Source of the DNA: Thalassospira sp. TSL5-1
Lineage (GTDB): Bacteria > Pseudomonadota > Alphaproteobacteria > Rhodospirillales > Thalassospiraceae
DNA length: 64,000 nt
Reading direction: 5' to 3'
Assembly (NCBI RefSeq): GCF_001907695.1
Contig: NZ_KV880637.1
Location: 124,001 to 188,000, forward strand
Shown in pieces: positions 1-64,000 of the stretch. The notes beneath the pieces were generated by a model. It saw only the letters and a program-made list of their open reading frames with translations, searched no databases and was not told the DNA's origin. The position numbers and the translations under genes are program-made. Each line of letters begins with the position of its first letter. Positions within the stretch are counted from its first letter, which is position 1.

Positions 1-247
1 TGATGATCATGGCAAGCAGGGTGGCGCAGGCGCCGATCATGCCGATCAGCCCGGCGGAAAGCGCGCTGGGCACCCAGACGGAAATCAGAACAGCACCCGG
101 TAAACGTTCCAGCACATGGGCCCAGCGGCCGGTTTGGGGCAAACGGTCGGCCATCAAAAGGCCCCCCAACCGCATGCCATAGGTGACAACGGCCATGCCA
201 AGAATGGTCAGGACGGCTTCGGGGGTGAAGCTTGTGAAATCGGGCAT
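1..247 (-). CDS. azlD: AzlD-like branched-chain amino acid exporter subunit (partial)
   Basis: The 3' part is cut off by the window edge; 82 codons are visible from an ATG at 247. The protein begins MPDFTSFTPEAV and continues with a hydrophobic helix and a TYGMRLGG stretch that resembles the TYxxRxGG region of AzlD proteins. AzlD is the small membrane subunit that works with AzlC in export of branched-chain amino acids. The start lies 3 bases past the azlC stop, so both are on one transcript. Family assignment rests on this motif, the hydrophobic pattern and the azlC neighbour. The exported substrate is known for the family and was not shown here. Confidence 0.85.
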   Translation of the reverse strand, partial: MPDFTSFTPEAVLTILGMAVVTYGMRLGGLLMADRLPQTGRWAHVLERLPGAVLISVWVPSALSAGLIGMIGACATLLAMII

Positions 248-250
248 GGT

Positions 251-1060
251 TTATTCTCCGGCGCGGGGCGAGAGGGAGCGATCATTGGGAACGGGCGTGT
301 CATCACCGTCAGAGATGCCATCGCGGATGGTTTCAGGCTGGGCTGATTTATCGTCATCACCCTTCCAGGTCAGGGCGGAAACCACAACACCAGCCCCCGC
401 ACCGGCCAGGATCGACCAGGTGCCGGGCAATAGATAATGCCCGATGATGGAGCCAATGGCCGCTGCAATCCAGGGCAGTAGGTCCGCCCGGCCTTTCCAC
501 ATGCCAATGGTCAGGGCGGCGAAAATGGCGGTAAAGGCAAAATCCAGGGCATAGACATTGGGGTCGGGTATGCCACCTGCCAGCAGATAGCCAATGGTGT
601 TACCACTGCCCCATATCACGGCAAGGAACAATCCGCCGCCCAACAGAAAGCCCGGTATGGGTGTTTCCTTTTGCGCCATCGTCATGGCCCAGTTTTCATC
701 GGCAACCATGTGCATCGCGCAGATTTTGACCCATAAGGGCCGCCCGCGAAAAACCGGGCGCAGGGAGGCGCCGATCAGGACATAGCGCAAATTGATGATC
801 AGGGTGGCAACAATGATGGTCAGTGCGGGAATGGTTTCGCGCCACAGGTCAACCGATACAAACTGGGCGGAACCGGCAAAGACCGTGAGGCTCATGAACA
901 GCAATTCACCCAGGCTAAGCCCGCGCTGGGTGGCAAGCACACCCAGAACCGCGCCAAAAATAAAGGTGCTGGGCAGCAGCGGCAGGCAGGCAATGGCCCC
1001 GCGCCGGATGGCATCGGTGGTGAAATGGGCATTATGGTCGTTATGGGGACTGGTGGGCAT
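251..1060 (-). CDS. azlC: AzlC family branched-chain amino acid permease
   Basis: The large subunit of an AzlCD exporter, 269 residues from the ATG at 1060. A longer form from an ATG at 1090 is also possible; it has a GAGGG about 11 bases upstream. After a short polar N-terminus come RRGAIACLPLLPSTFIFG and about seven hydrophobic helices, with the AzlC-typical stretches FAGSAQFVSVDLW and NLRYVLIGASL and a conserved DENWA. The C-terminal tail of about 30 residues is polar and acidic. azlD follows directly. The AraC-type regulator upstream on the same strand is the usual partner of such pairs and probably controls them. Confidence 0.88.
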   Translation of the reverse strand: MPTSPHNDHNAHFTTDAIRRGAIACLPLLPSTFIFGAVLGVLATQRGLSLGELLFMSLTVFAGSAQFVSVDLWRETIPALTIIVATLIINLRYVLIGASLRPVFRGRPLWVKICAMHMVADENWAMTMAQKETPIPGFLLGGGLFLAVIWGSGNTIGYLLAGGIPDPNVYALDFAFTAIFAALTIGMWKGRADLLPWIAAAIGSIIGHYLLPGTWSILAGAGAGVVVSALTWKGDDDKSAQPETIRDGISDGDDTPVPNDRSLSPRAGE

Positions 1061-1148
1061 GATCGTTCCCGAACGGTTTCTTGGTGGCATTTATCATTGA
1101 ACCCTCTATGCCACTTTTTAGGTGTTCTGATCTTGAACGATATTGCTG

Positions 1149-2012
1149 TTATCGGGTGTGGGGAATAAACGCGCTGGGGCTGACTCCCCACATGGCCTTG
1201 AAATGCCGGTTTAAATGGCTTTGATCGGCAAAGCCGGTGGCGGCTGCCGTATCGGCAATGCTGCACCCGTCAAACAGCATCCGTTTGGCCCGGCGCAGGC
1301 GCATATGGTTCAGATAGGTATGCGGCGGCAGGCCGGTTGCGTCGCGAAAAACGCGAAGCAGATGAAAACGGCTTAACCCGGTTAAGGCTGCCAGGCTTTC
1401 AAGCGAGATATTTTCATCCTGGTGGCTGTGCATATAGTCGATGACCTGGCGCACGCGGCGGTCTTCGGCCCCGGGTTTGAAATCATACGGGGCGGCATCG
1501 GCATGGCGGAGCGACAGGCGGGCGGCACTGTAAAAAAGCTGGGTGTCGCGTTCAAGGTCGCTGGTCAAATGCCGGCCTTCGGGGGCAAAAATGCGATGGA
1601 GTTTTTGCAACAGTAAATGCAGGTCGGGATCGTTGATGACATGCTGGCTAAAGCTGGGCAGGCCTTTGCTTTTGGGTGAAATTTCCGCCACCAGATCGGC
1701 AAAGATTTGCGGGTTAATGAACAGCACCTGATAGTGATAGCCGTCATCGCAACCCGGGCCGCCATCATGGACCTGCATCGGGTTCATGGCAATTAACTGC
1801 CCGCGCCGGGCAATGTGGCTGGTGCCGCGTGTGGTAAATTTCTCCGCCCCGTTCAAAACCGTGCCAAAGGCGTAATAGTCGTGGCTGTGTTTGGGAAAGG
1901 TGAAGCGTTTATAGTCTGCTTCAAACAGGTCAATACCCTCTGCCGCGCGCCAGTGGCGGGCACGTTCACGGGGGCGCTGGTTCGCCCGGGCGGGGTGTGT
2001 CAGCATGGTCAT
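1149..2012 (-). CDS. AraC family transcriptional regulator
   Basis: About 287 residues from the ATG at 2012. An upstream ATG at 2096 would add 28 residues, and no start has a convincing ribosome site. The N-terminal half is a cupin-type sensor (FPKHSHDYYAFGTVLNG). The C-terminal third is a two-helix-turn-helix AraC domain, with SLESLAALTGLSRFHLLRVF followed by the conserved GLPPHTYLNHMRLRRAK and GFADQSHLNRHFKAMWG. It lies upstream of azlC in the same direction, which fits a regulator of the exporter that senses an amino acid or related ligand. The ligand is inference. Confidence 0.88.
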   Translation of the reverse strand: MTMLTHPARANQRPRERARHWRAAEGIDLFEADYKRFTFPKHSHDYYAFGTVLNGAEKFTTRGTSHIARRGQLIAMNPMQVHDGGPGCDDGYHYQVLFINPQIFADLVAEISPKSKGLPSFSQHVINDPDLHLLLQKLHRIFAPEGRHLTSDLERDTQLFYSAARLSLRHADAAPYDFKPGAEDRRVRQVIDYMHSHQDENISLESLAALTGLSRFHLLRVFRDATGLPPHTYLNHMRLRRAKRMLFDGCSIADTAAATGFADQSHLNRHFKAMWGVSPSAFIPHTR

Positions 2013-2338
2013 GGTCGCACTATAACGCGGAAAAGGGATGTCATCTTGTACAATATTGACACCATACAATTTGGCTGAATGACAAGAGTGGGGCATTTTT
2101 ATTGGCGAATCGTGCCGGAATATCGTGCGGCGGGTGACGGTTTGAGATTCCTGATCGTAAGAGTAGGTTCATTTAGTGCGCCAAGTGGGATGATAAATGT
2201 TCGTTTGATGCTTTTACGATGGTTGTTTCGGCAAAAAACCCGCTGAAACATGATCTTAATGGAAGTGTTACATTCGCCAGAGTGATTTCGCGCTAAGGCA
2301 GCAGCATGAACGCTTTTTACCGACTTTTCGGAGCCGTC
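2013..2338. other. Intergenic region between AraC-type gene and chemoreceptor gene
   Basis: This stretch separates divergent genes and must hold both promoters. I see no convincing hexamer pair and no strong hairpin. Reading frames across it are low quality and lack ribosome sites. Confidence 0.4.
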
Positions 2339-4759
2339 ATGTTGTTTGACCGAATTCGTATTGGCCATCGCATTTACGCCGGGTTTTTGATCCTTGTTGC
2401 GATGTTGTTGGGTTTAAGTGCCCTGTCATCCTGGTATTTGCTGGGATTCGCCAGTGATGCGGACCATATCGCCAAACGAACCGAACTGGTTGGTCTTGCC
2501 AATGATTACGCGTTGAAGCTGGAGCGCCTGTCCAACCAGGTGCTGCTGTATGCGCAAACGGTGGACCCGGACGTGCGCAGCGAAATCGCCATCATTCAGG
2601 ATAATGCCATTGCCAGCCGTAAATCGCTGGCCGATGCCCTGATTGCCATTGGCGACGAGGTCAAGGCAAACGAGCTTAAGGTTCTGGCGGAAAAATACAT
2701 TGCCACACTGGAACCCCTGGTGCTGCGGGCCGAAAATATGACGGCATCGGCCGATACCATTTTGCTCGGAGCGAACCAGATGGGTGGATCATCGTCGGAA
2801 CTGGTATCGTTTATCAATAAACGCGACCCGGAAATTGCCGAAAAATATGGGGATCGCTTGTCGAAAGCGAACCTGAATGCGATTGTTGCCAATTTGGAAT
2901 ATGCAATTGTCCATACGCCAGCAGCACTAGAGAGCGCGCGTAATGCCACCGCAGCCCTGACGGATTTGCACGAAGAAATCAAATCGGCGATGGGGAAGTT
3001 AAAGCGGGCGGATAAAAAGCTGTTTTCCTATGCCACGCGCGATAATGACCTGCTTAAGCAGGGGGCAAATCAGCTTGAAGGATCATTTAGTGGTTTTGGT
3101 CAGTCGATGAATGACTTTAAGGCCGCCGTGCGTGAAGTGCAGAAGATTACCGGGCAAATCCGAACCGAAGCGATTGCCGGGCAGAATGAACTGGTTGATG
3201 TGGTGCATGGCAAATCGCAAAGCTCCGCCATGACCAATATGATTGTTGCGATTGTCGGGGCCTTGGTTGCGATTATCCTGGCGGCGGGCACCGCAACCAG
3301 TATTTTGCGCCCGCTACGCCGGGTGAATGGCGATATGGTGCGGTTGGCAAGCAACGATACGGCTATTGACCTTGCCGATATTAAGCGCCGTGACGAATTT
3401 GGCGCGATGGCGCGCACGGTGTCGATTTTCCGCGATAATGCCCTGAAAATCGAAACAATGGCCGAAGAACGCATCGAACTTCAGCGCCAGGAAGAGGAAA
3501 AACGCCGGGCATCGCTGGGCGGAATGGCCGAAACGATTGAAGGCGAAACATCGGGGCTGGTAGAATCGGTTTCGCGCCAGGTGAACCGGATGCGCGATGC
3601 AGTGGGCGAAGTTGCCGCCGCCGCCGACCGTGTGAACGGCCAGACCGAAGCCGCCACCAGTGCCGCAGAACAAAGCCGTGAACATGCCCAGTCGATCAGC
3701 GATGCCGCCAGCCGCCTTTCCGGGGCGATTGGCACCATTGCCGGGCGGGTGGAACGCCAGCGTACCATTGCCCAGTCCGCTGTTGAAAGCACCCGCCAGT
3801 CCGCCGCTGCCGTGGATGATTTGCGCGAAGTTGCCAGCGGGATTGAACAGATGGTGGACCTTATTCGTGGTATTGCCGCACAAACCAATATGCTGGCGTT
3901 GAATGCGACCATTGAGGCCGCCCGCGCAGGCGAGGCCGGGCGCGGTTTTGCCGTGGTTGCCGCCGAGGTCAAGAACCTGGCCGGGCAAACCGCCGAAGCC
4001 ACCGAACAGATTACCAGCCATGTGGGGGCGATGGGCAGTGTGACGGACCGGTGTGTTTCGGCGATGGAAAATGTTGGTGTGACGGTGCATGACATGATGG
4101 CGATTTCCGATGAAGTTGCCGGGGATGTAATTTCGCAGCGCCGCGCAACCGAGGAAATTACCCTGGCCATTCAGGCCGCCAGTGATGCGGCGAAAAATGC
4201 CGGCGATGCGATCATGGAAGTTTCGCGTGATATTGACCATGCCCGTAACCTGAGCGTGGATTTGACCGGTCATGCCGATGATGTTACCGCCCATGTCAGT
4301 GAATTGACTCTGTCGCTTAATCGGGCGGTGCGCGATGCAGCGGAAAAAGACAATGACAAAAACAACGACCCGATTGTAACGGCTGGCCGGGATATACGGG
4401 TGATGTTTGATGATCAGGGGACACGCGTCGAAACCAGCCTGTTTGACCTGTCGATTGGCGGGCTTTCGGTAACACCGCCGCAAAGCTGGGAACGTGGTCG
4501 CAAGATGGCGGTGGAAATTGAGGGTTTGCGCGGCAAATATAATGTCGAGGTTATGAGCCGCCGGGGGCTTGATGCCCCGAAAATGCGCCTGAAATTTACC
4601 GATCCGCTGGAGCAGCGCGGGGATCTGGTGATGTTTGTTGCCCGCATGTGGCAAAAACACCTGGCGGAAAGTCAGATGACCCAGGGGCACGATGAAAACA
4701 GCCTGCGGGCCGAGGCCGCCAATGACTATTTGGCCGCACCGCAGCTGATTGCCGGATAA
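2339..4759 (+). CDS. Methyl-accepting chemotaxis protein with C-terminal PilZ domain
   Basis: A transmembrane chemoreceptor of 806 residues. The ATG at 2339 is chosen because GGAG lies 5-6 bases upstream; an ATG at 2306 has no such site. Order: TM helix about 10-35, periplasmic helical sensor to about 300, TM helix about 302-322, HAMP, then a signalling domain whose hairpin tip contains [20 protein letters not shown] near residue 515. Residues about 680-770 form a PilZ-like domain (RDIRVMF, then DLSIGGLSV, which is the D/NxSxxG motif). PilZ domains bind cyclic-di-GMP, so this receptor could join second-messenger level to chemotaxis. The upstream arginine motif is RxxR rather than a clean RxxxR, so binding is uncertain. 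Confidence 0.9.
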
Positions 4760-4811
4760 GGCCGTCGTCTGCCTGTCGATAGATTTCGCATTCAATGCAA
4801 AACGAATTAAG

Positions 4812-4844
4812 CCGGGTAACGCATTGCGTTACCCGGATTTTTTT
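4812..4844 (+). terminator. Rho-independent terminator after the chemoreceptor gene
   Basis: A perfect 11-bp stem CCGGGTAACGC / GCGTTACCCGG with a 3-base loop is followed by ATTTTTTTT. The rest of the gap to 5,093 holds the promoter of the efflux operon; I see no gene in it. Confidence 0.92.
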
Positions 4845-5093
4845 GGCTGACCGTTAAAATTGCCGAGGCGAAAGACCGGGATTATTGCCCGTTATGGCTA
4901 TACGTTTGGGAATAAATCCAGTTTTCATCATGCTGCGTACGTTTTGATACAATGACGTACAATTTTGCACTCGTACAAATGTCGGGCCGGTGGCACTGTA
5001 CGTGCGAGAATGGTTTTAAAGCCCGGTGATGGCTTTGGGATATTTTCATTTTTGCTATGGGACGCATGTGGATTTCAGGGGACGGGACAGTCA

Positions 5094-6263
5094 ATGTCAC
5101 GAATGGTAAGGCTTGTTGTAATTTGTGTGGTGGCGATTGTCCTTATTGGCGGGCTTTTGGCCTATCGTGCCGGGAAATTGCCGTTCCTGTCGGTTGACGG
5201 GCCGATCATTGTGCAAAATAACGGGGCTGCCTCGGCGGCAAAAAATGGGGACAAGGGGGCGATGCCTGCTGCCCCGCCCTTGCCGGTGATTGCCGAACGC
5301 GCCGTTTTAACCCCCAATGACACTGTGGTGGAAGCCGTTGGAACCGGGCGCTCCGCCATTGGGGTCACGCTTTTTCCCCCGGTGGCGGGCGAGGTTAAGG
5401 ATGTGCTGTTTCACGCCGGAGACAGGGTGAAAACCGGGCAGGTTTTACTGATTTTGGATTCCGCACGCGAAAAACTGGCACGCGACCTGGCCGCTGTGCA
5501 GGTGCGCGATGCCAAACAGCTTTTGGACCGCTATGAAAAGGCCCGCCCGCGCGGGGCGGTATCGGACAGCGAAGTGGACGAAGCCCGCACCGCCCTGGCA
5601 GAGGCCCGCATTCGCCTGGATCAGGCGGCGGTGGACCTGGATGATCGTACCATTTTGGCCCCGTTTGATGGCATGATGGGGATTCCGGCGGTTGAGCCGG
5701 GCGACCGGATTGAAAAAACCACGGCCATTGCGACGCTGGATAATATTGATAGCGTGCTGGTGGATTTTGAAGTTTCCGAAACCCGTTTTCGTGATGTGAA
5801 ACCGGGGCAATCCGTGCGGGTGGAAACCTGGAGCCTGCCGGGCGAGAAATTTGAAGGTGTTGTCGACGTTATTGGCAGCCGGATTGACCCGCAAAGCCGT
5901 ACATTTTCGGTGCGTGCGCGTATTCCTAACCCTGATGGGCGTTTGCGCTCTGGCATGTCCTTTGCGGTTTATATCGATATTGCCGGGCAGTCTTATCCGG
6001 CAGTGCCGGAAATTTCGGTGCTGTGGGGTGATAAGGGTACCTACGTTTGGCGGATCGAGGATAACAAGGTCAGTCGTGTGCCCGTGCGTGTTGTGAAGCG
6101 AACGACGGGTCGCATTTTGCTCGATGGTCCTATCAAGGCGGGCGACCTGATTGTGGTGGAAGGCGTGCAACGCCTGCGCCCCGGTCGTGATGTGGCCGCC
6201 ACCATCCGTGATGACGAACAGGGCGTTGCCCAGCGAAACGGGCCGTCGGACGGGGGATCGTAA
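5094..6263 (+). CDS. RND efflux periplasmic adaptor (membrane fusion protein)
   Basis: The adaptor of a tripartite pump, 389 residues. The start at 5094 has GGGAC upstream and begins directly with an inner-membrane anchor (VRLVVICVVAIVLIGGLLAY). The biotinyl-lipoyl half-motifs flank an alpha-hairpin (VKTGQVLLILDSAREKLARD ... LDDRTILAPFDGMMGI), followed by beta-barrel and membrane-proximal domains. It would link the inner-membrane pump to the outer-membrane channel in the periplasm. The pump gene starts 1 base after its stop, so the three genes form one operon. Substrates cannot be read from sequence. Confidence 0.92.
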   Translation: MSRMVRLVVICVVAIVLIGGLLAYRAGKLPFLSVDGPIIVQNNGAASAAKNGDKGAMPAAPPLPVIAERAVLTPNDTVVEAVGTGRSAIGVTLFPPVAGEVKDVLFHAGDRVKTGQVLLILDSAREKLARDLAAVQVRDAKQLLDRYEKARPRGAVSDSEVDEARTALAEARIRLDQAAVDLDDRTILAPFDGMMGIPAVEPGDRIEKTTAIATLDNIDSVLVDFEVSETRFRDVKPGQSVRVETWSLPGEKFEGVVDVIGSRIDPQSRTFSVRARIPNPDGRLRSGMSFAVYIDIAGQSYPAVPEISVLWGDKGTYVWRIEDNKVSRVPVRVVKRTTGRILLDGPIKAGDLIVVEGVQRLRPGRDVAATIRDDEQGVAQRNGPSDGGS

Positions 6264-6264
6264 T

Positions 6265-9200
6265 ATGTCGCAACATAATGATATTGCGTCATTAAGCGTG
6301 CGTCGCCCGATCTTGATTGTCGTGATTTCCCTGCTGATCATTCTGGCCGGTCTGGCGGCGATGATGGGAGTGGAAATTCGCGAACTGCCCGATGTGGACC
6401 GGCCTGTTGTTACCATTTCGGCGACCTATACCGGCGCCTCGCCCGAAACGGTGGATACCGAAGTGACCAGTGTCATCGAAGGGGCGGCATCGCGCGTGAG
6501 CGGCGTGGAGGATATCAGCTCCAGCAGTGAAGAAGGGAGTTCGCGGGTTCGTATCGAATTTTCGCCTGATGTGGAAATTAATGATGCGGCCAATGACATT
6601 CGCGAAGCTGTCAGCCGCGCCCAGCGCAGCCTGCCTGACGAGGTGGACAATATTCGCGTGGTCAAGGCGGATTCGGACGCCAGCCCGATTTTGCGGCTTG
6701 GCGTGGTCAGCAACCGTTTGACCGAAGATGAACTGGCAAATGTGGTGGAAGACCAGGTTATTCCCGCCTTTTTGTCCGTCCCCGGTGTGGCCGAGGTCAA
6801 TGAATATGGCGACCGGGAAAAGGTCTTGCATGTGCGGGTGGACCCGTTGCGCATTGCCAGCTATGGCCTGTCGATTGACGATATTGCCGATGTGTTGAAA
6901 ACCGCCAAATTTGATATTCCGGCAGGCAGCTTTGATTCCAGTGACCAGAACCTGTTTGTGCGTGCCGATGCGTCGGTTTGGAAACCGGCCGATGTGAAGG
7001 CGATTTTTGTGCGCGATGGTGTGCGCCTGGGCGACTTGGCCGATATTTATTATGGCCCGGACGATGCCACATCCTATGTGCGCCTGAATGGCCGCGCGGT
7101 GATTGGCCTTGGCATTGTGCGCCAGGCGCAGTCCAATACGATTTCGATTTCCAAGGGGGTTCATGCCACCGCTGAAAAGCTGAACAAACAGCTTGATGGC
7201 GTGCAGGTGATGGTGAATTCCGACGACGCCGTGTTTATTGAAGGTGCCTTGTGGGAGGTTGTGCGCAGCCTGGCGCTGGCGGTGGTGATTGTTGTTGGCG
7301 TGCTGTATCTGTTTTTAAGGTCCCTTAGCGCGACCCTTATTCCAACCGTGACCATCCCCATTGCCCTGATTGGCACAGTGGCGGCCATCTGGTTGCTGGG
7401 ATTTTCAATCAATATTCTGACCCTGCTGGCGCTGGTTCTTTCAACCGGGATGATTGTGGATGACGCGATTGTGGTGCTGGAAAATATCCAGCGCCGACGT
7501 CATCAGGGGATAAAGTCGCTGGCGGCGGCGGTATTGGGCACACGGCAGGTGTTTTTTGCCGTGATTGCCACCACCTTAACGCTGATGTCGGTTTTTGTGC
7601 CGATTTCGTTTTTGCCCAGCACGGCTGGCAGGCTGTTTCGTGAATTTGGCTTTGTGTTGGCGGTGTCGGTGGCGATTTCGTCCTTTGTCGCCCTTACTTT
7701 GTGCCCGCTTTTGGCATCGCGCCTGAAACATATCGACCCCGAAGCCCCCAAAAAGGGCGATGGAAAATTTCATCTTCTGGATCGTGCTGGCGCGTTTTTT
7801 GCCGGGCTTTATAAGGCAGTGCTGGAACTTGTGCTGCGATTTCCGGTGATGACGGTGATTGCATCGCTGTTGGTGGCAGTGTTGGCGGTGGGCGCATTCA
7901 AGCTGGTAAAACAGGAATTGCTGCCCGACGAGGACCGGGGCCGGTTGCTGGTATCGTTGCGCGGGCCGGATGGTGTTGGCATTGATTATATGGACCGGCA
8001 GGTGGAGGCGGTGGAAAATATTTTGAGGCCCATCGTTAATCGCGGTGAAGCACAGAATATTTATACCATTGTTGGTTTTCGCGATAAAAACCGGGCCCTG
8101 GTGATTGCCAGCCTGGCCCCGTGGGAAGACCGCAGCCGCAGCCAGCAGGAAATTACCGCCTCCATTCGCGGGCAGTTAAATGCCCTGCCCGGCGTTCAGG
8201 CCTTTGTCTATCAGCCCAATTCGCTGGGGTTGCGCGGCAGCAGTTCGGGTGAAAGCCTGGAATTTGCCTTAACCGGCACCAATTACCGCAAACTTGCCGC
8301 CAATGCCCAGGCCCTGCAAAAGGAACTGGAGGCAAATTACCCCAATATTACCGGTGTTCGTGTGGGTTATCAGACAACCCAGCCGCAGCTTTTGGTGAAT
8401 ATTGACCGCCAGCGTGCCTTTGACTTGGGCATTTCGATTGAGAGCCTTGATACCACCCTGCGCGCCATGATTGACGGTTACGAAGTGACCGATCTTTCGG
8501 TGGATGATACGACGGTGCCGATTAAATTGCGCAGCACCGCCGGGGCGATCCGCGATCCATCGGACCTGGATAACCTGTTTGTGCCGGGCAAGGACGGGCG
8601 CATTTTGCCGCTATCTTCGATCATTCATCTCGATGAAGAGGCGGTGGCTTCCGAACTGGACCGTGAAGGCCAGCAGCGTGCCGTGACGATTTCGGCCAAT
8701 ATGGCGCCGGGTTATACCCTGCAACAGGCGGTATTGGATGTTGAAAAGGCCGCGCAAACGGTGGTGCCAACCGGGACGGGCCTGCTGTTTTTGGGCGATG
8801 CCGCGGCCCTGGGTGAAACGTCGCATGATGTAATGATCACGTTTTTGGTGGCGGTGCTGGTGGTGTTGCTGGTATTGGCCGCGCAGTTTGAAAGTTTCAT
8901 GTCGGCGTCCGTCGTGGTGTTAACGGTGCCGTTTGGCCTGGCGGCAGCGATTTTTGCCCTGGTGATCAGCCATACCTCGATCAATATTTACAGCCAGATC
9001 GGCCTTGTCATGCTGGTGGGGCTGATGGCGAAAAACGGGATTTTGGTGGTGGAATTTGCCGACCAGTTGCGTGACCGGGGTAAATCGGTTCGCGATGCCA
9101 TTCATGATGCGGCGATGATCCGGTTGCGCCCGATCATGATGACGATGATTTCAACCGTGCTGGGCGGGTTGCCCCTGGTGCTGGGCACTGGTGCCGGGGC

Positions 9201-9405
9201 CGAGGCCCGGGCCGCGATTGGCTGGGTCATTTTTGGCGGCTTGGGCTTTGCCACGGTTTTTACCCTGTTTTTAACGCCGGTTTTATATTTGCTGCTGGCC
9301 CCGCTGGTGTCAGCCCGCGCCGATGGCAGCCAGAAACTGGAAGATGAATTGCGCCTGGCCGAAAACATTCCCGATGCCGATGAATATGAAGGGAGTGCCG
9401 GGTGA
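6265..9405 (+). CDS. RND multidrug efflux pump, inner-membrane transporter (HAE1 type)
   Basis: A full-length RND pump of 1,046 residues (AcrB class about 1,030-1,050). The start at 6265 is one base after the adaptor stop. The usual internal duplication is present: N-terminal TM1, a large periplasmic loop, a TM2-TM6 bundle, then the repeat. GMIVDDAIVVLENIQR holds the paired aspartates of the TM4 proton relay; the second half has GLMAKNGILVVEFA with the expected lysine. It would use the proton gradient to expel hydrophobic or amphiphilic compounds. Motifs place it with HAE1 drug pumps rather than metal (CzcA) pumps, but the exact substrate is unknown. Confidence 0.94.
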   Translation: MSQHNDIASLSVRRPILIVVISLLIILAGLAAMMGVEIRELPDVDRPVVTISATYTGASPETVDTEVTSVIEGAASRVSGVEDISSSSEEGSSRVRIEFSPDVEINDAANDIREAVSRAQRSLPDEVDNIRVVKADSDASPILRLGVVSNRLTEDELANVVEDQVIPAFLSVPGVAEVNEYGDREKVLHVRVDPLRIASYGLSIDDIADVLKTAKFDIPAGSFDSSDQNLFVRADASVWKPADVKAIFVRDGVRLGDLADIYYGPDDATSYVRLNGRAVIGLGIVRQAQSNTISISKGVHATAEKLNKQLDGVQVMVNSDDAVFIEGALWEVVRSLALAVVIVVGVLYLFLRSLSATLIPTVTIPIALIGTVAAIWLLGFSINILTLLALVLSTGMIVDDAIVVLENIQRRRHQGIKSLAAAVLGTRQVFFAVIATTLTLMSVFVPISFLPSTAGRLFREFGFVLAVSVAISSFVALTLCPLLASRLKHIDPEAPKKGDGKFHLLDRAGAFFAGLYKAVLELVLRFPVMTVIASLLVAVLAVGAFKLVKQELLPDEDRGRLLVSLRGPDGVGIDYMDRQVEAVENILRPIVNRGEAQNIYTIVGFRDKNRALVIASLAPWEDRSRSQQEITASIRGQLNALPGVQAFVYQPNSLGLRGSSSGESLEFALTGTNYRKLAANAQALQKELEANYPNITGVRVGYQTTQPQLLVNIDRQRAFDLGISIESLDTTLRAMIDGYEVTDLSVDDTTVPIKLRSTAGAIRDPSDLDNLFVPGKDGRILPLSSIIHLDEEAVASELDREGQQRAVTISANMAPGYTLQQAVLDVEKAAQTVVPTGTGLLFLGDAAALGETSHDVMITFLVAVLVVLLVLAAQFESFMSASVVVLTVPFGLAAAIFALVISHTSINIYSQIGLVMLVGLMAKNGILVVEFADQLRDRGKSVRDAIHDAAMIRLRPIMMTMISTVLGGLPLVLGTGAGAEARAAIGWVIFGGLGFATVFTLFLTPVLYLLLAPLVSARADGSQKLEDELRLAENIPDADEYEGSAG

Positions 9406-10901
9406 TGCGGTTTTGTGCCCTGTTAAAACATGGCCCGGTTTTGGGCAGTGCGATGCTGGTATTGGCCGGCTGTGTCACCGCGGGGCCGGATTATCAGGCC
9501 CCGCAATTTGACCTGAAGGCAACCTACAGCCCGCAAATTCCGCAAATTGCCGATCATAAACCCGATCAGGCGCGCTGGTGGGAAAGCACAACCGACCCGG
9601 TTTTATCCCGGCTTGTGGCCGATGGCCTCAAAAGCAATATTGACCTTAAAATTGCCGCCAGCCGCATTGCCGAGGCCCGGGCCGTTGCCCGGGGTGTTAC
9701 TGGCAATAATGGCCTGCAAATTGGCGCAACGGCGGGCGGGCGACAGGAGCGACAATGGTCCACGCGCGAAAAGGGCAATTATCAGGATGATCTGGGCGGG
9801 AATGCTGGGATTGACCTTTCGTGGACGCCGGACATTTGGGGCGGGCAGGCGCGCGAGGGTCAGGTGGCCGAGGCCGATGTGTTGCAGCAGGTTTATTTGC
9901 GCGAGGATGTGTATCGCGTGGTAATTGCCGATATTATCCGCAATTACATCACCCTGCGCGGTACCCAGCAACGCCAGATTTTGTTGCGCAATTCGCTGGA
10001 TTTACAACGCCAGACCCGCGATATCGTCGATTTGCGTGCGCAGTCCGGCTTGGCATCGGACCTGGATTTTTCACGCGCCCAGGCCGAGGTTTCCGATATC
10101 GAGGCAACATTGCCCGTCCTGCAAACCAGCATTGACCGGTCCATTAATGCCATTGCCATTTTAACCGGGGCGCAGCCGGGCACTTACCGTGATCTGTTAA
10201 GCAAGTCCGCCCCCCTGCCGGAATTTGACAGCGCCCCACCCATTGGCGTGCCCGCCGATTTGTTGCGCCGTCGCCCCGATGTGCGGGCGGCCGAACTGGG
10301 CCTGATTTCCGCCACAGCCGAAATTGGCGTGCGCACGGCAGAGCTTTATCCTGAACTGAAACTGGATGGCAGCCTGTCGCTTGCCGCGTCTGGCTATGGC
10401 AGCGGGCCGATTGTACGTACCGCCCTTGCCGCGATCAGCGCGGTAATTGATGCCACCATTTATGATGGCGGCGTGCGCAAGGCCAATATCACCGTGGCCG
10501 AAGAACAGGCCCGGCAGGCCTTTTATACCTATCGTAAAACGCTTTTGGCCGCGATTAGCGATGTTGAATCGGCGATATTTGGCTATGTCGGTGCGGTATC
10601 GCAGCGCGATAGCCTGGTTCTGGCGGTATCACATCATCGCCAGGCATTCGAGCAATCGCGCGTGCGCTATACCCAGGGCCTGTCGAATTTTTTGGATGTG
10701 CTGGATGCACAACGCACTTTGACACGATCCGAACAGGATTTGGCCGATGCACAAACCAGCCTGGAACTGGAAACCATCAATTTGTATTCGGCCGTCGGGC
10801 TGGATGCGGAGGAAGTGGACCGGCTGGCGGAAAATATGAACCGGGACAGCGCGCCTGAAAAGGATGGGTTTGACCCGTTTTATGTTCAGCCTGCCGGATA
10901 A
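9405..10901 (+). CDS. Outer-membrane efflux lipoprotein, NodT family
   Basis: The outer-membrane channel of the same pump, 498 residues. The ATG overlaps the pump stop by one base (TGATG); a GTG three bases earlier is an alternative. The signal peptide ends in the lipobox LAGC, so the mature protein is lipidated. Two outer-membrane efflux repeats follow, with the conserved GVPADLLRRRPDVRAAE linker and long helical stretches such as YTQGLSNFLDVLDAQRTL. It forms the TolC-like trimer exit duct. No local regulator gene lies next to the operon. Confidence 0.93.
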   Translation: MRFCALLKHGPVLGSAMLVLAGCVTAGPDYQAPQFDLKATYSPQIPQIADHKPDQARWWESTTDPVLSRLVADGLKSNIDLKIAASRIAEARAVARGVTGNNGLQIGATAGGRQERQWSTREKGNYQDDLGGNAGIDLSWTPDIWGGQAREGQVAEADVLQQVYLREDVYRVVIADIIRNYITLRGTQQRQILLRNSLDLQRQTRDIVDLRAQSGLASDLDFSRAQAEVSDIEATLPVLQTSIDRSINAIAILTGAQPGTYRDLLSKSAPLPEFDSAPPIGVPADLLRRRPDVRAAELGLISATAEIGVRTAELYPELKLDGSLSLAASGYGSGPIVRTALAAISAVIDATIYDGGVRKANITVAEEQARQAFYTYRKTLLAAISDVESAIFGYVGAVSQRDSLVLAVSHHRQAFEQSRVRYTQGLSNFLDVLDAQRTLTRSEQDLADAQTSLELETINLYSAVGLDAEEVDRLAENMNRDSAPEKDGFDPFYVQPAG

Positions 10902-10921
10902 GGCAGGCATTTGGAAAAAGC

Positions 10922-10950
10922 GGGCGATGCCGTAAGTGATGGCATCGCCC
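10922..10950. terminator. Bidirectional terminator between efflux operon and arsB
   Basis: A perfect 10-bp stem GGGCGATGCC / GGCATCGCCC with a 9-base loop sits between convergent genes. On the minus strand it is followed by GCTTTTTCC, a good tail for arsB; on the plus strand the tail GGCTGTTTTA is weaker. Confidence 0.85.
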
Positions 10951-10957
10951 GGCTGTT

Positions 10958-12283
10958 TTATGGCGCGATTGCGGGTGGCAAGAGCGGATACCACAGCGCA
11001 AGGGCCAGCAGGGTTAAAAACAGCACCGGTGTGGTGATGACGATGCCAACTTTCATATATTGCCCCCAGGTGATTTTATGGCCTTTGCCCGCCAGCACAT
11101 GTAGCCAAAGCAGGGTGGCAAGGCTGCCTATCGGGGTGAATTTGGGGCCCAGGTCATTACCGATGACATTGGCATAAATCATCAGTTGCTGAATGACGGG
11201 CGGAACATGCCCGCCAACATGATCAACCGCAAGGGCGCCAATAAGCGTGGCGGGCAGGTTGTTCATCACCGATGCCAGAATGGCAGCGGCAAAGCCGGAG
11301 CCAATGGTGGCAATATAAATGCCCTGATGGCCGATAATGGCCAGAAAATCGGCTGCATCGGCGGTGAGCCACGCCTGCCCCAGCCCATAGACCACCAGAT
11401 ACATGCCAATGGAAAACAGCACGATTTGCCAGGGCGCGTTTTTCAGAACGTGCGAAAGCGAAATCACCCGGTTTTTGCCCCCGGCAAACCAGCGCCCGGC
11501 AATCGCCATCAGCGCCAGGGCGGCGGCCCCCATGAACAGGCAAATGGGAATACCCAGATGGGCGGTGACGAACAGGGCAATCAGCAGCACCCCAATGATG
11601 GGAAAGGCGGCATAAAAAACCTGCCGGTCGCGAATGGCGTGGGCGGGTTCTTCCAGCCGTTCCAGCGGGTAGCTGCGCGGAATGTCCCGGCGGAAATACA
11701 GCCACAGGACCAGCAGCGTTGCCAGCAATGAAACGATATTGACCGGCACCATCACCAGCGCATAACGCGCAAAACTGACACCGAAATAATTGGCGCTGAC
11801 AATATTGACCAAATTGGAAATCACCAGCGGCAGGCTGGTGGAATCGGCAACAAAGCCGGTGGCAATGATAAAGGCCAGGGCGGATTTTTCGCTGAATTTA
11901 AGGCGCAGTAAAATCGCCAGCATGATGGGCGTTAACAGCAGGGCCGCCCCGTCATTGGCAAAAAAGGCCGAAATGATGGCACCCAAAATAATGATCAGCG
12001 GGAATAACCGCCGGCTGCTGCCCTTGCCCCAGCGGGCAATATGCAGGGCGGCCCAGGCAAAGAAACCGGCATCATCCAGGACCAGCGAGATAATGATCAG
12101 CGCGACAAAGGTAAAGGTCGCATCCCAGACAATATCCCAGACAATGGCAACGTCGCCCCAGCCCACCACACCGGCCATCAGGGCCGCGCAAGCCCCGGCA
12201 AGGGCACTCCAGCCAATGCCCAGGCCACGGGGTTGCCAGATCACGAAAACAAGCGTGATCACAAAAATCAGCAATGCAAGCAT
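10958..12283 (-). CDS. arsB: Arsenite efflux membrane protein ArsB
   Basis: A 441-residue, about 12-helix carrier that expels arsenite (and antimonite) across the inner membrane. The N-terminus (FVIWQPRGLGIGWSALAGA) and the stretch ISLVLDDAGFFAWAALHIAR match the E. coli ArsB pattern very closely, and ANDGAALLLTPIMLAILLRL is typical of the ion transporter superfamily. No arsA ATPase gene is present, so it would act as a proton-driven antiporter. It is last in arsR-arsC-arsH-arsB, 14 bases after arsH. Function is well supported by motif and context. Confidence 0.95.
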   Translation of the reverse strand: MLALLIFVITLVFVIWQPRGLGIGWSALAGACAALMAGVVGWGDVAIVWDIVWDATFTFVALIIISLVLDDAGFFAWAALHIARWGKGSSRRLFPLIIILGAIISAFFANDGAALLLTPIMLAILLRLKFSEKSALAFIIATGFVADSTSLPLVISNLVNIVSANYFGVSFARYALVMVPVNIVSLLATLLVLWLYFRRDIPRSYPLERLEEPAHAIRDRQVFYAAFPIIGVLLIALFVTAHLGIPICLFMGAAALALMAIAGRWFAGGKNRVISLSHVLKNAPWQIVLFSIGMYLVVYGLGQAWLTADAADFLAIIGHQGIYIATIGSGFAAAILASVMNNLPATLIGALAVDHVGGHVPPVIQQLMIYANVIGNDLGPKFTPIGSLATLLWLHVLAGKGHKITWGQYMKVGIVITTPVLFLTLLALALWYPLLPPAIAP

Positions 12284-12297
12284 ATGCCAGGTCCTGA

Positions 12298-13023
12298 CTA
12301 GAGGGAGGGTTGATTGACCCGCCGGGAAAGCTCCTCGGCGGTTTCAACACGTTCGGAATAACGCGATGTCAAATAGGCGGAATGATGGCGGGTCAGGAGC
12401 GTGAATTTCACCAGTTCCTCGCAGACATCGACAACGCGGTTGTAATAGGGCGAGGGTTTCATGCGCCCGGTATCGTCAAATTCGTTGAAGGCCTTGGCAA
12501 CGGATGACTGGTTGGGGATGGTCAGCATCCGCATCCAGCGGCCCAAAATGCGAAGCTGGTTGACCGCATTGAAACTTTGGCTGCCGCCACAAACCTGCAT
12601 GATGGCAAGGGTTTTGCCCTGGGTGGGGCGCACACCGCCCAAGGATAGCGGGATCCAGTCTATTTGGGCTTTCATCACCGCTGTTATGGCGCCGTGGCGT
12701 TCGGGTGAAACCCACACCATGCCTTCGGCCCATTCGGCTAGGCCGCGTAATTCGTGAACCTTTGGGTGTTCGGCGTCGGCATCATCGGGCAAAGGCAGGC
12801 CGGAGGGGTTAAAGGTTCTCACCTCGCAGCCATACCATTCCAGCAGGCGGGTGGCTTCCTCCGATAACAGGCGCGAATAGGATCGTTCCCGTACCGACCC
12901 ATAAAGTACCAGAATACGCGGGGCATGTTTGGGGGTATCTGGGCCTGCCAGCTTTGCAAAATCAATCGGCTGGAGGCTGTTCCCGTCGATATTGGGCAGG
13001 TCGGAAAAGTCTTTTTCGGTCAT
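12298..13023 (-). CDS. arsH: Arsenical resistance flavoprotein ArsH
   Basis: An NADPH-dependent FMN reductase-like protein of 241 residues that protects against organic arsenicals; ArsH enzymes oxidize trivalent methylated or aromatic arsenicals. Seen: the flavin phosphate-binding loop [17 protein letters not shown], the central [20 protein letters not shown] and the ArsH-specific [20 protein letters not shown]. The ATG at 13023 is 2 bases past the arsC stop; a longer reading upstream would overlap arsC and is rejected. Its presence suggests defence against organoarsenicals besides inorganic arsenic. Confidence 0.94.
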
Positions 13024-13025
13024 GA

Positions 13026-13436
13026 TCAGTCTGCTGGCGTAAGGGTGATGATTTCGCCGTCTTCCTTGGTGAAAGACGTGACCGGATGGGGCAGCAGGGC
13101 CAGTACCTGTTCGGACGGGCGACACAGCCTTGTTCCCAATTCGGTGACAACAATCGGCCGGTTGATCAGGATGGGATGGGCCATCATGGCATCGATGAGT
13201 GCATTGTCATCAAGGGTTTCATCCTCTAGCCCCAGTTCGTCATAGGGCGTGCCTTTTCGCCGCAACAATTCGCGGGGGGTGATCCCCATCGCCGTAATCA
13301 GGTCGCACAGCTTGGCGCGGGTTGGCGGCGTTTTCAGATATTCAATAACGTGCGGTTCCTCGCCAGATTGCCGCATGATTTCAAGCGTATTGCGCGATGT
13401 GCCGCATTCCGGGTTGTGATAAATCACCGAGATCAT
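13026..13436 (-). CDS. arsC: Arsenate reductase ArsC (glutaredoxin-coupled type)
   Basis: Reduces arsenate to arsenite for export by ArsB. At 136 residues it has the single catalytic cysteine in [12 protein letters not shown] (Cys11) of the E. coli plasmid R773 ArsC class, and the arginines expected for arsenate binding in the NRPIVV and GTRLCRPSE regions. It overlaps arsR by 4 bases (ATGA), so translation is probably coupled. The thioredoxin-type ArsC has a different active site, which supports the glutaredoxin class. Confidence 0.94.
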
Positions 13437-13789
13437 TTTTCAGCTTCCATTTTGCACGATGCCTTTGCCGCTTGGGGCTGTTGCAGGGGCAGGCACAGTT
13501 CGGGATGACCGGCACAGCAGTCATTGACCATGAAAGCCACCACATCATTCATTCGCGCCAGGCTGGCGCGGTAGATGATGGAGCGTCCCTGCCGTTTTGA
13601 GGTGATCAGCCCCGAGCGCGATAATACCCCCAAATGGGCCGACATCGTGTTGTGGGGTACCTCAAGCAAACGGGCAAGCTCACCTGCCGGCAAACCTTCC
13701 GGTTCATGCCGGACCAGCAGGCGAAATGCCTCCAGCCGGGTGACTTGCGACAGGGCAGTAAAGGCATCGATGATTTCATTTGTGTCCAT
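13433..13789 (-). CDS. arsR: ArsR family arsenic-responsive repressor
   Basis: A winged-helix repressor of 118 residues from the ATG at 13789. The recognition region is LARLLEVPHNTMSAHLGVL. The classic E. coli ELCVCDL metal site is absent from helix 3. Instead Cys91 and Cys92 (NDCCAGHPELC) and Cys99 near the C-terminus form a probable trivalent arsenic site, like the Acidithiobacillus-type ArsR. It is the first gene of the ars operon. A 9-bp inverted repeat overlaps its start codon and is the likely operator. No strong ribosome site is visible for this start. Confidence 0.9.
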   Translation of the reverse strand: MDTNEIIDAFTALSQVTRLEAFRLLVRHEPEGLPAGELARLLEVPHNTMSAHLGVLSRSGLITSKRQGRSIIYRASLARMNDVVAFMVNDCCAGHPELCLPLQQPQAAKASCKMEAEK

Positions 13790-13811
13790 ATGTCCAAAGA
13801 TATGGACATAT
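13788..13811. promoter_or_regulatory. Candidate ArsR operator overlapping the arsR start
   Basis: ATATGTCCA and TGGACATAT form a perfect 9-bp inverted repeat with a 6-base spacer. One arm includes two bases of the arsR start codon (13,787-13,789). Placement directly at the head of an autoregulated operon fits an ArsR site; binding is inferred. Confidence 0.55.
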
Positions 13812-13889
13812 TTGGCAAAAAGCAACAGACATTTATATGACAATGACGGGCGGTGTGGGTGGAAGCGGAATTGGAAACAGGGCCGAGTT

Positions 13890-13929
13890 TGAAAAAACAA
13901 ACCCCGACCTTGCATGTAAGGCCGGGGTT
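13890..13929 (-). terminator. Terminator of the PAS chemoreceptor gene
   Basis: On the minus strand AACCCCGGCCTT pairs with AAGGTCGGGGTT (one mismatch), followed by TGTTTTTTC. It lies 30 bases after the chemoreceptor stop and upstream of the ars promoter. Confidence 0.85.
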
Positions 13930-13958
13930 CATTTTGGGGCGAGTTTGATGGGCAGATT

Positions 13959-15191
13959 TTAGTCGGCGTTCTTTAGCAAACTCTTAACCTGGCCATAAAG
14001 TGTTTCGGAATGGCCCGAAAGGTCGCTTGAGAAGCTGGTAAGGCGGTTGGCCTGGTCCGATGTCTGGTCGGCAAGCTCGTCCAGCTTGCCAAGATCGCTG
14101 GAGATCGTTTTGACGCCACTGGCAACTTGCTGAATATTGACGGTGATCTCCTGCGAGGCAGCACGCTGCTGTTCGACAACGGTGCCAAGATTGCCAGCTA
14201 TTTCCTCGTTTTCCTCGATCACGGTGCGGGTATCGCTGAGTTCGTTGACAACGCGGCTGGTATTGTCGCGAATGGCGCTGATGCGATCGGTAATTTCCTG
14301 GGTAGACCGGGCGGTTTGGGTTGCCAGGGTTTTAACCTCGTTGGCAACCACGGCAAAACCTTTGCCCGCATCCCCGGCACGGGCCGCCTCGATGGTGGCA
14401 TTAAGAGCCAAAAGGTTGGTCTGGCTGGCGATGTCCTGAATGATTTTCACCACCGAGCCTATTTCATCCACCGCATCACTAAGTTGGTTCATCACCGAAC
14501 CGGTATGGTCCATTTCCTTGACCGCACGATTGGCAATTTCGGTCAGCCGGTCGATCTGGCGGGAAATTTCGTTGATCGACTGTGTCATTTCCTCGGAGGC
14601 GGAGGCAACGCGCTGGGCGGTGACGGCGGTGGTATCGGAAGCCGAGCGAACATTTCCCGCCAGCTCGGCACCTGTGGTAGAGGACTGGGTTAGTTCGCCG
14701 GACAGTTTTTTTAGGGCAATGGCGGAATTACTGACCTCGCGAGACAATTCAACGCAGTTCTTACCAAGGGAAACTTCGTCGGTGATAATGTCGGCCGATA
14801 GCGCAAAACCGTTGGGGGTGCCGTCGTCATTCTTCATGACGGTAATGGCGACCAGAATGGTGTCCTCGTCGATACGAATGCGATATTCCAGCGGCAGGCG
14901 ATTTAAGGACCGTCCCAGATTCCGGAACTTGTCCTGGCCTAGGACGCGGTGCAGATCGTTGATGTTTTTGCCTTTGGCGGATGCTGCATTTTCACCCCGC
15001 CCCGAATAGATCAGTTCGCCAAAACCATAAGACATATAACGCACATTGCCCTCAAGGTCACAGGCAAGCAAACGGCTGGGAATGGCGTTCAGGATATGCT
15101 TGTAAAGCAGGGCTTCTTCCTGCTGTTGGGCCTGCGCCTGGGACAGGGCGGTCTGGTTTTCGCTGATCTGATTTCGTTTCGACAGAAACAT
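13959..15191 (-). CDS. Cytoplasmic methyl-accepting chemotaxis protein with PAS domain
   Basis: A soluble chemoreceptor of 410 residues with no membrane segment. The ATG at 15191 has GGGGGAG about 6 bases upstream, which decides it over longer forms. Residues about 30-140 are PAS-like ([20 protein letters not shown]). The signalling domain follows, with the hairpin tip [20 protein letters not shown]. It would sense an internal cue such as redox or energy state and signal through CheW/CheA; the PAS ligand cannot be read. It has its own terminator and stands alone. Confidence 0.92.
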
Positions 15192-15832
15192 GAATACTCC
15201 CCCTTGGTGTGACTTTGCCTGCAATCCGTGATGTGTGCGGCGGTACAGTGCGGGCGCGCATTTTCGGATGTGTGCCGGTTTGCCGGACGTTATTGCTGGA
15301 AATTGTCGTCCCCGCCTCACTATGTCGCGGCATTTTCAGGGCGATATCAATTGGAAAAGAAAAATGCCGCCAGGGTGACATCCAACCGGACGGTAATCCT
15401 GGGATGAATAAGTATTGGTTCATAATCTTCCGTATAATTAACGGGTCGGTTTTTTGATAAAATGACCAGGCATAGTCTGAAACGGGGGCGTTCTTTTTGC
15501 GGTGCAAAATGACGAGTCGGTGTGTGATTTTGAGCTCATCCCATTTGTGCGGGTTGCCCATTTGGCGTCAGAACCGGTTTTGGGTTTCCTCAGTGGTCTG
15601 ATTTTGGGTGTTTTTTTGCCGATGGCCATGGGGTATTTGTTTGCGGGTAATATGGGGGCATATTGTATTTTGGAACGGCAGGGCGCGATTTGGTGTTTGG
15701 TTTGATGCGGTGCAATATGAACCGCATCACCCGTTATGGCGCGGGTGGTGGTTGGGTACTTCAAATTTGTCGCAAAACCGCCTAAACCATTGATATGGAA
15801 TTCATCCATTCCATTTAGGAAAGAACGGACCC
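15192..15832. other. 640-base intergenic region without a supported gene
   Basis: Between the PAS chemoreceptor (minus) and the alkB-like gene (plus). Open frames at 15,502-15,705 (plus) and 15,438-15,809 (minus) have no ribosome site and odd composition, and I do not call them. Just before the alkB-like gene, ATGGAA (15,795-15,800) and TTCCAT (15,809-15,814) form an inverted repeat that could be a regulator site. Confidence 0.4.
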
Positions 15833-16444
15833 ATGCGCGACCTGTTTGCTGATCAGCCCCCGCAAAATATGTTGCCCTGTGATGGTGATGCCCGGCTGTA
15901 CCGGGATGTTTTGCCCATCGACGAGGCCGACCGCATTTTCGAGCGGCTGCACATGGCGCTGAACTGGCAGCAGGAAACGGCCCATATTATGGGGCGCGAT
16001 ATTGCCGTACCCCGCCTGACATCCTGGTATGGTGAAGTGGCCTATCGTTATAGCGGTGTTTATCACCCGGCAGCCCCCTTTCCCAAAATATTGCTGCCGT
16101 TACGCAAGCTGGCCGAAGAACATGCCGGGCAAAGTTTTAACACTGTGTTGCTGAATTTGTATCGCGATGGCCGTGACAGTGTTTCCTGGCATGCCGATGA
16201 CGAGGATGTTTTAGGCGATAACCCGGTGATTGCCAGTTTATCCTTTGGCGGGGAAAGGCGGTTTCATATGCGTCATAACCAAAGTGGCGAACGGGTCAGT
16301 ATTGATTTGCCCCATAATTCCCTGCTGATCATGGGTGGGGCGATGCAGCATTACTGGCAGCATCAAATTCCCAAAACCGCGCGTCCGGTGGAACCGCGCA
16401 TTAACCTGACCTTTCGTAAAACCGTGGCCGAGCGGAACGCCTGA
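15833..16444 (+). CDS. AlkB-type 2-oxoglutarate/Fe(II) dioxygenase
   Basis: A 203-residue dioxygenase that would oxidatively remove methyl groups from alkylated bases in DNA or RNA. Iron ligands are His120 and Asp122 (SWHADDE) and His177 (WQHQIPKT); the 2-oxoglutarate arginines lie in RINLTFRKT (Arg189, Arg195). NLYRDGRDSVSWHAD resembles the ALKBH2/ALKBH3 subgroup more than E. coli AlkB. AGGA lies 12 bases upstream of the start, rather far. tag, another alkylation repair gene, is 1.4 kb away beyond a LacI-type regulator. Confidence 0.9.
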   Translation: MRDLFADQPPQNMLPCDGDARLYRDVLPIDEADRIFERLHMALNWQQETAHIMGRDIAVPRLTSWYGEVAYRYSGVYHPAAPFPKILLPLRKLAEEHAGQSFNTVLLNLYRDGRDSVSWHADDEDVLGDNPVIASLSFGGERRFHMRHNQSGERVSIDLPHNSLLIMGGAMQHYWQHQIPKTARPVEPRINLTFRKTVAERNA

Positions 16445-16549
16445 ACACCAACAGCGGATAAAAAACCGCCCCTGAAACATCGGGGCGGCAGGAAATCGAA
16501 GTGCAATACGAAATTGCCGGGAAAACCGCAAACACACATGTGCGCGACA

Positions 16550-16603
16550 GTGACAGATTGTAAAGGGAGGATCTGTCACATAAAATCGAAATGAATCGAT
16601 TCA
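16550..16603. promoter_or_regulatory. Two inverted repeats upstream of the LacI-type gene
   Basis: GTGACAGAT (16,550-16,558) and ATCTGTCAC (16,571-16,579) are perfect 9-base arms. TGAATCGATTCA (16,592-16,603) is a perfect 12-bp palindrome with a central CG, the classic look of a LacI-family operator. Autoregulation of the gene starting at 16,728 is the simplest reading. Confidence 0.6.
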
Positions 16604-16727
16604 ATAAAACCATAGTGGTGGTTGCGAGGGGCACTTGTCAATAATATCGTGACCCCGTTCAAAAAAATGTTGTCGCTTGTGCTATCGTGGCAGCGCACAA
16701 TGGCAGAAAATGGGAGAATTTTGGCAT

Positions 16728-17783
16728 ATGGGCAATCGGGTTCGTCTGGTGGATGTGGCCAGGGCTGCAGGGGTTTCCCAGGGGACGGCATCTAATGCGT
16801 TTGGCAAACCGCACCTGGTGCGCGATGAATTGCGCGAGAAGATTTTGGCCGTCGCAGCCGAAATGGGCTATCGCGGACCCCATGTAATGGCGCGCATGTT
16901 GCGTACTGGCAAGGCTGGTGCGCTGGGGGTGGTTTTTCCCGATAACCTTGAATATGCCTTTAGTGACCCGGTGGCGATTGAATTGTTGCGCGGCATTGGC
17001 CGCGAATGTGCGCGTCAGTCGGTCAATATGATGATCATTTCGGCCGAAAACCACGAACAGGCGGTGGCTGCGGTGAATAATGCCGCCGTCGATGCTTTTC
17101 TGGTGCATTGTTATTCTGAACATAACGACGTCATTGCTGCCATTCGCCGCCGTAACCTGCCAATGGTGGGCATTGATACCGACATTGCCGGGGCAACAGC
17201 CACGGTGGTGCTCGATGATTTTGAAGGGGCGGCAAGTGCCGCGCGCCACTTGCTGGAATGCGGGGCGCGCAAATTTGCCATTCTATCGCTTCAGGCCGAT
17301 GAAGAGGGGCAATTTGGCCTGATGGATGCACGAAGGCGTGGCGCGGTGAGCCATCGTGTCGTGCGTGAAAGGCTGGCGGGCTACCATTCTGTTTTGAAAG
17401 AGGCCGGTATTGATGTTGCCGACATTGTGCATATTGAATGCGAAAACCTGTCGGAAAATGTGCGCGGCCAGGTGGTGGAGCTGATGGCGCAGTTCCCCGA
17501 TCTTGATGGCATTCTTGCCATGTCCGATGTGATTGCGATTGGCGCGTTAGAAGCCCTTGCAAAAACCGGCCATGAGGTGCCCGGCCAGGTGCGGGTGATG
17601 GGCATTGATGGTGTGGCGCGCGGGGCGCGCACAACACCGCCGCTGAGCACGGTTGCACAAAATTCGGTCGAAAAGGGCCGGGTCGCTGCCGAATTGGCCC
17701 TTGCGGGGGATGATGTGGCCGAACCGGTTTTACTTAAAACCCGCCTGCTGGTAAGGGCGAGCAGCCAGGTTATTGCGCCTTGA
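16728..17783 (+). CDS. LacI family transcriptional regulator
   Basis: A 351-residue repressor-type regulator. The N-terminal helix-turn-helix VRLVDVARAAGVSQGTASNAF is followed by a periplasmic-binding-protein-like effector domain (GALGVVFPDNLEYAFSD ... VMGIDGVARGARTTPPLSTV). The ATG at 16728 places the HTH at residue 4, as in the family; GGGAG lies about 12 bases upstream and an ATG at 16710 is an alternative. No sugar or transport gene is adjacent, so the effector and regulon are unknown. A palindromic site of LacI type lies about 125 bases upstream. Confidence 0.9.
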   Translation: MGNRVRLVDVARAAGVSQGTASNAFGKPHLVRDELREKILAVAAEMGYRGPHVMARMLRTGKAGALGVVFPDNLEYAFSDPVAIELLRGIGRECARQSVNMMIISAENHEQAVAAVNNAAVDAFLVHCYSEHNDVIAAIRRRNLPMVGIDTDIAGATATVVLDDFEGAASAARHLLECGARKFAILSLQADEEGQFGLMDARRRGAVSHRVVRERLAGYHSVLKEAGIDVADIVHIECENLSENVRGQVVELMAQFPDLDGILAMSDVIAIGALEALAKTGHEVPGQVRVMGIDGVARGARTTPPLSTVAQNSVEKGRVAAELALAGDDVAEPVLLKTRLLVRASSQVIAP

Positions 17784-17802
17784 ACCTTATCTCGTGATGC
17801 GG

Positions 17803-18435
17803 TTAGCCGCGCGTAAGGTCATGATAGCGGAAACAGTCGGTGGTGTGGTCCATCACCAGGCCGGTTGCCTGCAAATAGGAATAAATGATCGTTGATCCGA
17901 CAAAGCGCATGCCGCGTTTATGCAGGTCCTTTGACAGTGCATCGCTGACTTCGGTGGTGACAGGCACATCCCCGATATTTTGCCAGTGATTGATGATGGG
18001 CTTGCCATTAACAAACCGCCAGACATAGGCATCAAAGCTGCCAAATTCCTCGGCGATATCAAGGAATATCTGGGCGTTGCGCACACTGCTGACGACTTTC
18101 AGGCGGTTGCGGATGATGCCGCTATCGGCCAAAAGGGCGGCCTGTTTGGCATCGTCATAGGATGCAACCTTTTCCACGTCGAAATTGTCATAGGCCGCCC
18201 GGTACTGGTCGCGCCGGGATAAAACCGTTAGCCAGCTTAACCCGGCCTGGGCGCCTTCCAGGATCAGCATTTCAAAAAAATGCCGGTCATCATGCACGGG
18301 GACACCCCATTCCCTGTCGTGATATTCAACGTAAAACGGCTTGTCGATATGGGTGTGTGCCCATTTGCAGCGTGTTGGTTCGCTGTGGGCTGTTGGTGCA
18401 GCAGGTCCCTGGCTGGCATGCTTGGAGTTGGTCAT
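17803..18435 (-). CDS. tag: DNA-3-methyladenine glycosylase I
   Basis: Removes 3-methyladenine from DNA in base excision repair. The 210-residue protein shows the Tag pattern: CKWAHTHIDKPFYVEYHDRE at the N-terminus, the LEGAQAGLSWLTVL helix and the C-terminal GLVMDHTTDCFRYHDL, where Cys and His residues together with the first Cys make the zinc site of this family. The first 20 residues are a nonconserved polar leader. It converges on the LacI-type gene, with 19 bases between the stops. Confidence 0.95.
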   Translation of the reverse strand: MTNSKHASQGPAAPTAHSEPTRCKWAHTHIDKPFYVEYHDREWGVPVHDDRHFFEMLILEGAQAGLSWLTVLSRRDQYRAAYDNFDVEKVASYDDAKQAALLADSGIIRNRLKVVSSVRNAQIFLDIAEEFGSFDAYVWRFVNGKPIINHWQNIGDVPVTTEVSDALSKDLHKRGMRFVGSTIIYSYLQATGLVMDHTTDCFRYHDLTRG

Positions 18436-18677
18436 CGGACAACTGCCTATAATAAAACACGAAACAGGGCTTTGACCTTAGCATGTACTGGCGAACGGGT
18501 AAGGGATTTTGTTGCAGGTTGCATGCAAAGTATGAAGCGCCACAAGCGGAGATATGCCAATTCCGCAGGCGTTGACACAAAATTGCAATCAAAATGCAAT
18601 TGAAGATTAAAAACGGAAATAATTTTCGCATGATACATGCTTGAACGGTAAATTCCCAACATCAGACCGTTCATTCG
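18436..18677. promoter_or_regulatory. Divergent promoter region with inverted repeats
   Basis: Between tag and the ABC importer. AATTGCA (18,581-18,587) and TGCAATT (18,595-18,601) are perfect 7-base arms, and GCATG-ATA-CATGC spans 18,628-18,640. Either could bind a regulator of the importer. I see no Fur-like or Irr-like iron box. Confidence 0.4.
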
Positions 18678-19805
18678 ATGATTTCTGCTGAAAATTCTGC
18701 CGGGCAAACCGGTTCCCCGGTTGTTGTGACACAAACGTCACAGCGTTTTGGCCGCAATACCGTGCTAGAAGCCATTGATCTTGCCGTTGCGCCGGGCGAG
18801 GTGGTTGCGCTGCTGGGCCCGTCGGGCTGCGGTAAAACCACATTGTTGCGGTTACTGGCCGGCCTGTCGCGGCCGACAACGGGCAGCATTCATATTGGGG
18901 ATCAATTGGTGGCCGATGCGTCATCCGGGGCGTTTGTGCCGCCGGAACGGCGCTCCATTGGCATGGTGTTTCAGGATTATGCCCTGTGGCCACATATGAC
19001 GGTGGCGCAAAATGTCGGTTTTCCGCTGGAAATGCAAAATATTGGCCGCGCCGAACGCGACACCCGCATTGCCGGTGCGTTGGAAATGGTCGGGCTGGGC
19101 CATGTGGCAGAGCGCCAGCCAGGCACGCTTTCGGGCGGGCAGCAGCAGCGTGTTGCCCTTGCCCGTGCGATTGTGTCGCGCCCGCGTTTGGTTTTGTTTG
19201 ATGAACCGCTTTCAAACCTGGACCGCGAATTGCGCGAAAGCCTTGTGGTCGATATTGCCGCTCTGTTGCGCAAACTGGGCATGACGGCGGTTTATGTCAC
19301 GCATGATCATGGCGAGGCCTTTGCCATTGCCGATCGTGTCGCCATTCTTCACAGCGGCCATATTTTACAAATTGATGCCCCCGAACAGCTTGTTGGCAAA
19401 CCCGTTTCGCCGCAGGTGGTGGATTTCCTCAAGCTGGGGCTGGTGCTGCCCGCCGAGGTGCAAAATGGCGATCTGGTTATTCGTGGTGGGAAACAGCGCC
19501 TCTCGCCTCCGTCAACACTGATCAATGGCAGTCGTTCTGGTGATTTGTTTTTGCCGCGTGCTGCCCTTCGGGCTGCATCGGGCTCTGGCGGGCCGGAAAA
19601 GGGTAGTGCGATTAGCGGCATCGTGATTCACAGCATGTTTCGCGGTGATGGTTATGCCGTGCAGATGCGGTTTGACCAGAATATCGCAATTGAAATGTTC
19701 AGTGCCACGCGCCTGGGGGACGGCACGGTGCATGACCTTGATATCTCGTGGGATCGGGCCTTTTGGTATCCGCATGATGCGGCACAGGTCCCGTCTCATA
19801 CATAA
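18678..19805 (+). CDS. ABC importer ATP-binding protein, Fbp/iron-spermidine class
   Basis: The ATPase of a binding-protein-dependent importer, 375 residues. Walker A is GPSGCGKTT, the signature LSGGQQQR, Walker B LVLFDEP, and the switch histidine is in VTHDHGEA. About 120 residues after the nucleotide domain form a TOBE-like regulatory tail. It is followed by the binding protein and a fused double permease, the order of FbpABC-type systems. Start ATG at 18678; GACCG upstream is a poor ribosome site. Confidence 0.9.
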   Translation: MISAENSAGQTGSPVVVTQTSQRFGRNTVLEAIDLAVAPGEVVALLGPSGCGKTTLLRLLAGLSRPTTGSIHIGDQLVADASSGAFVPPERRSIGMVFQDYALWPHMTVAQNVGFPLEMQNIGRAERDTRIAGALEMVGLGHVAERQPGTLSGGQQQRVALARAIVSRPRLVLFDEPLSNLDRELRESLVVDIAALLRKLGMTAVYVTHDHGEAFAIADRVAILHSGHILQIDAPEQLVGKPVSPQVVDFLKLGLVLPAEVQNGDLVIRGGKQRLSPPSTLINGSRSGDLFLPRAALRAASGSGGPEKGSAISGIVIHSMFRGDGYAVQMRFDQNIAIEMFSATRLGDGTVHDLDISWDRAFWYPHDAAQVPSHT

Positions 19806-19827
19806 CGTTCAATAGGGGATGACAAAG

Positions 19828-20784
19828 ATGAAAAGCCTGAAAACGGTTCTGCTGGCTGGGTTTGCCTGCCTTGCCCTGACGGGAAATGCAATGGCGCAAA
19901 GTGTGACGGTTTATACTGCCGGTCCGGGGGGATTGATTGAAAAGCTCGCCGCTGGTTTCAAGGATGAAACCGGCATTGATGTGAATGTGTTTCAGGCCAC
20001 CACCGGCAAGGTCATGGCCCGCCTTGAAGCGGAATCCGCCAACCCGGTTGCCGATGTGGTGATTTCGGCATCGTGGAAAACCGCCACCAGCTTTGCCAAA
20101 AAGGACATGCTGCTGGATTACACCAGTGCAAATGCCAAAACCGTGCCCGATTTCCTGAAAGGTCCGGGATATGTCGCCCAGGGTATTTCCGCCCTTGCCA
20201 TTGCCTGGAATCCCAAAAGCGGCACGCCGAAACCGGCCGATTGGTCCGATTTGACCAAGGCGGAATATAAAGACCTGATCACGATGCCAGACCCGGCACA
20301 GTCTGGCTCAGCCTATGAGCTGCTGGCCGCGCTAACCGCCCAGCCGGATTTGGGTTGGAAACTGTTTGAAGGTTTGGCGGCCAATAAAATGATTGTACCC
20401 GGTGCGAACGCCCAGGCCCTGAACCCGGTGTTGCAGGGGGCCAAGGCGGTTGTGTTTGGTGCGGTCGACTATATTGGCCTGTCACAGGCGGCCAAAGGGG
20501 AATCAATCGAGGTGATTTTCCCGAAAAGCGGCACTGTGATTGCCCCGCGTCCGATGATGATTTTAAAAACCTCGTCCCATCAGAACGAAGCCAAAAAATT
20601 CATCGATTACGTTTTGTCCGATGCCGGTCAGGCGATGGTGGCAAAAACCCAGTTGATGCCTGCCCGTTCCGACGTCAAGGCTGACCGTCCGTTGATTGCG
20701 GATCTGAAAATCCTGGAAGTTGATCCGAAAACCGACCGCAAGGCGGTGCTTGATCGCTTCGCCAAGACCTTTGGCATGGAATAA
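19828..20784 (+). CDS. ABC importer periplasmic substrate-binding protein, Fbp-like
   Basis: A 318-residue periplasmic binding protein. The ATG at 19828 has AGGGG about 9 bases upstream; an ATG at 19819 would abut that site. The signal peptide LKTVLLAGFACLALTGNAMA ends before QSVTVYTAG. The fold is that of ferric-binding FbpA relatives, but the adjacent tyrosine pair that holds iron in FbpA is not seen; only single tyrosines such as VDYIG appear. The cargo may therefore be an organic anion or phosphonate-type compound instead of iron. This is inference from residue absence. Confidence 0.85.
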   Translation: MKSLKTVLLAGFACLALTGNAMAQSVTVYTAGPGGLIEKLAAGFKDETGIDVNVFQATTGKVMARLEAESANPVADVVISASWKTATSFAKKDMLLDYTSANAKTVPDFLKGPGYVAQGISALAIAWNPKSGTPKPADWSDLTKAEYKDLITMPDPAQSGSAYELLAALTAQPDLGWKLFEGLAANKMIVPGANAQALNPVLQGAKAVVFGAVDYIGLSQAAKGESIEVIFPKSGTVIAPRPMMILKTSSHQNEAKKFIDYVLSDAGQAMVAKTQLMPARSDVKADRPLIADLKILEVDPKTDRKAVLDRFAKTFGME

Positions 20785-20794
20785 TAGGCCCAAC

Positions 20795-22486
20795 GTGCGC
20801 CTGACACATTTAAAATCACGGGTATTTGGCAACGGCGGCATGATTTTTGCCGCCGTTGCCCCTGTTTTGACCATTCTGGTGGCATTTCCGCTGCTGTTTG
20901 TGGTGTTACAGGCGATTTTTCCCGATATTGCGCGGGGCATTTTTGCCAATCCGTTTTCCCGTTTTGTCGAAACCCTGTTTGACAAACACCTGATCGCCTG
21001 GACGTTAAACACCCTGATGCTGGGTGGCAGTGTGGTGCTGGTCGCGTCCCTGGTGGCGGTGCCGCTGGGCATTTTGCGTGGGCTTTTTCGGGTGCCGTTT
21101 GCCGGGCTGTGGGATGTGGTGTTTTTGGTCCCCTTCACCATTCCGCCCTATATCGCCGCCCTTGGCTGGATCATGGCTTTGCAGCCGCGCGGTTATCTTG
21201 AACAAATCACCGGCGTTAATTTTGGCGGTTTTCTTTTTTCATTTTGGGGCGTTGTGTTTGTCATGACGCTTAATGTTTTTCCGGTTGTTTATTTTGCCGT
21301 TTCGCGCATGGTTTCCTCGATTGGCGGGCGCTACCTTGAGGCCGCGCGTGTTGCGGGCTGCCCGCCGATGCGGTCCTTTTGGCGCATTACCCTGCCTTTG
21401 ACGACGCCGGCGATTGCCGCCAGTCTGCTGCTGGTTTTTGCCATGTCGATCGAGGAATTTGGTACCCCTGCGGCGCTTGCGGCACGTAGCGGTTTTTTAG
21501 TGCTGGTCACGGGTATTGAACAGCGCCTGTCGGATTACCCGATTGATTTGCCCGGGGCTTCGCTGCTGTCGGTTATTTTGGTGGTAATTGCGATGGCGGC
21601 CTTTGTGTTGCAGCATCGCATTGTCTCGCGCCGCGATTTTCAAACCGTGTCGGGCAAACCCGGGGCCAACCGCGCCGCCGAACTGGGCGTGTGGCGCATT
21701 CCGGTTGTGCTGTTTTTTGCCATTATCGGCTTTTTGGGCGCGGTCATGCCGATTTTATCGGTGGTTCTTACGGCCTCGACGCGCACCATTTCGGGCGGGC
21801 TGGCGGCGGATAATTTCTCGACCGAGAATTTTGCCGAAATTTTCGCCAATTCCGGTGGCGCGATGGAGGCCCTGGGTACCAGCCTGTCGCTGGGGCTGGG
21901 CGCGGCGGTTATTACTGGTATTTTGGGCACCATGACGGCCTATGTCGTGGTGCGCCAGCGCACGGTTTCGTCCCGTATTCTCGATTTTCTGACGCTTATG
22001 CCCAACACCATTCCCGGTGTTGTTGTGGCGGTCGGGCTTATTCTGGCGTGGAACCAGCCTTGGCTGCCGGTAACCCCCTATAACACCATCGGTGTTTTGG
22101 TGCTGGCCTATTGCTGCTTGTTGCTGCCTTACCCGGTGCGTTATGCCAATGCAGCCCTGCGTCAGGTCAGTGTCAGCCTGGAGGATGCGGCCCGTGTTGC
22201 CGGGGCAGGCGGGATCAAGGTGTTTTTTCGCATTTTGATGCCATTGATTTTTCCCAGCATTCTGGCCGCTATGCTGCTGGTTTTTGCCGTGGCAGCCCGT
22301 GAACTGGTGGCAACCATATTGTTGGCCCCCATTGGCACCAAGACGGTGGCGCTGTTTATCTGGCGGCAGTTTGAACAGGGATCGGTCGGTATGGGGATGG
22401 CGATGAGTGTCATGGCCATTGCCATAACCATGACCATTCCGGTCGCGGTGGCGATCTGGGCGCGAAAACAGGGGCGTCTGTTCTGA
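20795..22486 (+). CDS. ABC importer double permease, FbpB-like
   Basis: A fused inner-membrane permease of 563 residues with two copies of the binding-protein-dependent transport domain. The EAA loops are YLEAARVAGCPPMRSFWRIT and LEDAARVAGAGGIKVFFRIL. About 12 hydrophobic helices are visible. The GTG at 20795, 10 bases past the binding-protein stop and preceded by AGG, is preferred; reading from farther upstream would overlap the previous gene by 65 bases. It completes the importer with the two upstream genes. Confidence 0.88.
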   Translation: MRLTHLKSRVFGNGGMIFAAVAPVLTILVAFPLLFVVLQAIFPDIARGIFANPFSRFVETLFDKHLIAWTLNTLMLGGSVVLVASLVAVPLGILRGLFRVPFAGLWDVVFLVPFTIPPYIAALGWIMALQPRGYLEQITGVNFGGFLFSFWGVVFVMTLNVFPVVYFAVSRMVSSIGGRYLEAARVAGCPPMRSFWRITLPLTTPAIAASLLLVFAMSIEEFGTPAALAARSGFLVLVTGIEQRLSDYPIDLPGASLLSVILVVIAMAAFVLQHRIVSRRDFQTVSGKPGANRAAELGVWRIPVVLFFAIIGFLGAVMPILSVVLTASTRTISGGLAADNFSTENFAEIFANSGGAMEALGTSLSLGLGAAVITGILGTMTAYVVVRQRTVSSRILDFLTLMPNTIPGVVVAVGLILAWNQPWLPVTPYNTIGVLVLAYCCLLLPYPVRYANAALRQVSVSLEDAARVAGAGGIKVFFRILMPLIFPSILAAMLLVFAVAARELVATILLAPIGTKTVALFIWRQFEQGSVGMGMAMSVMAIAITMTIPVAVAIWARKQGRLF

Positions 22487-22629
22487 TTTTTGATTGGAAA
22501 TATCGGAAAAATTGACCAAATCCGGGTGTTTGGGTGGCTTCGCGCTTGCGCCTTTCTGTCCTTGTCATTACCTTCGCGATGAACTGGTTTCCGTCATCCC
22601 AACGGGCAAGACAACACGAAGGAGCGGTA

Positions 22630-22923
22630 ATGCAATCTGTCCTGATCCTGATAAGCACAGTGATCAAGCTTTATATCTGGTGCTTGATTCTTCAGGCGAT
22701 CCTGAGCTGGCTGGTCGCGTTTAACGTGATTAATACCAGCAACCGTTTCATTTATATGGTCGGTGATTTTCTCTATCGCATTACCGAACCGGCCTTGCGC
22801 CCGATCAGGGCGATATTGCCCAATCTTGGCGGGATCGACCTTTCTCCGATTGTGTTGATTTTGTTGCTGAGTTTTGCGCAGAACCTGCTGTTTGAACTGC
22901 TTGCGCCAATGGTATATGGCTAA
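22630..22923 (+). CDS. YggT family membrane protein
   Basis: A 97-residue protein with two hydrophobic segments flanking the conserved YRITEPALRPIRAILPNLGG loop, diagnostic of YggT. Start at 22630 with AAGGAG 6 bases upstream. The family is widespread; links to osmotic tolerance and to cell division or membrane organization have been described for members, but the molecular role is unclear. It heads the yggT-DUF167-folD row found in many alphaproteobacteria. Confidence 0.88.
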   Translation: MQSVLILISTVIKLYIWCLILQAILSWLVAFNVINTSNRFIYMVGDFLYRITEPALRPIRAILPNLGGIDLSPIVLILLLSFAQNLLFELLAPMVYG

Positions 22924-22950
22924 GGCAGAATTGACGCAGGCGGGCATTTT

Positions 22951-23283
22951 GTGACGATGGCAAAAGCTGCTTATGAAGTTGTGTCAGACGGGCAGCAGGT
23001 AAAGCTGTTTGTGCGGCTAACGCCAAAGGCGTCGCGAAATGGTCTTGGCGGCGTGCAGGAAGATGCCGACGGGCAAAAACGCCTGAAAGCAACGGTGACA
23101 ACCGTACCGGAAAATGGCAAGGCCAATGACGCGCTGATAAAGCTGATGGCAAAGGCCGCGAAATGGCCTAAATCGGCGATTGTTATTGTCAGTGGTCAGA
23201 CGGACCGTAACAAGGTGCTGCTGGTATCGGGTGAGGCAACGCAAATTGTTGCGCAAATAAACCAATGGACGGGCGAGAATTGA
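22951..23283 (+). CDS. DUF167 (YggU) family protein
   Basis: A 110-residue soluble protein with the DUF167 motifs [14 protein letters not shown] and [19 protein letters not shown]. Function is unknown; the small alpha/beta fold is conserved from bacteria to eukaryotes. The start is a GTG at 22951, with GGCGGG 6-7 bases upstream, or an ATG at 22957. folD begins 1 base after its stop, so they share a transcript. Confidence 0.88.
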
Positions 23284-23284
23284 T

Positions 23285-24184
23285 ATGAGCAATGCGAAAA
23301 TCATTGATGGCAAGGCATTTGCCGCCAAATTGCGCGGTGACATCACCACCGAAGTTGCCAAACTGAAGGCCGAACACGGGATCGTGCCCGGTCTTGCCGT
23401 GGTTTTGGTGGGCGAAGATCCGGCCAGCCAGGTTTATGTGCGCAACAAGGGCAAGCAGACCATCGAATGCGGCATGAATTCCTATGAACATAAATTGCCC
23501 GCCGCCACCACACAGGAAGATCTGGTTGCCCTGATTACGCAGCTTAACAATGATCCCAAGGTGCATGGCATTCTGTGCCAGTTGCCGGTTCCCAAACATA
23601 TTGATGAAAATGCCGTTCTTGCCGCAATTGACCCGGCCAAGGATGTGGACGGGTTTCACATTATTAATGCTGGTGCGCTGGCAACGGGTGGCGATGGCAT
23701 TGCGCCCTGTACGCCTTATGGCTGCCTGATGTTGCTGAAGGATACGTTGGGTGATTTGTCGGGCAAGCGGGCGGTGGTTGTGGGCCGGTCCAACATCGTT
23801 GGCAAACCGATGGCGCAGTTGTTGCTCAAGGAAAACTGCACCGTGACCATTGCGCATTCGCGCACCCGTGATTTGCCCGAAGAAGTCCGCCGCGCCGATA
23901 TTGTTATCGCCGCCGTTGGCCGCCCGAATATGATCAAGGGTGACTGGATCGGCAAGGGGGCGACGGTGATTGATGTGGGCATCAATCGCATTGAAGGCGA
24001 AAACGGCAAAATGAAACTGGTTGGCGATGTTGACTTTGACAGTGCGGCAGAGGTTGCCGGTGCCATTACCCCGGTTCCCGGCGGTGTCGGCCCGATGACG
24101 ATTGCCTGCCTGCTCAACAACACCCTGATTGCCGCCTGCCGCGCCAATGGTGTGGAAGCCCCCAATCTGGGTTTTGATAGCTAA
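23285..24184 (+). CDS. folD: Bifunctional methylenetetrahydrofolate dehydrogenase/cyclohydrolase
   Basis: Interconverts 5,10-methylene-, methenyl- and 10-formyl-tetrahydrofolate in one-carbon metabolism. The 299-residue protein has the catalytic YVRNKGK (Tyr51, Lys55), the [11 protein letters not shown] motif, the PAKDVDGFH stretch, the NADP-binding [17 protein letters not shown] and the [10 protein letters not shown] signature near the C-terminus. Translational coupling with the DUF167 gene is likely. Confidence 0.97.
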
Positions 24185-24213
24185 GCTGTTATCACTGCAA
24201 GATGATGATAAGG

Positions 24214-24244
24214 CGGAGCCGGTGAAAGCGGGCTCCGTTTTTTG
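24214..24244 (+). terminator. Terminator after folD
   Basis: CGGAGCC and GGCTCCG form a 7-bp stem with a 10-base loop, followed directly by TTTTTTGTT. Confidence 0.88.
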
Positions 24245-24379
24245 TTGCCTGCTTTTGGGCGTTTTGCTGTTGTCCATGATGGGAACAAAAACAGAAAACC
24301 AACTGCCAAAATTGTCAGTAGGGTGTGTTAGGATCGCCTCAACAATTTGAAAGATCAGAAAATCTCTTTCGGGGATGCC

Positions 24380-25615
24380 ATGCCTGACCTTAGTACGCCC
24401 AAACCTGTTGCAATCTCGGCACGGCAGGCGCGCCACCTTGCCCTGGCCGGGCAGGGGTTTGAAAAGCCCGATGCGGGTAAAACCGTTGATCGCCGCCGGA
24501 TCATGAAGATGATCCGTAAAACCAATATGCTGCAAATTGACAGTGTGAATGTGTTAAGCCGCGCCCATTACATGCCGGTTTTTTCGCGCCTTGGCATTTA
24601 TGACCGTGATTTGCTGGATCAGTTAAGTTGGGGTACTTCAAAGCAGCGCAAGCTGTTTGAATATTGGGGCCATGAGGCATCGCTGATCCCGGTGGAGGAT
24701 TACCCGCTTTATCGCTGGCGGATGGAGGATGCGCTGAACGGGCAGGGCATGTGGGGCGGCATTGCCCGCACCGCGCGCGAACATCCCGAATTTGTTCGCG
24801 ATATTTTAGAACACCTAGAACGGAAAGGCACGACCGCGGCCAGTGACTTGAATGACGAACCCCGCGAAGGCGGTAGCCAATGGTGGGGCTGGACCAAAAC
24901 CAAAACGGCGATGGAATATTTGTTTTGGAGTGGTCAGGTCATGGCGCGCAAGCGGCGTGGGTCATTTGAACGGGAATATGACCTGCCGCATCGTATTATT
25001 GGCGATATGGCCCATGACCCGGTTCTACCCCGCGATGTGGCCCAGCGTGCCCTGATCGCCAGGGGCATTGTCGCAATGGGGGTTGCTACCCTGGCTGACC
25101 TGCGTAAATATTTCCGCCTGCCAACGGATGATGCCAAGGCGCGGGTGGCTGAAATGGTCGAAAACGGGGATTTACTGCCTGCCAGCGTGGAAGGCTGGAC
25201 GCAGCCAGCCTTTATCGCACCTGATGCCAAAATAAGGCGGCGATCATCGCCCACGGCCCTGATGGTGCCGTTTGACCCGGTGATGTGGGAACGCGACCGG
25301 GTGGAGCGCATTTTTGGCTTTAATTACCGCATCGAAATTTATACCCCGGCGGAAAAGCGCCAATATGGCTATTACGTTTTGCCCTTCATGCTGGAGGGTG
25401 ATTTTGTTGCCCGGGTGGATTTGAAGGCCGATAGGAAGGCAAAGGTTTTGCGGGTGTTTTCGGCCCACGCCGAAGAGGGTTGCGATAACGACATGGTTGC
25501 AGCAGCCCTGCATCACCACCTGTGCCAGCTTGCCGTTTTTTTGGATCTGGAAGATGTGGTGGTGACGGAAATGAACCCGTTTTCCAAACGGCTTGCGGCG
25601 CAAAAACCGGTTTAA
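24380..25615 (+). CDS. YcaQ/AlkX-like winged-helix DNA glycosylase
   Basis: A 411-residue protein of the HTH_42 family. The stretch MLQIDSVNVLSRAHYMPVFSRLG carries the catalytic QxD motif (Gln52, Asp54) of YcaQ enzymes, which unhook interstrand crosslinks; the related AlkZ has QxQ. The region DYPLYRWRMEDAL and the C-terminal PSARRL-like tail (NPFSKRLAAQ) also fit. The ATG at 24380 has GGGGA just upstream; a TTG at 24347 would add 11 residues. It probably acts in repair of bulky alkyl or crosslink lesions. Substrate is inferred from the family. Confidence 0.87.
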   Translation: MPDLSTPKPVAISARQARHLALAGQGFEKPDAGKTVDRRRIMKMIRKTNMLQIDSVNVLSRAHYMPVFSRLGIYDRDLLDQLSWGTSKQRKLFEYWGHEASLIPVEDYPLYRWRMEDALNGQGMWGGIARTAREHPEFVRDILEHLERKGTTAASDLNDEPREGGSQWWGWTKTKTAMEYLFWSGQVMARKRRGSFEREYDLPHRIIGDMAHDPVLPRDVAQRALIARGIVAMGVATLADLRKYFRLPTDDAKARVAEMVENGDLLPASVEGWTQPAFIAPDAKIRRRSSPTALMVPFDPVMWERDRVERIFGFNYRIEIYTPAEKRQYGYYVLPFMLEGDFVARVDLKADRKAKVLRVFSAHAEEGCDNDMVAAALHHHLCQLAVFLDLEDVVVTEMNPFSKRLAAQKPV

Positions 25616-25632
25616 TGGTGTGATGAAAAGCG

Positions 25633-25670
25633 AACGGGGCGCAGGTCCCACAACCACGCCCCGTTCTTTC
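25633..25670. terminator. Hairpin terminator between convergent genes
   Basis: AACGGGGCG and CGCCCCGTT form a perfect 9-bp stem with a 15-base loop; the plus-strand tail is CTTTCCC, only moderately U-rich. It separates the ycaQ-like gene from the convergent polyol operon. Confidence 0.65.
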
Positions 25671-25732
25671 CCTGTTTTGGCCCGATCACAGAAGTTTTTT
25701 AGAACAATGTGATCGCGGGCTTTCCTGCCGCC

Positions 25733-26503
25733 TTACCAGCAGGTATAGCCCCCATCCGCCAAAACAATGGAACCGGTCATCAGGCTTGCCGCGTCGGATG
25801 CCAGAAACAAAACGACGGAAGCTATTTCATGGGTTTCGCCCAGGCGCGCCATCGGGGTGCCGTTGATCCAGGCGTCATACATTTCCGGCTTGGATTTGAC
25901 AAATTCGTTGAGTGGCGTTGCGATATAGGTTGGCGCAACCGCGTTAACACGTACCCCGCGTGCGCCCCATTCGGCCGCCAGCGATTTGGTCAGATGATGA
26001 ACGCCTGCCTTTGAGGCGTTGTAATAGGCCTGTTCCTGCGGCTTATTGACGATAAAGCCGGACATGGAACCGATATTGACGATGGCGCCGCGTTTTTTAT
26101 CCAGCATCTGTTTACCAAATTCGCGACAGCACCAGAAGGTGCCATTCAGGTTGACGTCGATCACATTGCGCCAGTGTTCGTCGGCCACGGTTTCGGCCGG
26201 TGTTTCGGAACGCGCGATACCGGCATTGTTGACCAGAATGTCGATGCCGCCCTGTTCTGCCTGCTTGGCGGCACTGGTGCGGACCTGGTCGGGGTTGGTG
26301 ACATCCATCAAATCGATGCTGGCCTCATAACCCTTCGATTTCAGGTAATCGCGGCCTTCTTCGGCGACTTCGGCGCTGATGTCGCCGATCACCACATGGG
26401 CACCCGCTTCGGCAAGGGCCTCGCAACAGGAAAGGCCAATGGCGCGACCGCCCCCGGTGACATAGGCGCGGCGTCCGGTCAGATCGAACATTTTCAGATA
26501 CAT
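25733..26503 (-). CDS. Short-chain dehydrogenase, probable polyol dehydrogenase
   Basis: An NAD(P)-dependent SDR of 256 residues, last gene of the polyol uptake operon. Seen: nucleotide-binding TGGGRAIG (residues about 16-23), NNAG, the catalytic Ser of GSMSGFIVN and YNASK (Tyr and Lys of the active site). Asp in VVIGDIS after the second strand suggests NAD preference. Context with a SmoE-like transporter suggests oxidation of a sugar alcohol such as sorbitol, arabitol or mannitol to the keto sugar. The exact substrate is not readable. Confidence 0.88.
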   Translation of the reverse strand: MYLKMFDLTGRRAYVTGGGRAIGLSCCEALAEAGAHVVIGDISAEVAEEGRDYLKSKGYEASIDLMDVTNPDQVRTSAAKQAEQGGIDILVNNAGIARSETPAETVADEHWRNVIDVNLNGTFWCCREFGKQMLDKKRGAIVNIGSMSGFIVNKPQEQAYYNASKAGVHHLTKSLAAEWGARGVRVNAVAPTYIATPLNEFVKSKPEMYDAWINGTPMARLGETHEIASVVLFLASDAASLMTGSIVLADGGYTCW

Positions 26504-26596
26504 TTTGATCTCGCAGTTTGGTCGGTGGTCAAAAAGGAAAAAGGCCTGCTATTTTTGGCGTTAGACAGTCCCTGTTCCGGAAATTTGCCGGTTTCC

Positions 26597-27601
26597 TTAG
26601 CGGGAAATGGCTTTATCGTTGGCGTCAAAGCGATGAATGCGGTCAGCATCCGGTGTCAGCCAGATGCGGTCATGTTCGCCAAGCGGCACTTCGCCGGTAG
26701 CCCGGATTGTCATTGGGCCAATATTGTCGGCATTGACATGCAAATAGGTTTCGGCCCCCAGATGCTCGGCAATTTTTACGGTTGCCGCGATGTCGCCGGA
26801 GTCCTGGCTGATGGCAAAATGTTCGGGCCGAATGCCGACACAATGGCAGTCATGTGCCTTGGCATACGCGCCTTCGATGAAGTTCATCTTTGGCGAGCCG
26901 ATGAAACCGGCGACAAATTTGTTGGCCGGGTTGGTATAAAGATCCATCGGCTTGCCAACCTGTTCGACCCGGCCGGCCTGTAACACCACGATTTTGTCGG
27001 CCATGGTCATGGCCTCCACCTGGTCGTGGGTGACGTAAATCATGGTGGTTTTCAGTTCCTGGTGCAGGCCGGTAATTTCCAGGCGCATATTGACGCGCAA
27101 GGCGGCATCCAGGTTGGAAAGGGGTTCGTCAAACAGGAAGGCTGCCGGGTTGCGCACAATGGCACGGCCAATGGCAACGCGCTGGCGTTGCCCACCGGAA
27201 AGTGCGCCGGGGCGACGATCCAGATAGTCGGTCAGATTGAGGATTTTGGCCGCGTTGCGGACTTTTTCCTCGATCACGGCCTTGGATTCACCCGCCATTT
27301 TCAGGCCAAAGGCGATGTTGTTATAAACCGTCATATGCGGATAAAGCGCATAGGACTGAAATACCATCGACAGCCCGCGTTTGGCCGGCGAGGCATCGGC
27401 CATATCGACATCATTGATCATGATTTTGCCGCTGGTGACATCTTCCAGCCCGGCAATCAGGCGCAGCAGGGTGGATTTGCCACAGCCCGACGGGCCGACA
27501 AACACGACAAACTCGCCATCATTGATTTCAAGGTTGACACCGGGAATGACGTCGATATTTCCGAACGTCTTTCGGACATTTTCCAGTCGGATTGCACCCA
27601 T
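26597..27601 (-). CDS. smoK: Polyol ABC transporter ATP-binding protein (SmoK/UgpC class)
   Basis: A carbohydrate-importer ATPase of 334 residues. Walker [11 protein letters not shown]-loop [10 protein letters not shown], signature LSGGQRQR, Walker B AFLFDEP and switch VTHDQVEA are intact. The C-terminal third is a MalK-type TOBE region ([10 protein letters not shown]). It follows the two permease genes and precedes the dehydrogenase. The symbol reflects resemblance of the whole set to smoEFGK of Rhodobacter; orthology is inferred. Confidence 0.9.
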
Positions 27602-27641
27602 TGTGGTGTTCCTTCCTTACATAACTTGAGAATGCTGCGGT

Positions 27642-28475
27642 TTATTTCACCGCGCCAAAGGTCAAACCGCGAACAAGCTGTTTTTGCGAGAACCAGCCAA
27701 CGACCAGGATGGGCGCAACCGCAAGGGTCGATGCTGCCGACAATTTGGCCCAGAACAGCCCTTCGGGGCTGGAATAGGATGCAATAAAAGCGGTCAGCGG
27801 GGCGGCATCAGAGGTTGTCAGGTTCAGGGTCCAGAAGGCTTCGTTCCAGGCCAGAATGATGTTGAGCAGCATGGTCGATGCGATACCGGGAACCGCCATG
27901 GGCAACAGCACAAAGAAAATTTCCTTGGGCAGGGTCGCGCCATCCATTCGGGCGGCTTCAAGGATGTCTTTGGGGATTTCCTTGAAATAGGTGTAAAGCA
28001 TCCAGACCATGATCGGCAGGTTCATCAAAAACAGAACCATGATCAGGCCAAAGCGGCTGTCAAGCAGGCCCCAGTCGCGAAAGACCAGATAGATGGGCAC
28101 CAGCACGCCGACCGGCGGCATCATTTTGGTCGAGAGCATCCAAAGCAGGGTATCCTTGGTGCGTTTGGTCGGGTTAAAGGCCATTGCCCAGGCGCAGGTA
28201 ACGGCAAAAACCAGCCCTATAATTGTGGAACCAAAGGACAGGATGATCGAATTCATGGCGAACTTGAAGTAGTTCGACTGTTCGAGAATCCCGGTATAGT
28301 TTTCCAGCGTCCAGTTAAAATCGAAAAACAGCGGCGGCATATTGACCGCATCAATTTCGGATTTGAAACTGGTCAGCGCCATCCACAGGATGGGGAAGAA
28401 AATGGCCAGGCCAACAATCCAGGCAAAGACAGAATAGGCAATTTTCCCAATGGGTGATTTGAAATTGTTTTCCAT
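27642..28475 (-). CDS. smoG: Polyol ABC transporter permease (SmoG/MalG class)
   Basis: An inner-membrane permease of 277 residues with six predicted helices and the EAA loop LEAARMDGATLPKEIFFVLL. The length and the C-terminal LVRGLTFGAVK match MalG-type subunits. It lies 9 bases after the partner permease and 40 bases before the ATPase gene. Confidence 0.9.
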   Translation of the reverse strand: MENNFKSPIGKIAYSVFAWIVGLAIFFPILWMALTSFKSEIDAVNMPPLFFDFNWTLENYTGILEQSNYFKFAMNSIILSFGSTIIGLVFAVTCAWAMAFNPTKRTKDTLLWMLSTKMMPPVGVLVPIYLVFRDWGLLDSRFGLIMVLFLMNLPIMVWMLYTYFKEIPKDILEAARMDGATLPKEIFFVLLPMAVPGIASTMLLNIILAWNEAFWTLNLTTSDAAPLTAFIASYSSPEGLFWAKLSAASTLAVAPILVVGWFSQKQLVRGLTFGAVK

Positions 28476-28484
28476 TTTCGCCCC

Positions 28485-29357
28485 CTACGCGTCCAGGTTT
28501 TTGCCAATGAGGCGAACCAGAAAGATCGCGACAATATTGGCCAAAATGACCGCAACGATACCGCCTGCCGAGGCACCACCCACATCGTATTGCAGCAGGG
28601 CCTGGGTATAGACGAGAAAGGCGATATTTGTGGTTGCAAGGCCGGGGCCGCCGCCCGTGGTGACAAAGATTTCGGCAAAGACGGTGAGCAGAAAGATCGT
28701 TTCGATCAGAATGACAACCGTAATAGCCCGGCTGAGATGCGGTAGGGTGATATAAAAGAAAATCGCAATCGGTCCGGCGCCGTCCATCTGGGCGGCTTCT
28801 TTTTGGTCGCGGTCCAGCGATTGCAGGGCGGTCAGCAAAATCAGAGTTGCAAATGGAAGCCATTGCCAGGCCACCATAATGATGATGGCGGTCAGCGGGG
28901 CTTTGGTGAACCAGTCAATCGGTTCCAGGCCCAAGGACATCGATATCCAGGCAAAAAAGCCGGAGACCGGGTTCATCAACAGGTTTTTCCAAACCAGCGC
29001 ATTGACCGTGGGCATGATGAAAAACGGTGAAATCACCAGAATACGCAAAATGCCACGGCCAAAAATCGCCTGATCGAGCATCAGGCCGATCAGAATGCCG
29101 CCGATCACGGTAATGACAAGGACAGAGCCAACCAGGATCAGCGTATTGGCAAGGGAGGCAAAAAAGGCATGATCGGTCAGGAAGAATTTGTAATTCACAA
29201 AGCCGATCCATTCCTCCATACCCGGTGACAGCAGGTTGTAGCGAAGGAATGAGAAGTAAATTGTCATGCCCAAAGGCACGATCATCCACAAAAACAAGGC
29301 GATGATCGACGGCGCGGACATAATGCGCCCTGCCAGGGTCGAAGCCCGTGTCGACAT
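28485..29357 (-). CDS. smoF: Polyol ABC transporter permease (SmoF/MalF class)
   Basis: The partner permease, 290 residues, six predicted helices. The EAA-like loop is KEAAQMDGAGPIAIFFYITL. It begins MSTRASTLAGRIMSAPSIIALFL, typical for MalF-type subunits without the large periplasmic insert. It follows the binding-protein gene after 109 bases, a spacing often used to lower expression of membrane subunits against the binding protein. Confidence 0.9.
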   Translation of the reverse strand: MSTRASTLAGRIMSAPSIIALFLWMIVPLGMTIYFSFLRYNLLSPGMEEWIGFVNYKFFLTDHAFFASLANTLILVGSVLVITVIGGILIGLMLDQAIFGRGILRILVISPFFIMPTVNALVWKNLLMNPVSGFFAWISMSLGLEPIDWFTKAPLTAIIIMVAWQWLPFATLILLTALQSLDRDQKEAAQMDGAGPIAIFFYITLPHLSRAITVVILIETIFLLTVFAEIFVTTGGGPGLATTNIAFLVYTQALLQYDVGGASAGGIVAVILANIVAIFLVRLIGKNLDA

Positions 29358-29466
29358 GATGCGCTCCCCGTTTGCAGTGTCTTTGACAGACCCGGGAAGA
29401 AAAGGGGTGGCGAAGTGCCGCCACCCAAGTCTACCAGGTCAAGGAGGTCTGGTCAGAAAGCGGAAA

Positions 29467-30780
29467 TCAGTAATATCCGGCTTTTTGCATGGTCCGATCG
29501 GTGGATTGCTGCGCATTTTGCAGGGCCTGATCGACACTGATCTGACCGGCAAGTGCAGCCGAGAACTGCTGACCTACAACGGTGCCGATGCCCTGGAATT
29601 CCGGGATGGCGGCGAACTGAACGCCGACATAGGGTTTCGGTTTCAGCGTTGAGTTGATCGGATCAGCACTGTCGATGGCCGCCAGGGTCTTGATGGCAAA
29701 CGGTGCGGCATCAAGATATTTCTGGTTTTGATACAGCGACATGCGGGTACCCGGCGGGACATTTGCCCAGCCATCTTTGCTGGCAACCAGTTCGAGATAG
29801 GATTTCGAGGTTGCCCAGGCGATGAATTTTTCCGCTGCTTCGGTATTTTTGGAGGATGACGGTATTGCCAGGTTCCAAGCCCACAACCAGTTGGCACCGG
29901 TGCAGGTGACAGCACAGGGGGCTTCGGTGAAGCCAACCTTGTCCGCCACTTTGGATTCTTTGGGGTTGGTCACAAAGGAGGCGGCAACCGTGGCATCAAT
30001 CCACATACCGCATTTGCCGGCGTTAAACAGCGACAGGTTTTCGTTAAAGCCGTTTGACGTTGCACCCGGAGGGCCATAATTGCCGAGAATGTCGACATAC
30101 ATCGACAGGGCGTCTTTCCATTCCTGTCCGTTAAATTCCGGTTTCCATTCCTCGTTAAACAGGCGTGCGCCATAGGCATTGCCCATTGTCGTGATCAGCG
30201 CCATATTTTCGCCCCAGCCTGCCTTGCCGCGCAGGCAGATGCCATAAACGCCATTGGCTGGATCATGCAGCTTTTTGGCAATATCAAGGGTCTGGTCCCA
30301 GGTCAGACGGCCATTGATTTCGATGCCCGCTTTCTCGAACAGATCCTTGCGATACATCATCATCGAGCTTTCGGCATAGAACGGTGCGGCATAAAGCTTG
30401 CCATCATTGCTCAGTGCGGAACGGATCGCAGGCATGATGTCGTTAACGTCATAATCGGCGCCCAGATTATCCAGCGGCGCAAGCCAGCCCTTTTTCGCCC
30501 AGATCGGTGCTTCATAGGTGCCAATCGTCAAGATGTCATACTGGCCGCCCTTGGTGGCGATGTCGGTGGTGACACGCTGGCGCAGGGTATTTTCTTCCAG
30601 TGTTACCCATTCCAGCGAGATGTCGGGGTTTTTGCTGGTGAAATCATCCGTCAGCTTCTGCATGCGGATCATGTCACCGTTATTCACTGTGGCGATGGTC
30701 AGCTTGGTTTCGGCGTTGGCCCCAAAAGCGACGCCACTGGCCAACAGCGCGCAAAACGCTGCTCCCATGATGTGTTTCAT
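29467..30780 (-). CDS. smoE: Polyol (sorbitol/mannitol class) ABC substrate-binding protein
   Basis: A 437-residue periplasmic binding protein. The ATG at 30780 has GGGAGG 5 bases upstream, an excellent ribosome site; the signal peptide ends GVAFGANA. The mature part starts ETKLTIATVNNGDMIRMQ and contains YAAPFYAESSMMMYRKDL, KCGMWIDATVAASFVTNP and VGVQFAAIPEFQGIG, stretches I associate with SmoE/MtlE polyol-binding proteins. It is the first structural gene of the operon and is preceded by operator-like repeats. Specificity among sorbitol, mannitol and arabitol is open. Confidence 0.9.
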   Translation of the reverse strand: MKHIMGAAFCALLASGVAFGANAETKLTIATVNNGDMIRMQKLTDDFTSKNPDISLEWVTLEENTLRQRVTTDIATKGGQYDILTIGTYEAPIWAKKGWLAPLDNLGADYDVNDIMPAIRSALSNDGKLYAAPFYAESSMMMYRKDLFEKAGIEINGRLTWDQTLDIAKKLHDPANGVYGICLRGKAGWGENMALITTMGNAYGARLFNEEWKPEFNGQEWKDALSMYVDILGNYGPPGATSNGFNENLSLFNAGKCGMWIDATVAASFVTNPKESKVADKVGFTEAPCAVTCTGANWLWAWNLAIPSSSKNTEAAEKFIAWATSKSYLELVASKDGWANVPPGTRMSLYQNQKYLDAAPFAIKTLAAIDSADPINSTLKPKPYVGVQFAAIPEFQGIGTVVGQQFSAALAGQISVDQALQNAQQSTDRTMQKAGYY

Positions 30781-30810
30781 AATTCCTCCCAAAAGGACTT
30801 TTTCCCATTG

Positions 30811-30884
30811 AACAAACTGTGTCGTTTGTTTTGATCATTTGCTCATTACGTGAACATTCACTCAATTTACACCTCCGGTGTCAA
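30811..30884 (-). promoter_or_regulatory. Promoter and operator region of the polyol operon
   Basis: On the minus strand TTGACA (30,879-30,884) is a consensus -35 box. The expected -10 position overlaps the palindrome GTGAA-CA-TTCAC (30,850-30,861). A second inverted repeat, AACAAAC-N6-GTTTGTT (30,811-30,830), lies in the leader. These are good [13 protein letters not shown] sites of the adjacent SorC-type regulator. Confidence 0.6.
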
Positions 30885-30909
30885 CCAAATTCGATTGTGC
30901 GGCGCAACA

Positions 30910-30938
30910 GAAAAACCCGCGGTTTTGTGCCGCGGGTT
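30910..30938 (-). terminator. Terminator of the SorC-type regulator gene
   Basis: On the minus strand AACCCGCGG pairs with CCGCGGGTT around a 7-base loop and is followed by TTTCTG. It separates the regulator transcript from the polyol operon promoter just downstream. Confidence 0.85.
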
Positions 30939-30978
30939 TGGGTTAGTTGCTTGATTTTTATGGGTAATTATTCGGGAT

Positions 30979-31929
30979 TTAGGGTAATAAAGCTTTTGCC
31001 GTGGCTTCGTCTGTAACCAGCGATGTAATCAGGTTTCCTGCCATCGCACCGCGAATCGCGGCGACCTTTTTAGCCCCTTTGGCGACGGCGATGGTATTTT
31101 GCGCCGGGCATTGCAGCGGCGCACTGGTGACGCGGTTATTGACATCATGATCCAGAATTTGACCGTTCTTATCAAAGGTCCAACTGATCAGCTCGCCAAT
31201 CCCCCCGTGTTCCTGCAGGCTTCTAAGCTCGGCAGGGGTAATAAAGCCATCCACCAGAAGCGGGGCGTCATCGCCCATTTGTCCAATGCCGACAAATCGC
31301 ACATCGGCGTGGGCGGCAAGATACAGGATATTGTCCATTGGGGCCTGTTCCTGCATCGGTTTGCGCTGTTCGGCATTGGGGACAATCACCGGAATGGATA
31401 ATGGATAATGCGGTGCACGGGTTAAATCGGCCAGTTCGGTGACGGCATCATAAAAACTAGCCGCACCATCTGTTGCGATGGTGCCAACGAGGGACACGAT
31501 TTTATGATGGCGGGCATCAATACGCTGGACTTCATTGACCATGCCGCGCATGGCGCGCCCGGTTCCCAGGGCGATAATTTTGGGTTCAGGGGATTGTAAA
31601 ACCCGCTCCAGCAGGTTGGCAGCCGCCTGGGCAATGCCGAACATGGCATCGGGGGCTGCGGGGTCTGTCGGCACAACCTCGCAATGCTCCAGCTTAAACT
31701 GCGCGCAAAGACGGGCTGCCAGCTCCATGCAATTGGCAATTGGATGATCCAGGCGGACCTTGACCAGCCCCTCGCTGACTGCAGCCGATACCAGGCGTTG
31801 TGCCGTCGGGCGCGAAACGCCCAGTTTGGTGGCAATTTCATCCTGGGTATTGCCAGCGCAATAATACAGCCAGCCGGCACGGGCGGCTTCATCCAGTCTT
31901 GCGGCTTCTTTGCGGGTCCGTTTTACCAT
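30979..31929 (-). CDS. SorC/DeoR-type sugar-binding transcriptional regulator
   Basis: A 316-residue regulator. The N-terminal helix-turn-helix spans about residues 28-53 (TQDEIATKLGVSRPTAQRLV). The C-terminal effector domain has the SorC pattern (IIALGTGRAMRGMVNEV ... VGIGQMGDDAPLL ... VAAIRGAMAGNLITSLVTDE) that binds phosphorylated sugars or related ligands. It lies directly upstream of and in the same direction as the polyol transport operon, so it very likely controls that operon. Confidence 0.9.
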   Translation of the reverse strand: MVKRTRKEAARLDEAARAGWLYYCAGNTQDEIATKLGVSRPTAQRLVSAAVSEGLVKVRLDHPIANCMELAARLCAQFKLEHCEVVPTDPAAPDAMFGIAQAAANLLERVLQSPEPKIIALGTGRAMRGMVNEVQRIDARHHKIVSLVGTIATDGAASFYDAVTELADLTRAPHYPLSIPVIVPNAEQRKPMQEQAPMDNILYLAAHADVRFVGIGQMGDDAPLLVDGFITPAELRSLQEHGGIGELISWTFDKNGQILDHDVNNRVTSAPLQCPAQNTIAVAKGAKKVAAIRGAMAGNLITSLVTDEATAKALLP

Positions 31930-32029
31930 CCCAGTCTTCCGTTTTTATCGTGCCTTGGCGCTGCAGAAAGTTGAGGTCGCCTTTTTGCAGCCTTTAAATG
32001 TTAGGGGCAATTCCGATGATAGGGAAGAT

Positions 32030-32069
32030 CATAAAACAACAGGACCGTCCGTTCAGGACGGCCCTGTTT
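32030..32069 (-). terminator. Terminator of asd
   Basis: On the minus strand CAGGGCCGTCC pairs with GGACGGTCCTG (one G-U pair) around a 5-base loop, followed by TTGTTTTATG. It begins about 25 bases after the asd stop. Confidence 0.85.
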
Positions 32070-32093
32070 GCAAAATGCCGGGTAGAAAGGCGG

Positions 32094-33113
32094 TTATTTT
32101 TTCGGCAGATAATCCGAAACCAGCAATTCGGCGATCTGAACAGCGTTAAGGGCGGCCCCTTTGCGCAAATTATCGCTGACACACCAAAGCGACAGGGCAT
32201 TGGGAATGCTGGGGTCCTTGCGGATGCGCGAAATGAACACGCTGTCTTCCCCGGCCACTTCCTGCGGGGTGACATAGCCTTCATCCTGGCGGTAATCGAT
32301 CACGGAAATACCCGGGAAGGCCTTAAGCGCCTTGCGTGCTTCCTCGACGGTGACGGGCATTTCAAATTCGATATTCACGGCTTCACCGTGGCCCACGAAA
32401 ACCGGCACCCGAACACAGGTGGCATGAACTGCCACATCCGGGTCCAGTATTTTGCGGGTTTCGGCGGTCATTTTCCATTCTTCGCGGGTCGCGCCATCAT
32501 CCATGAATTCATCAATATGCGGGATGACGTTAAAGGCGATTTGCTTGGTGAACTGTTCCTTAAGGGGCGGGTCATTCACGTAAATGCCGCGTGTTTGGTT
32601 AAACAGTTCGTCCATTGCGGCCCGACCAGCCCCCGAAACCGACTGATAGGTCGATACCACCACGCGCTTGATCGGCTGCAGGTCATGAAGTGGTTTTAAC
32701 GCCATGACCATTTGAATGGTCGAGCAATTCGGGTTGGCGATGATGTTTTTCTTGGCATATCCGGCAAGGGCATCGCCATTGACCTCGGGCACCACCAGCG
32801 GAACGCCCGGTTCCATGCGCCAATAGCTGGAATTGTCAATCACAACACAACCTGCTTCGGCGGCCTTGGGGGCCAGGGTTTTTGCCGTGCTGCCGCCAGC
32901 CGAAAACAGGGCAATGTCCACCTGGGAAAAATCAAAGCGGGCGGCGTCCTGAACGGTCAGGTCGTCATCACCATAAGAAACGGTGCGTCCGATCGAACGG
33001 GACGATGCCAAGGCAAAGACTTCCTCGGCAGGAAACTTGCGTTCTGCCAGGGTGTTGAGCATTTCGCGGCCGACATTGCCAGTTGCGCCAACAACGGCGA
33101 TTTTATAACCCAT
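32094..33113 (-). CDS. asd: Aspartate-semialdehyde dehydrogenase
   Basis: Reduces aspartyl phosphate to aspartate semialdehyde, the branch point to lysine/diaminopimelate, threonine and methionine. The 339-residue protein begins MGYKIAVVGATGNVGREML (NADP-binding), with catalytic Cys130 in ANPNCSTIQ and the active-site region around VSGAGRAAMDEL. AGAGG lies about 6 bases upstream of the ATG at 33113. In many relatives asd follows leuB directly; here they are separated by about 6 kb of unrelated genes. Confidence 0.96.
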   Translation of the reverse strand: MGYKIAVVGATGNVGREMLNTLAERKFPAEEVFALASSRSIGRTVSYGDDDLTVQDAARFDFSQVDIALFSAGGSTAKTLAPKAAEAGCVVIDNSSYWRMEPGVPLVVPEVNGDALAGYAKKNIIANPNCSTIQMVMALKPLHDLQPIKRVVVSTYQSVSGAGRAAMDELFNQTRGIYVNDPPLKEQFTKQIAFNVIPHIDEFMDDGATREEWKMTAETRKILDPDVAVHATCVRVPVFVGHGEAVNIEFEMPVTVEEARKALKAFPGISVIDYRQDEGYVTPQEVAGEDSVFISRIRKDPSIPNALSLWCVSDNLRKGAALNAVQIAELLVSDYLPKK

Positions 33114-33264
33114 CAAGTGCCTCTTTCTGTTTTGGTTCGGACCGGGACAAGCCGTGATCATAACATTTGACAATCCGGCAGAATATCTCTCGGCCGACCG
33201 GTAAGCTGCGCGAGATGTAAGGCTTTCTGCGGCGTTGCGCAAGGATGGTTTGGGTTTTTACCGC

Positions 33265-33295
33265 TTGAGATTGTAGTGAAATATGTCACTATATT
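33265..33295 (+). promoter_or_regulatory. CRP-like palindrome within a probable cfa promoter
   Basis: TAGTGA-N6-TCACTA (33,274-33,291) is a perfect inverted repeat with the spacing of CRP-family sites (TGTGA-N6-TCACA). It overlaps TATATT (33,290-33,295), a possible -10 box, with TTGAGA (33,265-33,270) as a weak -35. Such overlap would suit repression. It could also serve divergent asd. Confidence 0.5.
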
Positions 33296-33373
33296 GCCTG
33301 GGGGTTGCAGAATGTCGCCCGATATTTTGCAATTTTTGGGGGTTATCGCATTTCCGGCTTGAGAAGGACGGCT

Positions 33374-34609
33374 ATGACGTACCCAATGACTTTGAATTGG
33401 ACTGACAGAAAAGTCCTCGATTTTTTTCGCGAACATGTCACACGCGGCACGCTTGTTGTGCGCGTCAATGACCGGCACGAGGTTGCGCTGGGTGATGGCG
33501 GCGAACCGCGTGCGACCATGACACTGCCAAATTGGACCGATGCCGTAAAAATGGCCCTGAGCCCGGACCCGGGCTTTGGCGAAGTCTATATGCAGGGCGG
33601 CATTGATATTACATCTGGCGAGCTTGAAGACCTGATCCGGGTGTTGCGCCTTAATTTTGATGGCGGGCATTCCAGCAGCAGCTTTGGCTTGCTGATTGAA
33701 AAGCTCCAGGCCTTCAAGTTCCGCATTGCGCAATTTACCTCGGTCGAGGCGGCGTCGCGCCGGGTGCGCCACCATTATGACATCGGCAATGACCTTTATA
33801 CCCGGTTTCTTGATAGCGACATGCAATATTCCTGTGCCTTCTGGGATGACGGGGCGCATGACCTGGCCGCGGCCCAGCAGCATAAAATGCAACTGACAAC
33901 AGATCGTTTGAAAATTACCGACCCGAACACGCGTGTTGTGGATATCGGCTGTGGCTGGGGTGGGTTAAGTCGCTTTATCCGCCGGACCACGGGGGCCGAA
34001 GTGCACGGCATTACGCTTTCAAACGAGCAATATAACTGGGCACTGGAACGCAAGGCCGAACTGCCCGCTGATTTTCATGAGGGCCTGGATTACCATTTGC
34101 AGGATTACCGGGTTTTTGCCCAGGCCAATCATGACCGTTATGACCGTGTGGTGTCGGTGGGCATGTTTGAACATGTCGGGCGGCCGCAATTTAAAACCTA
34201 TTTCGAGCAGGTTGCCCGACTGCTTAAGGCCGGTGGGCGCGCGGTGATCCATACCATCATCAAACCCCGGCCCGATTTTACCTCTCCCTGGATTGATCGT
34301 TATATCTTTCCCGGTGGTTATATTCCTGCGGTTCACGAAGTTGTCGAGGCAGCGGAAATGGCCGATCTGGATGTAGAGGCCTGCCATTTTCATGCGGGCG
34401 AAAACTATGCCCGCACCTTGATGGCCTGGCGCGAGAATTTCCGTAAAATCGAGCATGAGCTGGACCCGGAAAAATACGATACCGAGTTCAAGCGGATGTG
34501 GGAGTTTTATCTGGCAGGCTGCATTAATGCCTTTGACCCTCGCGAGGGCGGTGGCGGGATGCGGGTGGGCCAGTTTGTGTTCACCAAGTCGGGTTTTCGG
34601 CATCATTAA
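33374..34609 (+). CDS. cfa: Cyclopropane-fatty-acyl-phospholipid synthase
   Basis: Transfers a methylene group from S-adenosylmethionine to unsaturated acyl chains of membrane lipids. The 411-residue protein has the SAM-binding VVDIGCGWGGLSRFIRR, the RVRHHYDIGNDLYTRFLD substrate-region motif and the VGMFEHVGRPQFKTYF and IFPGGYIPAVHEV motifs of the family. AAGGA lies 7 bases upstream of the ATG at 33374. The modification usually rises under acid, stationary-phase or solvent stress. A CRP-like palindrome lies about 85 bases upstream. Confidence 0.95.
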   Translation: MTYPMTLNWTDRKVLDFFREHVTRGTLVVRVNDRHEVALGDGGEPRATMTLPNWTDAVKMALSPDPGFGEVYMQGGIDITSGELEDLIRVLRLNFDGGHSSSSFGLLIEKLQAFKFRIAQFTSVEAASRRVRHHYDIGNDLYTRFLDSDMQYSCAFWDDGAHDLAAAQQHKMQLTTDRLKITDPNTRVVDIGCGWGGLSRFIRRTTGAEVHGITLSNEQYNWALERKAELPADFHEGLDYHLQDYRVFAQANHDRYDRVVSVGMFEHVGRPQFKTYFEQVARLLKAGGRAVIHTIIKPRPDFTSPWIDRYIFPGGYIPAVHEVVEAAEMADLDVEACHFHAGENYARTLMAWRENFRKIEHELDPEKYDTEFKRMWEFYLAGCINAFDPREGGGGMRVGQFVFTKSGFRHH

Positions 34610-34813
34610 TGTTGCATGCGGGCGGCAGGGCATTTGCATCTGCCGCCAACAGCCCCATATCTGAATCCTGCCTTTGATTTGTTCTGGTTTATTTTGATTT
34701 GCGTTGTGGACGTAAAATGACAGGCCGCAAGAGCCTGCCTGACGGGACGCAGGGATACAACCGGCCCTGATGCCCTGATATAAACGGTTGTTTTCCGTAT
34801 CAGGAGGAAACCC

Positions 34814-35251
34814 ATGCTGTATTCAACCCCCGTTGCCGGTGCAGGCCGTGTCGATGATGCTGTTTTTCCGATTTTGACGGATGATGATGCCCGACCGCCT
34901 TATGTTGGTTCGGCCCGTCAATACGCGGCGGCATTGGCGCTTGTTGATCTTTCCAGTTGCGAACGCGATATGTTGCGTGCCCATCTTCGCGCACCCGAAC
35001 AGCGCATAACCGGTACTGAACTGGCTGCGGCTGCCGGGCATTTTGGATCACGTATCGGACATAAAAAATATGGGCGCGTGGGCCGTAAAATTGCCCTTGC
35101 TGCCGGGTTGCCGCAGTGTCAGGCCGATGTCAGCGACTATCTTGCGGCCATTTTTACGCTGGCGGATGGTACTCAAATGGAAAGCGAAGACTGGCACTGG
35201 GGCCTTCATCCGTCACTGGCGCAAGCTTTGCGCGCGTGTGGATATGCGTAA
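34814..35251 (+). CDS. Uncharacterized 145-residue protein
   Basis: I do not recognise a named function. An AGGAGG ribosome site 5 bases before the ATG supports expression. The middle part (RITGTELAAAAGHFGSRIGH, then YGRVGRKIALAAGL) resembles a small domain seen in hypothetical proteins and in some McrA-like restriction proteins, with a T-x-x-L-A-x-A-x-G helix and a YGxxGR motif; that recollection is tentative. There is no signal peptide or membrane segment, and the C-terminus ends LHPSLAQALRACGY. It stands alone between cfa and the AhpD-like gene. Confidence 0.75.
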   Translation: MLYSTPVAGAGRVDDAVFPILTDDDARPPYVGSARQYAAALALVDLSSCERDMLRAHLRAPEQRITGTELAAAAGHFGSRIGHKKYGRVGRKIALAAGLPQCQADVSDYLAAIFTLADGTQMESEDWHWGLHPSLAQALRACGYA

Positions 35252-35298
35252 CCGTATTTGACAGGCGAAGTCAGAAATCCATAAAAAAGCGCGTCATC

Positions 35299-35325
35299 TG
35301 TAACAAATGCCAGTGCTGTTTCGTC
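35299..35325 (+). promoter_or_regulatory. Candidate ECF41-dependent promoter
   Basis: TGTAACA (35,299-35,305), a spacer of exactly 16 bases and CGTC (35,322-35,325) match the ECF41 motif I recall (TGTCACA-N16-CGTC) with one mismatch. It lies about 50 bases upstream of the AhpD-like gene, the usual target class, and that gene is followed by the ECF41 sigma factor gene. Confidence 0.7.
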
Positions 35326-35377
35326 CTGTTTGCAGAGCGTGATTTCAAAATCACGAAATGCAAGACGGAGGACGAAG

Positions 35378-35812
35378 ATGAACCGCTTTGACTTTGCCAA
35401 AACCAGCCCCGTGCTTTTCAAAGGGCTGTATCATGCCTCGACTGTGTTCAATGCAAATACCCGGCTGAGCAAGATGCTGGTGGAAATCGTTAAATGCCGG
35501 GTATCGCAGTTAAATAGCTGTTCTTTTTGTCTGCGCATGCACCGCGATGATTATCTGAAACAGGGCGGTGCGCAGGATAAAATCGATATGCTGGCGACCT
35601 GGCGCAATGCCCGGGATTTTGAACCCGATGAACGTGCAGCACTGGATTGGGCTGAGAAGCTGACTTTGAGAGCAGATACGGCCGAGATTGATTCCAGTTT
35701 TACAGCCCTTCAGGCATGTTTCTCGCCTGAGGAAATTTCCGAACTGACAATGGCAATTGCCCTGATCAATGCCTGGAACCGATTGGGCGTTGCACAGCAT
35801 CCTTTTGCCTAA
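35378..35812 (+). CDS. Carboxymuconolactone decarboxylase / AhpD-like protein
   Basis: A 144-residue all-helical protein of the CMD superfamily. The AhpD-type redox motif CxxCxxxH is present (NSCSFCLRMH; Cys48, Cys51, His55), which suggests peroxidase or thiol chemistry and not lactone decarboxylation. Start at 35378 with GGAGG 6-7 bases upstream. It lies just before an ECF41 sigma factor; this pairing of CMD-type genes with ECF41 is a known recurring context. Its physiological substrate is unknown. Confidence 0.9.
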   Translation: MNRFDFAKTSPVLFKGLYHASTVFNANTRLSKMLVEIVKCRVSQLNSCSFCLRMHRDDYLKQGGAQDKIDMLATWRNARDFEPDERAALDWAEKLTLRADTAEIDSSFTALQACFSPEEISELTMAIALINAWNRLGVAQHPFA

Positions 35813-35895
35813 AGACGGTTATTGTTGGAAAATAGGCGGTGCGGACCGGGATTTGGTCCGCGCCGAATTTTGCGTTGAGAGCGGGAATAGATACC

Positions 35896-36834
35896 ATGTC
35901 GACGGCGATTTTTGAACAACTGCGCCCGCGCCTGTTTGCTTTGGCCTTTCGGTTTTTGGGCAGCTATGCCGATGCCGAAGATGCGGTTCAGGATGTTTGG
36001 CTGCGCTGGCATCAGACCGATATTTCCAGCCTGAAAGATCCGACCGGCTGGCTGATCCGGGTATGTTCGAATTTGTGCCTAGATGTTTTGAAATCGGCGC
36101 GGCGGCGACGGGAAAATTATGTTGGCCAATGGCTCCCCGAACCGTGGGTCAACCCGTTTTTGCGGGAAGGTGAAGACAGGCTCGTGGATCAGGCGTATCT
36201 GTCGCAGGCCTATTTGGTGATGCTTGACGAATTGTCGCCGCATGAACGCATTGCACTGGTGTTGCATGATGTTTTTGACTGGGATCACGCTGCCATTGCC
36301 GAAACATTGGGAAACAGGCCCAACACTACGCGGCAAATTCTGTTTCGGGCGCGCCGTAAAATGGAGGGAGTGACGCCTGAAAGAGATAATATTGAAGACG
36401 GAGAAAAGGCACGTATGCCCGCTTTCAGGTTGCAGGGTGCCGAGGATAAAAAGCCGCTGACGGCCACTGACCTGACGGGTTTTGTCGAGGCTTTGCAATC
36501 GGGGCAGGCGGACCGGATTGCCGCATTTCTGGCCCCGGATGTTACCTTGCAAGGGGATGGTGGTGGTAAGGCCACGACCAACATCAATACCCTGTTTGGA
36601 GCGGATCGGATTGCGCGCTTCTTTGCAGGGATCTGGCGCAAGAACCTTGTCAATGCCGGGCTTACGGTTGTTGAAACGGGGGCGGAGAACTGGCTTCTGT
36701 TCTCTATTGGCGGTGTCGTCGATACGGCATTGACCGTTTCGCTGGCGCGTGACGGGATAAAACGTGTTTTTTTACATCGCAATCCCGACAAACTTGCCCA
36801 TTTTAACGCACTACCGGTTAATAAGCTTGATTGA
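35896..36834 (+). CDS. ECF41-group RNA polymerase sigma factor with SnoaL-like C-terminal domain
   Basis: A 312-residue extracytoplasmic-function sigma factor. Region 2 is at residues about 5-75 (FRFLGSYADAEDAVQDVWLRW), then the linker WLPEP (79-83) typical of ECF41, region 4 (ALVLHDVFDWDHAAIAETLG) and a fused C-terminal NTF2/SnoaL-like domain. That domain carries DGGGK and, at residues 296-300, NPDKL, both hallmarks of the group. The extension replaces a separate anti-sigma factor and tunes activity. A start at 35839 would add 19 residues. The probable target is the AhpD-like gene upstream. Confidence 0.93.
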   Translation: MSTAIFEQLRPRLFALAFRFLGSYADAEDAVQDVWLRWHQTDISSLKDPTGWLIRVCSNLCLDVLKSARRRRENYVGQWLPEPWVNPFLREGEDRLVDQAYLSQAYLVMLDELSPHERIALVLHDVFDWDHAAIAETLGNRPNTTRQILFRARRKMEGVTPERDNIEDGEKARMPAFRLQGAEDKKPLTATDLTGFVEALQSGQADRIAAFLAPDVTLQGDGGGKATTNINTLFGADRIARFFAGIWRKNLVNAGLTVVETGAENWLLFSIGGVVDTALTVSLARDGIKRVFLHRNPDKLAHFNALPVNKLD

Positions 36835-36876
36835 AGCTATTTTGCCAGCGTCGTGACTGGCTGAGCATGTGCTCAT

Positions 36877-36908
36877 AAACGAAAAGGCCGGGAGAATGCC
36901 CCCCGGCC
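36877..36908 (-). terminator. Terminator of the 689-residue protein gene
   Basis: On the minus strand GGCCGGG and CCCGGCC form a 7-bp stem with TTTTCGTTT after it. It also lies between convergent genes and may help stop the sigma-factor transcript. Confidence 0.75.
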
Positions 36909-36932
36909 CTTATGTGTTGATGGTCCTGTTTT

Positions 36933-39002
36933 TTAATTTGCCGGATTGGCAACGTCGTCATTGGCAAGAATTTTCAGGCCGAAGGTTTCTGCCAGAACCG
37001 GGGGAGCAGGCGGAACCGGGCTGTTCATCAGGTCCGCAAACGGAACCGGTTTTTCCGGAGTCAGCGTGATTTTCAGGTGCTGCGGTTTGGCAAGCCAGTT
37101 TGCCAGTTGCTGTAGCGATGTTCCCAATTGCCCGGTTGTGCCAAACTGTTGTTGCATCTGCATGATGCTCATGCCGGCAGTTAGCTGCAACTGATCGGAC
37201 GGAATACCGGTTTTAAGCGCAATCAGCCGTAAAATGGAGGGAACCAGATTATCGCCATAAATTTCAAGCGAGGCTGATTTCAGTTGCCCATGTTCGCCAA
37301 ATACAAAAGGCAGTTGTCGTTCGGCGCGCATTACCGGAATGGATTGCAGCTGATCAACAACTTCCGGGGTTAAACCGCTTAAGGTCAGCGAGAATTTAAT
37401 GGTGCCAAAGTCCCGTACGGTAAGTTCATCAACGGCATATTGGAAATCACCGCTTTCTGCAGACCATTTTTGATGGGCATCCATATCCAGCGTGATCTGG
37501 GAAAACTTCTTAAGGCCCAGTGCGTCCAACAACAGAGGGTCGTTTGCAAACTCGTCCGGGATATCAATGCTGACCCCGCCGACATGGCCGGTTTGGGCGC
37601 GGGCAACGTCTCTGCCGCCTTCGATGACAGGACCAACATCACCGATTGCACCGCCAAATTCATCGATGGTCAGGTGAAAGTCCTGAACCCCGGAAACGCC
37701 CACTTCCAAACCGGAAAACACATAGGTCGAGAAATAGGGAACGCTGAAGGGGAAACCCATTTCGCCCAATGTGCGGGTTTCCAGCAAGGCAAGCTGTTCG
37801 GCCTCGTCTGCCACGGGTGTGATATATTCCAGGGTCGAGGCGATGCTTTCAAGGTTGACGTCGCGCAATGTCAGATTGTCGAGGCCAAGCTTGGTGGTAA
37901 TGCCGGAATCGCTGCCATGTATGGAAAAGCCGCGCGAGGCAACCTCGCTGATCATCTGATCGCCAAGATTTTGAATGGAAAAATGATCCCAGCGAATTTC
38001 GGCTTCCGGGCTGGAATAAACCTGGTCTGAAAGTTCCAGCTTGCCAATTTTAACGGTTTCAAAGGCTGTCAGCCAGCGGCCAAAATCGAATGGCTCGCCG
38101 GGCATGGGAATTTGCTCGGGGTCAATCGCCTGGTCAAAATCATTGACTTCAATGCGGCCAATTTCAAAGGCACCCCGATCTTCAGGCAGGTGGACCTTGA
38201 GGCCGTTGACACTGGCCTTTTTAAAGGATTGATTGTCCAGGCCATCAATCAGGACACCGGCTGCCGTCAGCTTTGAATGATCGGGCAGGGACATGGCAAG
38301 ATCGGCCAGAGCCATATGCTCGCAGGATTCAGCCGAATTCCAGTTAAACTCTGCGGTATCTGCCTGTTGAAGCAGCGTCATTGGCCCGGCGCAGTTAGCA
38401 AAAATGCTTTGTGCAACACTGGCTTTGCCAAATTCAGACCCGGCGTCATAGCTCCAGGCACCCGTGGTAATGCCACCAATATGGTCAAAGGCAATATCTT
38501 CGATATGGATATCGGCGATGTTGCTGTTTTGCCCAAGGAAAGTGTGTTTCAGGCCGGGGCTTTTGATGTCACCGGCGGAAAATGTTTCGGGAAGCCAGCT
38601 TGATGTATCGGCCGAAACATCGGCAAGCTCCGCCTTATCAAAACTGATAACGCGACCGTTACTCTCGATCCGGGCATTTGCAAGCTGCATTTTGGCAGCC
38701 AGCGCATCACCAAGGGGGTTAACACCATAAACGGCGAGCCAGTCGATGCCGGAAATATCAACGTTACCTGCCTGGTAAACGGTGCCATCCATGCTGATGA
38801 TTTTCACGTCATCTGCCGACATGGTGCCCTTGAACAGCGACATGTGGAAATTGGAAAATTCACCGCGAATTTGGGATTGCGGGTCGGTCAGGGCGCTTCG
38901 CAGGTTTTTTTCGGTGTAAATGGGGGCCATATAATGCAGCCCGACACCAATGGCAGCGACGATTACGACACTGCCAATAATGAATTTTGCGGTTTTTGCC
39001 AT
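36933..39002 (-). CDS. Large membrane-anchored periplasmic protein of unknown function
   Basis: 689 residues starting with a hydrophobic anchor (FIIGSVVIVAAIGVGLHYMA, residues about 7-26), so most of the protein should lie in the periplasm. Repeated beta-rich blocks with endings like ISGIDWLAVYGVN and GIRINK-like patterns recall AsmA/DUF945-type proteins, but I cannot assign it firmly. The C-terminal part is rich in Gln, Met and Pro. It has a private terminator, and the sequence upstream of 39,002 is AT-rich. It is one of the genes standing between leuB and asd. The function is not known. Confidence 0.8.
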   Translation of the reverse strand: MAKTAKFIIGSVVIVAAIGVGLHYMAPIYTEKNLRSALTDPQSQIRGEFSNFHMSLFKGTMSADDVKIISMDGTVYQAGNVDISGIDWLAVYGVNPLGDALAAKMQLANARIESNGRVISFDKAELADVSADTSSWLPETFSAGDIKSPGLKHTFLGQNSNIADIHIEDIAFDHIGGITTGAWSYDAGSEFGKASVAQSIFANCAGPMTLLQQADTAEFNWNSAESCEHMALADLAMSLPDHSKLTAAGVLIDGLDNQSFKKASVNGLKVHLPEDRGAFEIGRIEVNDFDQAIDPEQIPMPGEPFDFGRWLTAFETVKIGKLELSDQVYSSPEAEIRWDHFSIQNLGDQMISEVASRGFSIHGSDSGITTKLGLDNLTLRDVNLESIASTLEYITPVADEAEQLALLETRTLGEMGFPFSVPYFSTYVFSGLEVGVSGVQDFHLTIDEFGGAIGDVGPVIEGGRDVARAQTGHVGGVSIDIPDEFANDPLLLDALGLKKFSQITLDMDAHQKWSAESGDFQYAVDELTVRDFGTIKFSLTLSGLTPEVVDQLQSIPVMRAERQLPFVFGEHGQLKSASLEIYGDNLVPSILRLIALKTGIPSDQLQLTAGMSIMQMQQQFGTTGQLGTSLQQLANWLAKPQHLKITLTPEKPVPFADLMNSPVPPAPPVLAETFGLKILANDDVANPAN

Positions 39003-39121
39003 CAGTTCACGCGGTCCTAGCCATTTTGTAACATGTTTTTTGCCACTATATCACGTCATGCGTGCATTGCATGATCCGATTGCGGTTTTGTGTGCTTCTT
39101 TTTTGTGTCATGCGATTGAAA

Positions 39122-39160
39122 TAAAATAAAAAGGCCGGGATTTTGCCAATCCCAGCCTTT
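39122..39160 (-). terminator. Terminator of leuB
   Basis: On the minus strand AAGGCTGGGATT pairs with AATCCCGGCCTT (one mismatch) around a 5-base loop, followed by TTTATTTTATT. It begins 25 bases past the leuB stop and ends the leu operon. Confidence 0.9.
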
Positions 39161-39184
39161 GGTATCTAATCGGTCGTTAGACGA

Positions 39185-40288
39185 TCAAACCAGTTTGTTC
39201 AGCTCGTTGATAACGGCTTCGCCCATAACGGTGGTCGAAACCTTTGCCATGCCCGGCTGCATGATGTCTGCGGTGCGCAGTCCACCCTTCAGAACGTTCT
39301 GAACGGCGGTTTCGATCATGGTGGCGTCTTCGCCCATATCGAAGGAATAACGCAGCATCATTGCAAAGGACAGCAGGGTTGCCAGCGGGTTTGCAAGATC
39401 CTGACCGGCGATATCCGGGGCGGAACCGTGTACCGGCTCGTAAAGGGCTTTGCGTGCGCCGGTTTCATCGGCGGCACCCAGCGACGCGGACGGCAGCATA
39501 CCAAGGGAGCCGGTCAGCATGGCGGCACAATCGGACAGGATGTCGCCAAACATGTTGGTGGTAACCATCACGTCAAACTGTTTCGGGTTACGAACCAGCT
39601 GCATGGATGCGTTATCGACATACATGTGGCTGACTTCGACTTCCGGGAAGTCCTTGGCAACGCGTTCAACAACTTCGCGCCACAGAACGGTGGATTCCAG
39701 AACGTTGGCTTTATCAACCGAGCACAGGCGCTTGTCGCGCTTCATTGCCATGTCAAAGGCAACGCGGGCAATGCGTTCGACTTCGGGTTCGGAATAAACC
39801 AGGGTGTTGAAACCAAAACGTACGCCATCGCGTTCTTCAACGCCGCGCGGCTGGCCGAAATAGATGCCGCCGGTCAGTTCACGCAGGATCATGATATCCA
39901 GACCCTTGACCACATCTTCCTTCAGGGTCGATGCGCCAACAAGGGCGTCAAATACCAGGGCCGGGCGCAGGTTGGCAAACAGACCCATTTCCTTGCGGAT
40001 TTTCAAAAGGCCACGTTCCGGTTTGATATCGAACGGAAGGTTATCCCATTTCGGACCCCCAACTGCCCCCAGCAGAACCGCATCGGCTGCCATGGCGTCG
40101 GCCAGGGTTTCATCGGTCAGCGGGTTGTTGTGGGCATCGATCGAGGCCCCACCAATAAGACCTTCAGTAACGTCAAAATTGATGTCACGCTTTTTTGCCA
40201 TCCAGTCCATGACACGCTGGACCTGGCGCATAACTTCGGGGCCAATGCCGTCGCCCGGCAACATCAGGACTTTTTTGGTAATCGTCAT
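39185..40288 (-). CDS. leuB: 3-Isopropylmalate dehydrogenase
   Basis: Oxidatively decarboxylates 3-isopropylmalate in leucine synthesis. The 367-residue protein has the N-terminal [14 protein letters not shown], the substrate-loop arginines near RPALVFDAL and [15 protein letters not shown], and the nucleotide-binding [18 protein letters not shown]. It follows leuD after 93 bases and ends at a strong terminator. Confidence 0.97.
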
Positions 40289-40381
40289 TTTCTAACCTTC
40301 GCAAAGATAGTGCGGCGCGCAGGCGCGCCAGATATGCGGGAAATCGAAAAAAGGCGGCGCATATTGACGCCGCCCGAATTT

Positions 40382-40993
40382 TTACAGCGACAGCCAGGGC
40401 TGGGACGCCGCGCGCTGGGCTTCAAACGTGGCAATGTCGTCAGCCTGCTGTAAGGTCAGGCCGATGTCATCAAGGCCATTAAGCAGGCAATGCTTGCGGA
40501 ACGGTTCAACATCAAATTTGATGCAACCGCCATCCGGGCCGGTGATTTCCTGTTTTTCCAGGTCAATCGTGACGGTGGCATTGGCACCGCGTTCGGCATC
40601 GGCCATCAGCTTGTCCACATCTTCCTGCGGCAATTTGATCGGCAAAATGCCGTTCTTAAAGCAGTTATTATAGAAGATGTCGGCAAAGCTCGGTGCGATA
40701 ATGCAGCGAATGCCAAAATCCAGCAGCGACCACGGCGCATGTTCGCGCGAGGAACCACAGCCAAAGTTGGCCCCGGTGACGAGGATTTTGGCATTGCGAT
40801 AGGCCGCCTGGTTCAAAACGAAATCAGGAATTTCATTTCCATTGTCGTCATAACGCATTTCATCAAACAGGTTTTTACCCAGACCCGAACGTTTAATGGT
40901 CTTGAGGAACTGTTTGGGGATGATCATGTCGGTATCGACATTGAGCATCGGCAACGGTGCGGCCACACCGGTTAAAGTGTCGAACTTTTCCAT
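40382..40993 (-). CDS. leuD: 3-Isopropylmalate dehydratase small subunit
   Basis: The swivelling small subunit of isopropylmalate isomerase, 203 residues. Seen: [32 protein letters not shown] and [20 protein letters not shown], all hallmarks of LeuD. The ATG at 40993 has AAGGGA about 8 bases upstream. It pairs with LeuC; in this genome a 62-codon gene lies between the two. Confidence 0.97.
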
Positions 40994-40997
40994 TGTC

Positions 40998-41186
40998 TTA
41001 TCCCTTGTTTTCGGCATCCCACACCAGACCGAGGGCTTCGATCAGGTCTTCGGTGGCGTCGATGTCATTGGCAACGAAATCGGGGAGGTTGATCCCGGTG
41101 AGCTGGGGCAGAAGGGTTTCAAGAACCATTGCCCGGCCAAACCGCGAGATACCTTCGTCCCGAATGATAAAGCTTTGTGCAGACAT
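40998..41186 (-). CDS. Small uncharacterized protein between leuC and leuD
   Basis: 62 residues ([20 protein letters not shown] ...), 9 bases after leuC and 4 bases before leuD. The tight spacing and the use of the whole gap support a real gene. The composition is ordinary soluble protein with an acidic middle ([16 protein letters not shown]) and no signal or membrane segment. I recognise no domain. Position suggests a role linked to the isomerase or simple co-expression; both are guesses. Confidence 0.75.
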
Positions 41187-41195
41187 TATGGGGCC

Positions 41196-42608
41196 TTACA
41201 CGATTTCAAGTTTGCGAACATCGGCCAGATGGCCGGTGACAGCGGCGGCAACAGCCATCGCCGGGCTCATCAGGTGTGTTCTGCCACCCCGGCCCTGACG
41301 TCCTTCAAAGTTCCGGTTCGAGGTCGATGCACAACGCTCGCCCGGCTCCAGACGGTCCGGGTTCATCGCCAGGCACATCGAGCAACCCGGTTCACGCCAT
41401 TCAAAACCGGCTTCGATAAAGATCTGGTCCAGACCTTCGGCTTCGGCCTGTTCCTTAACCAGGCCAGAGCCCGGAACCACCATCGCATTAACATGGTCTG
41501 CAACCTTGCGACCCTTGGCAATAACGGCGGCAGCGCGCAAATCTTCGATGCGGCCATTGGTGCACGAACCGATAAAGACGCGGTCAACCTTGACCTCTTC
41601 CAGCGGGGTGCCGGCAACCAGACCCATATATTCAAGTGACCGGGCAATGGCTTTTTTCTTGCCAGGATCGGTGACATCGTCGGGGCCGGGAACAACGGCA
41701 CTGATCGGTGCGACGTCTTCCGGGCTCGTACCCCAGGTTACTTGCGGGATGATGTCATTGGCATCCAGTTCGACAACCTTGTCGTAATGTGCCCCTTCAT
41801 CCGATGGCAGGGTCTTCCAATATTCAACAGCCTGTTCAAAGGCTGCACCCTTGGGTGCCATCGGGCGGCCTTTGATATATTCAAAGGTTTTTTCGTCCGG
41901 TGCGATCAGACCGGCGCGTGCGCCCCCTTCGATCGACATGTTACAGACGGTCATGCGGCCTTCCATCGACAGCGACCGAATGGCCGAACCGGCATATTCG
42001 ATCACATAACCGGTGCCGCCTGCCGTGCCGATACGGCCGATAATGGCAAGGGTGATATCCTTTGCGGTCACACCCGGATGCAGGTCGCCTTCAACCTTGA
42101 CCAGCATGTTTTTGGCCGGTTTTTGAACCAGCGTCTGGGTTGCCAGAACATGTTCAACTTCGGAGGTGCCAATACCAAATGCCAGTGCGCCAAAGGCACC
42201 GTGGGTGGAGGTGTGCGAATCGCCACAAACCATCGTCACACCGGGCAGGGTAAAGCCTTCTTCGGGGCCAACAATGTGAACAATGCCCTGACGCAGGTCA
42301 TTCATCGGGAAATAATGAATGCCGGTATCACGCGCGTTCTGGTCAAGGGTTTCAACCTGGATACGGCTGTCTTCTTCCTTGATGCCTTCCGAACGGTCGG
42401 TGGTCGGCACGTTATGGTCGGGAACGGCCAGTGTCAGTTCCGGGTGACGTACCTTGCGACCGGCATTGCGCAGGCCTTCAAAAGCCTGCGGGCTGGTAAC
42501 CTCGTGAACGAGATGGCGGTCGATGTAAATAAGGCAGGTACCATCTTCCTGCGTGTTAATCACATGGCTTGCCCAAATTTTGTCAAAAAGGGTTTTCGGG
42601 TTTCCCAT
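41196..42608 (-). CDS. leuC: 3-Isopropylmalate dehydratase large subunit
   Basis: The aconitase-like large subunit of isopropylmalate isomerase, 470 residues. Cluster cysteines are in [13 protein letters not shown] and [32 protein letters not shown] is the family signature. AGGAGG lies 6 bases upstream of the ATG at 42608, which rules out the longer in-frame reading upstream. The leader of more than 300 bases contains a terminator-like hairpin, which may control the operon. Confidence 0.97.
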
Positions 42609-43150
42609 TTCGACCTCCTCTCTTATCGAACCTGTATGCGGGATGCAAAACGTGTCGCTCGGGCTGGCGCAAAGAATGATATCGGGGCCTGCCATTCATC
42701 AATGAATGATGGCGGGATAGGTCTGGCGCGAACTGAAACCGCCATGTCCCCCGACGCAGCTTTTCACTGCGAAATATTATTATTCAGAAACACCTGCCCG
42801 GGGCTGTTTTTGCCGCGGGACTGTTTTTATACACCGCACTTTTTAAAGCGCAAGCGTCGCTACGGGTGTTTTTTTGAACGACTGCGTCTTTAAATAGAGC
42901 GTCCGAAAAATCGGCACTTATAAAGTGCCAAACCGGCCTGTTTCCCGAGCTTTTAAAATTCATCAGGAATATCTGATATAGAATAAAGTGATGGGTAAGG
43001 CCTAACAATTCTGCCATTATGTGGAAATACGCAGAAAAACGGCGATTCGCTATAATGCAACTTTAAGACGTAAATCGTGTTTGCAAGTCGCGACGTTTGG
43101 GGGCGGCGCGGGTGAGGTGCCGAGGGCAGGGAAGCAGGCAGGAAGGAGGC
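42609..43150 (-). promoter_or_regulatory. Long leuC leader with terminator-like hairpin
   Basis: No standard gene. On the minus strand a short frame starts at 43,017 with MAELLGLTHHFILYQIF (77 codons to 42,784), rich in Leu and Ile near its start. Downstream, GGCACTT-TAT-AAGTGCC (42,913-42,929) is a perfect stem followed by GATTTTTC, a plausible attenuator. TGCATTATAG near 43,050-43,061 could be a promoter -10 region. Together this could be a leucine-responsive leader, though the peptide is long for that. Confidence 0.45.
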
Positions 43151-43191
43151 ATTATAAAATAAAACGGGCCCATCCGAAGAGGGGCCCGTTT
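43151..43191 (-). terminator. Terminator of rplS
   Basis: On the minus strand AAACGGGCCC pairs with GGGCCCGTTT around a 10-base loop and is followed by TATTTTATAAT. It ends the ribosomal operon before the leu leader. Confidence 0.9.
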
Positions 43192-43225
43192 CGTATTTAT
43201 GCAATCCGGTTGCCCGGAGGCAAAC

Positions 43226-43630
43226 TTATTTCTTGCGTTCGGCAGCGGTGAGCTTGCCTTTGTGACCGGTGGTCTGTTCGGCGATACGAGCCGATTTACC
43301 GGTACGACCACGCAGGTAGTACAGTTTTGCGCGGCGAACGTCGCCACGACGAACGACTTCGATTTTGTCAATCGCCGGGGAGTAGTTCTGGAAAATACGC
43401 TCTACACCTTCACCCGAAGCGATTTTACGCAGGGTGAAAGAAGAGTTGAGGCCGCGGTTTTTACGGGCGATGCAAACGCCTTCAAACTGCTGGATACGCT
43501 CGCGCGTGCCTTCAACAACTTTCAGGTGAACACGAACGGTATCGCCAGCGTCGAATTCCGGCACGGCGCGCTTTTCGGAGATTTTATCAAGCTGATCTTT
43601 TTCGATCTGCTGGATGATTGCATTGGTCAT
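43226..43630 (-). CDS. rplS: 50S ribosomal protein L19
   Basis: 134 residues. The conserved [22 protein letters not shown] and [20 protein letters not shown] identify L19, which sits at the subunit interface. The start overlaps the trmD stop by 4 bases (ATGA). It is last in the rpsP-rimM-trmD-rplS operon, and the tail extends about 15 residues past the E. coli length. Confidence 0.98.
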
Positions 43631-44349
43631 GATTTAACCCTCTTTGCTGGGCCCGTGGCAACATACTGATCCCAAAGGTCAGGACGCCGTTCACGAGTGA
43701 TTTCTTCTGCCTGGTCAAGCCGCCAGGCCTGTATCTTGGCATGATGCCCGGAGAGTAGAATTTCCGGCACGTCACGCCCGTTCCAATTGGCCGGGCGCGT
43801 GTAATGCGGATATTCCAGCAACCCGGTTTCAAAGCTTTCCTCATCGACGGAAGCAGCGGTATTCACCACCCCTTCGATCAGGCGTATGCACGATTCAATC
43901 AGGACCATGGCCGGCAATTCGCCGCCCATAAGGATGTAATCGCCAATGCTGATTTCCTCGACCTGATGTTCATCCAGTACGCGTTGGTCGATACCTTCGT
44001 ATCGGCCGCATAACAGCATCACACCTGGTCCCGCTGCCAGTTCGCGGCACCGTTTCTGGTTCAGCATTTTTCCCCGCGGGCTGAGATAAATCAGCGGTAA
44101 TTCCGGTGCCGAAGCACGAAGTTCACGCAGGGCGGCATCGACGATATCCGGGCGCATGACCATACCGGCCCCACCCCCGAAAGGATTATCGTCGACCGTG
44201 CGGTGGCGGTCCGTCGCATGGTCGCGAATGTCTTTGATATCCAGCGACCAGATCCCGTTTTCCAATGCCTTGCCAGCCAAAGCCTGGCCGATGGCACCGG
44301 GAAACATTTCCGGGAACAGGGTTGCGACCTTGGCCTGCCACACGGGCAT
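43627..44349 (-). CDS. trmD: tRNA (guanine-37-N1)-methyltransferase
   Basis: Methylates G37 of tRNAs to prevent frameshifting. The 240-residue protein has the trefoil-knot SAM site [13 protein letters not shown] and [16 protein letters not shown], plus [21 protein letters not shown] and the C-terminal RP.W region. The start is 3 bases after rimM. Essential housekeeping gene in the usual operon position. Confidence 0.98.
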
Positions 44350-44352
44350 CCT

Positions 44353-45027
44353 TCAGGCCTCCTTTCCGCTGCCGGTCGCGGTTTCCGCGCCTGCCGCATC
44401 TGCGGTCACGGCTTCGGAGTCACGGTCGGCCTGGGTATTGTTACGCGATTTGGACGCGCGACGCGGGCGATTGCCCGGTCCGTCTTCTTCGTGTAACAGC
44501 CCCTCGGGCGGATTAACCACCAGCTTGCGTTCCGACAAAATCACATCGGGCACAACTGCGCGGGTAAACGGCAACACAACGACTTTTCCCCGGCTTTCTT
44601 CGAGGGCGATTTCGATAACATCGCCCGCCCCAAAATCGGCCACGCCGCGGACAGTGCCAAAAACCGATCCATTCACATGGATTGCTTTAAGGCCCACCAG
44701 ATCGGCAAGATAGAATTCGTCCTCGGTTTCCGTGTCCGGCAGGGCCGTCCGTGGAATATGAAGCCGGGTTCCGCGCAGTCGCTCGGCACCGTCACGATCG
44801 TTCACACCTTCGATCTTTGCGATCAACTGGTCACGAACATGGCCAACGGGCGACAGTTTGAATTTCTGTTTCCCTTTGGCATCGAATAACGGGCCATAGC
44901 CAACCAGATTATCCGGATCGACGGTATAGCTTTTGACGCGCACGGCACCACGAACCCCGTGTGGGGCCGTGATCATGCCGATGCAGACAAAATCCACGTC
45001 GTTTTTGGATTTACGGTTCTCAGCCAT
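44353..45027 (-). CDS. rimM: 16S rRNA maturation factor RimM
   Basis: Assists assembly of the 30S head through binding of ribosomal protein S19. At 224 residues it has the N-terminal barrel (ICIGMITAPHGVRGAVRVKS) and the PRC-barrel (EFYLADLVGLKAI ... VNPPEGLL). About 40 C-terminal residues are polar and of low complexity (DSEAVTADAAGAETATGSGK), longer than usual; they look disordered. Confidence 0.95.
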   Translation of the reverse strand: MAENRKSKNDVDFVCIGMITAPHGVRGAVRVKSYTVDPDNLVGYGPLFDAKGKQKFKLSPVGHVRDQLIAKIEGVNDRDGAERLRGTRLHIPRTALPDTETEDEFYLADLVGLKAIHVNGSVFGTVRGVADFGAGDVIEIALEESRGKVVVLPFTRAVVPDVILSERKLVVNPPEGLLHEEDGPGNRPRRASKSRNNTQADRDSEAVTADAAGAETATGSGKEA

Positions 45028-45075
45028 GTCAGTTCACAATTACCTGGTATCTGATCAGATCGTACGATCAGCCAA

Positions 45076-45459
45076 TTATTCGCTGGCAGATTCAGCTTCG
45101 GCAGCAGCTTCGGCCGCAGCAGCAGCTTTTTCAGCCTTTTCACGAAGACGTTCCTGGGCTTTCGCCTTCGGAGCAGACTTCTTGGGCTGTTCGGTCGGTT
45201 TGAAGGCATCGGCCAGACCGGCTTTACCCAGGAAACGGGCAACACGCTCGGTCGGCTGGGCGCCAACGCCGAGCCAGTATTTAATGCGCTCTTCTTTGAA
45301 GGTAACGCGGTTTTCAGCTTCTTTCGGGAGCATCGGATCATAGGTGCCGACTTTCTCGATGAAGCTGCCATCACGCGGAGCGCGGGCGTCAGCAACTACG
45401 ATACGGTAGTACGGACGTTTCTTTGCACCGCCACGGGAGAGACGAATCTTGACAGCCAT
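45076..45459 (-). CDS. rpsP: 30S ribosomal protein S16
   Basis: 127 residues beginning [20 protein letters not shown], the S16 signature. E. coli S16 is about 82 residues; here an extra Lys/Ala/Glu-rich tail ([18 protein letters not shown]) is added, as in many alphaproteobacteria. It is the first gene after ffh, from which it is separated by a row of four small hairpins. Confidence 0.97.
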
Positions 45460-45504
45460 TCGGATAAGTTCCTTTCAGCTCGGGTTTAGTAGTCTTTAAA
45501 GTAC

Positions 45505-45591
45505 GGCCTCTTGCGAGACCAATTTGATCCGGTTCGACAGAACCATAAATTCCGGTTCCTGCGAGACCGCATGATGTGGTTCTTGCGAACC
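45505..45591. repeat. Array of four regularly spaced small hairpins between ffh and rpsP
   Basis: Four short inverted repeats follow one another: 45,505-45,520 (GGCCTC-TTGC-GAGACC, one mismatch), 45,531-45,544 (GGTTC-GACA-GAACC), 45,554-45,568 (GGTTC-CTGC-GAGACC, one bulge) and 45,578-45,591 (GGTTC-TTGC-GAACC). Centres are about 24 bases apart. Loops are four bases, TTGC/CTGC in three of them. They fill the gap between the ffh stop and rpsP and have no U-tract, so they are not ordinary terminators. Confidence 0.75.
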
Positions 45592-45601
45592 GGGGGCCTG
45601 G

Positions 45602-47083
45602 TTATTTCTTTTTACCAAACCCCGGAAAGCCCGGCGGCAATCCACCGCCGCCCAATCCCGGAAGTTTCGGCATACCGCCGCCAACTCCGGGAAAACCTTT
45701 GGGAAGCTGCATATCGCCAGCATCCCCACCTTCCAGCATGGATGGGTCCATCTGGGGCATTCCTTTGCCAAACAGTCCCTTTTTGCCCATTTTGCCGACC
45801 TTTTTAATCATCGTCGCCATGGTCTGGTACTGTTTGAGAAGTTTGTTGACGTCCTGAACGCTCAGGCCACAACCCGCCGCAATGCGCTTTTTGCGTGATG
45901 CCTTGATGAGTGCTGGGTTTTCGCGCTCTTTCGGGGTCATCGACTGGATGATGGCTTCCTGGTGTTTCAGGAGTTTCGGGTCAATCTTGGTCTGGGCCAT
46001 TTGCTTTTTCATGGCACCCATGCCTGGCAGCATGCCCATGATACCCGACAGATCACCCATTTTCTGAAGCTGTTTAAGCTGGGCAAGAAGGTCGTTTAAA
46101 TCGAACTGGCCCTTTTGCAGCTTCTTGGCCATCTTTTCAGCGTCTTCACGCTCGATGGTTTCAGCGGCACGTTCAACCAGGCTAACAACGTCGCCCATAC
46201 CCAGGATACGGCCCGCGATACGATCAGGATGGAAGGGCTCCATCTCGTCGATCTTTTCGCCAACACCGAGCATCTTGATCGGGCAGCCGGTGATCTGGCG
46301 CATCGAAAGTGCTGCACCGCCGCGCGCATCGCCGTCAATACGGGTCAGGACGATACCGGTAATGCCAACCTTGTCGGCAAATTCCTTGGCAACATTGACC
46401 GAATCCTGACCGGTCATGGCGTCGGTGACCAGCAGGGTTTCCGTCGGGTTGACCGCATCACGGACCTGGGCGACTTCGCTCATCAGTTCCATGTCGATAT
46501 GCAGGCGACCGGCGGTATCAAGGATCACGGCATCAAAGCCTTCCTTGCGGCCCATATCCATCGCACGCTTGGCAATCGCAACCGGCTTTTCACCCATGAT
46601 GATCGGCAGGGCATGCAGACCATTGGCATCGGCCAGAATTTTAAGCTGCTGCTGGGCGGCCGGACGATAAATGTCGAGAGATGCCAGCAGAACTTTTTTA
46701 TTGCGCTTTTTGGTCAGGTGCAGGGCGATCTTGGCCGAGCTGGTGGTTTTACCCGAACCCTGCAAACCAACCATCAGAATCGGCACCGGCGGGGTGGCGG
46801 CAAGATTGATGTCTTCGCCTTCGCCCAGCATGTTTTTGAGTTCATCATGGACGATCTTGACGACCATCTGACCCGGCGTAACCGAGCGCAGCACATCCTG
46901 GCCGACGGCGCGTTCGGTTGCGTTGGTGATGAATTCCTTGACCACAGGCAGGGCAACGTCAGCCTCAAGCAGGGCGACGCGGACTTCGCGCATGGCTTCG
47001 CGGACGTCAGATTCCTTTAACGCACCGCGTTTACGCAGTTTGTCGAGAACGCCGCCAAGCCGATCGCTAAGTCCTTCAAACAT
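45602..47083 (-). CDS. ffh: Signal recognition particle protein Ffh
   Basis: The GTPase of the signal recognition particle, 493 residues, which targets nascent membrane proteins. N domain MFEGLSDRLGGVLDKL; G1 motif GLQGSGKTTSSAKIA; DTAGRLHIDMELM; TRIDGDARGGAALS. The C-terminal M domain is methionine-rich and ends in a Gly/Pro/Met tail (PGLGGGGLPPGFPGFGKKK). The ATG at 47083 matches the family N-terminus; a longer reading is rejected. The palindrome GTCACC-ATATG-GGTGAC (47,170-47,186) lies in the upstream region. Confidence 0.97.
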   Translation of the reverse strand: MFEGLSDRLGGVLDKLRKRGALKESDVREAMREVRVALLEADVALPVVKEFITNATERAVGQDVLRSVTPGQMVVKIVHDELKNMLGEGEDINLAATPPVPILMVGLQGSGKTTSSAKIALHLTKKRNKKVLLASLDIYRPAAQQQLKILADANGLHALPIIMGEKPVAIAKRAMDMGRKEGFDAVILDTAGRLHIDMELMSEVAQVRDAVNPTETLLVTDAMTGQDSVNVAKEFADKVGITGIVLTRIDGDARGGAALSMRQITGCPIKMLGVGEKIDEMEPFHPDRIAGRILGMGDVVSLVERAAETIEREDAEKMAKKLQKGQFDLNDLLAQLKQLQKMGDLSGIMGMLPGMGAMKKQMAQTKIDPKLLKHQEAIIQSMTPKERENPALIKASRKKRIAAGCGLSVQDVNKLLKQYQTMATMIKKVGKMGKKGLFGKGMPQMDPSMLEGGDAGDMQLPKGFPGVGGGMPKLPGLGGGGLPPGFPGFGKKK

Positions 47084-47346
47084 CCCATATCCCGTCTGTT
47101 TGCTGGTGTTTCCACCGAGTGCGCACAAAAAAAATTTGCCCAGTGCCCGAAAACTCGAGGACTGGGGGAGTCACCATATGGGTGACCTTTGGTGAGGGCT
47201 GTTTAAGTCAGTGTGGGATAAGAGTCAAGCGCAAACCAAGGAAAATGGCCCGGTTCCGCTGCTTTTTGATCGACTCGGGGCTGGTTTTTCGGAGCGAAAT
47301 TGATTCTGCCCCGAAACAGCTTTTGAAATGTCGTTTGCGCCGTGGT

Positions 47347-48213
47347 TCAGTCCGCGCCATTGGCGGGAATAATCGCCATATTGTCAATCAGGCGGGCCTT
47401 ACCCAACCGGGCGGCGACAAAAACCCGTGCCGGGCGGTCAATTGTACCGTGCATGAGTTCCAGGTTTTCCGCATCCCGGATTTCCAGATAGTCAATCGGA
47501 TCAAACCCGACCGATGCAATTTGCTGCCGCCCGGTTTCAAGTAGCGGTTCGATGGCATCGCCCCGGCTGGCCCTTTGCGCAATCGAGGAGAGAACCTGTG
47601 ACAGTGTTGTTGCGGTTTTGCGTTCGTCCGGCGAAAGGTAGCGATTGCGTGACGACATTGCCAAGCCATCCGCCTCGCGATGGATGGGGCCGCCGATAAT
47701 GGTGACAGGAATGTTCAGGTCGGCGACAAAACGTTTGATGACCATCAGTTGCTGGTAATCTTTTTCGCCAAACAGGGCGATATCAGGTAGGGCCTGAAGC
47801 AGCAGTTTGGTTACAATTTGCGCCATGCCGTCAAAATGGCCGGGGCGGGAAGCCCCGCACAGCATATCGGTCAGATTATCAATATGCAGGCGGGTGGCAA
47901 AACCGGAGGGATACATTTCCTCGACCGACGGTGCAAAGCAGAGCTCCACCCCAGCACCCTTCAGAATCTTCTGATCCGCTGGCAAGGTGCGTGGATAGGC
48001 AGCGAAATCTTCGCTGGGGCCAAACTGGGTGGGATTGACAAAAACACTGACAATCACCCGATCCGCATAGCTGCGGGCCAGTTTGGTCAGGCTAATATGG
48101 CCGTCATGCAGCGCACCCATGGTGGGGACAAGCGCAATTTTGAGGCCTTCTGCGCGCCATTTAGAAACCTGGGCGCGCAGATCGGCGACGGTGTGAACTG
48201 TAAGCAGGCTCAT
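47347..48213 (-). CDS. panC: Pantothenate synthetase
   Basis: Joins pantoate and beta-alanine with ATP to make pantothenate. The 288-residue protein contains LVPTMGALHDGHISL with the HxGH nucleotide site, VFVNPTQFGPSEDF, LFGEKDYQQLMVIKR and MSSRNRYLSPDER, all diagnostic. It follows panB by 19 bases; together they supply vitamin B5 for coenzyme A. No clear terminator is visible after its stop. Confidence 0.98.
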   Translation of the reverse strand: MSLLTVHTVADLRAQVSKWRAEGLKIALVPTMGALHDGHISLTKLARSYADRVIVSVFVNPTQFGPSEDFAAYPRTLPADQKILKGAGVELCFAPSVEEMYPSGFATRLHIDNLTDMLCGASRPGHFDGMAQIVTKLLLQALPDIALFGEKDYQQLMVIKRFVADLNIPVTIIGGPIHREADGLAMSSRNRYLSPDERKTATTLSQVLSSIAQRASRGDAIEPLLETGRQQIASVGFDPIDYLEIRDAENLELMHGTIDRPARVFVAARLGKARLIDNMAIIPANGAD

Positions 48214-48232
48214 ATTTTGAAAATCGCTTGTC

Positions 48233-49081
48233 TTATTTTATCGCGCGCAAATTGCCCGGTTTGGTTATGCCATAACAATGCTCGTCACCCGGAAAGGTGC
48301 GCGCACGGACCTCGGCGGCATAGCTTGCTGCGGCTTCGGAAACCTGGTCGCCCAGATTGGCATAGCGTTTGACAAATTTCGGGGTGAAATCGGAAAACAT
48401 GCCCAGCATGTCGTCAACGACCAGAACCTGACCATCGCAGGCAGGGGATGCGCCTATGCCAATGGTGGGAATGCCAAGTTCTGCCGTAATCTGGCGTGAA
48501 ACCGGCTCGACGGTGCCTTCAATGACCACAGAAAAGGCTCCTGCCTTTTCGACGGCTTTGGCATCGCTCATGACTTTGGCGGCGGTTTCCTCGCTGCGGC
48601 CCTGGCTTTTAAAGCCACCAACTGTATTGTGCTGTTGGGGCATCAGGCCGACATGCGCCATGACGGGAACACCGCGCTGGGTCAAAAATTCGATGGTGTC
48701 GGCCAACTCGGCGCCACCTTCAAGTTTGACGGCGGCACATCCTGTCTCAGATATGATCCGGGCCGCGGTCCGAAAAGCCTGTTCTTTGGATTCCTGATAG
48801 CTGCCAAAGGGCAGGTCGATGACGACACAGGCATGTTTGCTGCCCCGCATGACAGCTTTGCCATGGTTTATCATCATCTCGACGGTCACAGCTAACGTGC
48901 TGTCCATGCCATAAACGATCATACCTAGCGTATCGCCAACCAGCAGCACATCGCAGTGTTCATCCAGGCGCTGTGCTATTGGTGCGGTATAGGCGGTCAG
49001 GCAGACAATCGGTTCGGCACCCTTGCGGGCGCGCAGGGCAGGAACCGTGATCCGGCCCTTTTTATTGGTGGTGGTACTCAT
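48233..49081 (-). CDS. panB: 3-Methyl-2-oxobutanoate hydroxymethyltransferase
   Basis: Makes ketopantoate from alpha-ketoisovalerate and methylene-tetrahydrofolate. The 282-residue TIM-barrel protein has [47 protein letters not shown] (metal/substrate site), [16 protein letters not shown] and [20 protein letters not shown]. The branched-chain precursor and folate cofactor link it to leuCDB and folD in the window, though only functionally. Confidence 0.98.
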
Positions 49082-49259
49082 GACGTTTCTCCGCCGGTGT
49101 GACCGGGATATGCAGCCCGGTCTGCGCCGGGCAGGCAGTCATGTTTACAACAGGATGACAGCAGGCGCGAAATATTTTTTCGCAGGTGCATATGCACTTT
49201 GGTCGGGGGCGCATTCCCGATTATGAGACTTTTGTGAAAAGACCCATAATCTTAACGGG

Positions 49260-49958
49260 TTAAAGGCCTTCCGCCAGATCCTCAAGCATATCCATGCCAA
49301 TCGCTTCGATATGCTTGTTATCCTTTAGCGAGATGGTGGATTCTTTGCGAAGCTGAGTAAGGGTACGCGAAACCGTCTCGATGGTCAGGCCAAGATAGTC
49401 GGCAATATCCGACCGGCTCATGGGGACTTCGATGGCATCGGTATCCTGTCCGCGATGTTCCTGGCGGCGGGCCAGCATCAGGAGGAAGGACGCAACCTTT
49501 TCCTTTGCCGTTTTACGACCCAAAAGCAGCATCTGGTCCTGGGCGGCGGCAAGTTCGTCAACCGCCATGCCCAGCATGCGTTTTTCCAGACGCGGGAATT
49601 CGTCAAACAGACGTTCAAGCTTCTGGCGCGGGAAACGGCAGGCCGTAACCGGTTCGATGGCTTCGGCGGTGTAACTGTAGGTCTGGTTTAAGGCCAGCCC
49701 CAGAAAATCGCCGGCAAAAAGGAAACCGGTGATTTGACGACGCCCATCGCCCAGCAGCTTATAAAGCTTGACCGAGCCAGAGGTGACATTGAACACATAA
49801 TCCGCGTCTTCCGCTTCGTGGAAGATGGTGCTGTGGCTGTCATACTGAACATGGGTCAGCAACTGACGCAAACGGGTATGTTCTTCACCGTGTAAGGCAG
49901 AGCAGAACGTAAGGTCCCGGATATCGCAGGCCTCACAAAGCTGGGAACGAACCGCCAT
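49260..49958 (-). CDS. fnrL: FNR-family oxygen-responsive transcriptional regulator
   Basis: A 232-residue CRP/FNR-family regulator. N-terminal Cys8, Cys11 and Cys19 (CEACDIRDLTFC) plus Cys107 (VTACRFP) can bind a [4Fe-4S] cluster, as in FNR. The helix-turn-helix SRSDIADYLGLTIETVSRTL has the ETVSR motif expected to read TTGAT half-sites. GGAGA lies about 7 bases upstream of the ATG at 49958. It is next to the cbb3 oxidase genes, which carry FNR-like sites, so it probably switches them on at low oxygen. The name fnrL (or fnrN) is by analogy. Confidence 0.9.
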   Translation of the reverse strand: MAVRSQLCEACDIRDLTFCSALHGEEHTRLRQLLTHVQYDSHSTIFHEAEDADYVFNVTSGSVKLYKLLGDGRRQITGFLFAGDFLGLALNQTYSYTAEAIEPVTACRFPRQKLERLFDEFPRLEKRMLGMAVDELAAAQDQMLLLGRKTAKEKVASFLLMLARRQEHRGQDTDAIEVPMSRSDIADYLGLTIETVSRTLTQLRKESTISLKDNKHIEAIGMDMLEDLAEGL

Positions 49959-50049
49959 CTGTTTCTCCGAGACTGTACAATCTTGACGCGCACAAACTAG
50001 AATCACTTTAGACGATTGTCATGTAAGGTTTCAAGACAATCATTATTTA

Positions 50050-50229
50050 TTAATGTTCCGAATTTGTTTGCTTTTTTGTAGCAGCAATTTCGTCATCATC
50101 AAACAGGATCCGGTTTGCGGCCCCATCCATATCGTCGAATTGCCCGGACTTCAATGCCCATAAAAAGGCAGCAAGGCCCATCAAGCCCAAAAACAGGGCA
50201 ATCGGGATTAAAAGCAACAGATTGCTCAT
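50050..50229 (-). CDS. ccoS: Cbb3 oxidase assembly protein CcoS
   Basis: A 59-residue single-helix membrane protein, MSNLLLLIPIALFLGLMGLA followed by AFLWALKSGQFDDMDGAANR and ILFDDDE. The WALKSGQFDDMDG-like stretch is the CcoS signature. Its ATG overlaps the ccoI stop by 3 bases (ATGA arrangement), so translation is coupled. It is needed for cofactor insertion into cbb3 oxidase. It is last in ccoGHIS. Confidence 0.95.
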   Translation of the reverse strand: MSNLLLLIPIALFLGLMGLAAFLWALKSGQFDDMDGAANRILFDDDEIAATKKQTNSEH

Positions 50230-52592
50230 GGCTTTTTCTTCCAGTTAAGACGCAGGGCGTTGGCAATCACAACCAGCGAGGAAGTTGACATTGCGATGGC
50301 CGCGATCAGGGGGGTTACCATCCCGGCAACGGCCAGAGGGATGGTGACAATGTTATAGGCAAATGACAATGCGAAGTTCTGGCGTACCAGCCGGTCTGCT
50401 GTTTTTGCCACATCCAGTGCCGTCATGACAGCACCCAGCCGGTCGCCCTGAAAAACAATGTCTGCGGCATTCTGGCTGATTTCGGCAGCACTGGCCGGTG
50501 ACATGGAGGCATGGGCCGCCGCAAGGGCCGGGGCATCGTTAATGCCATCGCCCACCATCAGGTCATGGTGGCCATCGATGCTGCGTTGATGCACAACATC
50601 GACTTTTTGTGCCGGTGAAAGACCCGCCTGCCAGTCAGAAATATCAAGCTCGGTTGCCAGTTGACGGACATTTTCCGCCCGGTCACCCGAGAGAAGCCGG
50701 GTGGGTAAACCGGCGTGATGCAGGCTGGCAACGGTGCTGGCGGCATCGGGGCGGGGCAGGTCACGAAAACCAAAACGCACTGCGGATTTACCGGGTTCCG
50801 CCAGCCAGATTTCAGGGCCGATTCCTTCTGTTGCCGGGATAACGGCGTGGTTGGCCCCGCAAAATTCGCGACTGCCCAGGCGTATTTCCCCGGTTGGACC
50901 ATCCATTGACAGGCCCTGCCCAGGATATTCGATGACGCGGGTTGCCACCACGGTATTCCCGGCTGCACGCACCAGCGCCCTGGACAGTGGATGGGCACTG
51001 TTTGCCGCCATCGAGGCCGCCAGTGCCAGGCTTTCGGCATCGGGCACGGAAACAAGTTCGGGGCGGCCCGTGGTCAGGGTGCCGGTTTTATCGAAAATAA
51101 CGCCGTCAATTTTGGTCAGTCGTTCCAGCGCAGTGGCCGACTTGACCAGAATGCCAGCCTTAAGCAGCCTGCCGGTTGCCAGAACCTGCACCACCGGCAC
51201 GGCAAGGGCAAGCGCACACGGACAGGTGACAATCAGAACCGCAATCGCGTTCATCAGGGCATCCTGCCAGTTTGCCCCGCCAATCAGCCACCAGCCGATA
51301 AAGGTGATGGCCGCCAGACTGTGCACAACCGGGGCATAGGCGCGCGCCACCCGGTCGGCCAGGGCAACATATTTGGCACGGCCCTGTTCGGCATTTTCCA
51401 TTAACCGAACAATTTCGGCCAGCAGGGTGGAATCGCCCGTGGCGGTAATTTGTACGCGAATGGGAGCGGATAAATTCATGGTTCCGGCAAAAACACGACT
51501 GCCGACATTAACCGGATTTGGCAGGCTTTCGCCGCTGATCACGCTGGTATCAATATCGGACTGACCATCAATGATATCGCCATCAATGCCAATCCGTTCG
51601 CCTGCAGCAACCAGTACCACCATGCCGGGTTTGGCCTTTTCCGGTGCCAGTAATCTGCGGGTGCCGTCTTCGGCGATGACAGTGATGGAACGGGCGCGCA
51701 ATGTCAGCATATGTTCGGCGGCAGAGCGCGCCTGGCTGCGTGCGCGACCATCAAGGTAGCGTCCGATCAGCAAAAAGAACAGCAGGGTGATGGCGGAATC
51801 GAAATAGGCATGTTCGGCCCCGCGCATGGTTTCAAACAGGCTCATGCCCAATGCCAGAACGACGGCAAGGCTTATGGGGACATCCATATTGACGCGCCGG
51901 TGCCGCAAAGCCCCCAGTGCTGAGCGGAAAAACGGGCGTCCGGCATAAATGACGGCGGGAAACGCAATCAGGGCGGACAGCCAGTGAAACAGATCGCGGG
52001 TAAATTCGCCCATGCCCTGCACATAACCCGCCCAGATCGAGACGGAGAGCAACATGACGTTGCCTGCAGCAAAGCCTGCGACCGCAAGGCAGCGCAAAAG
52101 CTCGCGGTTGCGCTGGTCGGTTGCCCGTTCCAGGGTGGCCGGGTCATAGGGGATCAACCGGTAACCCATTTGGAAAACCGGGTTGATCAGTGCTGTAACA
52201 TCCGAGGCACTGCCCTGCCATTCCAGATGCAGGCGACGGGTTGTCATATTGACGCGCGCACGGGTAACGGCGGGCTGTTTGTGCAAAATGCTTTCAATCA
52301 GCCAGACACAGGCGGCGCAATGCAGCCCGTCTATCATCATGTCCAAACGGCAAAAACCGCTCTCGTCCGTGCAGACAAGATCGGTAAAGTCAAAGGCGCC
52401 AAGCCCTTCTTCTTCGGGTTTTAACGCACGAATATTGGGGTCGACACTGCGCCGCGCATAATAGGACTGAAGGCCCAGATCATTGATCAGGGCATAGGCA
52501 CCTTCGCAGCCGTGGCAGCAAAAGTCTGGTCCTGCCGGCGAGCCGTTTGTTATCGGCTCGCCACAATGGCGGCAGGCATTAAGGGCGTTCAT
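50226..52592 (-). CDS. ccoI: Copper-transporting P-type ATPase CcoI/FixI
   Basis: A 788-residue P1B-type ATPase that moves copper for cbb3 oxidase assembly. It starts with the Cys-rich ACRHCGEP ... FCCHGCEGAY and an HMA-like domain (GLHCAACVWLIES). Membrane motif TCPCALALAVPV, phosphorylation site FDKTGTLTTG, and the hinge VGDGINDAPALAAA are intact. It overlaps ccoH by 4 bases and ccoS by 4 bases. Confidence 0.97.
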   Translation of the reverse strand: MNALNACRHCGEPITNGSPAGPDFCCHGCEGAYALINDLGLQSYYARRSVDPNIRALKPEEEGLGAFDFTDLVCTDESGFCRLDMMIDGLHCAACVWLIESILHKQPAVTRARVNMTTRRLHLEWQGSASDVTALINPVFQMGYRLIPYDPATLERATDQRNRELLRCLAVAGFAAGNVMLLSVSIWAGYVQGMGEFTRDLFHWLSALIAFPAVIYAGRPFFRSALGALRHRRVNMDVPISLAVVLALGMSLFETMRGAEHAYFDSAITLLFFLLIGRYLDGRARSQARSAAEHMLTLRARSITVIAEDGTRRLLAPEKAKPGMVVLVAAGERIGIDGDIIDGQSDIDTSVISGESLPNPVNVGSRVFAGTMNLSAPIRVQITATGDSTLLAEIVRLMENAEQGRAKYVALADRVARAYAPVVHSLAAITFIGWWLIGGANWQDALMNAIAVLIVTCPCALALAVPVVQVLATGRLLKAGILVKSATALERLTKIDGVIFDKTGTLTTGRPELVSVPDAESLALAASMAANSAHPLSRALVRAAGNTVVATRVIEYPGQGLSMDGPTGEIRLGSREFCGANHAVIPATEGIGPEIWLAEPGKSAVRFGFRDLPRPDAASTVASLHHAGLPTRLLSGDRAENVRQLATELDISDWQAGLSPAQKVDVVHQRSIDGHHDLMVGDGINDAPALAAAHASMSPASAAEISQNAADIVFQGDRLGAVMTALDVAKTADRLVRQNFALSFAYNIVTIPLAVAGMVTPLIAAIAMSTSSLVVIANALRLNWKKKP

Positions 52593-53110
52593 TGTGTAAT
52601 CAGTACATCCTCGACGACCTGATAGTCATGGTTTTGGGCATGGGCCACGATTCTCAGCTTCCAGTTCCCATAAACCGGCACATTGGCGCGTGCCCGGTAT
52701 TCGCCGGGGCTGATTTCGCTCAGCATGATCTTTTCGTCAACATCGTCGCGGTCATTGCGCATCAGGACCGCTTCCATTTTCGCGCCCGAGATCGGGTTTT
52801 GGGTTTTGTCGCGAAACAGAACGGTGATGGTGGCTTCGTTGTTGATGACCCCCGCAACACTGACCTTGGTGCGCCAGCCCAGTTCGGACTGGGCTTTGGC
52901 ATCGGCAATGGCTTCGTTGTAATTATTGCCATCTTCAAAGGCGTGATCGCTCACCAGACCGACCCAACTGGTTTGGGAAAAGACGATCAGGCAGATATTT
53001 GCAATCAGCATCACGGCGAAACCGCCAACGAAATACCAGGGAATCAGCCGGTCCGATTTGCGCGGACCTGTCGGATTCGGGATCGGGTTATGTGTGGTTG
53101 TTGTGGTCAT
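52589..53110 (-). CDS. ccoH: Cbb3 oxidase assembly protein CcoH/FixH
   Basis: 173 residues. One N-terminal membrane helix (IPWYFVGGFAVMLIANICLIVFSQ) is followed by a periplasmic beta domain with the FixH pattern LGWRTKVSVAGVINNEATITV. It helps assemble and stabilize cbb3 oxidase. It lies between ccoG and ccoI and overlaps ccoI. Confidence 0.94.
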   Translation of the reverse strand: MTTTTTHNPIPNPTGPRKSDRLIPWYFVGGFAVMLIANICLIVFSQTSWVGLVSDHAFEDGNNYNEAIADAKAQSELGWRTKVSVAGVINNEATITVLFRDKTQNPISGAKMEAVLMRNDRDDVDEKIMLSEISPGEYRARANVPVYGNWKLRIVAHAQNHDYQVVEDVLITQ

Positions 53111-53139
53111 TTCGAGGGCCCTTTTGGGGGGCCGGTCCG

Positions 53140-54636
53140 TTACTTTTTCGGACCGGCAAAGATCGTGTCATGGGTTTCGGAAACGCCCGAAGCGGTGTTG
53201 GTAACGATGAAGTCAATCGGTGTGGCGTCACTTTGCAGGCTTGTCGGATCGGCAGCAACAAAAACCCGATAACTTCCAACCTGATCCGGCGCAACATCCA
53301 GCGAGAATTTACCGTCGGTCATCGGTTTTTGGCCGATGATCTGGAAGTCGGTGGCATTCACACCCGAAAGGTCGAGGATATAGGTCTGTTCGCTTTGCTG
53401 TTTATTGAGAATCTTGAGGGTATAGCCATTACGGACATCGCCCGAAGATAGCGGCACAAACAGCGGGTTGCGGTCGCGCAGAACATTGACTTCCATCGTC
53501 GAGCGGTTCATCAGGCCAAACAGCATGACACAACCCACCAGCGCCAGAATAATGGTATAGAAAACGGTGCGCGGACGAATGATGCGAACCTTGGTGGCCT
53601 GACCGTGGGCGCGCAATTGCGAATTCTGGACCGAGTCAAAGCGGATCAGGTCCTGTGGGAATTCGACCTTTTCCATCATCTCGTTACAGGCATCAATACA
53701 CAGACCACAACCAATACATTCAAGCTGAAGGCCATCGCGGATATCGATACCGGTCGGGCAGACATTGACGCAGGCATGGCAGTCAATGCAGTGACCAACA
53801 GCGGGGACTTCACCACGGACCAGGTTTTTGCGTTTGATCGGTCCGCGCGGTTCGCCGCGCCAGCCTTCATAGGTGACGATCATGGATTCATCATCCAGCA
53901 TCGCCGACTGAAAACGCGGCCACGGGCACATATAGGTGCAAACCTGTTCACGGGCCCAGCCTGCCAGCAGGTATGTCGAAAAGGTCAGGAAGGCCACCGT
54001 GGTATAGACCGCCATGCTGGCCTGACCGGTGAAGATATTGACAACGGCGGTGGGGGCATCGTTGAAATACAGTACAAATGCCCCGCCGGTCAGAAGCGAG
54101 ATCACGACCCAGGCTATGTGGGTGGCGCTGATTTTCCAGACTTTTTCAAGGCTCCAGGGGGCTTTGTCCAGGCGCATGCGGGCATTGCGGTCCCCCTGAA
54201 TGTAGCGTTCCACCAGCATGAAAAGATCGGTCCAGACGGTTTGTGGGCAGGCATAGCCGCACCAGATACGTCCGAAAAGCGAGGTAGCCAGAAACAGGCC
54301 GACGGCCGCCATGATCAGGATGCCGGTGATGTAATAGACTTCCTGGGGCCAGATTTCGATAAAGAAGAAATAGGCGCGGCCCAGATCCATGTCGATCAGC
54401 ACAGCCTGGTGCGGTGCAGAGGGGCCACGGTCCCAGCGCAACCAGGGCACGATCCAGTAGATTGCCAAGAGCGTTACAAGGGCAAACCATTTCAGGTTCC
54501 GGAAATGGCCCGAAACGCGTTTCGGATAAACCTTTTCCCGGTCCTTATAAAGCGGGATGTCGTCCTCGAGCGGTGCATCGTCGTTTTGCGGCATCATCTT
54601 TTGCGGATCCGATGATTGAGTACGGGACAAGTGCAT
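53140..54636 (-). CDS. ccoG: Cytochrome c oxidase accessory protein CcoG/RdxA
   Basis: A 498-residue membrane iron-sulfur protein with two ferredoxin-like 4Fe-4S motifs (GHCIDCHACVNVCPTGID and CIGCGLCIDACNE) and several membrane helices. CcoG has been described as a cupric reductase for oxidase assembly. The C-terminal part is an Ig-like fold (IFGF-type). The ATG at 54636 has only a weak site; an in-frame ATG at 54597 is possible. A degenerate FNR-like site lies about 180 bases upstream. Confidence 0.95.
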   Translation of the reverse strand: MHLSRTQSSDPQKMMPQNDDAPLEDDIPLYKDREKVYPKRVSGHFRNLKWFALVTLLAIYWIVPWLRWDRGPSAPHQAVLIDMDLGRAYFFFIEIWPQEVYYITGILIMAAVGLFLATSLFGRIWCGYACPQTVWTDLFMLVERYIQGDRNARMRLDKAPWSLEKVWKISATHIAWVVISLLTGGAFVLYFNDAPTAVVNIFTGQASMAVYTTVAFLTFSTYLLAGWAREQVCTYMCPWPRFQSAMLDDESMIVTYEGWRGEPRGPIKRKNLVRGEVPAVGHCIDCHACVNVCPTGIDIRDGLQLECIGCGLCIDACNEMMEKVEFPQDLIRFDSVQNSQLRAHGQATKVRIIRPRTVFYTIILALVGCVMLFGLMNRSTMEVNVLRDRNPLFVPLSSGDVRNGYTLKILNKQQSEQTYILDLSGVNATDFQIIGQKPMTDGKFSLDVAPDQVGSYRVFVAADPTSLQSDATPIDFIVTNTASGVSETHDTIFAGPKK

Positions 54637-55473
54637 GATCTAAACCTGACCATTTCGTCGTGCGATGCAGGCTTGCTGCTCTCATATGCTGATTGTATGG
54701 CAACCAGCCAGCAGGTTCTGCGGGGTTCTGTCAGGGCGGCACGCTCGCCCGGGCAGACTTTGGATAATTCAAATACCGCAGGCAAAATATTGGAAACTGG
54801 CCTTGCTGTTCCATGACACAAATCAATTTTCCGCCACATGATTGGGCGTGCCGAAGGCGGGAAAAACAACTCACAGGCGGCGTGTTGGGGTGCTGAACCG
54901 GAGGGGCATATGCGCCTGTTGATCAAGTATTTGATATTTATGTGTTTTGTGGTTTTAAACCAGAACGCCAGATTGTCCGGATGGCACAAAAAAGATCATC
55001 CATAGGTGCAATTAGCGGTGAAAATTTATAATTTTTCAGTGAAAATGGCCGCTTGAGATGCGGAAAAATAGCGATTTTTTCGCACGAAAAGAAGACAATT
55101 TTCACATACAATTACCATACAATACTAAGGATATTTATTAAATGTATGTATCGGCCAAAACGAGTCTTGTTTTACCACAGAGTCGTGGCGAGATCCGCTT
55201 GGCGTGCTGAACACCTGGTTATGGGGGAGGGCGTGTTTGGGGGCGTCTGATGGTCGTATGGGGAAGATGAGGGCGCTATGATGGCGCAAATATGCGGGGC
55301 GACAGGCATTTTGAGATGGGCACGTCGCGTGATAATACCGATACCAACGTCAAGGATGACAGTGTCTGCGTTAGACAAATTACTTTAAGCCATCAAGCCA
55401 CGAAGCCAAGCGCCTGTAGTCTTTTTGAATGGTCTGAGGGCTGAAAAAAAAACGCCGGTAATTTGCCCTGAAA
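54637..55473. other. Long AT-rich gap between ccoG and ccoP
   Basis: No supported gene. ATGAC-ACAA-ATCAA (54,813-54,826) is an FNR-like site for ccoG with 8 of 10 bases correct and TATTTT at the expected -10 distance on the minus strand. Around 55,000-55,150 the sequence is strongly AT-rich and has two CATACAAT copies 11 bases apart (55,105 and 55,116). Open frames there lack ribosome sites. Confidence 0.5.
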
Positions 55474-55509
55474 CGTAAAAAAGACCGGAGTGATGAAACC
55501 CCGGTCTTT
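55474..55509 (-). terminator. Terminator of the ccoNOQP operon
   Basis: On the minus strand AAAGACCGG pairs with CCGGTCTTT around a 12-base loop, followed by TTTACG, making a run of six T. It lies about 50 bases past the ccoP stop. Confidence 0.9.
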
Positions 55510-55557
55510 CTTTTGTCTGGTCTTCACACCGGTTGGACCGGTGATATTGGCGGGCCG

Positions 55558-56430
55558 TTACTGACCACCACCAAGTGAGTGAACATAAACCGTCAGCATT
55601 TTGATGGTTTCGTCGCTCAGTTTGCCTTCCCAGGCCGGCATGACGCCACGCCGGGCATTGGTGACGGTCTGGATCAGGGTGGCTTGGTCGCCACCATAAA
55701 GCCAGATATTGTCCGTCAGGTTCGGTGCACCCATTTCAACGATGCCCTTGCCATTGTCGCCATGACAGGCGGCACAGTTATCTGCAAAGATAGTTGCACC
55801 CCGTGTTGCGGCGGCATCGTCGGTTGCACGACCGCTAAAGGAAAGAACATGCTGCACAACGTCACTGATTTCACTCTGTGACAGAATGCCGTCCTTGCCA
55901 AAAGCAGGCATGTCGTTAAAGCGGGTATCGTCATTGTCCGTGGAACGAATACCGACATGGATGGTGTGCGAGATATCATCAAGCGTACCGCCCCAAAGCC
56001 AGGCATCGTCCTGCAGGGACGGGAAGCCGACATTGCCGACCCCGCCCGTGCCATGACAGGGTGCGCAGTTTTCGGCGAAAATCGCCTTGCCGCCTGCCAT
56101 CGAGAAGTTCAGCAGTTCCGAATCATTGGCAATCTGGTCGACATCCAGGGCTGCCAGACGCTCCATGTAAGGGGCACGTTCAGCAGCAACATTTGCCATT
56201 GTTTCTTCGATCTTGGAGCGTTCGGTAATGTTGAACACCCCTTTCAGGTAGCCGTGTGCGGTCGGAAAGGATGGATAAACCACCCAGTAACCGATCGACC
56301 AGATCACGCAGACCCAAAACACATAGACCCACCAGGACGGGAGCGGTGTATTGAGCTCCTTGATGCCGTCCCATTGATGGCCGGTTGTTTCGCGGCCGGT
56401 AACTTTGTCTTTTTCGACATGCGTCGACAT
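55558..56430 (-). CDS. ccoP: Cbb3 cytochrome c oxidase diheme subunit CcoP
   Basis: 290 residues. An N-terminal helix (PLPSWWVYVFWVCVIWSIGY) anchors two c-type heme domains with CAPCHG and CAACHG, typical of CcoP. It passes electrons from soluble cytochrome c to CcoO and CcoN. The ATG at 56430 is chosen because it gives the usual CcoP start. GGATGQ-like DNIWLYGGDQATL motifs repeat in both domains. Confidence 0.96.
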   Translation of the reverse strand: MSTHVEKDKVTGRETTGHQWDGIKELNTPLPSWWVYVFWVCVIWSIGYWVVYPSFPTAHGYLKGVFNITERSKIEETMANVAAERAPYMERLAALDVDQIANDSELLNFSMAGGKAIFAENCAPCHGTGGVGNVGFPSLQDDAWLWGGTLDDISHTIHVGIRSTDNDDTRFNDMPAFGKDGILSQSEISDVVQHVLSFSGRATDDAAATRGATIFADNCAACHGDNGKGIVEMGAPNLTDNIWLYGGDQATLIQTVTNARRGVMPAWEGKLSDETIKMLTVYVHSLGGGQ

Positions 56431-56449
56431 AGCTCGGTTCTCCCTCTTC

Positions 56450-56605
56450 CTAGTCCTTGAAAGGGATCTGGGCGTGGTCTTCAAAGTTCTTTTTGCGTTT
56501 CTTGCTTGGCCACATAACGAAAGCAATAATCGCGGCAAAGAACATCATCAGCCACAGACCCCACAAGGGCCGGAGAAAATCAGCGAGTGCGGAAAAGAAT
56601 TCCAT
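56450..56605 (-). CDS. ccoQ: Cbb3 oxidase small subunit CcoQ
   Basis: 51 residues starting MEFFSALADFLRPLWGLWLM, one membrane helix, ending in a charged tail (WPSKKRKKNFEDHAQIPFKD). AAGGA lies about 8 bases upstream of the ATG at 56605. The position between ccoO and ccoP is the usual place. CcoQ helps keep the complex stable. Confidence 0.94.
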   Translation of the reverse strand: MEFFSALADFLRPLWGLWLMMFFAAIIAFVMWPSKKRKKNFEDHAQIPFKD

Positions 56606-56621
56606 TATTCGCGTCCTTGTC

Positions 56622-57353
56622 TCAGCGCAGATTTTTGCTGGGATCATAGGTTGTGAAATCAACCATGCGTCCCAGGACCTGCAGATACGCAATCAGGGCA
56701 TCCATCTCGGTCAGCTTTTCCGGGTTGCCGTCAAAGTCCCCCGTGGCGGCTTTCGGATAGCGGGCAAGGAAGCCGTCGTCATAGGCGGCGTCTTCGGTTG
56801 CCTGGAGATGAAGGTCCGCAACTGCGTCCTCGATCTGCTCGTCGGTGTAGGGAACACCGACCATGCGCAATGTTTTGAGGTGCTCGGCAGCGTCGTCGAA
56901 CTTCAGTTCCGTTTTAGCAAGGAACGGATAGCCCGGCATAATCGATTCCGGCACGACCGAACGCGGATCATCCAGGTGGGCAACATGCCAGGCATTGGAA
57001 TATTTCCCGCCGACACGTGCCAGATCCGGACCGGTACGTTTTGACCCCCACTGGAACGGATGGTCATACATGGATTCAGCAGCAAGGCTGTAATGACCAT
57101 AACGTTCAACTTCGTCACGGAACGGGCGGATCATCTGCGAATGGCAGTTATAGCAGCCTTCGCGGATATAGATGTTCCGGCCTGCCTGTTCCAGCGGTGT
57201 ATAGGGACGAACCCCTTCCACCTTTTCGATGGTCTGTTCCATTGTGAACAACGGAACAATTTCAACGATACCACCGATAATGACGGTCAGAAAAATACCG
57301 AGGATCAGGAAGAAAACGTTCTTCTCGAGGAAGTGGTGTTTTTTAAGAAGCAT
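56622..57353 (-). CDS. ccoO: Cbb3 cytochrome c oxidase monoheme subunit CcoO
   Basis: 243 residues. N-terminal anchor ([20 protein letters not shown]) then a periplasmic domain with the heme c site [17 protein letters not shown] and the [24 protein letters not shown] motifs of CcoO/FixO. GGAGG is 8 bases upstream of the ATG at 57353. It lies 13 bases after ccoN. Confidence 0.97.
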
Positions 57354-57366
57354 TTTCCATTCCTCC

Positions 57367-58833
57367 TTACTGGGCCGCTGCCGGAGCACTGACGCCGATT
57401 GGAGCTTCCCGACGGGTATCACCGCGGATCGTCTTGTAGACGTTCCAGACCATCAGGAAGGAACCCAGCAAGAACAGGGCACCGCCGGTGGCGCGAATGA
57501 TGTAGTAGGGGTGCATTGCTTCAACGGTTTCGATGAAGGAATACTGAAGGAAGCCAAGCTGGTCGTGAGCACGCCACATCAGACCCTGCATGATACCGGA
57601 GACCCACATCGAGGTGATGTAGAGCACGATACCAATGGTGCCGAGCCAGAAGTGATGGGCTACCAGACGCATGGAATAGAGGCGTTCACGATTCCACAGA
57701 ACCGGGATCAGGAAGTAGATTGCACCGAACGTTACGAAAGCAACCCAGCCCAGAGCACCAGAGTGAACGTGACCAATGGTCCAGTCGGTATAGTGCGACA
57801 GGCCGTTAACAGCCTTGATCGACATGACCGGGCCTTCAAAGGTGGACATGCCATAGAAACCGACAGCCGCAACCATGAAACGCAGAACCGGGTCGGTGCG
57901 CAGTTTGTCCCAGGCCCCCGAAAGGGTCATCAGACCGTTGATCATACCACCCCAGGACGGCATCCACAGCATGATCGAGAAGGTCATGCCAAGGGTTTGT
58001 GCCCAGTCCGGCAGAGCGGTGTAATGCAGGTGGTGCGGACCAGCCCAGATATACAGGAAGATCAGTGCCCAGAAGTGAATGATCGACAGGCGGTAGGAAT
58101 AAACCGGACGTTCGGCCCGTTTCGGGATGAAGTAATACATCATGCCCAGGAAGCCGGCTGTCAGGAAGAAGCCCACAGCATTGTGACCATACCACCACTG
58201 GGTCAGGGCATCCTGAACACCAGAGAACATGGAATAGGATTTGGCGCCGAAAAACGAAACCGGTATCGCCAGGTTGTTCCCCAGATGCAGCATCGCAATG
58301 GTGACGATGAACGCCAGGTAGAACCAGTTGGCGACATAAATGTGCGGTTCCTCGCGTTTGAGCAGGGTGCCGACAAAAACAGCCAGATAGGCGACCCAGA
58401 CGATGGTCAGCCACAGGTCAACGAACCATTCCGGTTCGGCATATTCACGGCCCTGGGTGACACCGAGAACATAGCCAAGTGCGGCCATGACGATGAACAG
58501 CTGATAACCCCAGAACACGAAGGCAGGCAGAGCCTTGCCACCGAACAGGTTGGTGCGGCAGGTGCGCTGGACGACGTAAAACGACGTGGCCAGCAGCGCA
58601 TTGCCGCCAAATGCAAAAACAACTGCCGAGGTATGAAGCGGGCGCAAACGCCCGAAATTCAGATACTCGATGTTGAAGTTCAATGCGGGAAACGCCAACT
58701 GCCAGGCGATAAGATCACCTGCCAGAAAGCCGACGACGCCCCAAAAGACAGTCGCCAGCGCGCCCCAGCGCACTACGTCCATATTGTAGTCAACGGCGGA
58801 CGAAGCCGTCTGTGCCATGCTCCCCTGGCTCAT
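57367..58833 (-). CDS. ccoN: Cbb3 cytochrome c oxidase catalytic subunit CcoN
   Basis: The heme-copper catalytic subunit, 488 residues and about 12 helices, which reduces oxygen at high affinity and pumps protons. Seen: [18 protein letters not shown] (heme b histidine), [19 protein letters not shown] with the copper-ligand His, [14 protein letters not shown], and [19 protein letters not shown] lies 7 bases upstream of the ATG at 58833. An FNR-like site lies about 210 bases upstream, so low oxygen should induce it. Confidence 0.97.
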
Positions 58834-59040
58834 TCTCGACTCCCGTTTGCGTGTGCGGGTGGATTGCCGCATGGGGCCGGCAATCCGAACAGCCCTGGCG
58901 GCATCCTGCAATGACCTGGTCATCCCCCGTGCCGCCGACGATTAAACATTCCATTCTACGCAACAATAGTTGTATTGCGCAAAACAAACACTCGTAAATA
59001 TTTGTCGCCGGCATCATCCACCTGTTTCATCCGTGCCACA

Positions 59041-59054
59041 CTGATCGATATCAA
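59041..59054 (-). promoter_or_regulatory. FNR-like site upstream of ccoN
   Basis: On the minus strand TTGAT-ATCG-ATCAG, one mismatch from TTGAT-N4-ATCAA. GATGAT (59,013-59,018) sits at the -10 place expected if the site centre is at -41.5, giving a start near 59,006. Confidence 0.7.
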
Positions 59055-59160
59055 TTCGGGGCAATCAACGAACGGGCGACGGGAATGCCGTAGACACTCT
59101 TCTCGCATCAGAATGTTTTTTCGCAGGAATGTTTATGCCTTGTTATTGGGGCGGTTGTTG

Positions 59161-59174
59161 TTGATGCACATCAA
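59161..59174 (+). promoter_or_regulatory. Perfect FNR box upstream of the GNAT-like gene
   Basis: TTGATGCACATCAA matches TTGAT-N4-ATCAA exactly. With its centre at -41.5 the start would be near 59,209 and the -10 box would be CATGAT (59,197-59,202), 20 bases before the ATG region of the GNAT-like gene. Confidence 0.8.
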
Positions 59175-59228
59175 CGCTGGGTCGTTTTCTTTGCGTCATG
59201 ATCGGAGGATAAATTCGGGGAAAAGACC

Positions 59229-59702
59229 ATGTTGAATACCTATAACGCACAACCTTTAACCGCCGGAATTGCGGACATGATCTTTCCTCTGGTCCAGATG
59301 ACCGAGGCAAATATCACGCTGCAAAAATGGCAGGAATTCGTTGCCGAATATGTTTGTACCGATGATCCCGTGCCCGAGAGCCAGTGGCTGCGCGATAAGG
59401 GAATCGTGGTGATTCGCAACGATCGTGGCTATGTTCACGGGCTGTTTTCATATGAGGTCCGCACCGATATCAGCATCGGAACGGTCCTGCATGTTGACAA
59501 TGTGAAGGCGGTTGAAATTGTTGCCCGCGAGCATGTGCTGCACTGCATGCGCGAGGCAATGGACCGCCTGTTGCGTCTGCATGGGTGCGCTGCAACCTAT
59601 GTGGCTGTTGACGAACCCAATATGCGTTTGAAATCGTTTTTTTCGGACGCAGGATTTGTGCCGCGCAAAATCCGCTATTGCGCCCCGGCCCCAAAGCCGT
59701 GA
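59229..59702 (+). CDS. GNAT-like acetyltransferase, probably FNR-controlled
   Basis: A 157-residue protein with a weak N-acetyltransferase look: KGIVVIRNDRGYVHGLFSY as the central strands, VLHVDNVKAVEIVAREHVLH for the acetyl-CoA region, and a terminal FFSDAGFVPRKIRYC that resembles the GNAT C-terminal strand. No strong RxxGxG/A loop is seen, so the enzymatic role is uncertain. GGGG lies about 9 bases upstream of the ATG. It is divergent from ccoN and carries a perfect FNR box, so it is probably made at low oxygen. Confidence 0.8.
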   Translation: MLNTYNAQPLTAGIADMIFPLVQMTEANITLQKWQEFVAEYVCTDDPVPESQWLRDKGIVVIRNDRGYVHGLFSYEVRTDISIGTVLHVDNVKAVEIVAREHVLHCMREAMDRLLRLHGCAATYVAVDEPNMRLKSFFSDAGFVPRKIRYCAPAPKP

Positions 59703-59750
59703 TGCTATCGGCTGTAAACACCTTTATTTGCAGCCGATAGCGATACGGAC

Positions 59751-60596
59751 ATGAACGGAATTTCCTTTATTAAAATGCACGGCCTGGGCAACGATTTTGT
59801 CGTCTTTGACGGACGGCGGGATTCGGTTGTGCTGGACATGGACGATGCCACGGCCGCCCGGATTGCCGACCGTAAAACCGGTGTTGGCTGTGACCAGTTG
59901 ATCGTGATTGAACCCCCCCGCGATGATGATGCGGATGCCTTTATGCGTATCCGCAATAATGATGGCAGCGAGGTCGGTGCCTGTGGCAATGCCACACGTT
60001 GTGTTGCCGATATCCTGATGGGGGAATTCAAACGTCGCGATGTAACGGTGCAAACTGTTTCCGGTCTGCTTGAAGCACGCGGACTGGATGACGGGACCGT
60101 CACGGTCGATATGGGCCAGGCCCGCCTGGACTGGCGCGAAATTCCCCTGCTCAAGGCGGTGGATACCAACCACATTCCATTCTCGGTCGGGCCCTTGCAG
60201 GACGCGGTCGGGGTGAATATGGGCAACCCCCATGCGGTATTTTTCGTTGATGATGCCGAAAGCATTGATCTGGAAAAATATGGCCCGGTGCTGGAGCATC
60301 ACGACATGTTCCCCGAACGCGCCAATATCGAGGTATGCCATCTGATCGGCGAAAACCGCCTGCGCATGCGGGTATGGGAACGTAGTGCGGGCATTACCCG
60401 TGCCTGTGGCTCCGGGGCCTGTGCCACCGGGGTTGCCGCCGCGCGGCGTGGCCTTACCGGGCGCAAGGTGGATGTTGTGCTTGATGGTGGTGTTTTGGGT
60501 ATTGAATGGCTACCCGATGATCATGTGTTGATGACCGGGCCGGTTGCCACCAGTTTTTCGGGAATTTTGCATCCCTCGCTTTTTGGGGTGCATTAA
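59751..60596 (+). CDS. dapF: Diaminopimelate epimerase
   Basis: Converts LL- to meso-diaminopimelate for lysine and peptidoglycan. The 281-residue protein has the two catalytic cysteines in GACGNATRC and RACGSGACATG, and begins FIKMHGLGNDFVV, the family start. It lies 48 bases after the GNAT-like gene. asd, an earlier step of the same pathway, is elsewhere in the window. Confidence 0.97.
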   Translation: MNGISFIKMHGLGNDFVVFDGRRDSVVLDMDDATAARIADRKTGVGCDQLIVIEPPRDDDADAFMRIRNNDGSEVGACGNATRCVADILMGEFKRRDVTVQTVSGLLEARGLDDGTVTVDMGQARLDWREIPLLKAVDTNHIPFSVGPLQDAVGVNMGNPHAVFFVDDAESIDLEKYGPVLEHHDMFPERANIEVCHLIGENRLRMRVWERSAGITRACGSGACATGVAAARRGLTGRKVDVVLDGGVLGIEWLPDDHVLMTGPVATSFSGILHPSLFGVH

Positions 60597-60759
60597 GGCC
60601 CCCCCTTGAGGCCCCCTTCGCTTCGGGCTTGCGCTGGCCGGGTGGATCGGCGACAAAAGGCATCCGATTGTGCCGCTGTTCTGGCGGCTGTACCCGGCGG
60701 CAGGGCGCGATGATTTCCGCCCGGTCGGGGCTTGTTAAACGCAAAGGCAGGTTCTGAGA

Positions 60760-61956
60760 ATGGTTGATTTCAATACGCTTGACGGTGTTTCAGTCGCAGG
60801 CAAGCGCGTTTTGCTGCGTGCCGACCTTAACGTTCCGATGAAAGATGGCGTTGTCAGCGATACGACTCGCATTGACCGCACCGTGCCGGGCCTGATTGAG
60901 CTGGCCGATGCCGGTGCGAAACTGGTGATCATTACCCATTTTGGCCGCCCCAAGGGGCAGCGCGTGCCTGAAATGTCGCTAAAACCGGTGGCAGATGCCC
61001 TGGCAAAGCAGCTGGGCCGCCCGGTTGCCTTTGCCGATGATTGCATTGGTTCGGCTGCGGCGGATGTTGTGAATGGCCTGAAGGATGGCGAGATCGCCAT
61101 TCTGGAAAACCTGCGTTACCACGCCGAAGAAGAAAAGAACGACCCAGCCTTTGTCGAGGAACTGGCAAAGCTGGGCGATATATTTGTTAATGATGCCTTT
61201 TCATGCGCGCACCGCGCCCATGCCTCGACCGAAGGTTTGGCGCATAAGCTGCCCGCCTATGCTGGCCGTTTGATGCAGATCGAACTGGAAGCCCTGGGCA
61301 AGGCGCTGGAAGCACCGAAACACCCGGTCATGGCGATTGTGGGCGGTGCCAAAATTTCCACCAAGCTCGACCTTTTGGGCAATCTGGTGGAAAAGGTCGA
61401 TCAGTTGGTGATTGGTGGCGGCATGGCGAACACCTTTCTGGCCGCCAAGGGTGTAAATGTGGGCAAGTCGCTGTGTGAACATGACCTGCTGGCAACCGCA
61501 CGCGAGATTTTCACCAAGGCCGAGGCTGCCAATTGCGAAATCGTGCTGCCGGTTGATGGTTTGGTTGCCAAAGAATTCAAGGAAAATGCCGACCATGTGG
61601 TGGCAGATATGACCGGTATTGATGCCGATGGCATGATCCTTGATGCGGGCCCGGCCACCATTGCCGATTTGAACAAGCGCCTTGAAAGCTGTGAAACCTT
61701 GGTTTGGAATGGCCCGCTGGGTGCCTTTGAAATTGCCCCGTTTGATACGGCAACCGTTTCGGTGGCCCAGCACGCGGCCAAACTGACCAAGGATGGCAAG
61801 CTTCTGTCGGTCGCCGGTGGGGGGGATACCGTTGCCGCCCTGCGCCATGCCGGTGTGGACGAGGATTTCTCCTATGTCTCGACCGCTGGCGGTGCCTTCC
61901 TTGAATGGCTGGAAGGCAAGGTTCTGCCGGGTGTTGCCGCCCTGCGCAAGGCGTAA
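60760..61956 (+). CDS. pgk: Phosphoglycerate kinase
   Basis: Interconverts 1,3-bisphosphoglycerate and 3-phosphoglycerate with ATP. The 398-residue protein contains [22 protein letters not shown], the hinge [27 protein letters not shown] and the C-terminal [16 protein letters not shown] and [15 protein letters not shown] gap of 163 bases separates it from dapF; no gap or tktA gene is near. It ends at a clear terminator. Confidence 0.98.
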
Positions 61957-62006
61957 TCGCCTGCCTGTAGCAGGCCCGTATAAGTCATAAGATACTATTG
62001 CTTTCA

Positions 62007-62045
62007 AAGGTCCCTGGGCTTGTACCTCAGGGGCCTTTTTTTGTG
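62007..62045 (+). terminator. Terminator after pgk
   Basis: AAGGTCCCTG pairs with CAGGGGCCTT (one G-U pair) and is followed by a run of seven T. Confidence 0.9.
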
Positions 62046-62553
62046 GCAGGTTTTGGGCCCAGGCAGGATTGTGGGAGCTTGTTCCCTTGATATGCCGGTG
62101 CGACTTTTGCTGCTTTACTGGCGGCTAACCGCTAGAAAGTATAGGGCCTTTTTGACCCCTTATAATGTGATGAGTCGCGTTTAGAGTCATTTTCAATTTC
62201 GGGCGCAAGCCGTTGTGAATTGAGGGCGCGTGCAGGTTATATGCCTGATAAACGGGCCGGTTTTTGTAATTTTCCTGCACTTTGATGCCATGTCATATTG
62301 TTGCCATGTTCTAGCCGAAAGTTGGGGGCGTTAACCCTCCTTTGGTTTTGTCACAGCATGGACATTTGTCACAATGACTGGTCATGACAGCCGTTACCTT
62401 CACTGCCCGCTCGTTACACCCATTCCTCCCCCCTCGTAACGGGCAGGTTATTTAAATTTCAGCAAAAAGCTGGCGCGTGTCGTTCTCCCCACGATGCGTG
62501 AATAAATACATGTGTCCCAACCCGTTCTCACATCCCGTTTACGGAAAGAACAG
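62046..62553. other. 508-base region before the ABC exporter
   Basis: No supported gene. Two copies of TTTGTCACA lie 18 bases apart (62,347 and 62,365), and a GTCA ... TGAC inverted repeat follows (ACTGGTCATGACAG). TATAAT near 62,160 could be a promoter -10. These are likely regulatory, but I cannot name the factor. Confidence 0.4.
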
Positions 62554-63468
62554 ATGATCAAACTGGAGCATCTGACGCGCTGCTATGGCGATTTCATAGC
62601 GGTGGATGACGTCAGTTTTGAAATAAAGCACGGCGAGATCGTCGGTTTGCTTGGCCATAATGGTGCGGGCAAAACCACGATCATGAAAATGATTACCGGC
62701 TATCTGGAGCCGACATCGGGCAAAATCGCTGTTGATAACCTTGAAGTCGGCCGCGATACCCGCGTCATCCAGAAGCGCATTGGCTACCTGCCGGAAAACT
62801 GCCCGGTCTGGCCGGAAATGACGGTTATTGATTACCTGGATTACCAGGCCAGCCTGCATGGCGTCCCGGTCGATAAACGCCCTGCCGCCGTGGCAAGTGC
62901 CATTCGCCGCACGGTGCTGGAAGCCAAGGCAACCGCATCCATCCAGACATTATCGCGCGGCTATCGCCAGCGTGTGGGTGTTGCGCAGGCCATTTTGCAT
63001 AACCCCGATATTATTATTCTGGATGAACCCACCAACGGCCTTGATCCGACACAGATTCGCCACATGCGCGAGCTGATTGCCGATCTGGCTAAAACCGCCA
63101 CGGTGATTGTTTCCACCCATATTTTGCAGGAAGTACAGGCTGTGTGTGAACGCGCCCTGATCATGCGGGCGGGCAAGCTGGTCGTGGATGCCCGGATTGA
63201 TGAATTGCAGCAATCGGGCGGGTTGCTGGTGACGGTGGATCGTAATGCCGATGCTGCATTTTCGGGTATTTCCGAAGTGACCAAAATCGTCAGCCATGCC
63301 GAAGAAGGCGGACGCCATCATTACCGGCTGGATGCCAGCAATGATGCCGCCCCGGTCATTGCCCGGGCACTGAACCGGGAGGGTTTGCAGCTTTTTGCCC
63401 TGCAACCGCAGCGCCGTGACCTTGAAACCATTTTCGCCGAGGTGAATGAGGAGGTGGTCAATGGCTGA
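62554..63468 (+). CDS. ABC exporter ATP-binding protein (GldA/ABC-2 class)
   Basis: A 304-residue ATPase. Walker A GHNGAGKTT, the signature LSRGYRQRVG, Walker B IIILDEPTNGLDP and switch STHILQEV are intact. It carries an extra C-terminal region of about 80 residues after the nucleotide domain. It resembles the ATPases of GldAFG-type ABC-2 exporters. The ATG at 62554 has GGAAAG upstream. The stop overlaps the permease start by 8 bases. Confidence 0.9.
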   Translation: MIKLEHLTRCYGDFIAVDDVSFEIKHGEIVGLLGHNGAGKTTIMKMITGYLEPTSGKIAVDNLEVGRDTRVIQKRIGYLPENCPVWPEMTVIDYLDYQASLHGVPVDKRPAAVASAIRRTVLEAKATASIQTLSRGYRQRVGVAQAILHNPDIIILDEPTNGLDPTQIRHMRELIADLAKTATVIVSTHILQEVQAVCERALIMRAGKLVVDARIDELQQSGGLLVTVDRNADAAFSGISEVTKIVSHAEEGGRHHYRLDASNDAAPVIARALNREGLQLFALQPQRRDLETIFAEVNEEVVNG

Positions 63469-64000
63469 CATCCTGCGCATTTCCCGCAAGGAATTCCGGG
63501 GTTTTTTTGCCACCCCCGCTGCCTATCTGTTTATCGGCGCGTTTCTGGCGGTTAATCTGTTTGTGTTTTTTTGGGTGGAAACCTTTTTTGCCCGCAACAT
63601 TGCCGATGTGCAGCCATTGTTCAAATGGATGCCGGTATTGCTGATTTTTCTGGTTTCGGCGCTGACCATGCGATCCTGGTCTGAAGAGCGCCGGGCCGGA
63701 ACCCTTGAAACCCTGTTGACCGCTCCTGTCCGGCCCATTTCGCTGGTGTTGGGCAAATTCGTTGCCGCGATGCTGCTGGTGGTGGTTGCCCTGGTTTTGA
63801 CCCTGCCATTGCCGATTACCGTATCAATACTTGGTCCGCTGGATTGGGGCCCTGTGATTGGTGGCTATGTCGCCACCCTGTTTTTGGCGGCGGCCTATAT
63901 CGCCATTGGCCTGTATATGAGCGGGCGGACCGACAACCCGATTGTCGCCCTGATCATGACCGCACTGGTGTGTGGTGTTTTTTACCTGATTGGCTCTGAT
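63461..64000 (+). CDS. ABC-2 type permease (partial, runs off the window)
   Basis: The first 180 residues only; the gene continues beyond the window. It starts MADILRISRKEFRGFFATPA, with hydrophobic helices (YLFIGAFLAVNLFVFFWVE, VAAMLLVVVALVLTLPLPI) and the motif MRSWSEERRAGTLETLLTAP of GldF-type ABC-2 permeases. The ATG overlaps the ATPase end by 8 bases, so the two are coupled. A fused or separate GldG-like part may lie downstream. Confidence 0.88.
   Translation, partial: MADILRISRKEFRGFFATPAAYLFIGAFLAVNLFVFFWVETFFARNIADVQPLFKWMPVLLIFLVSALTMRSWSEERRAGTLETLLTAPVRPISLVLGKFVAAMLLVVVALVLTLPLPITVSILGPLDWGPVIGGYVATLFLAAAYIAIGLYMSGRTDNPIVALIMTALVCGVFYLIGSD

Follow-up and report, generated by a model that had tools for sequence, protein, structure and literature searches.

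The window, by which we mean the whole stretch of 64,000 nucleotides that was analysed (G000:C1:124001-188000), carries a gene for a CMD/AhpD-like protein followed on the same strand by a gene for an ECF41-type sigma factor. The genome holding the window and 28 relatives made up a set of 29 genomes (the genus set), which we take to be Thalassospira. That assignment follows from the best-matching relatives of the sigma factor on named contigs, 22 named loci of which 21 are Thalassospira records and one is a Rhodospirillales MAG. The features of the locus are listed below, with the basis of each call in brackets.

33305-34609, + strand: cyclopropane-fatty-acid synthase-like gene (cfa), upstream and co-directional (ORF, NCBIfam)
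34814-35251, + strand: orf145, a co-directional 145-aa gene, putative source of read-through RNA (ORF)
35299-35305, + strand: -35 element TGTAACA (direct reading, genus comparison)
35322-35325, + strand: -10 element CGTC (direct reading, genus comparison)
35322-35334, + strand: left arm of the inverted repeat, CGTCCT-g-TTTGCA, nearly all of it upstream of the expected start
35334 (could be 35332-35335), + strand: expected transcription start (placed 9 nt past CGTC, as in S. meliloti SMb20029-rpoE9)
35338-35355, + strand: inner hairpin of 7 bp with a 4-nt loop, near the 5' end of the expected mRNA (fold)
35359-35374, + strand: right arm of the inverted repeat, TGCAA...GGAGGACG, overlapping the Shine-Dalgarno (fold)
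35367-35371, + strand: Shine-Dalgarno GGAGG of the CMD gene (direct reading)
35378-35812, + strand: CMD/AhpD-like gene, 144 aa, CxxCxxxH (direct reading, Pfam, NCBIfam)
35837-35865, + strand: hairpin in the CMD-sigma gap, 13 pairs with a T-rich tail (terminator scan)
35896-36834, + strand: ECF41-type sigma factor gene, 312 aa, with sigma2, sigma4 and a SnoaL-like extension (motifs, Pfam, NCBIfam)

The distance from CGTC to the ATG (35378), read directly from the sequence, is 52 nt, and the sigma gene begins 83 nt past the CMD gene. The first-pass annotation had placed TGTAACA-N16-CGTC about 50 bases before an AhpD-like CxxCxxxH gene, followed by a sigma factor with the strings WLPEP, DGGGK and NPDKL, and all of this was borne out. 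The two promoter elements lie at 35299-35305 and 35322-35325. The CMD protein contains CSFCLRMH, a CxxCxxxH motif, and it matched Pfam CMD (E 3e-14) and TIGR00778 (ahpD_dom, above its cut-off). All three strings were read in the sigma factor (P0001). WLPEP was kept at 29/29 genus loci and at 71/81 other loci, DGGGK at 26/29 and 52/81, and NPDKL at 27/29 and 51/81. As signatures of ECF41 the strings stand differently: WLPEP is named in the available text of PMC3426412, while DGGGK and NPDKL are absent from that text and stem from the first-pass annotation.

Pfam gave Sigma70_r2 (PF04542, E 1.6e-13) and Sigma70_r4_2 (PF08281, E 1e-11) for the sigma factor. Its C-terminal extension (approximately residues 160-312) is SnoaL-like, the score for SnoaL_2 (PF12680) being 25.6 bits, just below the cut-off of 27. 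The solved structure closest to it by sequence is SigJ (5xe7, E 1.6e-40 across residues 3-249). The best NCBIfam family by E-value was TIGR02957 (SigX4), at 273 bits against a cut-off of 323; this family and the SigJ model, which also scored below its cut-off, were far ahead of the other NCBIfam matches. It may be noted that the cut-off of TIGR02957 was reached in only 18 of 387 class genomes, of which 76 had a match at 1e-40. The CMD gene lies directly upstream of the ECF41 gene in 29/29 genus genomes, the identity of the best sigma-factor match in the 28 relatives being 50-86%. In one of them (L016, G027:C1:461114-462055), the sigma gene match contained one TGA and one TAA, and the CMD gene aligned over its full length. 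Judged from its sequence, the locus is an ECF41 locus of the textbook type.

A 689-aa protein encoded on the opposite strand (36933-39002, - strand) converges on the sigma gene. It is present at 10 of the 22 named loci, with an identity of 24-33% at seven of these. No Pfam or NCBIfam match was obtained for it at E 0.001, which leaves some room for an anti-sigma factor beside the sigma gene.

The promoter and its probable sigma factor

Among published ECF41 loci a COE gene lies upstream in 107 of 373, and the promoter motif precedes the COE gene in 97 of these 107 (PMC3426412, available text). In B. licheniformis and R. sphaeroides, the same text gives the COE gene or operon as the sole detectable target; it also reports that activity is regulated by the C-terminal extension and that no phenotype was seen. 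The available part of PMC6180224 names the CMD gene as the single target of S. meliloti RpoE9. The present locus resembles those described in the accessible portions of these two papers in having a COE gene followed by the sigma gene, a TGTCACA-N16-CGTC-type promoter ahead of the COE gene, a fused C-terminal extension and a target that is apparently a single operon. The statement in the first-pass annotation that ECF41 factors adjoin COE genes and use TGTCACA-N16-CGTC agrees with PMC3426412 as far as its available text goes. Unlike the ECF41 consensus, the -35 element is TGTAAC in the genus and CGTAAC in one genome. In the window, the A at the fourth base is the sole departure from TGTCACA, and 'near-perfect', as the match had been called, is a fair description.

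When the 4.97 Mb genome was scanned for TGTNACA-N16-CGTC, as the first-pass annotation had proposed, the site at the locus was recovered and no genome-wide enrichment was seen; there were 5 sites, and the reversed control pattern also gave 5. Hence, the string by itself proves nothing. The promoter stands above chance because of its position, namely the CMD-ECF41 gene order with the motif before the CMD gene across the genus. TGTAAC-N17-CGTC precedes the CMD gene in 28 of the 29 genomes, and CGTAAC takes its place in the 29th (L022); CGTCCT occurs at the -10 position in all 29. We conclude that the ECF41 sigma factor very probably activates its immediate upstream neighbour, the CMD/AhpD-like gene, from TGTAACA-N16-CGTC. 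That the sigma factor drives this gene, as had been proposed, is well supported by the comparison and matches the results of Wecke 2012 and those on S. meliloti RpoE9. The pairing of sigma factor, CMD gene and promoter is in itself the already known ECF41 arrangement, and the inverted repeat described below was not part of the earlier annotation.

A genome-wide ECF41 regulon was considered and rejected, the motif not being enriched (5 against 5 in the window's own genome, and rarer than the control in the genus). TGTAAC-N17-CGTC was rarer than its reversed control in 29/29 genus genomes, as would be expected if the sigma factor had very few targets. A FecI-like ECF sigma gene also has TGTAACA-N16-CGTC 54 nt ahead of it (L003, G000:C2:113783-113809; also L236 and L237). 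This gene was rejected as a target, since the site is common only to the window's own genome and its nearest relative, G023 (2 of the 20 genomes with the gene). In both, as judged by eye, the -10 CCGTC can pair with a downstream GACGG, enclosing an inner hairpin with different arms in each genome (CTGCCAC:GTGGCAG in one, TGTCGC:GCGACA in the other). Some parts of the genus share several further motif strings, five of which were examined at six places. A PadR-like regulator gene is preceded, at 119 nt, by a motif of the TGTAACAAACCACCTGC type (L260, G005:C2:2651826-2651852; L261, G025:C1:334054-334080), and similar strings were found in five genomes of one clade. The PadR-like gene is a possible second ECF41 target in that clade, or the match is due to chance. 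Some of the remaining strings examined were within or beside ORFs. An identical string, TGTAACCCCGACAATGGCTAAAACGTC, was present in many of the 29 genomes (L256; e.g. G013:C1:1882177-1882203), outside any ORF of 80 aa spanning it.

The fourth base of the -35 element was compared using a class-set promoter pattern that permitted either C or A. It was C in 70/70 class-set promoters, of which 68 were outside the genus and two at second ECF41 loci inside it. At the CMD-ECF41 promoters of the genus A is fixed. With C at all 70 other promoters, the A goes with the lineage of this sigma factor. When the genus sigma factor was compared with 81 others, 21 distinguishing residues passed the filter, and six of these are in sigma4 at P0001 143-155. 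They are N, N or T, I, L, F and K in the genus, against mostly A, A, L, A or V, S, and R or H elsewhere. From its position, this segment would be the helix that reads the -35 element. The joint change of base and residues is one evolutionary event, and so is only a lead; it does pose a clean question of specificity in Thalassospira.

In most of the main clade an inverted repeat with TGTAAC at its tip, followed by a T-rich stretch, was observed (L019-L021, L025, L027, L028, L030-L033, L035, L036, L038 and L039; e.g. AAGGGCGGACC...GGTCCGCCCTT in L021). It is strong (z < -2) in 15/29 genomes, and may represent an upstream-gene terminator that overlaps the promoter. A terminator at the -35 element was rejected as a general feature, the value for the window being z -0.7.

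Pairing between the -10 region and the Shine-Dalgarno

When the region from the -10 element to the ATG was folded, the bases after CGTC paired with the Shine-Dalgarno region of the CMD gene in 29/29 genus genomes. The 12 nt formed by CGTC and the next eight bases, upstream of the expected start, made 7-12 pairs with the rest of the leader (mean 9.2, 29/29 genomes). In the window, the stem consists of CGTCCT:AGGACG and an inner TTTGCA/TGCAA stem (-23.3 kcal/mol); other forms are TCCTGTTTGCA:TGCAAACAGGA (L026), TCCTTGTTG:CAACAAGGA (L021) and TCC-TGATTGCA:TGCAATCAcGGA (L023). The -10 CGTC is itself part of the stem in L014-L016. The expected number of pairs between these 12 nt and the Shine-Dalgarno window was 8.6 on average, with a minimum of 6.0 among the 29 genomes. 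For 116 control genes of the genus the same measure was 1.8, and it rose to 4.2 when CGTCCT was grafted onto them. The matching of CCT to any Shine-Dalgarno therefore accounts for part of the pairing, and not for all of it; the outermost pairs, TCC:GGA, follow in part from CGTCC meeting any Shine-Dalgarno.

The arms vary in a compensated manner. A T:A pair became A:T in one clade (L023, L024, L034 and L040-L042), a G:C pair became T:A in L016, a T:A pair was inserted on both arms in the main clade, and L021 has T:A where L035 has G:C at the matching pair. Past the Shine-Dalgarno, some of the stem is uncompensated in L029-L033 and L036. Arms were also exchanged between clades. The left arm of clade B gave -12.9 with the right arm of B, -5.2 with that of A and -6.8 with that of C; the left arm of clade C gave -12.0 with C, -5.0 with A and -10.9 with B; and that of clade A gave -10.0 with A, -6.3 with C and -9.7 with B. 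Foreign-clade right arms are mostly poorer partners for a left arm than its own, the exceptions being clade B right arms when set against left arms of A or of C.

The genes upstream are also conserved. cfa is upstream and co-directional in 22/22 named loci, and orf145 in 21 of the 22, its end (tblastn ends) falling approximately 128-303 nt before the CMD gene in 19 of the named loci, the exceptions being L044, L049 and L051. On the + strand of the window, the terminator scan showed no site resembling an intrinsic terminator between orf145 and the promoter. The pairing, the covariation, the universality in the genus and the synteny are computed observations, and the inverted repeat is firm as a structure in the genus and unproven as a mechanism.

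A second hairpin lies between the two genes. In 29/29 genomes the CMD-sigma gap contains a hairpin of at least 10 pairs, which in 28 of them precedes the sigma start by 13-35 nt; in L020 the best hairpin is closer to the CMD gene. It was stronger than all 40 shuffles in 20/29 genomes (mean z -3.8), the value for the window being -24.1 against -17.7 for the best shuffle. The arms differ and yet remain complementary (L014-L042), e.g. GGCGATACGGG:CCCGTATCGCC and GCGGTACAGGC:GCCTGTGCCGC. It is not a genome-wide repeat, only itself and four partial matches of 18-19 nt being found in the window's own genome. The terminator scan gave 5 sites in 2.5 kb compared with 4.2 in shuffles and is uninformative on its own, so that the support comes from the stem length and the shuffle test. 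This hairpin may lower the expression of the sigma factor relative to its target by ending part of the transcripts past the CMD gene, and simple read-through autoregulation of the sigma gene is hence not to be assumed.

A proposed translational gate

The inverted repeat suggests that a translational gate is overlaid on the promoter, a reading to which we assign a probability of roughly 0.55. RNA begun by the ECF41 holoenzyme near 35334 would lack the left arm, would keep only the short 5' hairpin and would be translatable. Read-through RNA from cfa/orf145 would carry both arms, fold and close the ribosome site, and only the transcript started by the sigma factor would yield CMD protein. We infer the start site, the presence of the read-through RNA and the effect on translation. 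The expected start follows S. meliloti SMb20029-rpoE9, where the end of the motif is 9 nt upstream of the mapped start (PMC3616915, available text).

The probability that the Shine-Dalgarno is unpaired was computed for both RNAs. With 12 nt of coding sequence included, the genus mean was 0.12 for the read-through RNA and 0.58 for the RNA from the start site, the corresponding values for controls being 0.42 and 0.46. The gain exceeded 0.25 in 25/29 genomes against 12/116 controls, and p-values for such a comparison are overstated, the control genes and the 29 genomes being related. With 40 nt of coding sequence, the genus mean went from 0.14 to 0.36, and the gain exceeded 0.25 in 13/29 genomes against 7/116 controls. 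For the window copy, the predicted opening was 0.31 to 0.64 with 12 nt and 0.31 to 0.33 with 40 nt, so that its gain is all but gone when the longer coding stretch is folded.

This last result is in keeping with a simpler reading, in which the locus is a plain autoregulated ECF41 locus as described in 2012 and the hairpin is a stabiliser of the 5' end of the mRNA, or incidental. Every part of the known arrangement is present, and the inner hairpin alone would stand near the 5' end of the mRNA. The conserved pairing, however, draws on bases that precede the expected start and are of no use to a stabiliser of that mRNA, and we consider the simpler reading rather unlikely. The inverted repeat could also be a translational sensor (an RNA thermometer or a ligand-sensing leader) in a normal 5' UTR, with transcription starting further upstream. 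RNA thermometers hide the Shine-Dalgarno by pairing, and the fold UCCUUG:CAAGGA likewise hides it here. Against such a sensor are the involvement of the -10 CGTC itself in the stem in L014-L016 and the start of the S. meliloti ECF41 operon 9 nt past CGTC; Rfam, too, gave no family at threshold for the locus, the only matches being three below threshold that were taken as chance. A sensor is accordingly improbable. Least probable of all is a DNA operator for a dimeric regulator: a repressor site overlapping the -10 element and the start would be sensible, and some arms are uninterrupted (L026, L021), but a DNA-binding site would hold its sequence and spacing, whereas the region from CGTC to ATG spans 54-69 nt across the genus, the arms vary by clade, and G-U pairs and bulges are present.

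The proposed translational gate has counterparts elsewhere. In phage T4, the late promoters of I-TevI and segB are positioned such that the late transcripts lack the sequence closing the ribosome site, and in soc and e, among others, RNA structure hides the ribosome site (PMC2988022, available text). As with I-TevI and segB in that text, the Shine-Dalgarno at the Thalassospira locus would be closed in the longer RNA and the gene's expected start lies past part of the hairpin, here by computation only. Unlike the T4 genes of that account, the gene is cellular and is read from an ECF sigma promoter, not from a phage late promoter; no homology is claimed. The inverted repeat joining the -10 element and start to the Shine-Dalgarno, and the hairpin between the genes, set the locus apart from the ECF41 loci as published in the texts available. 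The main text of PMC3426412, in its available form, makes no mention of a hairpin, inverted repeat, Shine-Dalgarno, read-through or secondary structure. A search of titles and abstract openings, with most subscription papers outside its scope, found no such gate at an ECF promoter. The arrangement of a promoter within a hairpin thus appears to be new for the ECF41 group. A likeness may also be seen to the protection of IS10 and IS50 from outside promoters, where folded read-through RNA blocks translation; these are mobile elements, unlike the Thalassospira locus.

ECF41 loci beyond the genus

Two samples of ECF41 loci from outside the genus were analysed. The first came from a class search, in which ECF41 was found in 76 of 387 genomes; of 78 places, 30 loci were taken directly and 43 were fetched, and 11 stretches from order and genus searches were added. 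When arms were swapped between families among 61 non-sigma target promoters from 34 genera, matched arms gave -8.66 kcal/mol and swapped arms -7.12 kcal/mol (permutation p 5e-5), the effect being driven by a minority, with 4 of the 34 genera at an individual rank of 0.05 or below. The gain in unpaired Shine-Dalgarno was 0.29 per genus (49 usable promoters, 34 genera), compared to 0.14 in 123 controls (p 8e-5), and it exceeded 0.25 in 18/34 genera against 28/123 controls.

The second sample came from a phylum search (59 of 397 genomes), several of its families being also represented in the first. From this, 47 of 49 loci were used (L203 and L207 were left out, their genomes being in the first set), eight were without the motif, and five further places (G590, G624, G818, G822 and one of G647) were left out. 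The arm swap was again positive (p 0.001 for 30 promoters, 0.003 for 19 genera). The gain in unpaired Shine-Dalgarno in this sample was the same as that for controls (0.13 and 0.13, p 0.54), exceeding 0.25 in 4 of 20 genera and 10 of 55 controls.

Good-looking copies outside the genus are L117, L140, L152, L160, L166/168/181, L172, L205 and L187/L188. In L205, CCTTG...CAAGGAG surrounds an inner hairpin, and two genomes of one genus have CAGTGGG:CCCACTG (L188) and CAGGGTG:CACCCTG (L187). L197 has a stem of 8 bp by eye and a computed gain of just 0.07. A guard against read-through would be expected to prefer loci with co-directional upstream genes. Outside the genus, the value was 0.32 with such a gene (n=17) and 0.20 otherwise (n=24), a trend only (p 0.08; p 0.21 per genus) from crude ORF-based calls in which 10 of 51 rows had no gene call and were dropped.

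The predicted gate is universal in the genus and patchy elsewhere. ECF41 target promoters may have been built recurrently as promoter-in-hairpin gates, arisen many times in different sequences, a generalisation that we offer tentatively, with the odds somewhat against it. If it is true, the sigma factor would set both transcription and which RNA is translatable, and stray transcripts could not start the positive loop. The ECF41 arrangement has no evident anti-sigma factor and, where tested, a single target operon, which can include the sigma gene itself, so that leakage from a neighbour could lock the loop on. In Thalassospira, the proposed promoter-in-hairpin gate is a new, testable layer on the known ECF41 locus. 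If the proposal is true, only RNA started by the sigma factor would be translatable, which would explain how the ECF41 loop stays off, and a device known from T4 would be extended to ordinary bacterial gene control.
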